Shown here: positions 1-64,000 of the stretch, piece by piece
Layout: each line of letters starts with the position of its first letter
Position numbering within the stretch: position 1 is the stretch's first letter
NCBI GenBank assembly: GCA_022340185.1
Contig: JAJDOK010000007.1
Location: forward strand, 1 to 64,000
Reading direction: 5' to 3'
DNA from: Salaquimonas sp.
Lineage (GTDB): Bacteria > Pseudomonadota > Alphaproteobacteria > Rhizobiales > Rhizobiaceae
DNA: 64,000 bases
Made by a program: the position numbers and the translations under genes
The notes under the pieces: generated by a model
Told to the model about the DNA's origin: nothing
What the model saw: only the letters and a program-made list of their open reading frames with translations
Database searches by the model: none

Positions 1-1128
1 GTCGGCAAGACCGAAATATCGCGCCGGCTGGCAAAGCTTGCCAATGCGCCCTTCATCAAGGTCGAAGCGACGAAGTTCACCGAGGTCGGCTATGTCGGCC
101 GCGATGTCGAACAGATCGTGCGCGATCTGGTCGAGGTCGCGATCAACCTGACGCGCGACAAGAAACGCGACGAGGTCAAGGCCAAGGCGCATCTGGCGGC
201 GGAGGAGCGCGTGCTCGACGCGCTGGTCGGTCCGACTGCAAGTCCGGGCACACGCGATTCCTTCCGCAAGAAATTGCGGGACGGCGAACTCGACGACAAG
301 GAAATCGAGATCGAACTTGCCGACAATGCCAGCCCGATGGGCGGCTTCGAGATCCCCGGCATGCCGGGGGCCAGCGTCGGCGTGCTCAACATCAACGACA
401 TGCTGGGCAAGGCCTTCGGCCAGCGCACGAAAAAACGCAAGACGACGGTCAAGGAATCCTACGATCTGCTGATCGGGGACGAATCCGACAAGCTGCTCGA
501 CCAGGAACAGGTCGTGCAGGAAGCGATCGCGGCGGCGGAGAACAACGGCATCGTGTTTCTGGACGAGATCGACAAGATCGCCGTGCGCGATGGTGCGGTC
601 GGGGGCAGCGTCTCCAGAGAAGGCGTGCAGCGTGATCTGCTGCCGCTGGTGGAAGGTACGACGGTCGCGACCAAGCACGGGCCAGTCAAGACGGATCATA
701 TCCTGTTCATCGCGTCTGGCGCGTTCCATGTGTCGAAACCATCCGATCTGCTGCCGGAACTGCAGGGCCGGCTGCCGATCCGTGTCGAACTGCGCGCGCT
801 GACGCGGGAGGATTTCCGCAAGATCCTGACCGAAACGGAAGCGAGCCTGATCCGGCAATATGTGGCGCTGATGGGCACCGAGGAGGTCGATCTCAGCTTC
901 ACCGAGGACGCCATCGACGCCATCGCCGACGTGGCGGTCGAACTCAACGCCTCGATCGAGAATATCGGCGCGCGGCGTCTGCAAACGGTAATGGAGCACA
1001 TCCTCGACGACATTTCGTTCACCGCGCCCGACCGTGGCGGCGAGAAATTCGAGATCAATGCCGACTATGTGCGCGAGAATATCGGCGAGCTGGCCAAGAA
1101 CACCGATCTGAGCCGTTTCATCCTGTAG
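1..1128 (+). CDS. hslU: ATP-dependent protease ATPase subunit HslU (5' truncated by window edge)
   Basis: Frame open from base 1 ([37 protein letters not shown]...), HslU signature and C-terminus ...DLSRFIL. Confidence 0.95.
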
Positions 1129-1225
1129 CGCCATGCAAGGGGACGGGCGTATCACCGCCCGTCTCGACTTTGCGCCGGCTTTGCGGCAAGGTGCCGCCGC
1201 TCCAGGCTGTATCGACGGCGTTTTC

Positions 1226-2203
1226 ATGAACAGACCTTTTTCATCATCCTTGCGCCGGATCGCGGCATTGGCGGCGATCCTGTTCATGGCCGGGCTCGTC
1301 ACGGCCCATGCCGCCCAGCTTGTCGTCGTGCCGCCGGGCAACCGCAATGCCACGCAGCCGGGCATTCCCGCCGGCGCGGTATCGCGCACGCGCGCCACCA
1401 ATGGCAGCTTTCAGGCGAAGTACGAGAAAATCCGCGACATGATCGCGGGCAATCGCCAATTGCAGCAGAAAATCAAGAAAGCCGCCAATCGTTACGGTAT
1501 CGCACCGATCCATATCGTCGGTGCGCTGGTGGGCGAACACACCTATAATGTCGATGCGCTCGACTTCATCCAGACCTATGTGGTGAAGGCGGCTTCCTAC
1601 CTGAAATCCGCGCTTGTCTTCGCCTATGGCGGCGAGAAGGTTTCGCGCTTCGTGCAAAGGCCAGAATTCGCGTCCTGTGCCGCGTTCACCAACAGCTATG
1701 ATCTGTGGTCGTGCCGAGAACAGGTCTGGGAAGATACGTTCCGCGGCAAGACGGTCGGTGGAAAAAGCTGGCCGAATGACCGGTTCGGCCGGGTATTCTT
1801 CCAGCCGCTCTATGCCGGCCAGACCTTCGGCCTCGGCCAGTTGAACCCGCTTGTTGCGCTCAGCGTCAACGACATGGTGGTGAAGGTCAGCCATTTGCGG
1901 CCGCTTTCGCCGGACCGGGCGCCGGAAGTCTATCAGGCGATCATGGACCCCGATTCGACGCTGCAATACATGGCGGCGGTAATCCGCACCTCGATCGACG
2001 CCTATGCGCAGATCGCCGGCATGGACATTTCCGGCAATCCGGGCATCACCGCAACGCTGTACAATCTCGGCGATGTCAGGAAGCGCGCCAACGCGCTGGC
2101 GAAAAAGAATGCCGGCAAGGCCAATCCGAGCCTGCCGCAGGAAAACTATTACGGCTGGCTGGTCAACGAGAAGCTCAACGAACTCATGCCGCTGGTGCAG
2201 TAA
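1226..2203 (+). CDS. DUF1402-family secreted protein with signal peptide
   Basis: ORF with N-terminal signal peptide MNRPFSSSLRRIAALAAILFMAGLVTAHA; family recalled from sequence. Confidence 0.6.
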   Translation: MNRPFSSSLRRIAALAAILFMAGLVTAHAAQLVVVPPGNRNATQPGIPAGAVSRTRATNGSFQAKYEKIRDMIAGNRQLQQKIKKAANRYGIAPIHIVGALVGEHTYNVDALDFIQTYVVKAASYLKSALVFAYGGEKVSRFVQRPEFASCAAFTNSYDLWSCREQVWEDTFRGKTVGGKSWPNDRFGRVFFQPLYAGQTFGLGQLNPLVALSVNDMVVKVSHLRPLSPDRAPEVYQAIMDPDSTLQYMAAVIRTSIDAYAQIAGMDISGNPGITATLYNLGDVRKRANALAKKNAGKANPSLPQENYYGWLVNEKLNELMPLVQ

Positions 2204-2215
2204 ATCCGGTGGTGC

Positions 2216-2596
2216 TCACCTGTTTGCCCGCCTTGCCTGTTCGACCAGCCGCTTCATTTCGTGGATGAGGTTTCGCAGATCCTCCTCACTCAATTCGCCA
2301 ACATGATCGGCGATCAGATTGGCGAGTTCGGTCGCGTCCGCCGACAGTTCGGATGTGTCGACGACCACGCGCGGATGCGAGATATGCGCCAGACGCGCCA
2401 ACTCGTCGGCATCGTCCCAGATGATGTTGAAATAGGCGATGACGCGCTGGATGAAATTCCAGCTTGGCCGACCTCTGTGGCCTTTTTCCAGCGCCGACAA
2501 CCAGGCAGCCGAGACACCAAGGGCTGCAGCCATATCCTTCTGGGTCACACCGCGCTCGGCGCGAAGTTCGCGGATGCGCCGGCCGAACGGGGTCAT
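2216..2596 (-). CDS. XRE-family helix-turn-helix regulator
   Basis: MTPFGRRIRELRAERGVTQKDMAAALGVSAAWLSALEKGHRG HTH. Confidence 0.85.
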   Translation of the reverse strand: MTPFGRRIRELRAERGVTQKDMAAALGVSAAWLSALEKGHRGRPSWNFIQRVIAYFNIIWDDADELARLAHISHPRVVVDTSELSADATELANLIADHVGELSEEDLRNLIHEMKRLVEQARRANR

Positions 2597-3186
2597 CGTG
2601 ATCTGCTCCCGGCCGATCTGGTTGCCGGCAGGCGGCGCAGGCGGACATAGAGCGCACCCTCGCCGCCATGGGTGACATGCGCCTGGCGCCAGGAGCCGAC
2701 CAGATGAACAAGCGGCGGTTCGGCCAGCCAGCGCGGCACGGCGCGGCGCAGAACGCCGCCCGAGCGTTCGCCCTTGCCGGTGATGACAAGGACGATGCGG
2801 TGGTCCTGTCGGCGGGCGTGTTCCAGAAACCGGTTGAGCGCGTTGTGCGCCCGGGATTCGGCCATGCCGTGCAGGTCGATGCGGGCATCGATGGCGAGCT
2901 TGCCCTTTTTCAACTTGCGAACGGTCTTGTCATCGAGATGCGCAAGCCTTGCCGGAGACGCCGACTGCATGGGTGGCTGCCAGGACGGCAAGGGACGGTG
3001 TGATGGCGGCCCGGGTTTCGCCTTGAGCGCCTGCGACAGGTCTTCATCGCCGATATCTTCGCCAGCTCCGGAACTTCTCCCGTGATCACGAACGGGATCC
3101 AGCGGCCTGACCGAACGGCGGACCTCTTCCCACAACCGCCGGTCTTCAGCGGTCAAGGAACGATTCCTGCCGCCTGAACGGGTCAT
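2593..3186 (-). CDS. Smr/MutS2-domain protein
   Basis: IDLHGMAESRAHNALNRFLEHARRQDHRIVLVITGKG: Smr-domain DLHG and TGKG motifs. Confidence 0.85.
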   Translation of the reverse strand: MTRSGGRNRSLTAEDRRLWEEVRRSVRPLDPVRDHGRSSGAGEDIGDEDLSQALKAKPGPPSHRPLPSWQPPMQSASPARLAHLDDKTVRKLKKGKLAIDARIDLHGMAESRAHNALNRFLEHARRQDHRIVLVITGKGERSGGVLRRAVPRWLAEPPLVHLVGSWRQAHVTHGGEGALYVRLRRLPATRSAGSRSR

Positions 3187-4352
3187 GATGCGTTCCTCGG
3201 CACCAGCACATAGAAATCGGCGGCATGGCGGATGGCGCCGGCAACGGTGCCGGCTTCGGCGCCCGAGCCGATGAAGAGATCGCCGCGCGCCGGGCCTGTG
3301 ATGGCCGAGCCGGTGTCCTGATGGGTCATCAGCCGGCGAAATTTTTTCGATTCCCAGGGCAGTGGTGTATGCGTCGCGATCCAGACCGGTGTGCCGAAGG
3401 TATGCAGCGTGTGGTCGAGTGCCAGGCTGCGTCCGGCGGTCAGCGGCACGGAAGCCGCGCCTATCGGACCGATTGCCGGGTCGGCCTCGCCGGTGTCTGC
3501 AAAGAAGATGAAGGAGCGGTTTTTCATCATCAGGGAATGCGCACGTGCGGGATTGGCCTCAAGCCAGGCCCGGATCATCGCCATGGTGACGTTCTCACGC
3601 TCTAACTCGCCCATCTCGACCAGCAGCCTGCCGATCGGCGTATAAGGATGGCCCGTCTTGCCGGCATAGGCGACGCGCATGAGCGCGCCATCGGGCATGA
3701 TCAGCCGGGCCGAACCCTGGATATGGACGAAAAAGCCGTCGATCGGGCTTTCGAGCCAGGCAAGTTCGAGCCCCTTTCCGGCGAGCGCGCCGGCCTCGAT
3801 GCTGCCGCGGTCGAAATATTCGACCAGGCCTTCTGGTGTCTTCCGTGCGAAGCGGAAGGTTGGGTCCATGCCCGCTGGCCGGTTCGAATCGTCGATATCG
3901 ACCAGATCGGGCGGGCGGCGGTAGAGCGGATAGGTAAACCGGCTGGTCCGAACGGGGGAAGCCGGCAGTTCAGGTTCGAAATAGCCGGTGACGAAGCCGC
4001 TTTTGCCCGGACTTTTGTCAGAACCGGGATCGATCCGACAGGGTATGAAATGGGATTCGAAGAAGGTGCGCGCGTATTCGGCGGCGCCCTGCGATTTCTT
4101 ACCCTGCGACAGCGCGAGGCGGGCGACACGCAGCAGGTCTGCAGCATCGATACCGAGCGCCCTGGTCGTGTAGAGCTTTTCGACCATGCGTCTTGCGGTG
4201 ACGCGAAAACAGCTCAGCGCCGCTGCATGGTCGTCATCGTGCCAGCCGTCAATCGCATCGAAGCCGACGGGACGCAGCAGGCGTGAAAGTCCCGGGCGCG
4301 TCCCGCCAATTGCTTCGGGCTGCGCTCGGTTGGTTGCTGCGGACATGGCCAT
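3183..4352 (-). CDS. mltA: Membrane-bound lytic murein transglycosylase A (MltA)
   Basis: GYFEPELPAS..., HIQGSARLIMPDG, MTHQDTGSAITGPARGDLFIGSG: MltA/3D domain. Confidence 0.9.
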   Translation of the reverse strand: MAMSAATNRAQPEAIGGTRPGLSRLLRPVGFDAIDGWHDDDHAAALSCFRVTARRMVEKLYTTRALGIDAADLLRVARLALSQGKKSQGAAEYARTFFESHFIPCRIDPGSDKSPGKSGFVTGYFEPELPASPVRTSRFTYPLYRRPPDLVDIDDSNRPAGMDPTFRFARKTPEGLVEYFDRGSIEAGALAGKGLELAWLESPIDGFFVHIQGSARLIMPDGALMRVAYAGKTGHPYTPIGRLLVEMGELERENVTMAMIRAWLEANPARAHSLMMKNRSFIFFADTGEADPAIGPIGAASVPLTAGRSLALDHTLHTFGTPVWIATHTPLPWESKKFRRLMTHQDTGSAITGPARGDLFIGSGAEAGTVAGAIRHAADFYVLVPRNAS

Positions 4353-4361
4353 CAGGCCCGG

Positions 4362-5075
4362 TCAGTTTTCGGATTCGGTGGCGACCAGCTTCCAGTTGGG
4401 GTCGCGCGAACGGGCGTCGCGCGCAAAGGTCCAGATATCGGTCACTTCGGCCACCTGTTCGGGGTCTCCCTCGATGACCTTGCCCTCGCTGTCATAGGTC
4501 GCGGAAATGATCTGGCTGACGAAGCGTGCGGTGATCTGGATTTCGCTGCGATTGAGCTCGGCAGCGATGATCTTCGCCGAATCGATGCCGACAAAGGATG
4601 CACGCACCTGCTCGCTGCGCGATTCGCGCTCGGAGATCGCACTGGCGAAACCGTCATAGACCTCACGCGAGAGCAGGTTCTTGAGCGTCTTCTTGTCGCC
4701 GTCGGCAAAGGCGGTGACGATCATCTCATAGGCAAGCTTGGCACCATCGAGGAAGGATGCCGGATTGAAGCTCGAATCGGCGGCGATTACTTCCTTCAAC
4801 TGCTTGTTGAGCTTGGTGCCGGGCTTGGCGATCGCGGCGATGGCTGCATCGGTTTCGTTGACCGTTTCGGTTTCGCCCTCGCCGGCCGGCAGCGGGATCA
4901 CCTTGTTGCCATCACGTTTTGCCTTGTCGCCGGGAAGCGGCACGCGCATGTCGCGCGGATTGAACGGAGGGCGCTGGTGTCCGGTGCGCTTTCCCAGCAC
5001 CGAGCGCAGGCGCAGGAAGATGAACACCGCTATCACCAGCGTCACAATTGTCGTCAGATCGCCGAAGATGTTCAT
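4362..5075 (-). CDS. Tim44/TimA-family protein
   Basis: N-terminal TM plus Tim44-like domain (FLDGAKLAYEMIVTAFADGDKKTLKNLLSREVYDGF). Confidence 0.85.
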   Translation of the reverse strand: MNIFGDLTTIVTLVIAVFIFLRLRSVLGKRTGHQRPPFNPRDMRVPLPGDKAKRDGNKVIPLPAGEGETETVNETDAAIAAIAKPGTKLNKQLKEVIAADSSFNPASFLDGAKLAYEMIVTAFADGDKKTLKNLLSREVYDGFASAISERESRSEQVRASFVGIDSAKIIAAELNRSEIQITARFVSQIISATYDSEGKVIEGDPEQVAEVTDIWTFARDARSRDPNWKLVATESEN

Positions 5076-5225
5076 TGGATACGCCGGGTTGCCTACCTAT
5101 GTGACGGGTCTGATATAAGCTTTTGGCAAAAAGTTTCAAAGCCGACATTCCTTCCCATGCCGTGCGTCCGCTGGCAAGAGCGGAGCCGACATTCGGTGCG
5201 GGACCCGTCCAACGGAGAAGCGCCT

Positions 5226-5741
5226 ATGCCGTTCGCCCTCATTCCTTTCATGCTGCTGGCCATCCCGATCCTCGAAATCGCGGTGTTCATTGTCGTCGGA
5301 CGCGAAATCGGTGTGTGGTGGACGCTCGCCTGCATCCTGGCGACGGCGGTCATCGGCAGTGCGTTGCTGCGCATCCAGGGTTTCTCCATCCTGTCGCGCA
5401 TACGCAGCGAAACCGAACAGGGAAGGCTTCCGGGGCGCGAGCTGGGCGACGGCGCCATGATCCTGGTTGCCGGAATCCTGCTGCTGACGCCTGGTTTTGT
5501 CACCGATGCGATCGGGTTCGCACTGTTCGTGCCGGCGATCCGCACCTTGCTGTGGCGACTGATCGCTTCGAGGATGGTGGTCACCGTTGTCAGCGGCGGC
5601 GGTTCGGCGCAATGGCAGGGCCGGCCGGGAGGGCCGGTACATGACGCGGATGTCGTCGATCTCGATCCTGACGAGTTCCACGAAGCCGGCCCAAAGGGCA
5701 AGACCGGCAACCGAACAGACGGTCCGCGACGCCTCAATTGA
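5226..5741 (+). CDS. fxsA: FxsA-family membrane protein
   Basis: IPFMLLAIPILEIAVFIVVGREIGVWWTLACILATAVIGSALLRIQG. Confidence 0.85.
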   Translation: MPFALIPFMLLAIPILEIAVFIVVGREIGVWWTLACILATAVIGSALLRIQGFSILSRIRSETEQGRLPGRELGDGAMILVAGILLLTPGFVTDAIGFALFVPAIRTLLWRLIASRMVVTVVSGGGSAQWQGRPGGPVHDADVVDLDPDEFHEAGPKGKTGNRTDGPRRLN

Positions 5742-5891
5742 ACCGCCGCTACACAGCCAGTTCGCATGCTTGTGAATGGCGGCGCTACGTGCTAGCCCTC
5801 GCCGCCATCGGCCGGCCCGAAAGCCCTTGCAGGCTTCCTCTCCGGCAATGCTAAGAAATTGGGCAAAAATCAGGGCTAGAGGAACAAATTC

Positions 5892-6395
5892 ATGGCAAAA
5901 GCACCGGCGGGCAAGGAAGACAACGGTCAGGGCGCGGCACAACAGCAGGCCGGGCAACCGACGGGTCCGGCGCTCAGCGTTCTTGCGCAATACATCAAGG
6001 ACTTCTCGTTCGAAAATCCGAACTCGCCCAATTCGCTCCGGCCGCGCGACAATTCGCCCAACATCAATATCGGCATCAATGTCACGGCCAACAATTTGTC
6101 GCAGACCGATTACGAGGTCGTGCTGAAGATGGAAGCAAAGGCGGCGGCTGGCGAGGAAATGATCTTCAATGCCGAACTCGACTATGCCGGCATCTTCCGC
6201 CTACAGAACATCCCCGAAGAAGCGCTGAAGCCTGCTTTGATGATCGAGTGCCCGCGCCTGCTGTTTCCCTTCGCGCGCCAGATCATCGCCGACGCCACGC
6301 GCAATGGCGGTTTCCCGCCGCTGATGATCGATCCGGTCGATTTCGCACGGCTCTACCAGACCAATCAGGGCGAGCAGGTGGCGAAAGCCAACTGA
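5892..6395 (+). CDS. secB: Protein-export chaperone SecB
   Basis: [16 protein letters not shown]...; [36 protein letters not shown]. Confidence 0.95.
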
Positions 6396-6416
6396 TTTCG
6401 AACAGGCTGACAGCCA

Positions 6417-7118
6417 TCAACCATAGCGCTTCCAGATAGCATCTTCACCGAGTTCCTCGACAAAGGCGCGGTGGCGATCCAGATCTTCCGCAGTCAGGCG
6501 CGAGGGAAGCGGCTCGGTTCTCTGCCGGCGTTCGCCGCTCATCTGTTCGACCCGTGCGCTCTTCGTTTCAACGGTTGAACTGGCATCGAGAAGCAGGCTT
6601 GCCTGCCGGCCGCCATTCATTTCGATATAGACTTCCGCAAGCAGTTCGGAATCGAGCAGTGCGCCATGCTTGTCGCGGCGCGAGTTGTCGATCGAATAGC
6701 GGGCGCATAGCGCATCGAGCGAATTGGGCCCCATGGGATGGCGCCGCCTGGCAATCGCCAGCGTGTCGATCACCCGGTCCCAGGGAATGGGCGCATGACC
6801 GAGCCGGGCGAGTTCGGCATTGATGAAATTCATGTCGAAGCCGGCATTGTGGGCGACCAGATTCGCATCCGAAACGAAATCGAGGAAATCCTGGACGATG
6901 TCGGCGAATTTCGGTTTGTCGGCCAGGAACTCATCGGAGATGCCGTGGACATCGAAGGCACCTGGATCGACCTTCTTGCCATCGGGGTTGATGAAAACAT
7001 GAAAATTGCGGCCGGTCGGAAAGCGGTTTTCAAGTTCGACCGCGCCAAGCTCGATGACGCGATCGCCATTCTCCGCGCGCAGGCCGGTGGTTTCGGTATC
7101 AAAGACGATTTCGCGCAT
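6417..7118 (-). CDS. dnaQ: DNA polymerase III subunit epsilon
   Basis: MREIVFDTETTGLRAENGDRVIELGAVE; DEDDh exonuclease motifs. Confidence 0.95.
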   Translation of the reverse strand: MREIVFDTETTGLRAENGDRVIELGAVELENRFPTGRNFHVFINPDGKKVDPGAFDVHGISDEFLADKPKFADIVQDFLDFVSDANLVAHNAGFDMNFINAELARLGHAPIPWDRVIDTLAIARRRHPMGPNSLDALCARYSIDNSRRDKHGALLDSELLAEVYIEMNGGRQASLLLDASSTVETKSARVEQMSGERRQRTEPLPSRLTAEDLDRHRAFVEELGEDAIWKRYG

Positions 7119-7215
7119 GTTTGCCTCCGGCGACTTCAATTCATCCTAGAGCGGATGGGCTGCCGGAGGAATCCCGGACGCGGTGTTCGATCCGGCGCTT
7201 GTGGATATCCGCTGG

Positions 7216-7818
7216 TCAGCGCGATGGCCACCAGTCGCCCGAACGTATCTTTTCGACGATTCCGGCGATCTGGCGGCGCGTGTCCTCCAGACCACCATCG
7301 GTCACGATCAGAAAATCGGCCTTCTGCCGTTTCACCGCGTCGGGCACCTGGCGAGCAAGAATGGCCCCGAATTTCTGCTCGTTCATGCCGGGCCGGGCGA
7401 GGACGCGGCGGCGCTGTTCTTGCGGCTCGCAGGTGACGACGACAACGCCGTCGACACGGTTTTCGCCGCCCGTCTCGAACAGCAATGGAATGTCGAGGAT
7501 GACGAAGGGTTCGCCGCGTTTGCGGGCGGCGGCGAGAAAGGCCTGTTCCTCGGCCCGCACCATGGGATGGATGGCAGCCTCGAGGCGTTTCATCGCCTCG
7601 GCATCCTGCAAGACAATGGCTCCCAGAGCGGCGCGGTCGACGGCGCCGTCCTTTATCGCATCGGGAAACATTTCGGCGATGACCGGCACGGCCTTGCCCC
7701 TGTAGAGCGCGTGCACCGTGGCGTCGGCATCGTGCACCGGCACGCCGAAATCACGGAACATGCCCGCCGTGGTGGACTTGCCCATGCCGATCGACCCGGT
7801 GAGCGCCAGAACGATCAC
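7216..7818 (-). CDS. coaE: Dephospho-CoA kinase (GTG start proposed, overlapping aroE stop)
   Basis: VIVLALTGSIGMGKSTTAGMFRDFGVPVHDADATVH. Confidence 0.93.
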   Translation of the reverse strand: MIVLALTGSIGMGKSTTAGMFRDFGVPVHDADATVHALYRGKAVPVIAEMFPDAIKDGAVDRAALGAIVLQDAEAMKRLEAAIHPMVRAEEQAFLAAARKRGEPFVILDIPLLFETGGENRVDGVVVVTCEPQEQRRRVLARPGMNEQKFGAILARQVPDAVKRQKADFLIVTDGGLEDTRRQIAGIVEKIRSGDWWPSR

Positions 7819-8654
7819 GAGGCCGCCTCCCGTCTCGCCAGTTCGCCGAGTAAAAGTTGTCGAAGGGTTTCGTCGACTTCCGGACGCTGGCCGAACCATT
7901 TCTCGAAGCCAGGCACCGCCTGATGCAGCAACATGCCCAGCCCGTCGACAGCGGCGAGACCGCGCTCGCGGGCTTGCGCCAGCAATGGCGTTTCAAGCGG
8001 CGTATAGACAATATCGGTGACGATCGTCCCCGTACCGGCCGAACCAAGGTCGATTTCAAGGCCGGGCTGACCCTTCATGCCGAGCGAGGTGGTGTTGACG
8101 ATCAACTCCGAGCCGGCAATTTCATCCGGCAGCTTTTCCCAGGCAAGTGCGCGGACACCTACACCGAAATGCGCCGCCAAAGCTTCGGCACGCTCGACGG
8201 AACGGTTGGCGATAGCGATATCGTTGAAGCCACGCGTGACCAATGCATGGATGACGGCGCGGGAAGCGCCTCCCGCACCGAGGACCAGGGCCGACAGGGC
8301 ATTTCCCCAACCAGGGGCCTTGTCGTCCAGATTGGCCATGAAGCCATAGGCGTCTGTATTGGAACCGGCGAGCGCACCATCCTTGATCCAGAGTGTATTG
8401 ACCGCACCGATGGCGCGTGCGGCGTCATCGAGTTCGGCGCAGGCCCGGAAGGCGGCTTCCTTGTGCGGTATCGTGACATTGCCACCGGCGAAACCGGAAG
8501 CTGGCAGGCCTGCCAAGAAATCCCCGACCTCTTGAGGACTTTTCGCCAGCGAATCATAGCTGCCATCGATGCCGTAATGTTCAAGCCAATGGGTGTGCAT
8601 GCGCGGCGACAGGGAGTGTTCGACCGGCCAGCCGGTAATGAATGCACGGATCAT
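7815..8654 (-). CDS. aroE: Shikimate dehydrogenase
   Basis: AFITGWPVEHSLSPRMHTHWLEHYGIDGSY; GNVTIPHKE; GAGGASRAV. Confidence 0.95.
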   Translation of the reverse strand: MIRAFITGWPVEHSLSPRMHTHWLEHYGIDGSYDSLAKSPQEVGDFLAGLPASGFAGGNVTIPHKEAAFRACAELDDAARAIGAVNTLWIKDGALAGSNTDAYGFMANLDDKAPGWGNALSALVLGAGGASRAVIHALVTRGFNDIAIANRSVERAEALAAHFGVGVRALAWEKLPDEIAGSELIVNTTSLGMKGQPGLEIDLGSAGTGTIVTDIVYTPLETPLLAQARERGLAAVDGLGMLLHQAVPGFEKWFGQRPEVDETLRQLLLGELARREAAS

Positions 8655-8667
8655 CCAATTGCGTCCC

Positions 8668-9285
8668 TCAATGGTCGATCAGTTCCTGCCGGCGCAGGGC
8701 AGCTAACAGGGCGAGCAGAGGCAGACCCATGATCGAGAAGAAGTCGCCTTCCATGCTTTCGACGAGCTGCGCGCCGCGGCCCTCGATATGGTAGGCGCCA
8801 ACGCTTTGCAACGCCGCCTCGCCCACCGCCGCGAGATGCCGGCCAACAAATCCCGGATCGAGCTTGCGGAAGCGCAACCGGCAGATCTCGACATGGCTCC
8901 ACAAGGTTTCGCCATCGCGCAACAGGCAGGCAGCGGAATTCAACTGATGGGCGCGATCCGACAATTGCAGCAGACGGCGGCGGGCCTCCTCCATGTCGCG
9001 CGGCTTGTGCAGCATCTCGCCATCGAGGCCGAGCGTCTGGTCGGCACCGATAATCACTTTGCCGGCAAAGCGCTCCGAAACCTCCCGTGCCTTGGCAAGG
9101 GCCAACACCTCGGCAATGTCGGAGGCATCCATGCCGGCTTCGACGAGTGGCGCCTCGACAGCACGTTCGTCGATTTCCGCGACCGCGGTCTCGAAGGCAA
9201 GCCCGGCATTCTTCAGCATTGCCGCACGAAACGGGCTCTGCGAAGCCAGGATCAGTACCGAATCCGATTTTGCCGGCAGGTTCAA
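8668..9285 (-). CDS. maf: Maf-family nucleotide pyrophosphatase (TTG start proposed)
   Basis: [22 protein letters not shown]; start overlaps ppsR stop. Confidence 0.9.
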
Positions 9286-10229
9286 TTTTCGTATCCCTTT
9301 TCTCGGAGGGCGGCGAGATGCTTGTTGCGCAAGGTGACGATCGACGCCGCGGTTTCCTCGATCGACTTGCGCGAGACGTCGATCATCGGCCAACCCTGCC
9401 TCGCGCATAGCCGGCGGGTTTCGGCGAGTTCCTCGGCAATGGCCGACCGATCAATATATTCCGGCGAAGGACCATGTGCCTGCAGATTGCCGAGGACCCG
9501 ATTCTGGCGAACATGAAAGATGCGATCCGTGGTGGCGACAAGCGCGACAACAAGCGGATGTTTGGCCTTCAGTATGGAAGGCGGGAGTGCAACTCCGGGA
9601 ACCAGGGGCACATTGGTGGTCTTGATGCCGCGATTGGCGAGATAGATCGAAGTCGGCGTCTTCGACGTGCGGCTGATTCCGATCAGGACGACATCGGCCT
9701 GTTCGATATCGTCCGGCAGCTGGCCGTCATCGTGCATCATGGTGAAGTTGAGCGCATCGATGCGGCTGAAATAGTCGGCGTTCAATTCGTACTGGGCACC
9801 GACCTTTCGCGCCGATGGAATGCCAAGATAGGACTGGAAGACCTGCAGGATGGGTTCGAGCACATTGACGACGGGAATGCCCATTGACTTGCAGGCTTTT
9901 TCGAGATGGTCGCCAAGTTCGGCGTCGGCAATGGTGTAAAGCACGATACCCGGCTGACGGTCGATCGCCTCGACGATCGGCTCTAGCTGCTTGCGGCTCC
10001 TGACCAGCGGATAGACATGTTCAAGCGGTTGCCGGCCCTTGTATTGCGAGGCGACGGCGCGGCTTGCGGCGATCAGCGTTTCACCAGTCGCGTCCGAAAT
10101 CAGATGCAGATGGAAATAGCTTTCGCTGGATGGCACGGCGGTTCCATGTGCTGTGGGAAACTGACCATGATCCGCGACCGAAGACTGGTGCGGGTGAGCT
10201 TCATGCCCGTTGGCCCTTTTTGATTTCAC
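9282..10229 (-). CDS. ppsR: Pyruvate, phosphate dikinase regulatory protein (DUF299 kinase/pyrophosphorylase); true start may lie further in
   Basis: [58 protein letters not shown]. Confidence 0.9.
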
Positions 10230-10338
10230 ATTGACGGGCTTGTAAAGAAGATTTCGGTGTATGCGGGAAATGCGGGTATTCGGACTTTTGCAAATTCAAC
10301 TGGGTGCGGTCATGGTGCGCAACTCGTTATCAATATGG

Positions 10339-10353
10339 TTAACACTTTATTAA
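10339..10353. promoter_or_regulatory. CtrA-type site TTAA-CACTTTA-TTAA
   Basis: Exact TTAA-N7-TTAA. Confidence 0.65.
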
Positions 10354-10527
10354 AATACGGAATCTCGTCTTTTCCCCGAAATTCACTACGGATTTTTCCA
10401 AGGTATCTGAACGATGACGGTTTTGCCCAATTTGTTGAAAGCCATTGAATGAACAAGCATTCCCGTTCTTCACAGAGTCTAAGAATCAAAATCTGAAAAA
10501 TAGCTTTCATTTTGTAAAGGAGTCCGA

Positions 10528-10536
10528 TGTGGACAA
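10528..10536 (-). promoter_or_regulatory. DnaA-box-like TTGTCCACA (plus strand TGTGGACAA)
   Basis: One mismatch to TTATCCACA, overlapping the hemE GTG start. Confidence 0.4.
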
Positions 10537-11557
10537 GTCTCCGGAAAAGGCCGTCATGCGCGTGCTGGGCGGTGAAACGCTCGAGACACCTCCGATTTGG
10601 CTGATGCGACAGGCAGGACGCTATCTGCCGGAATATCGGTCAATACGTGCCAAGGCGAAGAGCTTTCTCGATCTTTGCTACACACCGGAATTGGCTATTG
10701 AAGTGACCTTGCAGCCGATCCGGCGTTTCGGCTTCGACGCTGCGATCCTGTTTTCCGATATCCTGGTCATCCCCGATGCGCTGGGCCGGCAGGTCCGCTT
10801 CGAGGAAGGCAAGGGACCCTTGCTGGAGCCGATCGACAAGGAAGCGATCGATGCTCTCGAACTGGTCGATATCCGTGAAAGACTGAAACCGGTGCTTGAG
10901 ACGGTCGAAGGCGTGCGCGCTCAGTTGCCGAGGGAAACGACATTGCTCGGCTTCTGTGGTGCGCCTTGGACCGTGGCGACCTATATGGTGGCGGGCAAGG
11001 GGACTTCAGATCAGGCACCTGCGCGCCTGTTCGCCTATCGCGATCCGGAACGGTTCGAAAAACTGTTGAACCTGATTGCCGACATTTCGGCTGATTATCT
11101 GATTGCGCAGTTCCAGGCAGGTGCCGACGCGGTGCAGATCTTCGACAGCTGGGCGGGTGTGCTGGACGAGGATCAGTTCGAGCGCTGGTGTGTGAAGCTG
11201 GTGCGGCGGATTGTCGACAAGGTGCGTTCCGAAATAATCGGCGCGAAAATTATCGGTTTTCCGAAGGGCGCGGGCAGGCTCTACGAGGATTATCGCGAGA
11301 TGACCGGCGTAACAGCGGTGGGACTCGACTGGACGGTTCCACTGGCAACCGCGGCACTGATGCAGACGGAGGGTCCGATACAGGGCAATCTCGATCCACT
11401 GCGTGTAGTGGCGGGTGGCAAGGCGCTGGACGAAGGGATCGATCGGATCGTGGAAACGCTCGGCGGTGGACCGCTGATCTTCAATCTCGGCCATGGCATC
11501 ACCCCGGAAGCGCCGATTGCCCATGTCGATCGATTGCTGCGCCGGATCCGGGGCTGA
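10529..11557 (+). CDS. hemE: Uroporphyrinogen decarboxylase (GTG start after AAAGGAG)
   Basis: [32 protein letters not shown]. Confidence 0.96.
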
Positions 11558-11574
11558 ACAGGGAAACACTGGCA

Positions 11575-11997
11575 ATGTATGACTGGATCAAGGCGCTGCA
11601 TGTCATCGCGGTGATCGCCTGGATGGCAGGGCTGCTCTATCTGCCGCGGCTGATGGTCTATCATTCGGTGAGCGAAGTGGGCAGCGTGCAATCGGAAACC
11701 TTCAAGGTGATGGAGCGCCGGCTGCTGCGCGCCATCATGACGCCTGCCATGCTGGTTGCCTGGGCGGCCGGGCTCTACCTGATGTTCGCTGGCGGCTGGC
11801 TCGTCTCCGGCTGGCTGCACGCCAAACTGACGCTGGTTGTTCTCATGACGGCAATGCATGGCTTCAATGCGGTCTGGGTGAAGGAACTCGCCCGTGATCA
11901 GCGCAGGCGGCCGCAGCGCTTCTACCGCGTTGTAAACGAGATACCGACCGTGTTGATGATCGGAATCGTTATCCTGGTGGTGGTGAAACCATTCTGA
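11575..11997 (+). CDS. hemJ: Protoporphyrinogen oxidase HemJ
   Basis: [57 protein letters not shown]. Confidence 0.92.
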
Positions 11998-12182
11998 ATG
12001 ACGACTATACGAAGGTTGAAGAAAGTTTTCTCTTGAGGGAATCGCCCAGCGCGACTATCTTTGCGTTTCCTTCCCCAATGCGATGCATTTCTCACGGCGG
12101 TGAATCGCCGTTCCTGCCCAATCACCGGGTACAAGGCACAGATTGCATCGTCCCTCCCCTACCAGCCAAACAGGCAGTCTTC

Positions 12183-13448
12183 ATGCAGCAAATGAAGCTA
12201 CAGGAACTCAAAGCAAAAACACCGACCGAACTCGTTTCCTTCGCCGAAGGGCTGGAGGTCGAAAACGCCAGCACCATGCGTAAGCAGGAGCTGATGTTCG
12301 CCATTTTGAAAAGCCTCGCCGAACAGGACATCGAAATCATCGGCGAGGGTGTCGTCGAGGTATTGCAGGACGGCTTCGGCTTCCTGCGTTCGGCAAGCGC
12401 GAATTACCTGCCGGGTCCAGACGATATCTATATTTCGCCGTCGCAGATCAGGCGTTTCTCGCTGAAGACCGGCGACACGGTCGAAGGACCGATCCGCAGC
12501 CCCAAGGAGGGCGAGCGCTATTTCGCCCTCCTCAAGGTGAACACGATCAATTTCGAGGATCCGGAGAAGATCCGCCACAAGGTCCATTTCGACAATCTGA
12601 CGCCGCTCTATCCCGAGGAGCGGTTCAAGATGGAGCTCGACAATCCGACGACCAAGGATCTGTCGGCGAGAGTCATCGATCTGGTGGCGCCGCTCGGCAA
12701 GGGCCAGCGCGCGCTGATCGTGGCGCCGCCCAGGACCGGCAAGACAGTGATCCTGCAGAACATCGCCCATTCGATCACCGGCAATCATCCCGAAAGCTAT
12801 CTGATCGTATTGCTGATCGACGAACGCCCCGAGGAAGTGACGGACATGCAGCGCTCGGTGAAGGGCGAGGTGGTGTCCTCGACGTTCGACGAGCCGGCGT
12901 CCCGGCATGTTGCGGTAGCAGAGATGGTGATCGAGAAGGCAAAGCGCCTGGTCGAACACGGCCGCGACGTGGTCATCCTGCTCGATTCGATCACGCGTCT
13001 CGGGCGTGCCTACAATACTGTGGTGCCGTCTTCCGGCAAGGTGCTGACCGGCGGTGTCGATGCCAATGCGCTGCAGCGGCCGAAGCGCTTCTTCGGCGCG
13101 GCGCGCAATATCGAGGAAGGCGGTTCGCTGACCATTGTTGCCACAGCGCTGATCGATACCGGCAGCCGCATGGACGAAGTGATCTTCGAGGAATTCAAGG
13201 GTACGGGCAACTCGGAAATCGTGCTGGATCGCAAGGTCGCCGACAAGCGTGTCTTCCCGGCGATTGACATCATGAAGTCGGGTACGCGCAAGGAGGACTT
13301 GCTGGTGCCAAAAGCGGACCTGCAGAAGATCTTCGTATTGCGGCGAATCCTGTCTTCCATGGGTACGACGGATGCGATCGAATTCCTGATCGACAAATTG
13401 AAGCAGACCAAGACCAATGCCGAGTTCTTCGACACGATGAATACCTAG
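12183..13448 (+). CDS. rho: Transcription termination factor Rho
   Basis: [57 protein letters not shown]. Confidence 0.97.
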
Positions 13449-13470
13449 AGCCGGTCAGCTCTGGGCGAAT

Positions 13471-13486
13471 TGCTTCACGTGAATCA
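13471..13486. promoter_or_regulatory. parS: Degenerate parS-like site TGCTTCACGTGAATCA
   Basis: Two mismatches to TGTTTCACGTGAAACA; 10-bp core TTCACGTGAA intact. Confidence 0.5.
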
Positions 13487-13496
13487 TGGATAAAGA

Positions 13497-13522
13497 ACGG
13501 GCGAAAAAGCCCGTCTTTTTTG
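13497..13522 (+). terminator. Intrinsic terminator after rho
   Basis: ACGGGC-GAAAAA-GCCCGT followed by CTTTTTT. Confidence 0.85.
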
Positions 13523-13532
13523 CCTGCTTCGT

Positions 13533-15554
13533 TCAATGCGATTTCAGCGCCTGTCCGAAAGCTTCCAGGCTGGTCAGTGGGGCCGAACAGGCGGTGTCGG
13601 AACACAGAATGGCGACGGGCCGATTCGGTGGCGGAACAAGTTCCATACCAAAATGAGTGGCCGTTTGGTCGGGCAGAACGATTTGCCAGGTAAGCGCCGG
13701 CTCGGGTGAATGGCGGATGATGTCGAGCCAGGGTTTCGCCTGGGAATCGTTGTCCACAAAGATCTTGGCGTGGCGGCCGGTCAGCAAAGTGTATAGGGCA
13801 TTGGCGAAACCGGAATTGCCATAGGCGGAGTTACTGATTGCGGCATAGTGATTGGCTGCGAGCGCGTGGGCGGGGTCTAGAAGTTCGGTCTTGCCGGTAA
13901 TACGGGCGAGGCGGATAGCAGCTTCCAGGATCTGCGAGGCGCCGGAAGGATTGGCTTCGTCATGGTCGGCGCGTGGCCGCACGGTGATATCGCTGGCGGT
14001 GCTGCTCGTCAGGTAGTAGCCGCCCTTTCCGTCCGAATAGTCACGTTCGAGAATCGAAAGCCATTCGCTGGCTTGTTCGATGTAGTCTGCGATACCTGTA
14101 GCGGCATGGAGTGCGATTGCGGCATTCGCCATGCTACCGTAGTCGGTGGCAAGCGCCGGGCGGACATGTACGCCTTCTCGCCAGGAGTGCGATAGCTCAT
14201 GGTTTTCGCTCATCGATTCGCAAATGAAACGAAATGCGGCCCCGGCCAATTCGATCCAATCGCCACGTTTGAACACAAAACCGGCCTCGGCCAGTGCTCG
14301 GATCATGTAGCCGTTCCAGTCTGCGAGGATCTTATCGTCGAGACCGGGGCGGATCCGGAGTTGGCGTTTTTCCAGGAGCTGTGCCCTGTATCTTGAAAGA
14401 AGTTCTTCCTCGTCTTCCGTTGTTGGTACGTCGTTCAGGCGGTTCGGGATGTTGGCGCCTTCGAAATTGCCAGATGGCGAAATGTCGTAGACTCTGGCGA
14501 ACAGATCAGCATCAAGTCCGAGTGCTGCGTCGATTTCGTCCTTCGACCAGACATAGTAGCGGCCCTCCTCTCTTTCCGAGTCGGCGTCGAGGGAAGAGGC
14601 AAAAGCCCCGCCATCCATACGCATCTCGCGGACAAGCCAGACAATGGTTTCCTCGATTCGGGTTCGAAACAGTTCTTGTGGATCGAGTTGCCAGGCCTGA
14701 GTGAGCTGGCGAATAAAATGGGCGTTGTCGTAGAGCATCTTTTCAAAATGCGGTACGAGCCAGCGTTCATCGGTGGAATATCGTGCGATACCGCCGCCGA
14801 GGTGATCGTAGATACCGCCCTGGCTGATGTTCTTCATCGTAAGCAGGAAAGCTTGTGAAAAAGGACCGGAAGCATCGCCGCGCGCGGCGCGCGACCATAT
14901 TTCGGTCAGTGGCGCATTGGGGAATTTTGGCGCGCCGCGAATACCGCCGTGAACAGTGTCGGCGAGTTTGAGAAGTTTTTGGGCGAAATTGTCGATGAAG
15001 GCCTTGTCAGGATAGCCGGCTATGTCAGGCGGCAAACACAACGATTGCAGATGTTCGTGCAGTGTCGCGGCGTTGCGCTCGACATTGTCGCGGTCCTGGC
15101 GCAAGGCCTTTTCGATGGTGACGAGGACCTGATCGAAACCCGGTCGGCCGTAGCGGCTCGTTGGAGGAAAGTAGGTGCCGCCCCAGAAAGGCCGCCCATC
15201 AGGTGTCAAAAACATGGTGAGCGGCCAACCGCCCTGTTCTCCCATGGCATGCAGTGCGGCCATGTAGATCTGGTCGACGTCAGGCCGTTCCTCACGGTCG
15301 ACCTTGACGTTGACATAGAGCCGGTTCATCAACGCTGCGATTTCGGGGTTCTCGAAACTCTCATGTGCCATGACATGGCACCAGTGGCAAGCAGCGTATC
15401 CGATCGACAAAAGGATGGGTTTGTCCTGCTCTTTAGCCTCGTTCATTGCCGTTTCGCCCCAGGGTCGCCAGTGTACCGGATTGTCGGCATGCTGAAGCAG
15501 GTAGGGGCTGGATTGACCACTGAGAAGGTTACGTGGCGGATAGGGACTGGGCAT
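13533..15554 (-). CDS. YyaL/DUF255-family thioredoxin-domain protein
   Basis: NLLSGQSSPYLLQHADNPVHWRPWGETAMNEAKEQDKPILLSIGYAACHWCHVMAHESFE. Confidence 0.92.
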   Translation of the reverse strand: MPSPYPPRNLLSGQSSPYLLQHADNPVHWRPWGETAMNEAKEQDKPILLSIGYAACHWCHVMAHESFENPEIAALMNRLYVNVKVDREERPDVDQIYMAALHAMGEQGGWPLTMFLTPDGRPFWGGTYFPPTSRYGRPGFDQVLVTIEKALRQDRDNVERNAATLHEHLQSLCLPPDIAGYPDKAFIDNFAQKLLKLADTVHGGIRGAPKFPNAPLTEIWSRAARGDASGPFSQAFLLTMKNISQGGIYDHLGGGIARYSTDERWLVPHFEKMLYDNAHFIRQLTQAWQLDPQELFRTRIEETIVWLVREMRMDGGAFASSLDADSEREEGRYYVWSKDEIDAALGLDADLFARVYDISPSGNFEGANIPNRLNDVPTTEDEEELLSRYRAQLLEKRQLRIRPGLDDKILADWNGYMIRALAEAGFVFKRGDWIELAGAAFRFICESMSENHELSHSWREGVHVRPALATDYGSMANAAIALHAATGIADYIEQASEWLSILERDYSDGKGGYYLTSSTASDITVRPRADHDEANPSGASQILEAAIRLARITGKTELLDPAHALAANHYAAISNSAYGNSGFANALYTLLTGRHAKIFVDNDSQAKPWLDIIRHSPEPALTWQIVLPDQTATHFGMELVPPPNRPVAILCSDTACSAPLTSLEAFGQALKSH

Positions 15555-15638
15555 CGTTAATCTTTCGATTCGGGTACGTTTCGAATCCTAATACCAAGGG
15601 TGTAGCGCTCGGGCGCGGATTACAAGACAAGGATAGCC

Positions 15639-16943
15639 ATGGATACGATATTTGCCTTGTCGAGTGGCAAACCGCCTGGCGGCGTTGCCGTTATACGCGT
15701 TTCTGGCCCAAAAAGCCGATTCGTACTCGAAACGATCTGTGGGGGCGTTCCCTCGGCGCGGCATGCAACGCTGCGGAAAATGCACTTTCCCGAGAGAAAA
15801 GAAGATGTGATCGACGAGGGACTTTGCCTGTGGTTTCCGGGCCCACAGAGCTTCACCGGTGAAGATTGCGCTGAATTGCAGCTGCATGGCGGACCGGCAG
15901 TGGTCAGGGCGATGTTGGGGGCGCTGTCCGATCTTGATGGATTGCGATTGGCGGAGCCGGGTGAATTCTCCAGACGCGCCTTCGAGAACGGCAGGCACGA
16001 TCTAACCGAAATCGAGGGCCTGTCCGATCTTATCGCTGCGGAAACCGAGATGCAGCGCAAGCAGGCGGTCGCTCAGGCGGGCGGTGCATTTCGTGACAAA
16101 CTGGAGGAATGGCGGGAACGTATCGTGCGGATGCGGGCTCTGGTCGAGACGGAATTCGATTTTTCCGAAGAGGAGGATATTCCAGGTGGCGTTGAGGCAG
16201 GCGTGTGGGACGAAGCAGGGACGCTTGCCGGTGAGATGAGGCGGAAGCTTGAGGATGGAAGGCGTGGCGAGATCATTCGCGAAGGTTATCAGATCGTGTT
16301 GCTCGGGCCGCCCAATGCCGGCAAATCCAGCCTGCTCAATGCGCTGGCGAAGAGGGATGTGGCCATCGTGACAGAGGAAGCCGGAACCACCCGCGATCTG
16401 ATCGAGGTGCATCTCGATCTGGATGGTTATGCGGTAACAGTTATTGACACGGCAGGAATGCGTGAAACTCAAGCGCCGGTTGAAAAGGAAGGTATCAGAA
16501 GGGCGCGGTTAAGGGCCGATAAAGCGGATCTCGTCATTTGGCTGTGGCCTGTGGAAGATGCGGTTTTGCCATCCGAGGCCAGGAATATTGGCGATGAAAT
16601 TATGGTCGTGCGCTCCAAGGACGATGGAGGAAAGTTTGGTTCGGGCGGCATATCGGTTAAAAGACCGGATGGACTATCGGGTCTGATAGGTGAACTGAAA
16701 GATCGATTAGGCAGTTATGTCGGGGGCATCGAGGCCATGATTGTTAGCCGCGCAAGACACAGGGAGCAGCTCACACGGTGCGCAGAACGACTGGAGAAGG
16801 CTTCAGCGGAAACGGAATTGGCGACTGAATTGCGCACCGAGCTTTTACGTGATGCTGGTGATGCCATTGGCAAGATCACGGGCCGGATTGAAACGGAACA
16901 TCTGCTGGATCATATCTTCAAGGAATTTTGTATCGGCAAGTGA
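15639..16943 (+). CDS. mnmE: tRNA uridine-5-carboxymethylaminomethyl modification GTPase MnmE
   Basis: MDTIFALSSGKPPGGVAVIRVSGP; GPPNAGKSSLLNAL; C-terminal CIGK. Confidence 0.96.
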   Translation: MDTIFALSSGKPPGGVAVIRVSGPKSRFVLETICGGVPSARHATLRKMHFPERKEDVIDEGLCLWFPGPQSFTGEDCAELQLHGGPAVVRAMLGALSDLDGLRLAEPGEFSRRAFENGRHDLTEIEGLSDLIAAETEMQRKQAVAQAGGAFRDKLEEWRERIVRMRALVETEFDFSEEEDIPGGVEAGVWDEAGTLAGEMRRKLEDGRRGEIIREGYQIVLLGPPNAGKSSLLNALAKRDVAIVTEEAGTTRDLIEVHLDLDGYAVTVIDTAGMRETQAPVEKEGIRRARLRADKADLVIWLWPVEDAVLPSEARNIGDEIMVVRSKDDGGKFGSGGISVKRPDGLSGLIGELKDRLGSYVGGIEAMIVSRARHREQLTRCAERLEKASAETELATELRTELLRDAGDAIGKITGRIETEHLLDHIFKEFCIGK

Positions 16944-16956
16944 TTCACGTGAAACA
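16941..16956. promoter_or_regulatory. parS: parS-like site TGATTCACGTGAAACA
   Basis: One mismatch to the palindromic parS consensus. Confidence 0.75.
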
Positions 16957-16987
16957 AATGAAGCGATCACTGCAGGAGAAACGACCC

Positions 16988-17003
16988 TGTTTCACGTGAA
17001 ACA
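16988..17003. promoter_or_regulatory. parS: Perfect parS TGTTTCACGTGAAACA
   Basis: Exact 16-bp palindrome between mnmE and mnmG. Confidence 0.92.
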
Positions 17004-17101
17004 TCGCAGGCGCGCATTTCATGGATGGCCACATGGTTGGCCCGCTCTTGATCTCTCAAGGTGGAAGGCACTAAGGCCGTTGCGATGAACGAGCGAGAGC
17101 C

Positions 17102-18976
17102 ATGCCGCAATTGAAGAATCGATACGACGTCGTCGTCATTGGAGGCGGACATGCCGGCTGCGAAGCAGCGGCTGCTTCTGCGCGCATGGGTGCGGCTACG
17201 GCGCTGGTGACGCATCGCTTCGACACAATCGGCATTATGTCATGCAATCCGGCGATCGGCGGCCTCGGCAAGGGCCATCTGGTACGTGAGGTTGATGCGC
17301 TGGACGGGCTGATGGGGCGCGTGGCAGATCAGGCGGGCATCCAATTCCGGCTGCTCAATCGGCGCAAGGGACCCGCTGTGCGTGGAATCAGGGCGCAGGC
17401 CGATCGTAAACTCTACCGCGAGGCTATGCAGGCCGAGGTAAGGGGTATCGCGAACCTGGAGGTCATTGAGGGCGGGGCCGAGGATCTGGTCATCGTGGAT
17501 GACAGGGTGACCGGTGTCGTGCTGGCCGATGGAGGCATTCTGGACGCGGCTGCTGTAGTGTTGACCACAGGCACATTTCTGCGCGGGCTTATCCATATCG
17601 GCGAGAGGAAAATTCCGGCGGGGCGCATGGGTGAGGCGCCGGCAACGGGCCTGTCGGCCACACTTGAGAGATCTGGCTTTCATCTCGGGAGACTGAAGAC
17701 CGGCACGCCGCCGCGGCTCGACGGCAGAACCATCGACTGGGCCTCGCTTGCCATGCAGAAGGGCGATGACGATCCGGTACCGTTCTCGACAATGACCGAT
17801 TCGCTTCTGAACCGAATGGTGGAATGCGGCATAACACGCACTACGACGGCCACGCATCGCATCATCGAGGAGAATATCGGTCGTTCGGCGATGTATTCCG
17901 GACAGATTGCCGGAACCGGTCCGCGCTATTGTCCTTCCATCGAGGACAAGATCGTACGCTTCGGCGAGCGTGACGGGCATCAGGTCTTCCTGGAACCCGA
18001 AGGGCTCGACGACGATACGGTCTATCCGAACGGTATATCGACTTCCCTGCCGGAGGATGTCCAGCAAGCCTATGTGCGCACCATTCCCGGGCTCGAACAG
18101 GTCACCATATTGCAGCCGGGTTACGCCATAGAATACGACCATGTCGATCCGCGCGAGCTGAGGCCGTCACTGGAAACGCGCCGTATCGAAGGTTTCTTCA
18201 TGGCAGGGCAGATCAACGGCACGACAGGCTATGAGGAAGCAGCGGCGCAGGGCCTGGTCTCGGGCATCAATGCCGCGCGCAAGGCTGGCGACGGGGAGCC
18301 GGTCCATTTCAGCCGGACATCAAGCTATATCGGCGTGATGATCGATGATCTCACGACACGCGGGGTGAGCGAACCCTACCGGATGTTCACTTCGCGTGCG
18401 GAATACCGGCTGACGCTACGCTCCGACAATGCCGACCAACGGCTGACGCCTCTTGGTGTCGAGATCGGCTGCGTTGGTGGTGAACGCAAAGAGGCATTTG
18501 ACGCCAAACTCGATCGACTCGGCAGTGCACGCGATATGCTGTCCACGCTGAGCCTGACGCCGGATGAAGCAGCACGCCACGGTCTGAAACTCAACCGCGA
18601 TGGTGTGCGCCGGTCGGGATGGGATCTGCTCGCCTATCCGGACATCGATTTCGCCAGGCTGGCGGCGATCTGGCCCGAGCTTGGCGATATCGACCGCAAG
18701 ACCGCCGAGCAGGCCGAGATTGAGGCGGGCTATGGCGTCTATCTCCATCGGCAGGAAGCCGATATCGCTGCGGTACGGCGTGACGAACAGTTGGCGATCC
18801 CGGCCGAATTCGATTATCGCGGCCTTTCGGGCCTTTCCAATGAGCTCGTCCAGAAACTGGAAGCGGTGCGGCCGATCAGCATCGGGCAGGCTGGGCGGAT
18901 CGAAGGCATGACGCCGGCAGCATTGACGCTGGTGCTTGCCCATGTTCACCGGCTGCGTCAGGCCAGGGCCGGATGA
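17102..18976 (+). CDS. mnmG: tRNA uridine-5-carboxymethylaminomethyl modification enzyme MnmG
   Basis: [50 protein letters not shown]. Confidence 0.97.
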
Positions 18977-19650
18977 GCGGCAAAACAAATGGACAAGCGA
19001 AAGCGCTTGTCGATCGCATCTACCCTGTTTCACGTGAAACATTTGCAGCACTCGAAACCTATCTCGCCTTACTGCGTACCTGGCAGGCCAAGACCAATCT
19101 GGTGGCACCCGGCACGCTGGAAGATTTCTGGACACGCCATGTCTGCGACAGTCTCCAGGCTTTGGCGATGTTTCCGCAGACAGGCTTCTGGATGGATCTC
19201 GGCAGCGGTGCCGGCTTCCCAGGCATGGTCATCGCGATCGCCAATATTGGCCAGCCGGAACGGCGCCATGTGCTGGTCGAAAGCAATCACAAGAAATGCG
19301 CGTTCCTGCGCGCGGTGGCGCGCGAAACCGAAGCGTGTGTTGCCGTCGAAAGCGGCCGAATCGAGTCGGTTGCGAAACGATATGTCGATTCTGGCGATCT
19401 TCCGGAGATCGTAACGGCAAGGGCACTGACACCCCTGCCGCAGCTCATCGGATTGGCGGAACCGTTGCTCAATGCGGGTTCTGTCGGCCTGTTCCACAAA
19501 GGACGGGATTATGCCAGGGAAGTGGAAGATTGCCGTGGTTTGTGGGAATCCGATCTGGTAATACATGAAAGCCGGATCGAAGCAGGATCCGTGCTTCTGG
19601 AGTTACGCAATCCCGTGCGCGGCCAGGTCAGGAAACACGAGGAATCCTGA
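18973..19650 (+). CDS. rsmG: 16S rRNA (guanine-N7) methyltransferase RsmG
   Basis: [56 protein letters not shown]. Confidence 0.96.
19026..19041. promoter_or_regulatory. parS: Perfect parS inside the rsmG coding sequence
   Basis: TGTTTCACGTGAAACA encoding part of PVSRETF. Confidence 0.9.
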
Positions 19651-19694
19651 ACCGCCAGCGGACCGGCCGGGGACTCGAACGGACCATCGCGGCC

Positions 19695-20498
19695 ATGGCC
19701 AGTAATACGACATCGAGAGTGATCACCGTCGCCAACCAGAAGGGCGGCGTCGGCAAGACGACGACGACGATCAATCTGGCGACGGCATTGGCGGCGGTCG
19801 ACCGCACCGTGCTAATCATCGATCTCGATCCGCAAGGCAATGCCTCGACCGGCCTCGGCATCGACAAGAACAGGCGCAGGGTTTCCAGCTACGACCTGCT
19901 CACCGATCAGGCGTTGCTGAAAGAAGCCGTGATGCCGACGGCCGTGCCGAGACTCTATGTGGTGCCGTCTACGCTCGATCTGCTCGGCGCAGAGATGGAA
20001 ATCGCCGCAGAGCCCGAACGGGCCTTCAAGATTCGCAAGGCGATCGAGGAATATGTCCCTTCACCGATGCGGTTCGACTACATCCTGATCGACTGCCCGC
20101 CGTCGCTCAACCTGCTGACGATCAACGCCATGGCAGCGGCGCATTCGCTGCTGGTACCGCTGCAATGCGAGTTCTTCGCGCTGGAGGGCTTGAGCCAGCT
20201 TTTGCAGACCTTCGAGGAAGTGCGCAGCACGATCAATCCCGACCTCGAACTGCACGGCATCGTGCTGACCATGTTCGACAGCCGCAACAATCTGGCTTCG
20301 CAGGTGGTCGAGGACGTTCGCGCCTTCATGGGCGACAAGGTTTACGAGACGATCATCCCACGCAATGTCCGCATTTCCGAGGCACCGTCCTACGGCAAGC
20401 CGGCGATCCTGTACGATTTGAAATGTGCCGGAAGCCAGGCCTATCTGAGGCTTGCCTCCGAGGTGATCAAGCGCGAAAGGAAGCTTGCTGCAGCCTGA
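19695..20498 (+). CDS. parA: Chromosome partitioning ATPase ParA
   Basis: VITVANQKGGVGKTTTTINLATALAAVDRTVLIIDLDPQGNASTGLG. Confidence 0.97.
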   Translation: MASNTTSRVITVANQKGGVGKTTTTINLATALAAVDRTVLIIDLDPQGNASTGLGIDKNRRRVSSYDLLTDQALLKEAVMPTAVPRLYVVPSTLDLLGAEMEIAAEPERAFKIRKAIEEYVPSPMRFDYILIDCPPSLNLLTINAMAAAHSLLVPLQCEFFALEGLSQLLQTFEEVRSTINPDLELHGIVLTMFDSRNNLASQVVEDVRAFMGDKVYETIIPRNVRISEAPSYGKPAILYDLKCAGSQAYLRLASEVIKRERKLAAA

Positions 20499-20565
20499 TC
20501 GATTCAGATGCGTAACGAATCGTTGCCGTAATTTGGACGGGATGAAATAGCGGAGCGCCACCACG

Positions 20566-21471
20566 ATGGCAGAAGACAATTCAAGAAAAAGACTGGGCCG
20601 GGGCCTGGCCGCGCTGATCGGCGATCTCGATGTGCCCGCAACGGCGACGCGCGCCGGCCAAGAGACAAGAGCCGACCGCAAGGTGCCGATCGAGTTGATC
20701 CGGGCCAATCCCGCCAATCCAAGGCGGTTCTTCAACGAGGAAGAGCTTGGCGATCTGTCGCGCTCGATCGCCGAACACGGCATCGTCCAGCCGATCCTGG
20801 TGCGGCCGATACGCGAAGATGCGGATCTCGGCGGTGCGCGCTACGAGATCATCGCCGGCGAACGGCGCTGGCGCGCGGCGCAGAAGGCTGGCCTGCACGA
20901 TGTCCCGGTACTGATCCGTGATGTCGAGGATCGCCAGGCGCTCGAACTGGCCATTATCGAAAACGTCCAGCGGACCGACCTCAACGCCATCGAAGAGGCG
21001 CAGGGCTATCAGCAACTGATCGATGAATACGACTACAGCCAGGCCGATCTCGGCCAGGTGATCGGCAAGAGCCGCAGCCATGTCGCCAATACGCTCAGGC
21101 TGATGAAATTGCCGGAAGCGGTGAAGCGCATGGTTGCGGACGGCGGACTCTCGGCCGGTCATGCAAGAGCGCTGATCACCGTGGACAATCCGCAGAAGCT
21201 GGCCGACAGAATCGTGCGCGACGGACTTTCGGTTCGTCAGACCGAGGCGCTTGCGCAGGCGGTCTCCGACGCCCCAAAGGGCGGTTCGGCAAAGAAGGAA
21301 GTGGCGCAAAAGAGTGCCGACACGCTGGCACTGGAAAACCGGCTTGGCGACCTGCTTGGCCTGAAGGTCGATATTCACGCCAAGGACAATGGATCGGGCG
21401 AACTCAAGATCCGCTACCGCACGGTCGAGCAACTCGACGAAGTGTGCCGCCGTCTCGAAAACGGTTCTTAG
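20566..21471 (+). CDS. parB: Chromosome partitioning protein ParB
   Basis: RKRLGRGLAALIGD; YEIIAGERRWRAAQKAGL; NVQRTDLNAIEEAQGYQQL. Confidence 0.97.
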   Translation: MAEDNSRKRLGRGLAALIGDLDVPATATRAGQETRADRKVPIELIRANPANPRRFFNEEELGDLSRSIAEHGIVQPILVRPIREDADLGGARYEIIAGERRWRAAQKAGLHDVPVLIRDVEDRQALELAIIENVQRTDLNAIEEAQGYQQLIDEYDYSQADLGQVIGKSRSHVANTLRLMKLPEAVKRMVADGGLSAGHARALITVDNPQKLADRIVRDGLSVRQTEALAQAVSDAPKGGSAKKEVAQKSADTLALENRLGDLLGLKVDIHAKDNGSGELKIRYRTVEQLDEVCRRLENGS

Positions 21472-21495
21472 CCGAAGTCCTGAAAAGAAATCGAA

Positions 21496-22542
21496 TCACG
21501 CAGCGTTGCGGCGTCTCGCCTGTGCGGCTTCGACGGCAATCGCGATCAGTGCGGTACCAGCGAGCGAACGGCCAAGGCCCGGATTGGCACGCGTTTCGAA
21601 AGCTGCCTTGTCGAGACGGGCGAGTGCGCGGGTGATCGCATCGCCACGCCACAAGCCGAGCGCGGTCATGAACGCATTCTTGCGCGAGAAAAACAGCTGA
21701 AGGCGCAATCCGGCAATCACATCGGCGGCCGGTTTGCGCTCCTTGTCCATGCGATGGCGAACAATCTGCAGGGTCTGGAAATGGCGCAATGCCGCCAGAA
21801 TCACCATGTCGGGGGCAGCACCCGAGATAAAGAGCCGGTCCAATATCCGCTCCAGACCCGGAAGGTCGCCGGAAATGGCCGAATCGACGGCGTCGTCGGC
21901 GGCCAATAGAGACGTATCGCCGACAAGATTGAGCACGTCTTGCGCGCGCACGGATTGTCTCCCGTGACAATAGAGCGCCAGCTTGGCGATCTCGTTGCGC
22001 GAGGCGCGTCTGTCGGCACCGATTCGGGAGCGCAACAATTGTTTGGCATCGGGATCGATTGTTAGACCGGCGGTGGAAAGCTCAGCATCAATTAGCCGAC
22101 TAAGTGCTGCATCATTGTCGGGATAGCAGGCGATTGCCGCGCCTGATCCGCTGCGGGTAACCTGTCGGCGAAGTGCGGCATCCTTCTTCAGATCGCCTGC
22201 CTCGATCACGATCCAGCAGTCTTGCGGCGGATTGTCGAGGACGGGCTTGAGCGATCCGGCGAGATTTCGTCTCGTCGTGCCGCTGACGCGGACAAGCCGC
22301 GCACTGCCGAACATGCCGATCGTTCCGGCCTCGTCGGCAAGCCTGCCGGTATCAGCAGCGGCGTCGGCGTCGAGGCGGGTCAGAGCGAAAGGGTCGGACA
22401 GATCGACACCGAGCTTGCCGCATAACGTATCGGCGCGTTCGCTGACCAAGCCGGCATCGGGGCCGAAGAACAGGAAGGTGCGGAATTTCGGATCGGGGCG
22501 CTCGACGAAGGCGTCAGCCTGATGCGACTTGATTTCCGCCAT
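21496..22542 (-). CDS. holA: DNA polymerase III subunit delta
   Basis: FLFFGPDAGLVSERADTLCGKL...; HolA-like architecture and position upstream of lptE/leuS. Confidence 0.88.
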   Translation of the reverse strand: MAEIKSHQADAFVERPDPKFRTFLFFGPDAGLVSERADTLCGKLGVDLSDPFALTRLDADAAADTGRLADEAGTIGMFGSARLVRVSGTTRRNLAGSLKPVLDNPPQDCWIVIEAGDLKKDAALRRQVTRSGSGAAIACYPDNDAALSRLIDAELSTAGLTIDPDAKQLLRSRIGADRRASRNEIAKLALYCHGRQSVRAQDVLNLVGDTSLLAADDAVDSAISGDLPGLERILDRLFISGAAPDMVILAALRHFQTLQIVRHRMDKERKPAADVIAGLRLQLFFSRKNAFMTALGLWRGDAITRALARLDKAAFETRANPGLGRSLAGTALIAIAVEAAQARRRNAA

Positions 22543-22545
22543 CTT

Positions 22546-23070
22546 CTATTGAATGCCGGCGATGTCCGCAGCGAGCGCGAGGCGAAGTTCTTCGGCGACC
22601 AGGCGTGCAGCGCGGTTCTGTGCATCCCGCACGGCGCGTTCATTGGAAAAGCTCTGGCCGGTGCGGTCAAAAGAGGCGCTCGCCGAACGCGAGCCGCCCG
22701 CCACACGAGTGTGGTTCGCCACATTGATCAGGTCATAGCTGGCGATTACCGAAACCACGCCGGCGGTATTGTCGGCGACGTCCTTGATGGCAGCCTGAAG
22801 GCGGGTGTTATCGGTGACACGAAGCCGCAATTCGTAGACCGGCTCGGGTATGTCGCGGCCACCCTGCAACTGGAAGATCAGCTGGTTGCGCACCTGCTGG
22901 CCGACGCGTGAATCGACCTCGGCGACATGGATCTGCGCGAGCGCAATGGCTGCGTCCTGCGACATGTAGCTGTTCGTACCGTAAAGCGGCTGGTAGACGC
23001 AGGCCGGCAGCGCCAGCAGCGCAGTGGCGGCAAAGACAGTGCGAAGAATGGAGGCGGCTGACGATATCAA
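22546..23070 (-). CDS. lptE: LPS-assembly lipoprotein LptE
   Basis: Lipobox LLALPACVYQPLYG; gene context leuS–lptE–holA. Confidence 0.85.
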   Translation of the reverse strand: MISSAASILRTVFAATALLALPACVYQPLYGTNSYMSQDAAIALAQIHVAEVDSRVGQQVRNQLIFQLQGGRDIPEPVYELRLRVTDNTRLQAAIKDVADNTAGVVSVIASYDLINVANHTRVAGGSRSASASFDRTGQSFSNERAVRDAQNRAARLVAEELRLALAADIAGIQ

Positions 23071-23082
23071 TCAGGTTTTCCC

Positions 23083-25773
23083 TCAAACCACGATATTGAC
23101 GATTCTTCCAGGCACAATGATGATCTTCTTCGGCGACGCACCTGCGAGAGCTTTCTGTACCACATCGAGGGCAAGCGTTGCAGCTTCTATCTCGGCGTTG
23201 CCGGCACCGGCGGCGACGGTGACATCGCCGCGCTTCTTGCCGTTGATCTGGACAGGCAGCACGATCTGCGATTCAGCCACCAGATCCGGATCGAAGACCG
23301 GCCAGGATTGCACGGCGATCAGGCCGTCCTCACCAAGCGCGGCCCAGCATTCCTCGGCCAGATGCGGCATCATCGGCGCGATCAGTTGCGCCAGCGTTTT
23401 GGCGGTTTCACGCGCGCTTGCCCGCAGATGGCCGGGCAATTTGTCAGGTTCTGCAGCGTTCCAGGCCGCATACAGTTCGTTGGTCAACGTGTAGATATGC
23501 GCGACGCAGCGGTTGAAGCGCAGATGGACGACATCTTCCTCGACTGCCTTGATGGTCTTGTGCGCCGCCTTGGTAAGCGCCAGCGCGGCGGGACCTGGCC
23601 CGGACGACAATATATCGGCCGGTTCGGTCGCGGACGCGATGTCGGAGACGAGCCGCCACAGGCGCTGGACGAAGCGGTGCGCACCCTCGACACCGGCTTC
23701 GGTCCAGATTACGTCACGGTCGGGCGGTGAATCCGACAGCATGAACCAGCGCGCGGTATCGGCGCCGTAGCTGGAGATAATATCGTCGGGGTCGACGACA
23801 TTCTTTTTCGATTTCGACATCTTCTCGATCGGACCGACCTTCAACTCCTCGCCGGTCTCGATCAGGAAGGCGCGCCGCGCGCCGTCCGTTTCCTCGATGC
23901 GGACTTCAGCAGGCGTCACCCAGCCCTGCGGGCCCCTGTAGGTCTCGTGCACCACCATGCCCTGGGTGAACAGGCCTTCGAAGGGTTCCTCCACTTCATT
24001 GACATGGCCGGTCGATTTCATCGCACGGGTGTAGAAGCGCGAATAGAGCAGGTGCAGGATGGCGTGCTCGATGCCGCCGATATACTGGTTGACCGGCAGC
24101 CAGCCGTTCGGTCCGTCGACATAGTCGAGTGTCGTCGGCTGTTGCTCGTTCCACGGATCGGTGAAGCGGGCGAAATACCACGACGAATCGACGAAAGTGT
24201 CCATCGTATCGGTGTCGCGCACCGCCGCGCCGCCGCATTCCGGACAGGTTGTGTGCTTCCATGTCGGGTGATGGTCGAGCGGATTGCCCGGCTTGTCGAA
24301 GCTGACATCCATCGGCAGTTCAATCGGCAGATCGGTATCGGGTACTTGCTGCGTGCCGCATTTTTCGCAATGGATTGCCGGTATCGGGCAGCCCCAGAAG
24401 CGCTGGCGCGAAATCAGCCAGTCGCGCAGGCGGAACTGTACGCGCCGCTCCGCCATGGGCTGGCCTGTTTCCGTCTTCACCTGTGCTAGGCTATTGGCGA
24501 CCTCATCGAAGGCTTCCGCCGGCTTCATGCCGTCGAGGAAGCGCGAATTAATCATCACGCCGTCGTCGACATAGGCTTCCTCGGTGATCTGGAAGGTCGT
24601 GGCGTCGGCGTCGGCCGGCATGACCACCGGGATGACCGGCAGGCCGTATTTGTTGGCGAAGTCGAGGTCGCGCTGGTCGCCTGAGGGACAGCCGAAAATG
24701 GCGCCCGTGCCGTATTCCATCAGCACGAAATTGGCGACATAGACCGGCAGCGTCCAGCTCTCGTCAAAGGGATGGACGGCACGGATGCCGGTGTCGAAGC
24801 CTTTTTTCTCGGCGGTCTCGAGCGCGGCGGCTGACGTGCCGGCACGCTTCACCTCCTCGATGAATGCCGCCAGTTCGGAATTGCCTTCTGCGGCCCTCTT
24901 TGCCAGCGGATGATCGGCGGCAACAGCCATGAAGGATGCGCCGAAAATCGTGTCGGGCCGCGTCGTGTAGATATCGAGCGCGGTCTCGCCAGTCGGCGTG
25001 GTGTCTGCATCGAGCGGCCAGCGGATCGCCAGGCCCTCCGAACGGCCAATCCAGTTGCGCTGCATGGTGCGCACCTTTTCCGGCCAGCGGTCGAGGCGAT
25101 CGAGGCTGTCGAGCAGTTCCTGGCTCATCGAGGTGATCTTGAAGAACCATTGCGTCAGGTCGCGTTGTTCGACCGGAGCGCCGGAGCGCCAGCCCTTGCC
25201 GTCGATCACCTGCTCGTTGGCGAGCACGGTCATGTCGACCGGGTCCCAGTTGACCTTGGCCGAACGCCGTTCCACCAGCCCCGACTTCCAGAAGTCGAGG
25301 AACATCTTCTGCTGGTGCTTGTAATAGGACGGATCGCAGCTCGCGACTTCGCGCGACCAGTCGAGCGACAGACCCATGGTCTTGAGCTGCGCCTTCATCG
25401 TCTCGATATTGGCATAGGTCCAGTCGCGCGGATTGACCTTGTTGTCGCGCGCGGCGTTTTCGGCCGGCAGACCGAAGGCATCCCAACCCATGGGGTGGAG
25501 CACGTTATAGCCCTTCGAGCGCATGTAACGCGCGACGACGTCGCCCAGCGTATAATTGCGGACATGACCCATATGGATGCGCCCGGAAGGATAGGGGAAC
25601 ATCTCCAGGACGTAATATTTCGGACGCGGATCGTCGTTGGAAATCTCGTATAGCTTGCGCTCGTCCCAGATTTTCTGCCAACGCGGCTCGACTTGTCTTG
25701 CGTTGTAGCGTTCGCTTGCCATATCCACAGGCTCTTTGGAGAATTGGGCCGCGGGAGCGGCTGAGGTGGTCAA
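23083..25773 (-). CDS. leuS: Leucyl-tRNA synthetase
   Basis: [44 protein letters not shown]. Confidence 0.98.
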
Positions 25774-25849
25774 CCAGAATTTGGCATGCGGGTCAACACT
25801 CTACCGGGTCCGGTTGTGGCGAAGACGGAATTAGTGTGACGGGAAGACA

Positions 25850-26512
25850 ATGGCGAAAACACTCGAACACTATCAGGATATCGTCAGGCGCATCGGCGAA
25901 GCTGAAAGAACTTCGGGCAGAAAAGTCGGCAGCACGCAGCTTGTCGCCGTCACCAAAACCTTCGATGCTGACGCCATATTGCCGGTGATCGAGGCGGGCC
26001 ACAGGGTGTTCGGCGAGAACCGCGTGCAGGAAGCACAGGGCAAATGGCCGGCGCTGAAGGAACGGTTTCCCGACATCGAACTGCACCTGATCGGACCCCT
26101 GCAGTCCAACAAGGCGGGTGACGCCGTCGCACTGTTCGACGTGATCGAGACGATCGACCGCGAAAAGATCGCCGCTTCGCTCGCAAGGGAGATTGGCAAA
26201 CAGGGCAGGCATCCCCGATTGCTCATCCAGGTCAATACCGGCGAGGAACCGCAAAAGGCGGGGATCGCACCGGGCGAGACACTCGCCTTTGCCGAGCGCT
26301 GCCGAAAGGAACACGGTCTCGAAATCGAGGGTCTGATGTGCATTCCACCTTTCGACGAGAATCCGGGACCGCATTTCGCGCTGCTCGCCAAGCTTGCGAA
26401 AGAGGCAGGGCTGAAGACGCTGTCGATGGGCATGTCGGGCGATTTCGAGACGGCGGTGGAAATGGGCGCAACCCATGTGCGGGTCGGCTCGGCCATTTTC
26501 GGTCAGCGCTGA
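25850..26512 (+). CDS. YggS-family PLP-binding protein
   Basis: TQLVAVTKTFDADAILPVIEAGHRVFGENRVQEAQGKW; LSMGMSGDFETAVEMGATHVRVGSAIFG. Confidence 0.95.
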   Translation: MAKTLEHYQDIVRRIGEAERTSGRKVGSTQLVAVTKTFDADAILPVIEAGHRVFGENRVQEAQGKWPALKERFPDIELHLIGPLQSNKAGDAVALFDVIETIDREKIAASLAREIGKQGRHPRLLIQVNTGEEPQKAGIAPGETLAFAERCRKEHGLEIEGLMCIPPFDENPGPHFALLAKLAKEAGLKTLSMGMSGDFETAVEMGATHVRVGSAIFGQR

Positions 26513-26521
26513 ACGAATCGG

Positions 26522-27115
26522 TCACGGCATGATGCGCAGCGTCGTGCCGCGCCTTTTCCACGCGAGCAGATGGCGAATGAGCGCCGGGGTGACGGCGACA
26601 CAGCCCTCGGTCGATGCGTGGCCGGGCCCGGCGATGTGCAGGAAGATGGCGCTGCCGCGAAAACGTGCGCGCGGGAAAACATTCCAGTCCAGTACCACAC
26701 AGATATCGTAGAGATTGTCTGTGCGCATCATGCGTTCGTGACTGGCGGTAAAAGGTAGCTGTACCGGACGGTTATAGGCGGGATCGCCGGGATCATCGCA
26801 CCAGCCGTCATCGCAACGAATCGCCTTCAATCCGGCAAGGCAGCCGAGAAGGGGCAGGCGATCGCGGCGGCAATATCCGCCAAGCAGGCGCAATTTACCA
26901 GCGGGCGTGGCGCCGTCGCCCTCGCGCTTGAACACGGAAATACCGGAGCGGCCGAGCGCGCACGGATAGACCCTGCCGGCAATGGCAAGCAGGCCGTGAT
27001 GGGCGGTATTTCCCGGCGCACGGCGCACGGTCCAGCGTTGCGGGCGGTGATTCGTTTCAGTCCCGGATTTACGACAACGGTTAAGGTTGATCACCATAAC
27101 GGCATGGTCAGACAT
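26522..27115 (-). CDS. L,D-transpeptidase (YkuD-domain) family protein
   Basis: GAIFLHIAGPGHASTEGCVAVTPALIRHLL catalytic HX..SxGC region. Confidence 0.82.
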   Translation of the reverse strand: MSDHAVMVINLNRCRKSGTETNHRPQRWTVRRAPGNTAHHGLLAIAGRVYPCALGRSGISVFKREGDGATPAGKLRLLGGYCRRDRLPLLGCLAGLKAIRCDDGWCDDPGDPAYNRPVQLPFTASHERMMRTDNLYDICVVLDWNVFPRARFRGSAIFLHIAGPGHASTEGCVAVTPALIRHLLAWKRRGTTLRIMP

Positions 27116-27216
27116 GGATCATGTGTCATATTTCGTGTTTTTCGGCTATCAACCGACTATTAATCACGTTGCGTAAAGAAGATAATTGAAATCCGGGTGA
27201 TTTGCGCGGAGCTTAA

Positions 27217-27900
27217 ATGACGGCAAGAAACATCCTGATCGTCGATGACGATGACGATCTGCGCGAAGCGTTGAGCGAACAATTGTCGCTCTACGAGGAG
27301 TTCGAGATCGCCTGCGAGGCAAGCGCCGCGCGGGGTATTCAGGCTGCGCGCAACGCCCATGTCGATCTGCTGCTGATGGATGTCGGGCTGCCGGACATGG
27401 ACGGCAGGGAAGCGGTCAAGGTGTTGCGCAAGGGCGGCTTCAAGGCGCCGATCATCATGCTGACCGGACATGATACCGATTCCGACACCATCCTCGGTCT
27501 GGAAGCCGGCGCCAACGACTATGTGACCAAGCCGTTCCGTTTTGCCGTGCTGTTGGCGAGGATGCGGGCGCAATTGCGCGCGCATGAACAAAGCGAGGAT
27601 GCCGTTTTCCAGGTCGGCCACTACACGTTCAAGCCGGCGCAAAAGCTGATGATCGACGAATCGGGCAGCAAGGTGCGCCTGACCGAAAAGGAATCGGCGA
27701 TCGTCAAATATCTCTATCGCGCCGAGCAGAAAGTGATCGGCCGCGACGAATTGCTGGAGCAGGTATGGGGCTACAATTCCGGCGTCACCACGCATACGCT
27801 TGAAACCCATATCTACCGGCTTCGGCAGAAGATCGAAAAGGATCCCTCGAATGCCAGGCTGCTGGTGACCGAGGGTGGTGGATACAAGCTCGTTCCGTGA
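27217..27900 (+). CDS. Winged-helix response regulator (orphan; possibly CenR/OtpR-type)
   Basis: ILIVDDDDDLREALSEQL receiver; C-terminal OmpR-type DNA-binding domain; no adjacent histidine kinase. Confidence 0.85.
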   Translation: MTARNILIVDDDDDLREALSEQLSLYEEFEIACEASAARGIQAARNAHVDLLLMDVGLPDMDGREAVKVLRKGGFKAPIIMLTGHDTDSDTILGLEAGANDYVTKPFRFAVLLARMRAQLRAHEQSEDAVFQVGHYTFKPAQKLMIDESGSKVRLTEKESAIVKYLYRAEQKVIGRDELLEQVWGYNSGVTTHTLETHIYRLRQKIEKDPSNARLLVTEGGGYKLVP

Positions 27901-28439
27901 GCCTTGATCAGGACATGAGCCTCCTCGCAAGGGTTGGGCTGTTTCAGGGGTTTTCGTCTGACCAGCTCCGCTTGATTGCTTTCGGCGCCGAACGCGAGCG
28001 CCTGCCATTGGGGGCGGTGCTGTTCAGCGAGGGCGACGAGGCCAACGGCGGTTATGTGGTGGCGGAGGGGCAGGTCGATCTGATGTCCCGGCACGGCCAG
28101 CGCCAGATTGTCATCGAGACGGTGGAAGAAGGCGGCTTGATCGGGGAGATCGCGCTGATCGCCGGCAACAGGCGTTCATGCGATGCGGTGGCGCGCGTGG
28201 GGAGCGAAGTCCTCTATATCGCCCGGCCGCTGTTTCTGCGTCTGCTCAGGGAATATCCGGAAACGGCGGCCATGCTGCATGGCGGCATCGCACAATCCAT
28301 CCAAAGGCTGATGTCGCAAATGACGGGTGTTCACGACAGGCTGGGCGCCATTGCGAAGCTGGCCGAACTGCAAGGGCTGGGCGACACAGACGAACCCGAT
28401 GAAATCTCGGGCAAGAAAACCGGTGAGCAGCCGAAATAG
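27897..28439 (+). CDS. Cyclic-nucleotide-binding-domain protein
   Basis: LARVGLFQGFSSDQLRLIAFGAERERLPLGAVLFSEGDEANGGYVVAEGQVDL; ATGA-type overlap with the preceding response regulator. Confidence 0.85.
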   Translation: MSLDQDMSLLARVGLFQGFSSDQLRLIAFGAERERLPLGAVLFSEGDEANGGYVVAEGQVDLMSRHGQRQIVIETVEEGGLIGEIALIAGNRRSCDAVARVGSEVLYIARPLFLRLLREYPETAAMLHGGIAQSIQRLMSQMTGVHDRLGAIAKLAELQGLGDTDEPDEISGKKTGEQPK

Positions 28440-28454
28440 GCCTGCCGGTCAACC

Positions 28455-29258
28455 TTACTCGAGATTGAGAGTCGCCAGAACCGGAACGTGGTCGGAGGGC
28501 CGCTCCCAGCCCCGCGCCTCGCGTACGACCTCGATTTTTTTCAATCTTCCGGCCAGTTCCGGCGCGGCCCAGATGTGGTCGAGCCGCCTGCCTCGGTCGT
28601 TCTTCGTCCAGTCCGGCGAGCGGTAGCTCCACCAGGTGAACAGTTTCTCGCTCGGCGGAATGGTGTTGCGCACCAGATCGGACCAGCCGCCCAGTTCAAA
28701 TGCACGGGTCAAGCCCTCGGTTTCGACCGGCGTGTGACTGACAACCTTCAAGAGCTGCTTGTGCGACCAGACATCGTTTTCGAGCGGGGCAATGTTGAGA
28801 TCGCCAACAAGAATGGAGGGAATGCCCGACTCGACCGATTTCACATCCTCCATTTCGGTAACGAAACGCAGCTTGTGGTCGAACTTCGGATTGATTTCGG
28901 GATCAGGTTCGTCACCGCCGGCCGGAACGTAGAAATTATGCAGCCGCACGGTCCGGCCGTCGCTCCTGAACAGGACCGAGACGTGACGGCTGTCACCCAT
29001 GTCGCAGAAATCGCGGGAATGGATTTCCTCGATCGGACGGCGCGAGAGCGTGGCCACGCCGTGATAGCCCTTCTGGCCGTGGACGGCCTGGAACTCGTAG
29101 CCGAGCCTGGTAAAGGGTTTGGACGGGAACTGGTCGTTCTGGCACTTGATTTCCTGCAGGCACAGAAAATCGGGCTGCCATTTTTCGAGGAATTCGACAA
29201 CCAGCGACTGGCGCAAGCGAACCGAGTTGATGTTCCAGGTCGCTATGGTGAGGGGCAT
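28455..29258 (-). CDS. xth: Exodeoxyribonuclease III
   Basis: MPLTIATWNINSVRLRQ...CLQEIKCQNDQFP; RLDHIWAAPEL. Confidence 0.95.
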   Translation of the reverse strand: MPLTIATWNINSVRLRQSLVVEFLEKWQPDFLCLQEIKCQNDQFPSKPFTRLGYEFQAVHGQKGYHGVATLSRRPIEEIHSRDFCDMGDSRHVSVLFRSDGRTVRLHNFYVPAGGDEPDPEINPKFDHKLRFVTEMEDVKSVESGIPSILVGDLNIAPLENDVWSHKQLLKVVSHTPVETEGLTRAFELGGWSDLVRNTIPPSEKLFTWWSYRSPDWTKNDRGRRLDHIWAAPELAGRLKKIEVVREARGWERPSDHVPVLATLNLE

Positions 29259-29291
29259 CGGGCGGTGACTGACATGAATGGATAGGAAGAT

Positions 29292-29376
29292 AAAAAAGGG
29301 TCAGGCCCAAAATGGTTGGGAGGCCGCGGTGATGCAAGGGTCGGCCTCACCGGAAGCCGGCCTGTCCACCTTTTTT
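29292..29376. repeat. Cloverleaf-capable intergenic element with A/T tracts on both flanks
   Basis: AAAAAAGG...AGGCC / GGCCTGTCCACCTTTTTT closing stem; internal CCCAA/TTGGG, GAGGCCG/CGGCCTC and CCGG/CCGG hairpins. Confidence 0.5.
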
Positions 29377-29398
29377 GACCTGATGCCTGACGCGGCGC

Positions 29399-30082
29399 TC
29401 AGCGATTGGAGTTGCGCTGCTGCTGCAAACGGCGCTGGATCGCGAGCTCGTCGAACTTGAACAGGCGGTCGGGAAGTTCGACATTCTTTTCGACGTTGAA
29501 GACCATGACGGATGTTTCCGCGCCCTTTGAATCCTTTACCGTCCACTGGCGCAGGTCGAAGGTCTCCGGATCGAACATCAGCGTGATCAATGCGTCGCCG
29601 AAGACCTTGTCGTCACCCATGACGATGGTGGTGAGATCGGGTTCGTTGACGACGCTCTTGATGTTGTGGTCGTCGAACTCGATACGGTTGGAAAGCAGAA
29701 GCTTCAGAGGTGTCTTTTCGAGCGGATAGAAATCCCAGGTCTTGAGCTTCTTGTTGTGTACGGCGACCGTCGTGCCGTTGGAGATCACCTCGACGGGCGC
29801 GGTCTGTTCGTAGTTGAACCGGATCTTGCCGGGCCGCGAAATGTAGAAGGTTCCGCCGGTCTGGCTACCATTGGGGCCGAATTGCAGGAATTCGCCGGTC
29901 ATGGTCGGCACTGCGGCAAAATGCTGCGACAGCGCCTCGACCGTCTGCTCGTTGGTGAGAGCGGCCTTTTGCGGCTTGGCCTGTGCATCCGCCGGTGCGA
30001 CGAGGAACGTGGCCACGACCAGAAATGCGACAGCGATTCCCGGTATTTGGCGCCAGTTCCAGGGCAATGTGGAAATTTTCAT
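29399..30082 (-). CDS. LolA-like outer membrane lipoprotein carrier protein
   Basis: SQHFAAVPTMTGEFLQFGPNGSQTGGTFYISRPGKIRFNYEQ. Confidence 0.9.
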   Translation of the reverse strand: MKISTLPWNWRQIPGIAVAFLVVATFLVAPADAQAKPQKAALTNEQTVEALSQHFAAVPTMTGEFLQFGPNGSQTGGTFYISRPGKIRFNYEQTAPVEVISNGTTVAVHNKKLKTWDFYPLEKTPLKLLLSNRIEFDDHNIKSVVNEPDLTTIVMGDDKVFGDALITLMFDPETFDLRQWTVKDSKGAETSVMVFNVEKNVELPDRLFKFDELAIQRRLQQQRNSNR

Positions 30083-30198
30083 CCTGATCGATCCGGTTGT
30101 CTTGCTGGTCGTTCACATGGCGGTTCGGCATGGCCGAAACAAGGCACTGTAGTGACCATAATCGGCCATCGGCGGGAATCACGGCTGCTTGTCCGGGT

Positions 30199-32808
30199 TC
30201 ATATCGTCTCGTCTTCGCCCGGCACCAGGATTTCGCGTTTTCCCGCGTGGTTGGCCGGGCCGATCAGCTCTTCCTTTTCCATGCGTTCGATCAGCGAGGC
30301 GGCGCGGTTATAGCCGATTCCCAGGCGACGCTGGATATAGCTGGTCGATACCTTGCGATCCTTCAGCACGACCGCAACCGCCTGATCGTAGAGATCGTTG
30401 GACTGGGCCAGCGCGTCGGTGCCGGCCGGCGCGTCGCCGCCATCTTCCTCTTCTTCCTGGGTGACGGTCTCGAGATATTCCGGCACGCCCTGGGTCTTGA
30501 GATGCGCGACGACCTTTTCGACCTCGTCATCGGAGACGAAGGGCCCGTGGACGCGCTGGATACGGCCGCCGCCGGCCATATAGAGCATGTCGCCCATGCC
30601 GAGAAGCTGTTCGGCGCCCTGCTCGCCCAGAATGGTGCGGCTGTCGATCTTCGAGGTGACCTGGAAGGAGATGCGGGTCGGGAAATTGGCCTTGATCGTG
30701 CCGGTGATGACGTCGACGGACGGGCGCTGCGTCGCCATGATGACATGGATGCCGGCGGCGCGCGCCATCTGCGCCAGGCGCTGGATGGCGCCTTCGATAT
30801 CCTTGCCGGCGACCATCATCAGGTCGGCCATTTCGTCGATAATGACGACGATATAGGGCATGGGGTCGAGTTCGAGTTCCTCGGTCTCGTAGACCGCCTC
30901 GCCGGTCTGGCGGTCATAACCGGTTTGCACGGTGCGATTCAGCGTTTCGCCCTTCTTGTGCGCCTCGCCGATGCGGGTGTTGAAGCCCTCGATGTTCCTG
31001 ACCCCGAGTTTGGACATCTTGCGATAGCGTTCCTCCATCTCGCGCACGGTCCATTTGAGCGCGACGACCGCCTTTTTCGGGTCGGTAACGACCGGGGTCA
31101 GCAGATGCGGAATGCCGTCATAGATCGACAGTTCGAGCATCTTGGGGTCGATCATGATCAGGCGGACCTGCTCGGGCGCCATGCGATAGAGGATCGACAG
31201 GATCATGGTGTTGATGGCGACCGACTTGCCGGAGCCGGTGGTGCCGGCAACGAGCAGATGCGGCATCTTGGCGAGATCGGCAATCACCGGTTCGCCGCCG
31301 ATGGTCTTGCCGAGGACAAGCGACAGGCGGCCCTTGGCGGTCTCGTAGTCACTGCTCGACAGCAATTCGCGCAGATAAACGGTTTCACGACGCGAATTGG
31401 GCAATTCGATGCCGATGGCGTTGCGGCCGGGCACGACCGCGACGCGACAGGCGATCGCACTCATCGAACGGGCGATATCGTCGGCAAGACCGATGACGCG
31501 CGAGGATTTTATGCCGGGCGCGGGCTCGAGTTCGTACAAGGTAACGACCGGGCCCGGACGGACATTGATGATCTCGCCCTTGACGCCGAAATCCTCCAGC
31601 ACGCCCTCGAGCAGGCGGGCATTCTGTTCCAGCGCGTCGGGGCTGAGCGCGGCGTCGGCGCCCTGCTTCTTCGGTTCGGAAAGCATGTGTAGCTGCGGCA
31701 ATTCGAATCGGTTGTCGGAAAGCAGCGAAGTCTGGGCCTCGCGCGCGGCACGCTTTGACTGTTTGAGCTTGCCGGTCATCGGCTTGACGCGGTTGCCCGA
31801 GGCATTGTTCTCGCGGAATTGCGGTTCGAATTCCGCATCGACCAGCAGGTCACCCTGATCGTCGTCGGGATGATGGATTTCCTCGCCATAGCCTGGCGCG
31901 AAATCAGGTGCGCGCAGATAGTCACCGTCTTCACCGGTCCATTCTTCTTCCCATTCCCCGGAATCGGGGTTGCCGGCAATGGCCTGGCGTCTCGCATTGC
32001 TGGCGAGGGTGAAATCCTCCAGCCCGTCATCTGGCGGTGCGGTCAAGCTCGACCAGGCATCGGCCATTCTCGAAAAGATGGAAGGCTTGCCGGGGGCTCT
32101 CGGGCGTCGACGCAGCCTTGCACGCATCATGAAGTACCAATGGGCCAGCGCGCCGAGCGTTAGGCCGCTTTCGTCGTCGTCATCCTCGAGGATTTCGCCG
32201 GTTTCGGCATCATATTGCAGTTCATGCGTATGACGGCGACCGATCAGGCCGGCGGCATAAAGCACCAGCGGCAGCGCGGCGAGCGCGAAAGTCAGACCAA
32301 GCAGGATCGCCAGCAAACCATGCGGATAGTTGCCAATCACCAGTGCGGGAAGTTTCAGGACGAGATCGCCTGCGACGCCGCCCAGGCCGGTCGGCAGCGG
32401 CCAGCCCGACGAACGCGGCAGGCAGCCGGCGGCGGCGGCGGCCAGCAGGGTCGCCGGAAGCCAGGCGACGAGCCGGCCCTTCCATCTGCCTATTTCATGC
32501 TGGACGATCTTGAGCCAGGCCCAGACGGCGGGCGGCACAAGCGCGACAACAGCGGCAAGTCCGATAAACTGCATCATCAGGTCGGCGATGGAGGCACCGA
32601 GAAAGCCGCCGGCATTCTGCGGCACCATGCCATTGGCATTCGACAGGCTGGGATCGGCGACGTTCCAGGTGGCAAGTGCGGCGAAGACGAACAAAACGAC
32701 GGCGAGAAGCGCCAGACCCGTCAACACGCCGAACTGACGCGACAGCCTGCCGGCGATCTTTTCGGTGCGTTCATCGATCCCCGCCGACCGGATACCGGAA
32801 AGCTGCAT
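30199..32808 (-). CDS. ftsK: DNA translocase FtsK
   Basis: [23 protein letters not shown]-terminal gamma domain [21 protein letters not shown]. Confidence 0.97.
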
Positions 32809-32887
32809 GCCTCAACTCCGCCGCCTTGAAACCGTTATCTGAGCATTCGTGCGCGCCAACGCGCCGCAGAACCCTAAAAGGGGAAGG

Positions 32888-32902
32888 TTAAGACCCTGTT
32901 AA
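32888..32902. promoter_or_regulatory. CtrA-type site TTAA-GACCCTG-TTAA upstream of ftsK
   Basis: Exact TTAA-N7-TTAA, 80–94 bp upstream of the ftsK start codon. Confidence 0.6.
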
Positions 32903-32943
32903 CCATGGAGGCTACCGGCCGGATATCAAAAGGTGCTCCGGAC

Positions 32944-32974
32944 AAAAAAAGGCCCGGGAACAAACCCGGGCCCA
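32944..32974 (-). terminator. Intrinsic terminator, minus strand (candidate end of the ncRNA)
   Basis: Minus strand GGGCCCGGG-TTTGTT-CCCGGGCC-TTTTTTT; no minus-strand CDS between this and the amtB terminator. Confidence 0.88.
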
Positions 32975-33122
32975 GTTGTTGGAACGGCTGGAATTTCCTG
33001 CACGTCCCGACGGGACTGTTGACCGCCCCGGCTGACCGGGACAGCAATTTCTCAATACTGTTATCAGGAGCTGTTCACGCCGGACATGGGAGTTGACTTT
33101 CCTTCGCTCTCGATAGGTTCGC
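32944..33122 (-). ncRNA. Candidate nitrogen-regulated small RNA (~180 nt)
   Basis: Sigma-54-like promoter at 33134–33148, upstream dyad at 33234–33250, internal hairpins (CCCGG-TCAG-CCGGG; GTCCC-GTC-GGGAC), intrinsic terminator at 32944. Confidence 0.6.
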
Positions 33123-33133
33123 AGGAAGAACAT

Positions 33134-33148
33134 TCAATCCGCGTGCCA
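33134..33148 (-). promoter_or_regulatory. Sigma-54-like -24/-12 promoter TGGCAC-GCGGA-TTGA
   Basis: Shares CCAGTTTGGCACGC with the glnK promoter region. Confidence 0.6.
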
Positions 33149-33233
33149 AACTGGTGTACTGTCGAGAATATGTTGTTTTATTTAGGCTTTTTGAATTCCT
33201 TCAACGAGGAGCGGCCTCAATGGCTTCCATGGA

Positions 33234-33250
33234 TGCGTATTTTCTATGCA
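33234..33250. promoter_or_regulatory. NtrC-like dyad TGC-GTATTTTCTAT-GCA
   Basis: 14/17 identical to the dyad upstream of glnK (TGCTTATTTTTTGTGCA). Confidence 0.5.
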
Positions 33251-33290
33251 ACCACGCGGCATTGATCGATTTGTGATCATTCCATCGTTC

Positions 33291-33324
33291 AAAAAAAGCC
33301 GGCCCGGACAATGTCCGGGCCGGC
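33291..33324 (-). terminator. Intrinsic terminator after amtB
   Basis: Minus strand GCCGGCCCGGACATTGTCCGGGCCGGC-TTTTTTT. Confidence 0.92.
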
Positions 33325-33376
33325 CTCTCATTGCTGCCGACAGATGCGATGCCGGCTTCAGTGACTACAAGCGATC

Positions 33377-34714
33377 CTAGGCAACGCTTTCGCCATGCAG
33401 GGCGATGTCGAGACCCTCTTGTTCCTCAGCATCGCTCGGGCGCAGGCCGATGACAGCCTTGATGACCATGAGGATGACGAAGGAGGCGACGGCCGTCCAT
33501 ACGATGGTTGCGATGATGCCGTAGAACTGGGTGACGATCGAGGCACCCTCACCGGCAGAGTTGATGGCCGGATCGGCGAAGACGCCCGTCAGCAGGGCGC
33601 CGACGATGCCGCCGATGCCGTGAACGCCGAAGGCGTCGAGCGAGTCGTCATAGCCAAGCATCTTCTTGAGATGCGCGGCACCCCAATAGCAGACCACGCC
33701 GGCGACGATGCCGACGATGAGGGCGCCCGTCGGATTGACGAAGCCCGAGGCCGGGGTGACGGCGACGAGGCCGGCAACCGCACCGGAAATGATGCCGAGA
33801 ACGCTTGGCTTGCCGGCGATGATCCATTCGGCGAACATCCAGGCGAGTGCCGCGGCGGCGGTGGCGACCTGCGTGTTCATCATGGCCGCACCGGCAAGGC
33901 CGTCGGCTGCCAGTTCCGAACCGGCGTTGAAGCCGAACCAGCCGACCCACAGCAGGGCAGCGCCGGTGACCGACCAGGTCAGGTCATGCGGCGCCATGTT
34001 GGCCGAACCGAAGCCCTTGCGTTTGCCGATGACCAGTGCACAGACGAGGCCGGCAACACCGGCATTGATGTGAACGACCGTGCCGCCGGCGAAGTCGAGA
34101 ACGCCTGCATCCGACAGGAAGCCGCCGCCCCATACCCAGTGAGCGATCGGCGAATAGACGATGATCGACCACAACACCATGAAGATGAGCATCGCGGAGA
34201 ACTTCATGCGCTCCGCGAACGCGCCGGTGATGAGCGCCGGCGTTATGATGGCAAAGGTCATCTGGAACATGGAGAAGACGTATTCGGGAATGGTGCCCGA
34301 AAGCGAATCGACACCAACGCCCGAGTGCATGAAGGCGGAGAAGCCGCCCATATAGGCGTTCATGGAGCCGCCATCGGTGAAGGCGATGGAATAGCCGACG
34401 ACGAACCAGACAATGGTCATCGCGCAGGTGATGGCGAAGCTCTGCATTACGGTGGCGAGCACGTTTTTCTTGCGCACCATGCCGCCATAGAACAGCGCCA
34501 GGCCCGGAATGGTCATCATGAGAACCAGCGCGGTGGAGGTCAGCATCCATGCCGTGTCGCCGGCACTCAGCGTCGGTTCAGCCTCGGCGACCACTTCGGT
34601 CGTGGTTTCCTGCGCATAGGCCATGGCCGTGGCCAAGACAGTGAACAGGCCACTGGCAGTGAGCCCCAGACCAATAGGTCCGGCGCGGGAAGGAAGTATA
34701 TCGGTAAACTTCAT
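33377..34714 (-). CDS. amtB: Ammonium transporter AmtB
   Basis: Multi-TM; NVLATVMQSFAITCAMTIVWFVVGYSIAF; HDLTWSVTGAALLWVGWFGFNAGS. Confidence 0.96.
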   Translation of the reverse strand: MKFTDILPSRAGPIGLGLTASGLFTVLATAMAYAQETTTEVVAEAEPTLSAGDTAWMLTSTALVLMMTIPGLALFYGGMVRKKNVLATVMQSFAITCAMTIVWFVVGYSIAFTDGGSMNAYMGGFSAFMHSGVGVDSLSGTIPEYVFSMFQMTFAIITPALITGAFAERMKFSAMLIFMVLWSIIVYSPIAHWVWGGGFLSDAGVLDFAGGTVVHINAGVAGLVCALVIGKRKGFGSANMAPHDLTWSVTGAALLWVGWFGFNAGSELAADGLAGAAMMNTQVATAAAALAWMFAEWIIAGKPSVLGIISGAVAGLVAVTPASGFVNPTGALIVGIVAGVVCYWGAAHLKKMLGYDDSLDAFGVHGIGGIVGALLTGVFADPAINSAGEGASIVTQFYGIIATIVWTAVASFVILMVIKAVIGLRPSDAEEQEGLDIALHGESVA

Positions 34715-34751
34715 CGGGGATTCTCCCTGGAAAATTCTGGCAATGGCCCGC

Positions 34752-35183
<432 letters not shown>

Positions 35184-35198
35184 TCAAATGGCGTGCCA
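35184..35198 (-). promoter_or_regulatory. Sigma-54-like promoter of glnK-amtB, TGGCAC-GCCAT-TTGA
   Basis: CCAGTTTGGCACGCCATTTGATTG upstream of glnK. Confidence 0.65.
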
Positions 35199-35306
35199 AA
35201 CTGGATTTGGCGTATTAACTGTTTGTTATTGAATGGATTTTTTGCCCGGAAACGAATCAGCGGGCCGAACTTACCTAACGTAAATTGCAAAAGCTTTGGA
35301 TCAATT

Positions 35307-35323
35307 TGCTTATTTTTTGTGCA
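35307..35323. promoter_or_regulatory. NtrC-like dyad TGC-TTATTTTTTGT-GCA upstream of glnK
   Basis: TGC-N11-GCA about 115–120 bp upstream of the -24 element. Confidence 0.5.
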
Positions 35324-35349
35324 TTTCCTCAATTCTGACCAAATATTGC

Positions 35350-36243
35350 TCAGCTTTTCGCTTCGCTTTCGGCTTGGGCGCGGCGCACCCGGATGAGGCC
35401 CTCCTGGGCGACCGAAGCGACCAGTGCGCCATCGCGTGCATAGATGCTTCCGCGCGTGAAGCCGCGCCCGCCGGAAGTGTTGGGGCTGTCCTGGGTATAA
35501 AGATGCCAATCCTCCATATGCACCGGACGGTGGAACCAGATGGCGTGGTCGAGGCTCGCGACCTGCAATTGCGGGTCGAATACGGCCCTGCCATGTGCGT
35601 AGAGCGATGTGTCGAGCAGGGTCATGTCGGAGGCATAGGCCAGCACGCATGCCTGGATCGCCGGATCGTCGGGCAGATCGCCGGTGGCGCGAAACCAGAT
35701 GTTCTGTATCGGATCCAGTTTGCGTGAAGAAATGAAATGGGTGAGGTCGGTGGGGCGAAGCTCGATGGGACGCGCGCGCTGCCAGTAGTGGCGGACATTT
35801 TCCGGAGCATGGTCGATATATTTTTCGGCGAGCTCCTTTTCGCTGGGCAGCGATTCGGGCGGTGTCACCTTCGGCATGGCAATGAAATGTTCCAGACCCG
35901 GTTCGTGCACCTGAAACGAGGCAGACATCGAAAAGATCGCCTTGCCGTGCTGGAGGGCGACAACCCGGCGCGTGGTGAAGCTGCCGCCGTCACGGATGCG
36001 GTCGACTTGGTAGATGATGGGAACTTCCGGATCGCCGGGCCGCATGAAATAGCAGTGCAGCGAATGGACGTGGCGCTTCGAGACGACGGTGCGGCTTGCC
36101 GCAACCAGCGCCTGGCCGATCACCTGGCCACCGAAGACGCGCTGCCAGCCGACCTTGGGGCTGACACCGCGAAACAGATCCTCCTCCAGCTTTTCCAGAT
36201 CGAGTATTTCGACAAGGCTGGCCACCGCTTTCGACGTGTTCAT
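35350..36243 (-). CDS. tesB: Acyl-CoA thioesterase II
   Basis: LFRGVSPKVGWQRVFGGQVIGQALVAASRTV; two hot-dog halves. Confidence 0.94.
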   Translation of the reverse strand: MNTSKAVASLVEILDLEKLEEDLFRGVSPKVGWQRVFGGQVIGQALVAASRTVVSKRHVHSLHCYFMRPGDPEVPIIYQVDRIRDGGSFTTRRVVALQHGKAIFSMSASFQVHEPGLEHFIAMPKVTPPESLPSEKELAEKYIDHAPENVRHYWQRARPIELRPTDLTHFISSRKLDPIQNIWFRATGDLPDDPAIQACVLAYASDMTLLDTSLYAHGRAVFDPQLQVASLDHAIWFHRPVHMEDWHLYTQDSPNTSGGRGFTRGSIYARDGALVASVAQEGLIRVRRAQAESEAKS

Positions 36244-36353
36244 CGCAAAACCTGATTCCTCGTTCCTCGCTGCGCCTTCAAGATGCGGCGTTGCCGTCAA
36301 TAGCGCCACATTATCGATTATGATAGTTCGTCAAAGGCAAAAGGAATGGCAGG

Positions 36354-37637
36354 ATGGCGCGTCAAACAACCAGAAGAGCGACGAAAAAGTCGTCAGACAA
36401 TACAGTTGCGGACGAAACGGATGTCCTGATCGCCGGCGGCGGCTATGTCGGTCTGTGCACCGCGGTTGCGATCCGTGGCGCCGCGCCGACGCTGTCGGTG
36501 ACGATCGTCGATCCGGTGCCGGCGGAAGCAATCGAGAAGGACGTGCGCGCTTCGGCGATTGCGGCTGCTGCGACACGGATGCTCGAACGGCTCGGTGTCT
36601 GGGCCGAACTTGTCGCCGATGCGCAGCCGATCAACGAAATGATCGTTACCGACAGCCGTCTGTCGGATGCGACACGGCCGGTTTTCCTGACCTTTGCCAA
36701 TGACAGAACGGGTGGCGAACCAGGCGGTGAACAAACGCCCTTCGCCCACATGCTGCCCAACCGTTCGCTGGTCAAGGCGTTGCGCGCCAAGGCCGAAGCG
36801 CTCGGGGTCGCGCTGGTCACCAATACGGTGGAAGGTTTCTCGGTTGGCCCCGCTTCGGTCGACATTTGTCTCGGCAAGGGTGCGGCATCGGCGAAATTGC
36901 TGATCGCTGCCGATGGCGTACGTTCGAAACTGCGCGAAGCCGCCGGCATCCGCACGCTGCACTGGCCTTACGAGCAGATGGGTATTGTGGTGACGGTGGC
37001 CCATGAACGCCCACATGAGGGCCGTGCGGAAGAGCATTTCCTGCCGGCCGGGCCGTTCGCGATCCTGCCGCTCAAGGATAATCGCTCGTCTCTGGTATGG
37101 ACGGAACGCACCGCCGACGCCAGGCGGCTGATGGAAGCCGACGACATCACATTCGAACTGGAACTCGAACAGCGTTTTGGCCACAAGCTCGGTGCAATCA
37201 CGGTCGAGGGACCGCGCCGCGCCTTTCCGCTCGGGCTGACACTGGCCCGCGACACGGTACAGGAGCGGTTCGCGCTTGCCGGCGATGCCGCTCATGGTAT
37301 TCACCCGATCGCCGGCCAGGGTCTCAATCTCGGCTTCAAGGACGCGGCCGCGCTTTCCGAAACCATTGTCGAAGCGCACCGACTGGGTCTCGATATCGGT
37401 TCGCTTGCGGTGCTGGAGCGCTATCAGCAATGGCGTCGTTTCGACACGGTGCAGATGGGGGTGACGACCGATGTCCTCAACCGGCTGTTTTCCAACAATA
37501 ATCCGCTGCTGAGAACGATGCGCGACACGGGTCTGGGGCTGGTTGATCGGCTGCCGGGTCTGAAACGGCGCTTCATCGACCAGGCGGCCGGCTATGGAAG
37601 CGGCACGCCGCGGCTCTTGCAGGGCGAGGCGATCTGA
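36354..37637 (+). CDS. UbiH/UbiF-family FAD-dependent ubiquinone biosynthesis hydroxylase
   Basis: DVLIAGGGYVGLCTAVAI; RFALAGDAAHGIHPIAGQGLNLGFKDAAALSE. Confidence 0.93.
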   Translation: MARQTTRRATKKSSDNTVADETDVLIAGGGYVGLCTAVAIRGAAPTLSVTIVDPVPAEAIEKDVRASAIAAAATRMLERLGVWAELVADAQPINEMIVTDSRLSDATRPVFLTFANDRTGGEPGGEQTPFAHMLPNRSLVKALRAKAEALGVALVTNTVEGFSVGPASVDICLGKGAASAKLLIAADGVRSKLREAAGIRTLHWPYEQMGIVVTVAHERPHEGRAEEHFLPAGPFAILPLKDNRSSLVWTERTADARRLMEADDITFELELEQRFGHKLGAITVEGPRRAFPLGLTLARDTVQERFALAGDAAHGIHPIAGQGLNLGFKDAAALSETIVEAHRLGLDIGSLAVLERYQQWRRFDTVQMGVTTDVLNRLFSNNNPLLRTMRDTGLGLVDRLPGLKRRFIDQAAGYGSGTPRLLQGEAI

Positions 37638-37639
37638 AT

Positions 37640-37936
37640 CTATTCCCTGGCCAGTTCCTCATCGGTCAGCTGGCGGGCCTCCGAAGCGAGCATGATCGGA
37701 ATGCCGTCGCGAATGGGGAAAGCAAGACGCGCCGCGCGCGAGACGAGCTCATGCCTTGGAGCGTCATGTTCGAGTGCGGTCCGTGTCAGCGGGCAGACCA
37801 GCATTTCCAGCATCTTGATGTCGACAGTCCTCGGGACGTGGGGATGCAGTGTTGTTGCGGGAACGTGCAGGCCGCTCTTCACCGCAGGTTGGGCCGAGGG
37901 GTCGGCCGGTTGCTTGCCGGAGGGCGTTTGCGTCAC
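37640..37936 (-). CDS. Trm112-family protein
   Basis: [21 protein letters not shown]...[26 protein letters not shown]. Confidence 0.9.
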
Positions 37937-38610
37937 TGGATAATCGTCCCGGGATCACCGGTGTCGCGTGCGAGCGCGATTTCGGCGATGGCGATCAGGG
38001 TCTCGGCCCGCTCTTTCAACGTGTCGGCCTCGAGCAGCGCCTGTTTTTCGGCCGGACCGTACGGACTCATCATGCACAGCGCGGTCACAAGGGTTTCGTT
38101 GGAGGCCTTGCGCACCGATTCCCAGTCGGCCTCCATGCCGTTGGTATCGAGATATTTGCGAAAGGTGGCGAGCAGACCCTCGCGATCGACCTCCCGCCCG
38201 TCGTCGCAGCATTCGAGTTCGCCGCCAAATGCCGCGATACGACAGCGGCGATAGCCGTTATGGGCAGCGACCTCGTCCTGGATACGATAGCGGCAGATGC
38301 CGGTCAGGTTGATGAGATAACGCCCGTCGCCGGTTTCCTGAAAGGCGGTGATACGGCCGAGGCAGCCCAGCTCGCAAAGAACGGGCTCGCCATCCGCGCA
38401 TACGGCGCGATGATCGCCGAACCGCGGCTGAACCATGCCGATCAGACGGTCACGGCAAAGCGCATCATCGATCATGGCGAGATAGCGCGGCTCGAAAATA
38501 TTGAGCGGCATCTGGCCGCCCGGCAACAGCAGCGCGCCGGAAAGGGGGAATACCGGCACGATGTCCGAGATGTCGGAAACGTTCAGATATTCGGCGTTTC
38601 CAGCTCTCAT
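37933..38610 (-). CDS. LON peptidase substrate-binding-domain protein
   Basis: [34 protein letters not shown]. Confidence 0.93.
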
Positions 38611-38654
38611 CCTTTATTTCCTCTACAAGAAATCTGTGTCGGAGCAGGCCGACC

Positions 38655-39605
38655 TCAAGAGAACAATATGGATGACAACTGGCGACGGGCCGAAAGCGTG
38701 GCCTCGTCGGTGGGGCCCCAGGCTTCGAAGAACTGCAGGAGCTGGGCACGCGCGCCGTCATCGTTCCATTTGCGGTCGCGGCGGATGATCTCCAGCAATT
38801 GATCGGCGGCTTCCTCGCGCCGGCCCTTGGCATTGAGCGCCAGCGCCAGGTCAAAGCGGGCATGATAGTCCTTCGGATCGGCTTCGATGCGGGCGAGGAG
38901 TTCGGCGGTGTCGCCGAGCGAGGCAGCCTGTTCGGCCAGATCTATCGCCGCTTTCAGCGAAGCGGCTTCCGGCTTGCCGTGCTGGTCGGCGGGGATCGCC
39001 TCATACATCGCCCGGGCGCGTTCTGCATCGCCGGAAGTCAGATAGAGCGTGCCCATGCCGGCCAGGGCGGCGACGTTATGCGGCTCCTGCTGAAGCACGG
39101 AAGCATACAGATTGGCTGCCTCGGCGTGGGCACCCTCGCCTTCAAGGCGTGCGGCTTCTTCCAGCGCCTGGTCGATCGGCGAAGGGCCGGACGGGCCTGC
39201 AAGCTTGTCGATGAAACGACGTACCTCGCTTTCGGGGACGGCGCCCATGAAGGCGTCCTTCGGCTTGCCCTGATCGAAGGCGACGACGGCAGGAATCGAC
39301 TGAACGCCCATCTGCCCGGCGATTTCGGGGTGCTGGTCGATGTTCATCTTGACCAGTTTGACCTTGCCGCGCGATTCGGCGACGACCTTCTCCAGCACCG
39401 GACCGAGCTGCTTGCAGGGTCCGCACCAGGGCGCCCAGAAATCGACGAGCACGGGGCGCTCGTTGGATGCCTCGATCACCTCGACCATGAATTCGGCAGT
39501 CGAAATGTCCTTGACCGCTTCGGGCGCGCCGCCACCTGACGAGGCGGGTCCGCCGTCGCCAAGCGTGCCCAGAAAATCGACGCTTCCGTTACCAGTGCTG
39601 CTCAT
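38655..39605 (-). CDS. Thioredoxin/TPR-domain protein (CnoX/YbbN-like)
   Basis: RPVLVDFWAPWCGPCKQLGPVLEKVVAESRGKVKLVKMNID plus C-terminal TPR region. Confidence 0.92.
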   Translation of the reverse strand: MSSTGNGSVDFLGTLGDGGPASSGGGAPEAVKDISTAEFMVEVIEASNERPVLVDFWAPWCGPCKQLGPVLEKVVAESRGKVKLVKMNIDQHPEIAGQMGVQSIPAVVAFDQGKPKDAFMGAVPESEVRRFIDKLAGPSGPSPIDQALEEAARLEGEGAHAEAANLYASVLQQEPHNVAALAGMGTLYLTSGDAERARAMYEAIPADQHGKPEAASLKAAIDLAEQAASLGDTAELLARIEADPKDYHARFDLALALNAKGRREEAADQLLEIIRRDRKWNDDGARAQLLQFFEAWGPTDEATLSARRQLSSILFS

Positions 39606-39652
39606 CGCTTCTTCTCCGTGCGAGTCGTGTCGGCCAGTTCGGCGTGACGCGG

Positions 39653-40180
39653 CTAATCCTGTATCCGCTGCGCCGTATCGCCTCCCGAAGACAAGTCAAT
39701 AATCTCGGGCACATGGCCAACATATTCAAGGAAGTGTAGCAAATTCTGCCTCGAAATGGTGGTGGTCATGGTGTTCTTCAACGGATGGCAATTCAGCATA
39801 TCATGGCGCAAAAGCGGTGCGTCGATGATCACCTTGACGCGGTTGTCATGGTCGTTCATCGGCGCGAAGGCCGTGACCGAACCCGGTTCGACGCCGAGGA
39901 ATTCCATCAGTCGATCGGCATTGGCGAAGGAAACACGGCTTTTGGCGCCGATCAGCGGATGAACCCGGTTGATCGGGATCTGCGCCGTGGCCTCGGCGAC
40001 GATCAGGAAATAATTGTCCTTCTTGTCCTTGACGAACAGGTTCTTGGTGTGGCCGCCGGTGATCTCGCGGTGGAGCCGGTCGCTTTCGGCCACAGTGAAG
40101 ACCGCCTCATGCTGGCTTGTGGTGGTCTCGATGCCGAGCTTGTCGAGCAGGGCGAACAATTCGTCAGGCGTGGCCGGCAT
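39653..40180 (-). CDS. Prolyl-tRNA deacylase-like (YbaK/ProXp-ala) protein
   Basis: GGHTKNLFVKDKKDNYFLIVAEATAQIPINRVHPLIGAKSRVSFA. Confidence 0.9.
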   Translation of the reverse strand: MPATPDELFALLDKLGIETTTSQHEAVFTVAESDRLHREITGGHTKNLFVKDKKDNYFLIVAEATAQIPINRVHPLIGAKSRVSFANADRLMEFLGVEPGSVTAFAPMNDHDNRVKVIIDAPLLRHDMLNCHPLKNTMTTTISRQNLLHFLEYVGHVPEIIDLSSGGDTAQRIQD

Positions 40181-40229
40181 AAAGCGCGAACCTCTTTCAA
40201 GGGAACATTTGCCCGCATGCTCTATTGGC

Positions 40230-40520
40230 TTATCGCTGGGCGATCAACCGCGCAGGAATTTTCCTTATCTCACGAATGTTCCTCGCTCCGCCCGGGTCCG
40301 GTCTTTTGCCCTTCCACCGGGATATCCGTCCCGGTGTCCGTTCACGGGCTGGCGCTTTGGCTTTCCTTGTCCCGGTCGCTTCGTTCAACGCCTCTTGCGC
40401 GTCGGCGTCCTCCTCGGCCGCCTGGTGCAGCTGTTCGAACCATTCCAGCCGATCTCGGCTTTCATGCGCTGAAATAGCTGTTGCATTCGCCGGCACGTTG
40501 CGCCATAGGTGGCGCCGCAC
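40230..40520 (-). CDS. Possible small basic hypothetical protein
   Basis: 96-aa ORF ending close to the tRNA; no recognisable family. Confidence 0.25.
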   Translation of the reverse strand: MRRHLWRNVPANATAISAHESRDRLEWFEQLHQAAEEDADAQEALNEATGTRKAKAPARERTPGRISRWKGKRPDPGGARNIREIRKIPARLIAQR

Positions 40521-40547
40521 TTTTCGCGCCCTTCAGGGGTGGTATGA

Positions 40548-40622
40548 GCGGGTGTAGCTCAGGGGTAGAGCACAACCTTGCCAAGGTTGGGGTCGTGGGT
40601 TCGAATCCCATCGCCCGCTCCA
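40548..40622 (+). tRNA. tRNA-Gly (anticodon GCC), CCA encoded
   Basis: GCGGGTG acceptor / CGCCCGC; anticodon loop TTGCCAA; T-loop GGTTCGAATCCC; CCA end. Confidence 0.97.
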
Positions 40623-41530
40623 GATTTTCCGACTTAACACGCTGTTTTTGTTGTGGGTTTGGGAAGGTCTTGAATGGCCGTCCCTCCATAATACCGCCCA
40701 TGCGGCATGGTTAACGACTGGCTGGGAAAAGTCTGTAAGGGAGCGCGCAACGGTTCGGACTTCGAGCCTCCGACGTCGTTGCCCGCTCCTCGACCAATTC
40801 CCGCCCTCCTTGCCTCGGGCGGCGGGAAACGACCGGGGAGGAAATGGGCTTCTCCTCCCTTGCTTTGCGTCCTTCCCGATCGCCTCAATTCCCCGTCGCG
40901 TTGTAAGCTTTTCGGGACGCGGCGTAACTCAACCGGGTCGAGCGTTCCTTGATCAGCGCTCCCCGGTTTTCTTTTTGGTCGCACGTCTCGATCAAGCATC
41001 CCCTGACGCTTTCCCACATGGCGTCACCGTGCAGGTTTTTCTCCACGTTCACAGTAGAGTAGCACTTAGCACATTTTCAAATCAGCGGTATCCGTAGTCA
41101 TGGTGATACCGCCGGCTATTACGAAGGCTCACTAGGCAAAAAGGGGTAATCACCCAGGTTGAAAAGCACGATCGATGCCAATGTGCGATCGGACGAGCCC
41201 AGCAAGTTCATTTATGTGATCCTAAGAAATCGTTGCCGGTGCGCATGTTAGCGCATGACAGGTCGGGCCCGCGTCAAAATGAATATTAGAGGCATGCTAC
41301 GACAGGCGCGCGGAAACGGCCAAACATCGTCCGTTCCAAAATCTCATCCTCCAGTCGAAGCGATCACACGAGAGGAATATCCGATCTTTTCGCTGCCTGA
41401 ACAAAGCTAAAGGCCATGTCGGCATCGCATCAAGGCATCGCTCCGGCATCCATTTCCTTCACGACCGTTTTTGCGCTAGGTTCTGGGCCGCAAGGCAAAC
41501 CGGAATGGTCAATGGGGGGGGACGAGGCAG

Positions 41531-41692
41531 ATGATGACCTTGGCGACGGTTCTTTTGGCTGTTGCATTATTTTTCCTGTGGAGGCGAAAGGCTGACTGGG
41601 GCTGGGGCGTCGTACTTGCCGTGATCGTGATCGGCATTGTCATCTTTGCGCGCGATGTCGACTTCGGCACCAATCTGGGAATTCAGCTATGA
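41531..41692 (+). CDS. Small membrane protein (53 aa) overlapping dsbB start (ATGA)
   Basis: MMTLATVLLAVALFFLWRRKADWGWGVVLAVIVIGIVIFARDVDFGTNLGIQL: two predicted TM segments. Confidence 0.55.
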   Translation: MMTLATVLLAVALFFLWRRKADWGWGVVLAVIVIGIVIFARDVDFGTNLGIQL

Positions 41693-42291
41693 GGCTGAGC
41701 CTTTCACCCGATACCGCGCGTGCGCTCAACCTCATCGGCATGCTGGGGATGGTGGGTGTGCTGCTTGGCGCCTATGTCTACCAGTTCACCTATCATGAAC
41801 TTCCCTGCACGCTATGCATGCTGCAGCGTGTGGCGATGATCGGCGTGGCGTTCGGCGCTGCGATGAACGTCATGCTGGGTCCCGATCCGCGCCATTACGG
41901 CGTCTGCCTGGTCTCGGCGGTGTTCGGGGGGGTGATCTCGATCCGTCAGTCGCTGCTGCATATCAATCCGTTTTTCGACACCAAGACCGGACTGCCGACG
42001 ATGGATGCCGGTTCCAATCCGCCTTTCGGGGAGGCGGTGTTCGGCTATCATCTCTACATCTGGGGCTTGGTGCTGTTCGCTTTCGTGATCCTCGCCGTCG
42101 GCATCGTCCAGCTTTTCGGCGGACAGTTCGAGAGGCGCGAGGTTACCTCCGGTGCGCTGATGCGATTGGGTGCGCTCGGCGTCGGGCTGCTTTTCCTGAC
42201 GGTGGCGGCGGAAGCGGCGACCACGTTCATGGAATGCGGCATCGGCGATTGTCCGAATGATGGCGGCTGGAACTGGTGGATTTTCCGGTAA
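41689..42291 (+). CDS. dsbB: Disulfide bond formation protein B
   Basis: YQFTYHELPCTLCMLQRVAMIG CxxC; C-terminal Cys pair. Confidence 0.93.
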   Translation: MRLSLSPDTARALNLIGMLGMVGVLLGAYVYQFTYHELPCTLCMLQRVAMIGVAFGAAMNVMLGPDPRHYGVCLVSAVFGGVISIRQSLLHINPFFDTKTGLPTMDAGSNPPFGEAVFGYHLYIWGLVLFAFVILAVGIVQLFGGQFERREVTSGALMRLGALGVGLLFLTVAAEAATTFMECGIGDCPNDGGWNWWIFR

Positions 42292-42343
42292 TCCGTACAG
42301 GGCAGGATACAAGCCCCGCTTGGCCGCAACATGCCAAAGATAT

Positions 42344-43885
42344 TCAGAGCAGGCCGCCCCAATTGGTGCGTTCACGCATGCGTTCGGCTGATGAATCGAA
42401 GGCGAAACCTTCGACATTGGGCGGTATCCAGCCACCCGCCAGTCCCTTGTAGACCGCGATGATATCGGTCAGTTCGTCGGCGCGCGCGGCGAGCTTACGC
42501 TTTTCGGCGTTCAACAGGTCCTTCTGGACGTCGACCACCCGATCGAAGTCGGCGGTGCCGTTCTTGTACTGGTTGACGACCAGTTCGACGGCATGGCGGG
42601 CGGCGTTCACGCTCTTGGCATAGTAGAGGCCTTCCTGCTTGGCCTTGAGGAATGCGACCAGCCCGTTTTCGACCTCCGCATAGGCCGAGAGCACGGTATT
42701 GCGGTAGTTCAACAGCAATTCCTCGAATGTCGCGTCCTGGACGCGGACATTGTTGAGGATGCGCCCGTAATTCAGGAAATCCCAAGTGAAGCCGGGGCTG
42801 ATCAGATGTGTGACGCTCGCAGGCGAGAACAGATCGGCGAAATTGCTGGCCTTCACGCCGATCGCGCCCGAGATCGAGAAGGAGGGGTAAAGATCGGCCT
42901 TGGCCACGCCGATCTGCGCGGATTGGGCCGCGGCCTCGTATTCGGCGACGCGGATGTCGGGGCGCCGTCGCAGCATGTCGGCGGGAACGCCGATGGCGAC
43001 CGTTGCCGGGACTTTCGGCAATCCCGCCGGTTTTGCAAGGCGGGCGCGAACCGCGCCGGGCGGTTCGCTCAGAAGGATGCTCATCGCGTTTTCGGCTTGT
43101 GCGAGCTGCGATTGGAATTCGGGGATCAAGGCCAGCGTGTTGTTGTAGATGATGTTGCCTTCATCGACGTCGAGTTCGGTTGCCGTACCTTCCTTCAGCT
43201 GAAGCTGGGCGATCCGCAGATTCTCCTTCTGCAATTTAGCGTTGCGTCGCGCAATGGCGATAAGCTGCTGGAGTTCGCGGATCGTCACATAAGTCGCCGC
43301 CACATCGCCCGTCAGCGTGACCAGCGCATCGTCATAACTGGCGATGTTCGACGCGAGATTGGCCTCGGCGGACTGGACGTTGCGCCGGATCTTGCCCCAC
43401 AAATCGATTTCCCAACCGGCATCGAAGCCGACTTCGACGCGGGTGATCTTCGGGTCGAACGGGATGAACTTTCGTATCCTGTTCAAAACCGGTTCGTTGG
43501 TGGCGAATTTCTCCTTTTTGTACGCGCCAACGATCTGTTGCTGCTGGGGAAAGAGTTCACCGGTTGCGATGCCGAGTTGGGCGCGGGCCTGGTAGATGCG
43601 TACTCCGGCTGCCTGGACACCGACATTCTGGCGATAGGCGTCGAGCACGAGCTGGTTCAGCGTTTCGTCGTGAAACAGTTTCCACCACTCGGCGACGGCT
43701 TCGCTGCGCGTGGTGAAACCCGTACGGCGGTCGATCGGCAGCCCTGCACCGGCGCTCCAGTTGTCGAGGATGGGCGCGTCCGGGCGTTCGAAATCCGGAC
43801 CTACCATGCAGGCGGTCAGGGGAAGGAACATCGCCGCGAAGGTGACCTGCCGTAGCCGATAGCCAGGGGAGCGCGGCGACGTCAT
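42344..43885 (-). CDS. Outer membrane efflux lipoprotein (NodT/OprM family)
   Basis: Lipobox LPLTACMVGPDFERP; RRRPDIRVAEYEAAAQSAQIGVAKADLYPSFSISGAIG. Confidence 0.93.
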   Translation of the reverse strand: MTSPRSPGYRLRQVTFAAMFLPLTACMVGPDFERPDAPILDNWSAGAGLPIDRRTGFTTRSEAVAEWWKLFHDETLNQLVLDAYRQNVGVQAAGVRIYQARAQLGIATGELFPQQQQIVGAYKKEKFATNEPVLNRIRKFIPFDPKITRVEVGFDAGWEIDLWGKIRRNVQSAEANLASNIASYDDALVTLTGDVAATYVTIRELQQLIAIARRNAKLQKENLRIAQLQLKEGTATELDVDEGNIIYNNTLALIPEFQSQLAQAENAMSILLSEPPGAVRARLAKPAGLPKVPATVAIGVPADMLRRRPDIRVAEYEAAAQSAQIGVAKADLYPSFSISGAIGVKASNFADLFSPASVTHLISPGFTWDFLNYGRILNNVRVQDATFEELLLNYRNTVLSAYAEVENGLVAFLKAKQEGLYYAKSVNAARHAVELVVNQYKNGTADFDRVVDVQKDLLNAEKRKLAARADELTDIIAVYKGLAGGWIPPNVEGFAFDSSAERMRERTNWGGLL

Positions 43886-43887
43886 GA

Positions 43888-45033
43888 TCAGATATCCAAC
43901 GGGAACAGGAAATTCATGAAGGAATAGAGGCGGATGTTGATGCGCCGGATAACTTCGAAGACACCGCCTTGACCGGTGTAGATCGCCACCGCGCCATGAG
44001 CGCCGGCCGGAAAGTTTGTGAGTGCCGGGTCGTCGACAACGAACTGCACGGCGAAACGCCCCTGCAGATGCGGGATCGGAAATTTCGGCACATCGCCGCT
44101 CGGCACCATCTGGCCCTGCCCCGTGCCTTCCCAGATCGAAACGACCTTCGCCTTGAATATCTGCCCGGGGAAGATGTCGAGCGCGACTTCCGCGAACTGA
44201 TCCGGCCGCACCAACTTGAGATGCTCCTGGTAAAAGGTCGCGAGAAAATAAGGATCGACATTGGAGACGAGGGCCGCGATGGCACCGACACGCCGGTCGC
44301 CCACCACCAGCCCGGGGCGCGCCTGCTGGCTGATAATGACACCATCCTCGGGCGCCACAAGCGTGGTCTGGCCGAGATAGTATTTCGCCTGGTCGAGGCT
44401 CGCCTGGGCCTCGGCGACCTGGGCGTTGACACCGTCTACCTGCGCGGCTTGCGCCAGTTGCGCCTTCGCCAGATTGCCCTTGGCCTCGGCGACCTGCGCG
44501 TCGGCCGCGGCGACCTGCTCGCGCCATTTGTCGAGCGTTTCCTCCTTGGCGCCGCCGCCGGCGGCCAGTTCGGTGTAGCGCTTCACCTGCTCGTTGGCAT
44601 AGAGCTGCGCGGCTTCGGCAGCCGAGAGCGCGCTTTGGGCGATGTCGATATCCTGCTGGAGCGCCTGCGCGTTCTGTTTGGCCTCGGCGAGCTTGGCCTC
44701 ATGCTCACGCACGCGCGCTTGATAGATCGTCGGGTCGAACCGGTAGAGAACGTCGCCTTTTTTCACCGGCGTGTTCTGTTCGACCGCGGCCTCCACCAGC
44801 AAGGTCGGTTCGGGCAGTCGCGGAACGATCTGGATTGTCTGACGGATCACGTGACCGTCGATCGAATAGGGAGTGTAAAAGCGTACTGCGATCAGGAAGA
44901 CGAGCAGCATGTGGGCGCCGATCCAGAAGGTGACAACACCCCATACGATGCTGAACTTCAGCAGCCGGAACCGGAAGAAGACCAGCCAGATCGCAATCAC
45001 GTAAAAGAAGGTGATGAGGACGGCGACGGTCAT
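43888..45033 (-). CDS. HlyD-family membrane fusion protein (YibH-like)
   Basis: N-terminal TM, coiled-coil hairpin, APEDGVIISQQARPGLVVG lipoyl half. Confidence 0.9.
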   Translation of the reverse strand: MTVAVLITFFYVIAIWLVFFRFRLLKFSIVWGVVTFWIGAHMLLVFLIAVRFYTPYSIDGHVIRQTIQIVPRLPEPTLLVEAAVEQNTPVKKGDVLYRFDPTIYQARVREHEAKLAEAKQNAQALQQDIDIAQSALSAAEAAQLYANEQVKRYTELAAGGGAKEETLDKWREQVAAADAQVAEAKGNLAKAQLAQAAQVDGVNAQVAEAQASLDQAKYYLGQTTLVAPEDGVIISQQARPGLVVGDRRVGAIAALVSNVDPYFLATFYQEHLKLVRPDQFAEVALDIFPGQIFKAKVVSIWEGTGQGQMVPSGDVPKFPIPHLQGRFAVQFVVDDPALTNFPAGAHGAVAIYTGQGGVFEVIRRINIRLYSFMNFLFPLDI

Positions 45034-45036
45034 CGA

Positions 45037-45432
45037 TCAGTCTCTCGCCGCCTCGATATCCCCGGGGATGTCACCCGGCTCAGTTGAGGCGGAAGCCACG
45101 GGTTCGGCTGAAGGCTCGCCGGATGCATGCGCCGTTCCGCCTTCGGTGGACGGGAGCCTGTCACCTTCCCTGCCAAGGAAGGTGCGCACGTCTATGGTCA
45201 GTGAATCGTGGTATGCCCAGATCAGCGCGTGGATCCAGGGAAAGACCGTGAAAAGCCCGATCCAGCCGACGATCTTGACGGATTCGGCGTGCGGATGGTG
45301 CCGTCGCTCGGCCAGCTTGCCGGGCAGGCCACCTATCGTGACCAGCACATAGAAGAAGGCGATTACCGCGACCACGAGAAAGGCGAAGGTGATGTAGTCG
45401 TATACGTCCAGAGGACCGGTAATCAGTGTCAC
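45037..45432 (-). CDS. DUF3302-family inner membrane protein (YibI-like)
   Basis: DYITFAFLVVAVIAFFYVLVTIGGLPGKLAERRHHPHAESVKIVGWIGLFTVFPWIHALIWAY. Confidence 0.85.
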   Translation of the reverse strand: MTLITGPLDVYDYITFAFLVVAVIAFFYVLVTIGGLPGKLAERRHHPHAESVKIVGWIGLFTVFPWIHALIWAYHDSLTIDVRTFLGREGDRLPSTEGGTAHASGEPSAEPVASASTEPGDIPGDIEAARD

Positions 45433-45689
45433 TTTTCCAGTCCCCCGTCTTTCACCCCACCCAGGTGATCCCGCCAGGCAGTATGTCTCGCATGGCGATC
45501 ATGGCCAAGAACATTGTTGCGCGATGGCTGAATATGTTGCGGAACGTCGCCGTGGCGTGAACGCATCGTCACCCGAAGCAGGTTTGGGTGGAATGGGCTG
45601 GCGACCTATATTGGCGGGGAGAAAATTCACCAGCGAAAACCTCCATAGAATCCTGTTCATCGGAGGTTTTGCCAAGGAGGGCTTCAAAC

Positions 45690-46601
45690 ATGTCCATCCG
45701 CCCCGTTTCCCGCATCATCGACGCCAAGCCGACGCTGGAAGGCGCCGGCGTGCATCTGCATCGCGGCTTCGGCTTTTCCGAGCCGCACCTGGCCGATCCG
45801 TTCCTGCTGTTCGATGATTTCCGCAATGAAAGGCCGGACGATTACCGTGCCGGCTTTCCCTGGCATCCCCATCGCGGCATCGAGACGATCACCTATGTGC
45901 TGGCCGGTTCGGTCGAGCACGGCGACAGCCTGGGCAATACCGGCCTGCTCGAGGCCGGCGACGTGCAATGGATGACAGCCGGCAGCGGCATCATGCACCA
46001 GGAGATGCCGCAGGGCGACACCGCCGGGCGCATGCACGGCTTCCAGCTCTGGGCCAATCTGCCGCGCGATCTGAAGATGACCGATCCGCGCTATCAGGAC
46101 ATCAAGTCGGGCGAAATCCCCGTTCTCGCCGAGGATGACGGCACGGCGATCCGTGTCGTGGTCGGCGACTACAAGGGGGTGAGCGGCCCGGTCGACGGCG
46201 TCGCCGCCGAGCCAAACTATTTCGACATCTCGATACCGGCCGGCAAGACCAAGCGCTTCAAGGTCGACACCTATCGCCGGGCCTTCGCCTATGTGTTCGA
46301 GGGATCGGGCACGTTCCGCGACGCATCCGAACCGTTCGGCGTGCTGACGGAAAAGGAAGTGGGCGGCCAGGAAGTGGTGATCCGTGAAAAGGTCGGCAAC
46401 CGCTCGATGGTGATCTTCGGCGCTGGCGACGAGGTGGTGGCGACGGCCGGCGAAGAGGGCATGCGTTTCCTGCTCGTATCGGGTGCGCCGATCCAGGAGC
46501 CGGTCGCCTGGCACGGGCCGATCGTGATGAACACGCGCGATGAGCTTGTGCAGGCCTTCAACGAGCTGCGTTCCGGCGATTTCATCAAGAAGAGCGCGTA
46601 G
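45690..46601 (+). CDS. Pirin-family protein
   Basis: HRGFGFSEPHLADPFLLFDDFRNERPDDYRAGFPWHPHRGIETITYVLAGSVEHGDS. Confidence 0.95.
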   Translation: MSIRPVSRIIDAKPTLEGAGVHLHRGFGFSEPHLADPFLLFDDFRNERPDDYRAGFPWHPHRGIETITYVLAGSVEHGDSLGNTGLLEAGDVQWMTAGSGIMHQEMPQGDTAGRMHGFQLWANLPRDLKMTDPRYQDIKSGEIPVLAEDDGTAIRVVVGDYKGVSGPVDGVAAEPNYFDISIPAGKTKRFKVDTYRRAFAYVFEGSGTFRDASEPFGVLTEKEVGGQEVVIREKVGNRSMVIFGAGDEVVATAGEEGMRFLLVSGAPIQEPVAWHGPIVMNTRDELVQAFNELRSGDFIKKSA

Positions 46602-46614
46602 CGGATTAACCGAC

Positions 46615-46691
46615 GTCATCCTCGGCCTTGTGCCGAGGATCCACGGAATCACCGAGGTTCGTCAGATGCTCGGGACGAGTTCGAGCATGAC
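46615..46691 (+). repeat. Dispersed palindromic intergenic repeat, copy 1
   Basis: GTCATCCTCGGCCTTGTGCCGAGGATCCA...CTCGGGACGAGTTCGAGCATGAC. Confidence 0.7.
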
Positions 46692-46791
46692 ACGCGATAC
46701 TATAAGAGTAGTCCCCACAGGACCGCCTTTTTTATGCGCACTACCATTTCAGCCACGTCGCGGTTATATGCGAGCCAGGAGTGAAAGGCCG

Positions 46792-47220
46792 ATGGCTTTC
46801 GAGGATACGACGGCGCAATGGCGCAACCGGGTTTCGCCGTCGCTTGACGATTTCGAGGCGCTGGCGCGGGATGCCTACGCCCATCTGCCTGACGGGTTTC
46901 GCCGTCTGACGGGTGATATCATGATCATCGTCGCCGATTTTCCAGATGATGAAGCCCTCGACGAGCTGAACCTCGAATCGCCGTTCGACCTGCTCGGCCT
47001 GTTCGAGGGGCGCGGCATCGGCGGCAAGGTGCATCCGTTTACCGGCGAATTGGCGAACCGGATATCGCTTTATCGCCGGCCGATCCTCGACTATTGGGCC
47101 GACCATGACGACACGCTGGGCGAGATCGTCACCCATGTGCTGATCCACGAGATCGGACATCATTTCGGCCTGTCCGACGACGACATGGCCCGGATCGAGG
47201 CAGGAGCCGAACGCGCGTAA
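46792..47220 (+). CDS. Metallopeptidase family (zincin-like) protein
   Basis: HVLIHEIGHHFGLSDDDM HExxH motif; in-frame upstream extension passes through a repeat and is rejected. Confidence 0.85.
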   Translation: MAFEDTTAQWRNRVSPSLDDFEALARDAYAHLPDGFRRLTGDIMIIVADFPDDEALDELNLESPFDLLGLFEGRGIGGKVHPFTGELANRISLYRRPILDYWADHDDTLGEIVTHVLIHEIGHHFGLSDDDMARIEAGAERA

Positions 47221-47245
47221 CATCAAACAGGGGAGGAACACACAA

Positions 47246-48148
47246 ATGACAAAACCGGTCATCGGTTTTATCGGTGTCGGCCTGATGGGCCACGGCATGG
47301 CGAAGAACATCGTCGAGAAGGGTCACGAGCTGGTGGTGATGGGCCATAACAACCGCGCACCGGTCGACGATCTCGTCTCGCGCGGGGCAAGGGAAGCAAT
47401 GAGCCCGGCGGAAATGGGCAGGCAGTGCGACATCGTGCATCTGTGCGTCACCGGCAGCCCGCAGGTCGAAGCACTCATCCGCGGTCCGGACGGGCTGATC
47501 GCGTCAGGCCATGACGGGCTGATCGTCATCGACTGCTCGACCTCAGACCCGGTCTCGACATTGAAGTTAGCCGACGAATTGTCCGCGGCGAAGATGGTGA
47601 TGGTCGATGCGCCGCTGTCGCGCACGCCGAAGGAGGCGGAGGCCGGAACGCTCGACACCATGATTGGCGCCGACGCTGAAACGTTTGCGACCATCCGTCC
47701 GGTCATCGAATGCTGGGCGGGCGTGATCACCCATCTCGGGCCAGTCGGGCTCGGCCACAAGATGAAGCTGATCAACAATTTTATCGCGATGGGCTATGCG
47801 ACGATCTATGCCGAGGCGCTGGCGATCGCGCGCAGGAACGGGCTGACCGTCGAGCAGGTCAATTCCGTCATCGCACCGGGACGCATGGCCTGCGGCTTCT
47901 ACGAGACCTTCATGAAATGGACGCTGGAGCGCGATCCCGAGGCCCACAAGTTCACGATCGTCAATGCCCACAAGGACATGCGCTATCTCGCCAACATGGC
48001 GAACGCTTCAGGCTCGGTGAACGCGGTCCAGGCGGTGGTAAAAAACGCCTTCGCCGCGATGGAGGCGTCGGGTGGCGGCGAGAAATACGTGCCAATGCTG
48101 GCCGATTTCATCGCCGAGACGAACGGATTGTCGGGCGAGCCGGAATAG
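47246..48148 (+). CDS. NAD(P)-dependent oxidoreductase (3-hydroxyisobutyrate dehydrogenase family)
   Basis: IGFIGVGLMGHGMAKNIVEKGHELVVM; GPVGLGHKMKLINN. Confidence 0.92.
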   Translation: MTKPVIGFIGVGLMGHGMAKNIVEKGHELVVMGHNNRAPVDDLVSRGAREAMSPAEMGRQCDIVHLCVTGSPQVEALIRGPDGLIASGHDGLIVIDCSTSDPVSTLKLADELSAAKMVMVDAPLSRTPKEAEAGTLDTMIGADAETFATIRPVIECWAGVITHLGPVGLGHKMKLINNFIAMGYATIYAEALAIARRNGLTVEQVNSVIAPGRMACGFYETFMKWTLERDPEAHKFTIVNAHKDMRYLANMANASGSVNAVQAVVKNAFAAMEASGGGEKYVPMLADFIAETNGLSGEPE

Positions 48149-48160
48149 CGACCGAGTTCG

Positions 48161-48556
48161 TCACTTGGCATATTGCTCGTCGGTGACGTGCTCCAGCCAG
48201 TCGACCGGCGAGCCGTTGAGCTTTTCCTGAATGGCGATATGCGTCATCGCGGTGGTCGGCGTGGCGCCATGCCAATGCCTTTCACCGGGATCGAACCAGA
48301 CGACATCGCCGGGCCTGATCTCCTCGACCGGGCCGCCCTCGCGCTGTGCCCAGCCGCAGCCGGCGGTGACGATCAGCGTCTGGCCGAGCGGATGGGTGTG
48401 CCAGGCCGTTCGCGCACCGGGTTCGAAGGTGACGCAGGCCATGGCGACGCGCGCCGGCTCCGGCGGGCTGAATAGGGGATCCATGCGCACCGTTCCGGTG
48501 AAATATTCCTCCGGCCCCCTGCCGGAAGGCTGCGAGCCGCTTCGCTTGATCTCCAT
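48161..48556 (-). CDS. Cupin-domain protein
   Basis: [55 protein letters not shown]. Confidence 0.92.
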
Positions 48557-48597
48557 TTTCGTTCTCCCTTGCTGGCAATCGTCATTCAGGGCGACGT

Positions 48598-48804
48598 TCA
48601 ATAATCGCCCAGCTTGCGCTCCGGATCGTAGGCTTCTTCGGTCTCCCTGGTGACCGCCTGGCCGCAGCGCATGGTGCCAGTCGCCGCATCGAAAACATAG
48701 ATCGGCTGGCCGTAGAGCTGCCAGCCCTGCGACAGGGCCTTCGACACCTTGTGGCAGAAGGTGGAATCGTCGGGGCCTGAAAGAAAGCGGTAGATCGTCG
48801 TCAT
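48598..48804 (-). CDS. DUF1737-family small protein
   Basis: [39 protein letters not shown]. Confidence 0.8.
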
Positions 48805-48830
48805 ATCGGTACCGTTGTGTTCCAGGAAAT

Positions 48831-49700
48831 CTATGGGTCCAAAACTTTATGAGCTTCAAGCAGCCTCATGGCCGAATCGAGATGCAGGCGCTCGACCATT
48901 TCGCCATCCAGCGCAATGGCGCCGCGCCCCTTGTTGGTCGGGTCGGCGAAAGCCTCGACAATGCGCCGGGCGCGCTCGAATTCTTCCTCCAGCGGCGTGA
49001 AGGCGGTGTTGGCGGCGTCGATCTGCGAGGGATGGATCAGCGTCTTGCCGTCGAAGCCCAGTTCGGCGGCCTGAGCGCATTCGGCGGCAAAGCCTTCCGT
49101 GTCGCGGAAGTTGTTGTAGACACCGTCAAGGACGCACAGATCATTGGCGCGAGCAGCCGCGATGATGGTCATGAACCAGGGGATCATCGCCATGCGGCCG
49201 GGGCGCATCGCCACGCCGGTCGTCTTGGCCAGATCGTTCGGTCCGACGACGAGGCATTGGAGGCGCGAGGAGGCGCTGGCGATGTCGGCGATGGCGACGA
49301 GCGCTTTCGGGCTTTCGATCATCGCCCAGAGCTTGGCGGACGAGCCGGCCCGGTCGAGCCTGTCGGTTGCCAGAACCAGGGTATCGGCATGTTCGACCTT
49401 GGGCAGCAGGACGGCATCTGGCGAGCATTCGAGCGCCATTTCGAAATCGGCGGAAAAACCTTCTGTTTCGACGGCGCTGGTGCGGATGACGCGTTCGCGC
49501 CGGCCGAAATCGACGCCCTTTACCAGTTCGCGAAGATTGGCGTAGGCGGTTTCACGTTCGCCCGGGCCGAGCGAATCCTCCAGATCGAAGATAAGCGTAT
49601 CGGCGGGAAGCGTCCGTGCCTTGTGCAATGCGCGTGCATTGGAGGCCGGCATGAACAAGGCGGAGCGACGAGGCCGCCAGTCGGGAATGAGAAAAACCAT
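48831..49700 (-). CDS. HpcH/HpaI-family CoA ester lyase (CitE-like)
   Basis: [39 protein letters not shown]. Confidence 0.93.
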
Positions 49701-49763
49701 GACGGCTTTGTTTCCGCTTTGGCGTGCCGTTGCAAGTGGCGTCAAAGCGAATAGCTTGGCGCG

Positions 49764-50927
49764 ATGAGCGAAAATTATGACATCGTCATCATAGGCGGCG
49801 CCATCATGGGCGCATTCACCGCCTATTTCCTGCGCGAGGAAGGTTTTGGTGGCTCCATCGCCATCGTCGAACGCGATCGCAGCTACAAGCATGCCGCGAC
49901 CGCGTTGTCGGCGGCGGGCATCCGCCAGCAATTCTCGACGGCGGAGAATATCCGCCTGTCGCGCGCATCGCTCGCCTTCTATCGGGATTTCGAAAGCCGC
50001 TTCGGTGTTTCGGCGGGTTTCGTCGAACAGGGCTATCTGCTGCTGGCGAGCGAAGCCGGGCTGGCAACGCTGAAAGCCAACCACGTCGTGCAAACGGCGG
50101 AAGGTGCCGACATCGTGGTCGAGGAACCGACCGCACTTGCCGCGCGCCATCCCTGGCTCGACGTCGAAGGCATCGCGGCAGGCGCGACGGGCCTTTCCGG
50201 CGAGGGCTGGTTCGATCCCTGGAGCGTGCTCGGCGCGGTAAACAAAAGCAACCGGGAGCACGGCACTACCTTTATCGATGGAGAGGTGAGGAGTCTTGAC
50301 GCGAAGGCCGGACGCATCGGCCATGTCATGGTTGGAGACGGCAAGAGGATTGCCTGCGGGGCGGTCGTCAACACCGCCGGACCGAATGTCGGCAGGGTAG
50401 CGAAGTTGGCAGGCGTCAATCTGCCGGTCGAACCCAGAAAGCGCACGGTCTTCCGCTTCACCTGCCCCGAGCCACCGAACAACATACCGCTGACGGTCGA
50501 TCCCAGCGGTGTCTGGGTGCGGCCCGAGGGCGACGGCTTCATTGCCGGCGCGCCGCCGGCGGGCGAGGACGGGCCAGCCAACGTTGATGATTTCGATCCC
50601 GATTACGCGTTGTTCGAGGAAGTCGTCTGGCCGGCGCTGGCCCGACGCGTGCCGGCCTTCGAGGCGATCCGCATGGCAGGGGCATGGGCCGGCCATTACG
50701 ACTTCAACACATTTGATCAGAACGCGTTGATCGGGGCCATTGCAGGGTGCGTCAATCTCTTCATCATTGGCGGCTTTTCCGGCCATGGCGTGCAGCAGGC
50801 GCCGGCGGCAGGCCGCGCACTCGCCGAGTTGATCGTCCATGGCGGCTACAAGAACATCGACTGCTCGGCGTTTTCGCCCTCGCGTATCGAAACGGGTCGG
50901 CGGCTGACGGAGCGCAACGTTATCTGA
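49764..50927 (+). CDS. FAD-dependent oxidoreductase (DAO family)
   Basis: [57 protein letters not shown]. Confidence 0.93.
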
Positions 50928-51025
50928 GGCGCCAGAAAGTCAGGCAGCAGGATATGGCATTGATGAAACGGGCTTCGCGGTGTACATCCCGCGCGGACTT
51001 TCAACAATCAGCGATCCGGATACCC

Positions 51026-51631
51026 ATGGAAAAATTCACCACGCTTACCGCCGTCGCGGCGCCGCTGCCGATCGTCAATGTCGACACCGACATGATCATT
51101 CCGAAGGACTATCTGAAGACGATCAAGCGCACCGGGCTCAGCGTTGGCCTGTTTTCGGAGATGCGCTTTAACGATGACGGCAGCGAGAACCCGGATTTCG
51201 TCCTCAACCAACCGGCTTACCGCAGCGCCAGGATCATCGTTGCGGGCGACAATTTCGGCTGCGGCTCGAGTCGCGAACACGCTCCCTGGGCGCTGCACGA
51301 CTATGGCATACGCTGCATCATCTCGACCCAGTTCGGCGACATCTTCTACAATAATTGCTTCAAGAACGGCATGCTGCCGATCAAGGTCAGCCACGAGGAG
51401 CTCGAGAAGCTGATGGACGACGCCGAGCGCGGCGCCAATGCAACACTGACCATCGATCTGGAGGCCCAGACGATTCAGGGCCCGGACGGCGGCACGATCT
51501 CCTTTGACATCGATCCCGATCTCAAGCATCGGCTGCTGAACGGCATCGACGACATTGGCGAGACCCTGCAGAATGCGCCGGCGATCGAGGGCTTCGAGCA
51601 AAAAATGGCCGAAGAGCGGCCCTGGGTCTGA
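51026..51631 (+). CDS. leuD: 3-isopropylmalate dehydratase small subunit
   Basis: [40 protein letters not shown]. Confidence 0.97.
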
Positions 51632-51646
51632 GCGTCAGAGAGCAAG

Positions 51647-51886
51647 GTGAAACCGTTTCTGCCGGCAAGGTACGAGCATGTTGCCTTCGGCCTGCTGTTG
51701 TCGGGCATGATGTCCTTTCTGGTTTCCGGCTTCTCGACGCTGTTAACGGTCGGGCTGGTCGGTCATTTCCCAGCGATTTGGATGCGCGCTTGGCTGCCGA
51801 GCTGGGCGCTCGCCTTTCCGGTCGTGCTTTTCGTGGCGCCGCTGGTGCGGCGCATCCTGCACCGTGTCGTCATTCCCCGCGGCTGA
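51647..51886 (+). CDS. DUF2798-family small membrane protein
   Basis: 79 aa, two TM segments, between leuD and leuB. Confidence 0.7.
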
Positions 51887-51924
51887 GGCCGCAGCAACAA
51901 ATCCAGTCAACAAGGCAGAGTCAC

Positions 51925-53037
51925 ATGGCAGTACGCAAACTCGTTCTTTTCCCCGGTGACGGTATCGGCCCCGAAACGATGGCCGAAGTCGAAAAGATCA
52001 TCGGTTGGATGAACGAATCCCTCGATTCCGGCTTCGAGACGGAAGAAGGGCTGGTCGGCGGCGCGGCCTATGACGCGCATGGCGCGGCGATCTCGGATGA
52101 AGACATGGGCAAGGCCATGGTTGCGGATGCGGTGCTGTTCGGTGCGGTCGGCGGGCCGAAATGGGATGGCGTGCCCTATGAGGTGCGCCCCGAAGCCGGC
52201 CTGTTGCGGCTCAGGAAGGACATGGAGCTGTTTGCCAATCTGAGGCCTGCGATCTGCTATCCGGCGCTTGCCGATTCCTCCTCTCTCAAACGGGAAGTGG
52301 TCGAAGGCCTCGATATCCTGATCGTGCGCGAACTGACGGGCGGCGTCTATTTCGGCGAACCCAAGGAGATCATCGAACTGGGCAATGGCCAGAAGCGGGC
52401 GATCGACACGCAGGTCTACGACACCTACGAGATCGAGCGTATTTCCGGCGCCGCCTTCGAACTGGCGCGCACGCGGTCGAACAAGGTCTGCTCGATGGAA
52501 AAGCGCAATGTGATGAAGTCAGGCGTGTTGTGGAACGAGGTGGTCACGGCGACGCACAAGGCGAAATATCCGGACGTCGAACTGACCCACATGCTGGCCG
52601 ATGCCGGCGGGATGCAGCTGGTGCGCTGGCCCAAGCAGTTCGACGTCATCGTCACCGACAATCTGTTCGGCGACATGCTGTCCGACGTCGCGGCCATGCT
52701 GACCGGTTCGCTCGGCATGCTGCCGTCGGCCTCGCTCGGCGCGCCGGACCCGCAGACGGGCAAACGCAGGGCGCTTTACGAACCGGTGCACGGTTCGGCG
52801 CCCGACATCGCCGGTACGGGTGCGGCCAATCCGATCGCGATGATCGCGTCATTCGCCATGTGCCTGCGCTATTCCTTCAACATGATTAGCGAGGCGGATG
52901 CACTCGAATCGGCGATCGCCAGTGTATTGGAAAGTGGGCTGAGGACCGGCGACATCATGGCGGAGGGGTGCAGACAGGTTGGAACCATCGAAATGGGCGA
53001 CGCCGTTCTGACGGCCTTTCAGGCAAGGCTTGGCTGA
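51925..53037 (+). CDS. leuB: 3-isopropylmalate dehydrogenase
   Basis: [51 protein letters not shown]. Confidence 0.97.
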
Positions 53038-53038
53038 C

Positions 53039-53578
53039 ATGTGGCAGGCCGGCGCGACGTTCGGACAGGACGCGGCGCCAGCGTTGCACGATTGGTTCAT
53101 CCGCCTTGCCGGACAATGGCGAGTCGTACGCGAAGCACGCGACGGTTCATGTTTCGAAGGTGTAGCGACGTTCACGCCTGCCGGCGATAATTCCCTTGAT
53201 CTGGAAGAAAGGGGCGAATTGGTGCTGCCCGGCGGCGAAACCCTTCCGGCCAGCCGGCGATGGCATTGGCGCCTGTCGGCCGGCAACATGCTGGAAATCA
53301 ATTATCCGCAGGAAGCGGGAGGCCAACCGTATCACCGGTTCAGGCTGGTTCGCGAGGCTGGCATGTGGATGGGCGAGGCCGAGCATTTGTGCGGAAGGGA
53401 TATCTATCGCGCGCGCTATCGGCTGGGAGTTGACGAACTGAGGATCGATCACCGGATACTCGGTCCGGCCAAGGACTATCTGCTCAATGCACGCTATCAG
53501 CGGTCTTGGCCGGCAATCGAGGAAAAATTGGTTAAAATTTTCTTGGCCGCTACCCGCCCCGACTCCGGTATCGGTTAA
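53039..53578 (+). CDS. DUF6314-family protein
   Basis: AGQWRVVREARDGSCFEGVATFTP...YHRFRLVREAGMWMGEAEHLCGRDIYRARYRLGVDELRIDHRILGPAKDY. Confidence 0.7.
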   Translation: MWQAGATFGQDAAPALHDWFIRLAGQWRVVREARDGSCFEGVATFTPAGDNSLDLEERGELVLPGGETLPASRRWHWRLSAGNMLEINYPQEAGGQPYHRFRLVREAGMWMGEAEHLCGRDIYRARYRLGVDELRIDHRILGPAKDYLLNARYQRSWPAIEEKLVKIFLAATRPDSGIG

Positions 53579-53645
53579 CGGGAAATAGAAGCCTCTACAT
53601 CTAGCGTGATGATGACGCGACCGGGTTCGCCGGCCGCGCTGGCAG

Positions 53646-54920
53646 GTGGAAAAGGCAATGTTCTTCAACAGGGATTCGAAAAAGAATATCTTGTCCGGAC
53701 TCGCGGCGCGGCTGGGCGCCTACCGGGCCGACATCGGCGGCAATTTTGCGCTGACTTTCGCGATCTGCACCATACCCATCGCGCTCAGCGCAGGAATCGC
53801 GCTGGACTATTCCGACGCCTACATGTTCCGCGAGAGGCTGCAGAACGCGGTCGACGCGGCAACGCTGGCCGCCGGGCGCGACATCACCAAGCTCAACGAC
53901 GACGAGCTGAGGGGATTGGCGATCGATTTCATCAAGTCCAATCTCGAGGATGTCGATCTCGTGAAGGTCAACAATTATGCGATCGACATCGACCGCAAGA
54001 AGCTGGCGCTCACGGTCGTCGCCGACGCCAGCATGCCCGCGCATTTCGGGCCGATCGTCGGTATCAAGACGCTCGACTACAAGATCAAGGCGAGCATCCA
54101 GGCCTCATCGACCGGTATCGAGGCGATGCTGGTGCTCGACAATACCGGCTCGATGAAGAATGGCGGCAAGATCAATTCGCTGAAGAAGGCATCGTCTGCC
54201 TTCGTCGAAGACATGCTGGCGCTGAACGAGATGCGCCCGGATCTGGTCAGAATCGGCATCGTGCCCTTTGCCGACTATGTCAATGTCGGCACGGGTTACC
54301 AGAACGCTTCGTGGATCAGCGTACCGTCCGGCCCGTGGAAAGGCTGCGTCGGTTCGCGCGACAATCCGCTCAATCTGAGGGATTCGGATTACAGCGCGTC
54401 CGTGCCCGGCCTGGTCGATGTCGATTGCCCGAGTGCGATCACACCGCTGACGGAGGACGAAAACCTGCTGAAGCAGCAGATCAGTTCGTTCGATCCGAAG
54501 GGTTACACCTATATTCCGGCCGGTATCATGTGGGGCCTGCGTGCACTGTCGTCGAAAGCGCCTTTCACCGAAGGGCTGACCAAGGCAAAGGCGGAGGAAA
54601 AACGGGTCCAGAAAGCGATCGTCCTGATGACGGATGGCGAGAATACCGTCTCGAAGGATGCCAACTCGGCCTACCACAATGACCATAACGCCACTCAGGC
54701 AAATACCTGGACGGCGGCGGCCTGCAACGAGGTCAAGAGCCAGGACGTCATCGTCTATACCATGACCTTCGGCAGTGGAGTGCCGGCCGCGACCAAGGCG
54801 CTGATGAAGTCATGCGCCAGTGATCCGAGCTATTATTTCGATGCCGCCAATGGTGACAATCTGGAAGCGGCCTTCGCCGATATCGCAGCCTCGCTGTCGA
54901 AACTGCACCTGACGCAATAA
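53646..54920 (+). CDS. TadG-like/VWA-domain pilus-assembly-type protein
   Basis: GGNFALTFAICTIPIALSAGIALDYSDAYMFRERLQNAVDAATLAAG; VWA MLVLDNTGSM. Confidence 0.9.
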   Translation: MEKAMFFNRDSKKNILSGLAARLGAYRADIGGNFALTFAICTIPIALSAGIALDYSDAYMFRERLQNAVDAATLAAGRDITKLNDDELRGLAIDFIKSNLEDVDLVKVNNYAIDIDRKKLALTVVADASMPAHFGPIVGIKTLDYKIKASIQASSTGIEAMLVLDNTGSMKNGGKINSLKKASSAFVEDMLALNEMRPDLVRIGIVPFADYVNVGTGYQNASWISVPSGPWKGCVGSRDNPLNLRDSDYSASVPGLVDVDCPSAITPLTEDENLLKQQISSFDPKGYTYIPAGIMWGLRALSSKAPFTEGLTKAKAEEKRVQKAIVLMTDGENTVSKDANSAYHNDHNATQANTWTAAACNEVKSQDVIVYTMTFGSGVPAATKALMKSCASDPSYYFDAANGDNLEAAFADIAASLSKLHLTQ

Positions 54921-54947
54921 GCCTTTCAATAAAATCTGCAGGTGAAC

Positions 54948-54979
54948 GGCCAGACCGGAAATGGTCTGGCCATTTTTTT
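54948..54979 (+). terminator. Intrinsic terminator after tadG-like gene
   Basis: GGCCAGACC-GGAAAT-GGTCTGGCC-A-TTTTTTT. Confidence 0.92.
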
Positions 54980-55020
54980 GTGCCGGCATCGACATCGATC
55001 GGGATCGGTACGGCCCAAGA

Positions 55021-55050
55021 TTGACTTGGATCGAGAAAGTCCGCATATAC
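55021..55050 (+). promoter_or_regulatory. Candidate sigma-70 promoter of the asd leader
   Basis: TTGACT-N18-ATATAC between the tadG terminator and the leader ORF. Confidence 0.6.
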
Positions 55051-55076
55051 GCGGCGAATTTTCAGGAACTGCCAAA

Positions 55077-55187
55077 ATGACCAGCCGCCACTTCATGATC
55101 AGCGTTTGCGAGCAGTTTGCCGCAGCGCTGACACGCGGGCTGGCCAGGGGCAGCCGGAAAACCCCGACCAAAACGACGAAAGTCTGA
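55077..55187 (+). CDS. Candidate leader peptide of asd (36 aa), C-terminal KTPTKTTKV
   Basis: ATG with CAGGA ~10 nt upstream; MTSRHFMISVCEQFAAALTRGLARGSRKTPTKTTKV*. Confidence 0.55.
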   Translation: MTSRHFMISVCEQFAAALTRGLARGSRKTPTKTTKV

Positions 55188-55208
55188 AGCTTCCGCTTCC
55201 TTCCATTT

Positions 55209-55273
55209 GCTCTCCCGGGAAGGATGCGGGAGAGCGGTAACGCCCGTGGCGCGCCGACGGCAGACGGGAGAGC
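55209..55273 (+). promoter_or_regulatory. Mutually exclusive RNA stem region in the asd 5' leader
   Basis: GCTCTCCCG (55209–55217) can pair with CGGGAGAGC at 55227–55235 or 55265–55273; its TCTCCC also complements the asd SD GGGAGA (55291–55296). Confidence 0.5.
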
Positions 55274-55301
55274 AGGCAAGCGATCCTTTGGGGAGAATTT
55301 C

Positions 55302-56333
55302 ATGGGCTACACAATTGCGATTGTCGGCGCGACGGGAAATGTCGGCCGCGAAATGCTGGATATCCTCGCCGAGCGCGGCTTTCCGGCCGACGAGGTCGTG
55401 GCGCTTGCCTCGCGGCGCAGCCAGGGCACGGAGGTTTCCTTCGGCGACAGGACGCTGAAGGTTGCCGCGCTCGACAGTCACGACTTTTCCAAGACCGATA
55501 TCGTACTGATGTCGGCGGGTGGCGAGGTCTCGAAGGAATGGTCGCCGAAGATCGCGGCACAGGGCTGCATCGTCATCGACAATTCCTCGGCCTGGCGCTA
55601 CGACGCGGCGGTGCCGCTGATCGTGCCGGAGGTCAATGCCGACGCGATCGAAGGCTTCAGGAACAAGAACATCATCGCCAATCCGAACTGTTCGACCGCA
55701 CAGCTCGTCGTCGCGCTCAAGCCCCTGCACGACCACGCGAAGATCAAGCGTATCGTGGTGGCGACCTATCAGTCCGTCTCCGGCGCAGGCAAGGACGCGA
55801 TGGACGAACTGTTCGACCAGACGCGCGCCGTCTTCGTCGCCGATCCGATCGAAGCGAAGAAATTCCCCAAGCGCATCGCCTTCAATGTCATTCCCCATAT
55901 CGATGTCTTCATGGATGACGGCTCGACCAAGGAGGAATGGAAGGTCGTCGCCGAAACCAAGAAGATGCTCGACAAGGCAATAAAGGTGACATGCACCGCC
56001 GTGCGCGTGCCGGTCTTCATCGGCCATTCCGAAGCCGTCAACATCGAGTTCGAGAACGAAATCAGCGCCGACGAAGCGCGCGCGATCCTGCGCGAGGCGC
56101 CGGGCTGTCTCGTTGTCGACAAACGCGAGGCGGGCGGCTACATGACGCCGTTCGAATGTGCCGGCGAGGACGCCACCTATATCAGCCGTATCCGCGAGGA
56201 TCCGACCGTGGAGAACGGCCTCAACATCTGGGTGGTTTCCGACAATTTGCGCAAGGGCGCGGCGCTCAACACCATCCAGATCGCCGAACTTTTAGTCAAT
56301 CGCGGGCTTATCGGCGAGCGCCGGGCCGCCTGA
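55302..56333 (+). CDS. asd: Aspartate-semialdehyde dehydrogenase
   Basis: MGYTIAIVGATGNVGREMLDILAERGFPADEVVALASRRSQGTEV; NPNCSTAQLVVALKPLHD. Confidence 0.97.
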   Translation: MGYTIAIVGATGNVGREMLDILAERGFPADEVVALASRRSQGTEVSFGDRTLKVAALDSHDFSKTDIVLMSAGGEVSKEWSPKIAAQGCIVIDNSSAWRYDAAVPLIVPEVNADAIEGFRNKNIIANPNCSTAQLVVALKPLHDHAKIKRIVVATYQSVSGAGKDAMDELFDQTRAVFVADPIEAKKFPKRIAFNVIPHIDVFMDDGSTKEEWKVVAETKKMLDKAIKVTCTAVRVPVFIGHSEAVNIEFENEISADEARAILREAPGCLVVDKREAGGYMTPFECAGEDATYISRIREDPTVENGLNIWVVSDNLRKGAALNTIQIAELLVNRGLIGERRAA

Positions 56334-56360
56334 ATTCCGTCACCCGCATTCATTGTTCCA

Positions 56361-56395
56361 CGCCTCCGCGAGGAAATTCCCCGCGGGGGCGTTTT
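56361..56395 (+). terminator. Intrinsic terminator after asd
   Basis: CGCCTCCGCGAGG-AAATT-CCCCGCGGGGGCG-TTTT. Confidence 0.75.
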
Positions 56396-56466
56396 CAATT
56401 TCGACACTGGAAATTCACAAATATATCGGCAATATCCCGCATTACCTGAGGTAAGGATTCGCACCC

Positions 56467-57282
56467 ATGTCATTTCGCCTGACGACGCATTGCGCCGCGA
56501 TGATAGCTCTGTTGATGTTTCAGGGACCGGCGCTTGCCAAGCAATGTGGCAACAACTCCGCCGGATTCTCGCAATGGGTGCGTGATTTCTCCAGGGAAGC
56601 CGTCGCCAACGGCATCAGCCCGCGCACGCTGCAGGTCGCCTTCAACGACGTCTATTACAACACGAAAACGATCTGGGCCGACCGCAACCAGAAAAGCTTC
56701 CATCTGAGCTATGAGGAGTTCCTGAAAAAGCGCGGTGCAACGACCATTATCGCCCAGGGCCGCAAGAAGAAAAAGGGCAACCCGAATCTGTTTGCCAATA
56801 TCGAGGCGCGCTATGGCGTGCCGGCCGGGCCGCTGATCGCGATCTGGGGGATGGAAACGGCGTTCGGACATTTCATGGGCGACCAGAATGTCGTCTCCGC
56901 GGTGACGACACTGGCCTATGACTGCCGCCGGTCGGCATTTTTCGAGGAGCAGCTCTACGCGCTGCTGAAGATATTGCAGGCCGGCCAGCTTTCCATGAGC
57001 GACATGATCGGCGCACGCCATGGCGAACTGGGCCAGATGCAATTCCTGCCGGCCAATTACCTCAAATATGGCGTTGATGCCGACGGCGACGGCCATGTCA
57101 ACATGATCGAATCCTCCGCCGATGCGCTTTATTCGACGGCAAATTACCTGAAAGCCCATGGCTGGAGGCGCGGTCTTGGCTACCAGGTCGGCGAACCCAA
57201 TTTCGCGGCGCTCGCCGAATGGAACAAGGCGCAGGTGTACCAGAAGGCATTGGCCTATATGGGCCGGGAGATAGATAACTAG
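56467..57282 (+). CDS. Lytic murein transglycosylase (MltB family)
   Basis: AIWGMETAFGHFMGDQNVVSAVTTLAYDCRRSAFFEEQL; ARHGELGQMQFLPANYLKYGVDADGDG. Confidence 0.92.
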   Translation: MSFRLTTHCAAMIALLMFQGPALAKQCGNNSAGFSQWVRDFSREAVANGISPRTLQVAFNDVYYNTKTIWADRNQKSFHLSYEEFLKKRGATTIIAQGRKKKKGNPNLFANIEARYGVPAGPLIAIWGMETAFGHFMGDQNVVSAVTTLAYDCRRSAFFEEQLYALLKILQAGQLSMSDMIGARHGELGQMQFLPANYLKYGVDADGDGHVNMIESSADALYSTANYLKAHGWRRGLGYQVGEPNFAALAEWNKAQVYQKALAYMGREIDN

Positions 57283-57322
57283 CCGGCTAATAAATTAGGT
57301 TTTGCTCAAAGCTTCCCGAGTT

Positions 57323-58030
57323 TCAGGCATCCAGCGCCTGGGCGAAATCACCGGTTTGGGGATCCATCACCCACAATTCGCCCTGGGCGATGTCGAACCA
57401 TGCACCGTGCAGGCGCAATTGCCCGCGCTCGGCCAGAATGCGCACGCAGGGAAAGCTCACGAGGTTGGCGAGCGAGTTGCGCACGGAGGCTTCCTCCAGT
57501 GCGCGCTGGCGGGCGGCAGCGGATTCGACGTCCTCGCAGCGCAGGTCCCGGGTGGCCGGCTCGATCAGGCTCATCCATTTGCCGATGAAGTCGCCAGGCG
57601 ACAGAGGCTCGCCTGAAACGCCTTCCATTTGTTCGCGATAGGCATGGACGCCGCCACACTTGCCATGGCCCATGACGACGATGTGGCGGACTTTCAGCGC
57701 CTGGACGGCAAATTCCAGCGCAGCCGAGGTGCCATGGTAGTCGTCGTCGGGCGCGTGCGGCGGCACGAGATTGGCGACATTCCTGACGACGAAGATTTCG
57801 CCTGGAACCGCATCGAAGATGACCTCAGGTGCGGCGCGCGAATCACAGCAGGCGATGACCATGATCTCCGGGCGCTGACCGGTCGCGGCGAGACGCTCCA
57901 TGCGTTCACGTTCATGGCGCAGACGGCCGTAGAAGAATGCCTTGTAACCGTCGGAAAGGCGCCTGGGGAATTCCGCCTCGATCATTTCACGCGCCATATT
58001 GTGAATCTTTCCCTTGTGCGTCGTCGCCAT
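57323..58030 (-). CDS. Beta-carbonic anhydrase
   Basis: IMVIACCDSRAAPEVIFDAVPGEIFVVRNVANLVPP; HIVVMGHGKCGGV. Confidence 0.95.
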   Translation of the reverse strand: MATTHKGKIHNMAREMIEAEFPRRLSDGYKAFFYGRLRHERERMERLAATGQRPEIMVIACCDSRAAPEVIFDAVPGEIFVVRNVANLVPPHAPDDDYHGTSAALEFAVQALKVRHIVVMGHGKCGGVHAYREQMEGVSGEPLSPGDFIGKWMSLIEPATRDLRCEDVESAAARQRALEEASVRNSLANLVSFPCVRILAERGQLRLHGAWFDIAQGELWVMDPQTGDFAQALDA

Positions 58031-58092
58031 TCTTCTAGACCACTGGCAAGGCAGAGGGAACAAGGCGGAGATTTGTATGCAGGGACGGTCGC

Positions 58093-58121
58093 AAAAAAAG
58101 AGCCAGTCGGAAGACCGGCTC
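58093..58121 (-). terminator. Intrinsic terminator, minus strand
   Basis: Minus strand GAGCCGGTC-TTCC-GACTGGCTC-TTTTTTT. Confidence 0.92.
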
Positions 58122-58320
58122 TCGAGTACGGGGATTGAACCACACTCAGATTAGTGGTCCGGCCTGTCATCCCTGGGGGCTGGGGGGCTGAAATGGACCA
58201 GAGTCGACAAGGCCGGACCGTCTGAGGCAACGTTGCCAGATTGAACACGAAGTTGGGACAGTCGGTGGCCGAAATGGGGCGAGAACATGGTATTTGCGTC
58301 CCGACCGTCGGGAGCGGGAC
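58093..58320 (-). ncRNA. Candidate structured small RNA (5' end approximate)
   Basis: Long imperfect stem 58145–58168 / 58206–58226 with C-rich apical region (on RNA strand), followed by the intrinsic terminator; no minus-strand CDS precedes it locally. Confidence 0.55.
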
Positions 58321-58393
58321 AATCGCACGGACTTGCAAATGCACGATTTGCGCCTAATGATTGGGGTAACAGGGACGGCAAAGAGAGGGTCAT

Positions 58394-58789
58394 GTGGTGG
58401 AGTATACGGAGGATGAACAGCCCGTTCGATATGCCGGGCGAGCCGACAATGTGGTTCAGCTCAACCCGGCGAGAACAGGCAAAGCGAACGAAATCGTTTC
58501 CTTCGACCGACGTGAACTCGACCAGATATTGCGTATCTACGGCCACAAGGTGGCCGCCGGCGAGTGGCGCGACTACGCCATCGACATGCTGAAGGACCGG
58601 GCCGTCTTTTCCGTCTTCAAGCGGGCGAGCGAGACGCCGCTCTTTGCCATAGAAAAGAATCCGAAACTGGCGCGCCGGCAAGGCGCCTACAGTGTGACCA
58701 ATGCCACCGGCCAGGTGCTGAAACGCGGCCACGAACTCGCCAATGTGCTGCGTTTTTTCGAGAAGCGGCCGCGTCTGGCAAGCGTTTGA
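58394..58789 (+). CDS. DUF2794-family protein
   Basis: VSFDRRELDQILRIYGHKVAAGEWRDYAIDMLKDRAVFSVFKRASETPLFAIEKNPKLARRQGAYSV. Confidence 0.85.
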   Translation: MVEYTEDEQPVRYAGRADNVVQLNPARTGKANEIVSFDRRELDQILRIYGHKVAAGEWRDYAIDMLKDRAVFSVFKRASETPLFAIEKNPKLARRQGAYSVTNATGQVLKRGHELANVLRFFEKRPRLASV

Positions 58790-58792
58790 AAC

Positions 58793-59362
58793 TCAGGAAT
58801 CGAACAGGCTGCCCGGATAGGCCGTTTCATCGGGCATCGTCCTAGCGCCTTCACCCAGCGGTTTTTGCATCAATTCGGTGTCGAGCCAGCGGCCGAATTT
58901 GTAGCCGGTCGCCTGCATGCGCCCGCATGAGGCGAAACCCGCCGCACGGTGTACGGCGACAGAGGCGGCATGGGCGCCGCCGATGACGGCGATCATCTGG
59001 CGGAAGCCGAGATGCTCGCATTCGTCGAGCAGCGTGGCCAGCAGCTTTGCGCCGATCCCCCGCCCGCGCATCTCGGCCGACAGATAGATCGAATCCTCAA
59101 CCAGCCAGCGATAGGCGGGTCTGGTGCGGAAGGCGGAAGCATAGGCATAACCGGCGAACGCCCCGCCGGAAATCGCGGCAAGCCAGGGATAGCCATTGGT
59201 TGTCACCGCGGCAAAGCGCGATTGCATCTCCTCCAGCGAGGGCGGGATCAGTTCGTAGGAGGCGACGCCGTTCAGCACGCTTTCGGCGTAGATCTCGCGG
59301 ATCGCAGGAAGGTCTTGCGCTGTGGCGGGACGGATTTCGACTTTTGCAGGGGAAGCGGGCAT
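58793..59362 (-). CDS. GNAT-family N-acetyltransferase (phosphinothricin acetyltransferase-like)
   Basis: VEIRPATAQDLPAIREIYAESVLNGVASYE; EDSIYLSAEMRGRGIGAKLLATLLDECEHLGFRQMIAVIGG. Confidence 0.93.
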   Translation of the reverse strand: MPASPAKVEIRPATAQDLPAIREIYAESVLNGVASYELIPPSLEEMQSRFAAVTTNGYPWLAAISGGAFAGYAYASAFRTRPAYRWLVEDSIYLSAEMRGRGIGAKLLATLLDECEHLGFRQMIAVIGGAHAASVAVHRAAGFASCGRMQATGYKFGRWLDTELMQKPLGEGARTMPDETAYPGSLFDS

Positions 59363-59470
59363 TGGCGAGAAAGTCCGTAAGACGGGTCCGGAACGACAAT
59401 CGATCCCACACGCTGTCCGACAAGGCAATGGGACCGGCAATGTGCCGCAGTCGCGGTTTGCTCTCCGTCG

Positions 59471-59539
59471 TCATGCTCGGGCGAGAATCCAATGACCCCC
59501 GGTGGTTCATTGGATCCTCGGCACCAGGCCGAGGATGAC
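59471..59539 (-). repeat. Dispersed palindromic intergenic repeat, copy 2
   Basis: Minus strand GTCATCCTCGGCCTGGTGCCGAGGATCCA...TCTCGCCCGAGCATGAC. Confidence 0.7.
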
Positions 59540-59564
59540 GGTGAGATGTTTCTTGCCAGCCAAC

Positions 59565-59596
59565 AAAAAAAGGGCGGCCATCGGGGCCGCCCTTTT
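59565..59596 (-). terminator. Intrinsic terminator after the ybhL-like gene
   Basis: Minus strand GGGCGGCC-CCGAT-GGCCGCCC-TTTTTTT. Confidence 0.9.
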
Positions 59597-59617
59597 GACA
59601 ATACGTTCGGTGCCGGT

Positions 59618-60364
59618 TCAGCGGCGGTCGCCCATGAACTGCAGCAGGAACATGAACAGGTTGATGAAGTCGAGATAGAGCTTCAAGGCACCCATGATCG
59701 CCGTGCGGCCCATCATGGTTTCATCATTGGCGACGACATCATAGGTGTTCTTGATGCTCTGCGTATCCCATGCGGTCAGGCCGGCGAAGATCAGCACGCC
59801 GCCTACGGAGATGGCGAACTGCAGCGCCGAGGATTGCAGGAACAGATTGACCAGCATGGCAATGATGATGCCGAAAAGGCCCATGATCAGGAAGGAGCCC
59901 ATCGCCGACAAATCGCGCTTGGTGGTGTAACCATACAGACTGAGCGCGCCGAAGGCGGCGGCGGTCACGAAGAAGGTCTGGGTGATCGAGGTCGCCGTGT
60001 AGATGAGGAAGATCGACGACAGCGATACGCCGACCAGGGCGGAATAGATCCAGAAGGTCGCCTGCGCGGCGCCGACACTCATCGAATTGATGCGGAAGGA
60101 CAGGAAGAAAACGAGCCCGAGCGGGGCGAAGATCACCACCCATTTCAGCGCGCTGGTGTAGATGGCGGTACCAAACGGGGTGAGCTGGCCGCCGCTATAG
60201 GCCATGTTGAAGGTGGCAAGCGCGGCCACGCCGGTCACGGCAAGCGCGATCGCCATGTAATTGTAGACCCGCAGCATGTAGCTGCGCAGGCCTTCGTCGA
60301 TGTCGGTGCCCGCGCGGCTGGCCGTCGTGCCGAAGCGGGCCGGTTGATTGCGATAGTCAGCCAT
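59618..60364 (-). CDS. Bax inhibitor-1/YccA/YbhL-family membrane protein
   Basis: 7-TM; VYNYMAIALAVTGVAALATF; GLTAWDTQSIKNTYD. Confidence 0.93.
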   Translation of the reverse strand: MADYRNQPARFGTTASRAGTDIDEGLRSYMLRVYNYMAIALAVTGVAALATFNMAYSGGQLTPFGTAIYTSALKWVVIFAPLGLVFFLSFRINSMSVGAAQATFWIYSALVGVSLSSIFLIYTATSITQTFFVTAAAFGALSLYGYTTKRDLSAMGSFLIMGLFGIIIAMLVNLFLQSSALQFAISVGGVLIFAGLTAWDTQSIKNTYDVVANDETMMGRTAIMGALKLYLDFINLFMFLLQFMGDRR

Positions 60365-60435
60365 AGGATTTTTCTCTCCGGTTCGCAAAAATCTCTTCTC
60401 CACGAGCGCAAACCCGCGGACACGCTTGCAATATG
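60365..60435 (-). promoter_or_regulatory. Candidate ybhL leader RNA motif
   Basis: GCAAGCGTGTCCGCGGGTTTGCGCTC and GATTTTT...AAAAATC hairpins directly upstream of the start codon; context matches the alphaproteobacterial ybhL element. Confidence 0.45.
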
Positions 60436-60518
60436 TGCATTTGACGCAAGGACAGCAAGGCCCAAATACCGAATCAACATTACGAATCTGACAGAATCAT
60501 CAGAGTTCGAAAAAAAGG

Positions 60519-63098
60519 TTAAAGTTCGCGGAGATAAGGCGCGGCCTTCTGGCCGAGGATCCGCCAGGTACCGGCAAGGCCGAGGCCGACCGTGACGGCC
60601 AGCGCCAGCGCGACGACGGCCAGCGCGGCCGCTGGGCTGAAGATCGCCGAAAAGCCCATGATCTCGGTGACGATATACCAGGCGGCGATGGCGCCTGCGG
60701 CAAGCGCGAAGAGCGCCGTGGCAAACCCGAGCAGGGCGAATTCGTAGACGAAGGTCCTGAGCAGCGCCGGTCTTGTCGCGCCGAGCGTCTTGAGCACAAC
60801 GGCGTCATGGCCGCGGGCGCGGTTTCCCGCCGCAAGCGCGCCGGCCAGTACCAGTGCCGAAGCGATGAGCGCGATCGCCGAAGCCGCGCGGATCGCGGTT
60901 CCCAGTTGCGCGATGAGGCCGTTGATCATCTCCAGCGCGTCACGCACGCGCACCGAAGCGACCGACGGAAAATCCTTCGTGATCTCGCGCATGATCGTGC
61001 CATCGCGGGCGGTATCGCCGTCACGCGATTTGGCACCTGGCGAAGGAATGGCGAGGGTGGCGAGATAGGTGTGCGGTGCGCCGGCAAAGGTGTTGGGCGA
61101 AAAGACCATGACAAAGTTGATGCCGAGCGATTCCCATTCGACATTTCTGAGGTTGGCGATCTTCACATGAATTGCGCGGCCGAGCACGTTGACGGTCAGT
61201 TCGTCACCGACTTTCAGGCCAAGTTCGCCGGCCTCTTCGGCGGAAAAGGAGACGAGCGGTTCGCCGGTATAGTCGGCCGGCCACCATTCGCCCTCGGTAA
61301 GTGTGGCGTTTTCGGGTTTTTGCGCGGCATAGGTGATGCCGCGGTCGCCGCGCAGCACCCAGCCGCCGTTCTCGCCGACGGGATAGTCTTCGGCGCGGAT
61401 GCCCTTCAGCGTCACGATACGACCCCGCAGCATCGGCACGGCATCGAGCGTGCTGCCGGGTGCCAGTGCCTCGATGCGGTCCGAGAATTCGCCGATCTGC
61501 GATTTCGGGATGTCGAGGAAGAAGAAATCCGGCGCGCGGCGCGGCAGGTTGTCGGTCACCTGGCGGCGCAGGCTGCCGTCGATCAGCGTCAACGCCACGA
61601 TAAGTGCCAGACCGAGGCCGAGCGACAGGATGACCGGCCCGGTCAGTGCTCCGGGGCGGTGGATGTTGCCGATCGCCATGGCCCAGACAGTCGAACGCGG
61701 ACGCGGCGCGCGCCGGGCAAGCCATTGCACACCGAGTGCGACGAGGCGCAGCAGAATGAAGGCGAATGTCATGGCGGCGATGAAGGTCAGTGCCAGCATG
61801 CGATTGTCGGAAAGGCCGATGGCAAGTGCCGCGAGCGCGGCAAGGCCGACGGCGATCATCGCCAGATAGGAAAAGCGCGGCAGGCGGTGCGCATCGAAGC
61901 CCGCCGAACGGAACAGCGAAGCGGCCTGGGTTTCGCGGGCGATCGCCAGCGGCCAGGCTGCGAAGACGAAGGCGGTCAGAATGCCGTAGGCCGCACCCAG
62001 GCCGAGGGCACCTGGAAAGACCGCATGGGCGGATGAGACCGGCAGCAGGCCGGCAAGCGCGCCACGCGCGGCAATTGGCATCAGCGCGCCCAGCACCAGA
62101 CCGATGGCGATGCCGGCGAGTGCCAGCAGCAGGATCTGCGCCATGTAGAGCTCGAAGATGAAGCCACCTGACGCGCCGAGCGATTTCAGCGTGGCGATAA
62201 CGCCGCGCTTGGTGTCGAGATAGCCGCGCACCGAATTGGCGACACCGACCCCGCCGACGATGAGCGAGGTCAGTCCGACCAGGGTGAGGAACTGGGAAAA
62301 GCGTTCGATATTGCGCGACAGGGACGGGGCGGCATTCTCGCGCGAACGCACACGCCAGCCGATATCGGTGAAGTCGTGCTTGGCAGTATGGACAAAGCGT
62401 TTGACCGAGGCTCTGGAATCGTCATCGAGACGGACGGCATAGTTGGCGCGGAAGAGTGAGCCGGGCTGCATCAGGCCAGTTTTTTCGAGACCCTTCTGGG
62501 TGATCAGCACGCGGGGTCCGACGAGTAAGCCGTCGGACAGACGGTCGGGTTCGGCGGCAATCGCACCGGCAATGGTGAAGTGCTGCCCGCCGACGACCAG
62601 CGTGTCGCCTTTCTTCAGCGACAGCCTTTCGAGCAGCAGCGGATCGACCCAGGCCTGATCGTCGCCAGCGCGCGACAGGCCGATGGGTCCTTCGGCATCG
62701 GTCAGATCACCATAAAGCGGATAGGAATCGTCGCCAGCCTTCAGTTCGACAAGTGTCTGGTCGGATCCGTCGGCGCGACGTGCCATGGCGCGCATGGTAA
62801 CCGTTTCGGAAACGGAACCTTCTTTCTTGAGAAAGGCCATGGCTTGCTCGGGCGGGTGCTGCTGGACCATCGAGACGGCGACATCGCCGCCAAGGATGGC
62901 GCGACCTTCATTGGCGATTCCCTCGGTGATCGAGCGGGCAACGGAATTGACGCCGGAGATGGCGCCGACACCAAGCGCGATGCAGGCGAGAAAGATGTAG
63001 AAACCCGACAGGCCGCCGCGCAGTTCACGCAGTGCAAGTTTGAAGGCGAGTGCCAGTCCCTGACCGTTTGGTGCCGATCCCGGCATGGCACTTGTCAT
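60519..63098 (-). CDS. ABC transporter permease (FtsX/YbbP-like)
   Basis: LALRELRGGLSGFYIFLACIALGVGAISGVNSVARSITEGI; long FtsX-type protein coupled to an ATPase. Confidence 0.93.
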   Translation of the reverse strand: MTSAMPGSAPNGQGLALAFKLALRELRGGLSGFYIFLACIALGVGAISGVNSVARSITEGIANEGRAILGGDVAVSMVQQHPPEQAMAFLKKEGSVSETVTMRAMARRADGSDQTLVELKAGDDSYPLYGDLTDAEGPIGLSRAGDDQAWVDPLLLERLSLKKGDTLVVGGQHFTIAGAIAAEPDRLSDGLLVGPRVLITQKGLEKTGLMQPGSLFRANYAVRLDDDSRASVKRFVHTAKHDFTDIGWRVRSRENAAPSLSRNIERFSQFLTLVGLTSLIVGGVGVANSVRGYLDTKRGVIATLKSLGASGGFIFELYMAQILLLALAGIAIGLVLGALMPIAARGALAGLLPVSSAHAVFPGALGLGAAYGILTAFVFAAWPLAIARETQAASLFRSAGFDAHRLPRFSYLAMIAVGLAALAALAIGLSDNRMLALTFIAAMTFAFILLRLVALGVQWLARRAPRPRSTVWAMAIGNIHRPGALTGPVILSLGLGLALIVALTLIDGSLRRQVTDNLPRRAPDFFFLDIPKSQIGEFSDRIEALAPGSTLDAVPMLRGRIVTLKGIRAEDYPVGENGGWVLRGDRGITYAAQKPENATLTEGEWWPADYTGEPLVSFSAEEAGELGLKVGDELTVNVLGRAIHVKIANLRNVEWESLGINFVMVFSPNTFAGAPHTYLATLAIPSPGAKSRDGDTARDGTIMREITKDFPSVASVRVRDALEMINGLIAQLGTAIRAASAIALIASALVLAGALAAGNRARGHDAVVLKTLGATRPALLRTFVYEFALLGFATALFALAAGAIAAWYIVTEIMGFSAIFSPAAALAVVALALAVTVGLGLAGTWRILGQKAAPYLREL

Positions 63099-63814
63099 TG
63101 CGCCGGCACCGGCCGTGTTTCACCGGTGTCGATCCGGCCCGAGCGCATGCGCACCACCCGGCCGCAGCGTTCGGCAAGGCGTGTGTCATGGGTGACGAGC
63201 AGTAGCGTCATGCCGCGTTCGTGCTGCTTGGCGAAGAGCAGGTCGGCGATCTGGCGGCCGGTCTCGCCGTCGAGATTGCCGGTCGGCTCGTCGGCGACCA
63301 GAATGGCCGGATCGGGCACCAGCGCACGCGCCATGGCGACGCGCTGCTGTTCGCCACCGGAAAGCTGGCCGGGATAATGCGTCATGCGTTCGCCCAGGCC
63401 CACCGCTTCCAGTTCGGCGGCGGCGCGGTCGAAGGCGTCGCGTTCGCCGGCGAGTTCGAGCGGCACGGCGACATTTTCGAGCGCTGTCATGTTGGCGATC
63501 AGGTGAAAGGACTGGAAGACGATGCCGACATTGCGGCCGCGAAAGGCGGCAAGCTGATCCTCGCCCATCGCGCCCAGTTCGCCGCCGGCGACCGAGACCG
63601 TGCCGGAGTCGGCACGCTCAAGGCCGGCGACGACCATCAGCAGGGTCGATTTGCCGGAACCTGAAGGACCCAGAATGGCGACAGACTCTCCGCGAACGAC
63701 GGAAAAGGAGACGCCATCGAGGACATGGACGCGCGAGGCGCCCTCGCCCAGGGTCAAGTGAATGCCATCAAGATCGATTACAGGAGCAGGATCGGTGACA
63801 GGGGATTGCGGCAT
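63095..63814 (-). CDS. ABC transporter ATP-binding protein (YbbA/LolD-like)
   Basis: ILGPSGSGKSTLLMVVAGLER; LSGGEQQRVAMARALVPDPAILVADEPTGNLD. Confidence 0.95.
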   Translation of the reverse strand: MPQSPVTDPAPVIDLDGIHLTLGEGASRVHVLDGVSFSVVRGESVAILGPSGSGKSTLLMVVAGLERADSGTVSVAGGELGAMGEDQLAAFRGRNVGIVFQSFHLIANMTALENVAVPLELAGERDAFDRAAAELEAVGLGERMTHYPGQLSGGEQQRVAMARALVPDPAILVADEPTGNLDGETGRQIADLLFAKQHERGMTLLLVTHDTRLAERCGRVVRMRSGRIDTGETRPVPAQ

Positions 63815-64000
63815 AGGCGGGAGCGGCCCTGAGAAGGTTGCGGGAGGCAGCGAGGCGACCTAACTGTGATTCATGGCCCTGCCAAAAAATTGGCAAAGCC
63901 CGCGAAAGCGGCAAGGGTTTCGCCAATATGGAAGCTTGTACATGCGTTTCAAAGTCCGCAAGCCGGAAACTTTTTCCGAAAGTCTGTTTGCCGGCGCATG

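Follow-up and report, generated by a model that had tools for sequence, protein, structure and literature searches.

What does a nitrogen-type control region do downstream of amtB, facing ftsK, when no gene follows it? The window analysed here, a stretch of 64,000 nt from Salaquimonas sp., carries a glnK-amtB operon in the conserved order tesB, glnK, amtB, ftsK. Between amtB and ftsK it contains a second minus-strand terminator, and upstream of that a sigma-54-like element and a dyad of the kind bound by NtrC (Table 1). The original prediction had described these elements and interpreted them as a dedicated small RNA (sRNA) gene of ~180 nt under NtrC/sigma-54 control. All three elements were found where they had been placed. 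We also agree that there is no credible CDS between the two terminators: the sole minus-strand ORF of at least 60 aa (33133–32912) begins within the promoter and reads through the terminator, and no credible CDS was found on this strand between orphan promoter and terminator. The two signals bracket a noncoding stretch within the size range of sRNAs (~50–300 nt). A consensus terminator scan gave three matches in the region against a shuffle mean of 2.9, which is no excess; the terminator ending at 32944 was taken as real because it is strong and kept in relatives.

Table 1. Features of the amtB-ftsK interval and its surroundings (positions in the window)
Feature	Position	Strand	Remark
ftsK	30199..32808	(-)	conserved downstream neighbour
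Putative remnant of the 3′ UTR of the last amt gene	32939..33039	(-)	73% identity to the G003 sequence immediately following the amtB stop codon
Intrinsic terminator (stem 32973–32950 and T run)	32944..32974	(-)	common to G003, G001 and G004
Predicted orphan transcript, ~180 nt	32944..33122	(-)	start site placed from the promoter position
Stretch between putative glnK2-leader and amt 3′ UTR remnants	33040..33118	(-)	probable deletion junction in or beside it
Orphan glnK-type sigma-54 promoter TGGCACGCGGATTGA	33134..33148	(-)	best match: second glnK promoter of same-genus G002
NtrC-type enhancer dyad TGCATAGAAAATACGCA (TGC-N11-GCA)	33234..33250	(-)	motif fit
Terminator of present amtB (13-bp perfect inverted repeat 33298–33324 and T run)	33291..33324	(-)	
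amtB, first operon	33377..34714	(-)	body of Mesorhizobium type
glnK, first operon	34752..35090	(-)	92% identical to glnK1 of G002
Sigma-54 promoter of first glnK, TGGCACGCCATTTGA	35184..35198	(-)	
NtrC-type dyad of first glnK, TGCACAAAAAATAAGCA	35307..35323	(-)	

The orphan promoter closely resembles that of the first glnK. As predicted, the two have the 14-mer CCAGTTTGGCACGC in common and their dyads are identical at 14 of 17 positions; a 24-nt repeat with 83% identity is also shared by the two promoter regions. The spacings originally given, 95 bp for the orphan and 118 bp for glnK, are right as distances from dyad centre to promoter and correspond to 102 and 125 bp from start to start. This puts the orphan dyad at −102, and the dyads of relatives' glnK genes lie mostly at −90 to −154. 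The resemblance exceeds chance: in the 3.37-Mb genome, the strict core TTTGGCACGCNNNTTGA (up to one mismatch) occurs at exactly two sites, the orphan and glnK promoters, and the looser family form TTGGCAYGNNNNTTGA (no mismatches) at the same two only. Markov resampling of the 569-nt amtB-ftsK interval (20,000 draws) gave no TTTGGCACGN4TTGA and 17 occurrences of TGGCACN5TTGA.

Comparison with relatives supports the reading of 33148–33134 as an NtrC/sigma-54 promoter. The orphan site has the correctly spaced core TGGCACG-N4-TTGA that is common to the glnK promoters found in 26 relatives, all of which read TTGA in a scan that accepted TTGA or TTGC. We have therefore dropped the earlier caveat that the −12 element reads GA where the consensus has GC. 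An exact TGC-N11-GCA dyad lies up to 200 nt upstream in 15 of 27 family glnK promoters (1.1 expected from shuffles), and this motif has been described and footprinted for NtrC of S. meliloti at the nfeR1 promoter (PMC10746234). The orphan core continues as TTGAATG, as in other second or single glnK copies. Before TTGA the orphan promoter has A, and every one of the 26 promoters from relatives has C or T there; this may be a mild sign of relaxed constraint. By a 43-position profile of family promoters the orphan promoter ranked third within the window; the site ranked second, 21585 (+), has TTCGA as its −12 element and was dismissed.

We compared the tesB-ftsK interval among relatives and found that its content varies. 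Most genomes carry one glnK-amtB. The arrangement is glnK-amt2 in G004 (same genus) and G231, glnK-amt2-glnK-amtB in G075, G167, G018 and G144, and tesB-glnK-amtB-glnK-amt2-ftsK in G237. Same-genus G002 has tesB-glnK1-amtB-glnK2-amt2 on a contig that ends inside amt2. The interval thus appears as a hotspot of gain, loss and swapping of ammonium-transporter operons across several genera. At L096 (G002), L127, L128, L129, L132 and L133 with L145, the space between tesB and ftsK holds tandem glnK-amt operons whose Amt proteins are of two types, with the order varying. Almost all glnK copies, whether first or second, have a sigma-54 core ~80–120 nt ahead of the ATG; some glnK-amt2 copies carry TTGT or TGGCAT in its place. 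An intact tandem operon with a sigma-54 promoter of its own therefore exists in relatives at the very place of the orphan unit. The promoter pair on which the original prediction relied does recur in these genomes, where, however, its second member serves glnK2. Among 54 intervals from the last amt gene to ftsK, only that of the window, a long one, has a glnK-type promoter without glnK. Conservation of an amtB-ftsK sRNA unit in related genomes was not borne out: the complete unit was absent from all 397 other family genomes searched and from the 53 other amt-ftsK intervals.

Both ends of the orphan unit resemble the ends of a glnK-amt operon. We aligned window positions 33300–33060 to the upstream regions of 36 glnK copies, a set that included the window's own and in which one genome was represented twice. 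The highest score came from the second glnK of G002, which, like the orphan promoter, stands immediately behind amtB; the alignment spans about −60 to +20, and 0 of 200 shuffles reached its score (z 6.8). Next came the promoter of the window's own glnK, with nearly the same score (z 6.4). At the other end, the match of 33039–32939 to the sequence after amtB of same-genus G003 had an E value of 1.5×10−7, and by shuffling the z scores were 20.7 against the amtB 3′ UTR of G003 and 10.8 against that of G001, the two nearest relatives of this 3′ UTR. The orphan 3′ part and these amtB 3′ UTRs share the stretch CCAACAACTGGG, which leads into the terminator, and the terminator is also common to amt2 of G004. 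The palindrome TCCCGTCGGGA (33015–33005) occurs once in the window and has near-identical copies in the amt 3′ UTRs of L097, L003, L131 and L127; as a conserved element of amt 3′ UTRs it was rejected, being present in few relatives only.

Between these ends, no homologue of the middle ~78 nt (33118–33040) was found in the family genomes searched, and a translated search for remnants of glnK2 or amt gave nothing above shuffles. A GlnK-like stretch of 17 aa (E 0.011) was rejected, as shuffles reached this value in 9 of 100 cases for sense-strand GlnK and in 52 of 100 for any match. One 15-mer is identical to amtB codons of G002 and may be a weak trace of coding sequence.

With a 5′ end that matches a second glnK promoter and a 3′ end that matches an amt 3′ UTR and terminator, the unit looks like the two ends of an operon without its genes. 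We conclude that it is probably (about three chances in four) what is left of a tandem second glnK-amt operon, and that it is perhaps still transcribed. In the NtrC/RpoN-dependent glnK-amtB operon of rhizobia, promoter core, TGC-N11-GCA dyad, spacing, and amt-type 3′ UTR and terminator are like those of the orphan unit, but glnK and amt stand between promoter and terminator, both of which the orphan unit lacks. A second operon would once have sat between amtB and ftsK, and deletion of glnK2 and its amt, of either the amtB or the amt2 type, would have left enhancer, sigma-54 promoter and 3′ terminator behind. Judged by the lengths of these genes in G002 and G004, the loss would amount to ~1.7–1.8 kb. 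None of the genomes examined shows an intermediate of the loss, nor did they include a close strain in which the operon is intact. The assembly contains one glnK and one glnB-like gene, and no second glnK or further Amt was found in it; since it is a draft (139 contigs, 83.8% complete), the missing genes could sit elsewhere in the genome.

Because promoter, dyad and terminator are intact apart from the A before TTGA, transcription under nitrogen limitation is likely. Phosphorylated NtrC and RpoN may still fire the orphan promoter in this state, and the noncoding ~180-nt transcript would then arise as a by-product with no kept function. This part of the original prediction, a transcript of ~180 nt dependent on NtrC and RpoN, remains plausible on the present analysis.

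The same data were weighed against other origins of the unit. The shared 14-mer, the 24-nt repeat and the second place of the window's own glnK promoter in the alignment might be explained if the orphan promoter were a recent local copy of that promoter, arisen through gene conversion or duplication, and had never served a second glnK at this locus. We regard this as very improbable. The similarity is confined to the region common to glnK promoters and the leaders differ downstream: that of the window's first glnK goes with the leader of the first glnK of G002, whereas the orphan has the TTGAATG of second or single copies. A local copy would also fail to account for the 3′ end of amt type that follows after 80 nt. 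Least probable of all is an artefact in which the real genome has a full second operon that the assembly skipped. The fragmentation and incompleteness of the draft would allow such an error, but if a repeat had been collapsed, the two copies would be joined within homologous glnK or amt sequence, producing a chimeric operon; here a leader is joined to a 3′ UTR with no repeat in common, and the flanking synteny matches that of relatives.

There remains the dedicated sRNA gene of the original prediction, a genuine regulator of ~180 nt activated by NtrC and RpoN that would pair with nitrogen-related mRNAs as an NrsZ-like RNA and might itself derive from an operon remnant. All three signals (promoter, enhancer and terminator) are undamaged and in working spacing, the predicted RNA has a more stable fold than its shuffled versions (fold energy z −2.64), and sRNAs controlled in this way exist elsewhere, as NrsZ illustrates (PMC9308961). 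Much of the predicted structure, however, is that of the apparently inherited terminator and amt 3′ UTR hairpins, which make up the structured 3′ half, and the unit has no counterpart in the other family genomes searched. A search of the whole window against Rfam at gathering scores returned a tRNA-Gly alone and no RNA family for the orphan unit. Since the second promoter of relatives drives glnK2, the 3′ half corresponds to an amt 3′ UTR with its terminator, and a promoter without glnK occurs in this one alone of the 54 amt-ftsK intervals, a dedicated sRNA gene explains the locus less well than an operon relic does, and we consider it rather unlikely. We rate as unlikely, and slightly below it, that a new sRNA was born by the decay itself, loss of glnK2-amt having put an amt 3′ UTR near an NtrC/sigma-54 promoter and the RNA having been kept for a regulatory role.

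If the unit is an operon relic, as we favour, loss of an operon can leave behind what looks like an sRNA gene: a regulated promoter followed by a terminator, with nothing encoded in between. Such loss would give rise to false sRNA predictions, but it could also be a way in which sRNAs are born; if transcribed, the orphan would be a natural case of a fresh noncoding RNA driven by NtrC and RpoN. Two known nitrogen sRNAs offer partial parallels. NrsZ of Pseudomonas aeruginosa is induced by NtrBC and RpoN (PMC9308961). The orphan RNA would be alike in control logic, as a noncoding RNA driven by NtrBC/RpoN beside nitrogen-control genes, but the locus differs, and the orphan is not conserved among the genomes searched. 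GlnZ of enterobacteria is an sRNA from the glnA 3′ UTR that is cut from the intact mRNA (PMC9731577). Like GlnZ, the orphan RNA would owe its 3′ part to a nitrogen gene under NtrC control, namely to its 3′ UTR and terminator; in contrast to GlnZ, the body of the mRNA is gone and the promoter stands close to the 3′ UTR. The main text of two sRNA surveys in Sinorhizobium and other Rhizobiales mentions neither amtB nor ftsK.

The genes on either side of the orphan unit showed features of their own. The first ~40 residues of AmtB resemble those of same-genus G002 (MKFxDILPSxAG...AQETTTE), and the body of the protein is 72–79% identical to Mesorhizobium-type AmtB and ~55–57% identical to AmtB of same-genus relatives. 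A search of genome contigs with AmtB returned mostly distant relatives, in keeping with the Mesorhizobium affinity of the body. These comparisons suggest that AmtB is a mosaic in which the gene body was replaced. Upstream of ftsK, a CtrA-like box TTAACAGGGTCTTAACC lies at 32902–32886, and a TTAA-N7-TTAACC-like element occurs at the same place before ftsK in most relatives examined; ftsK of S. meliloti has been listed with CtrA motifs (PMC3616915).
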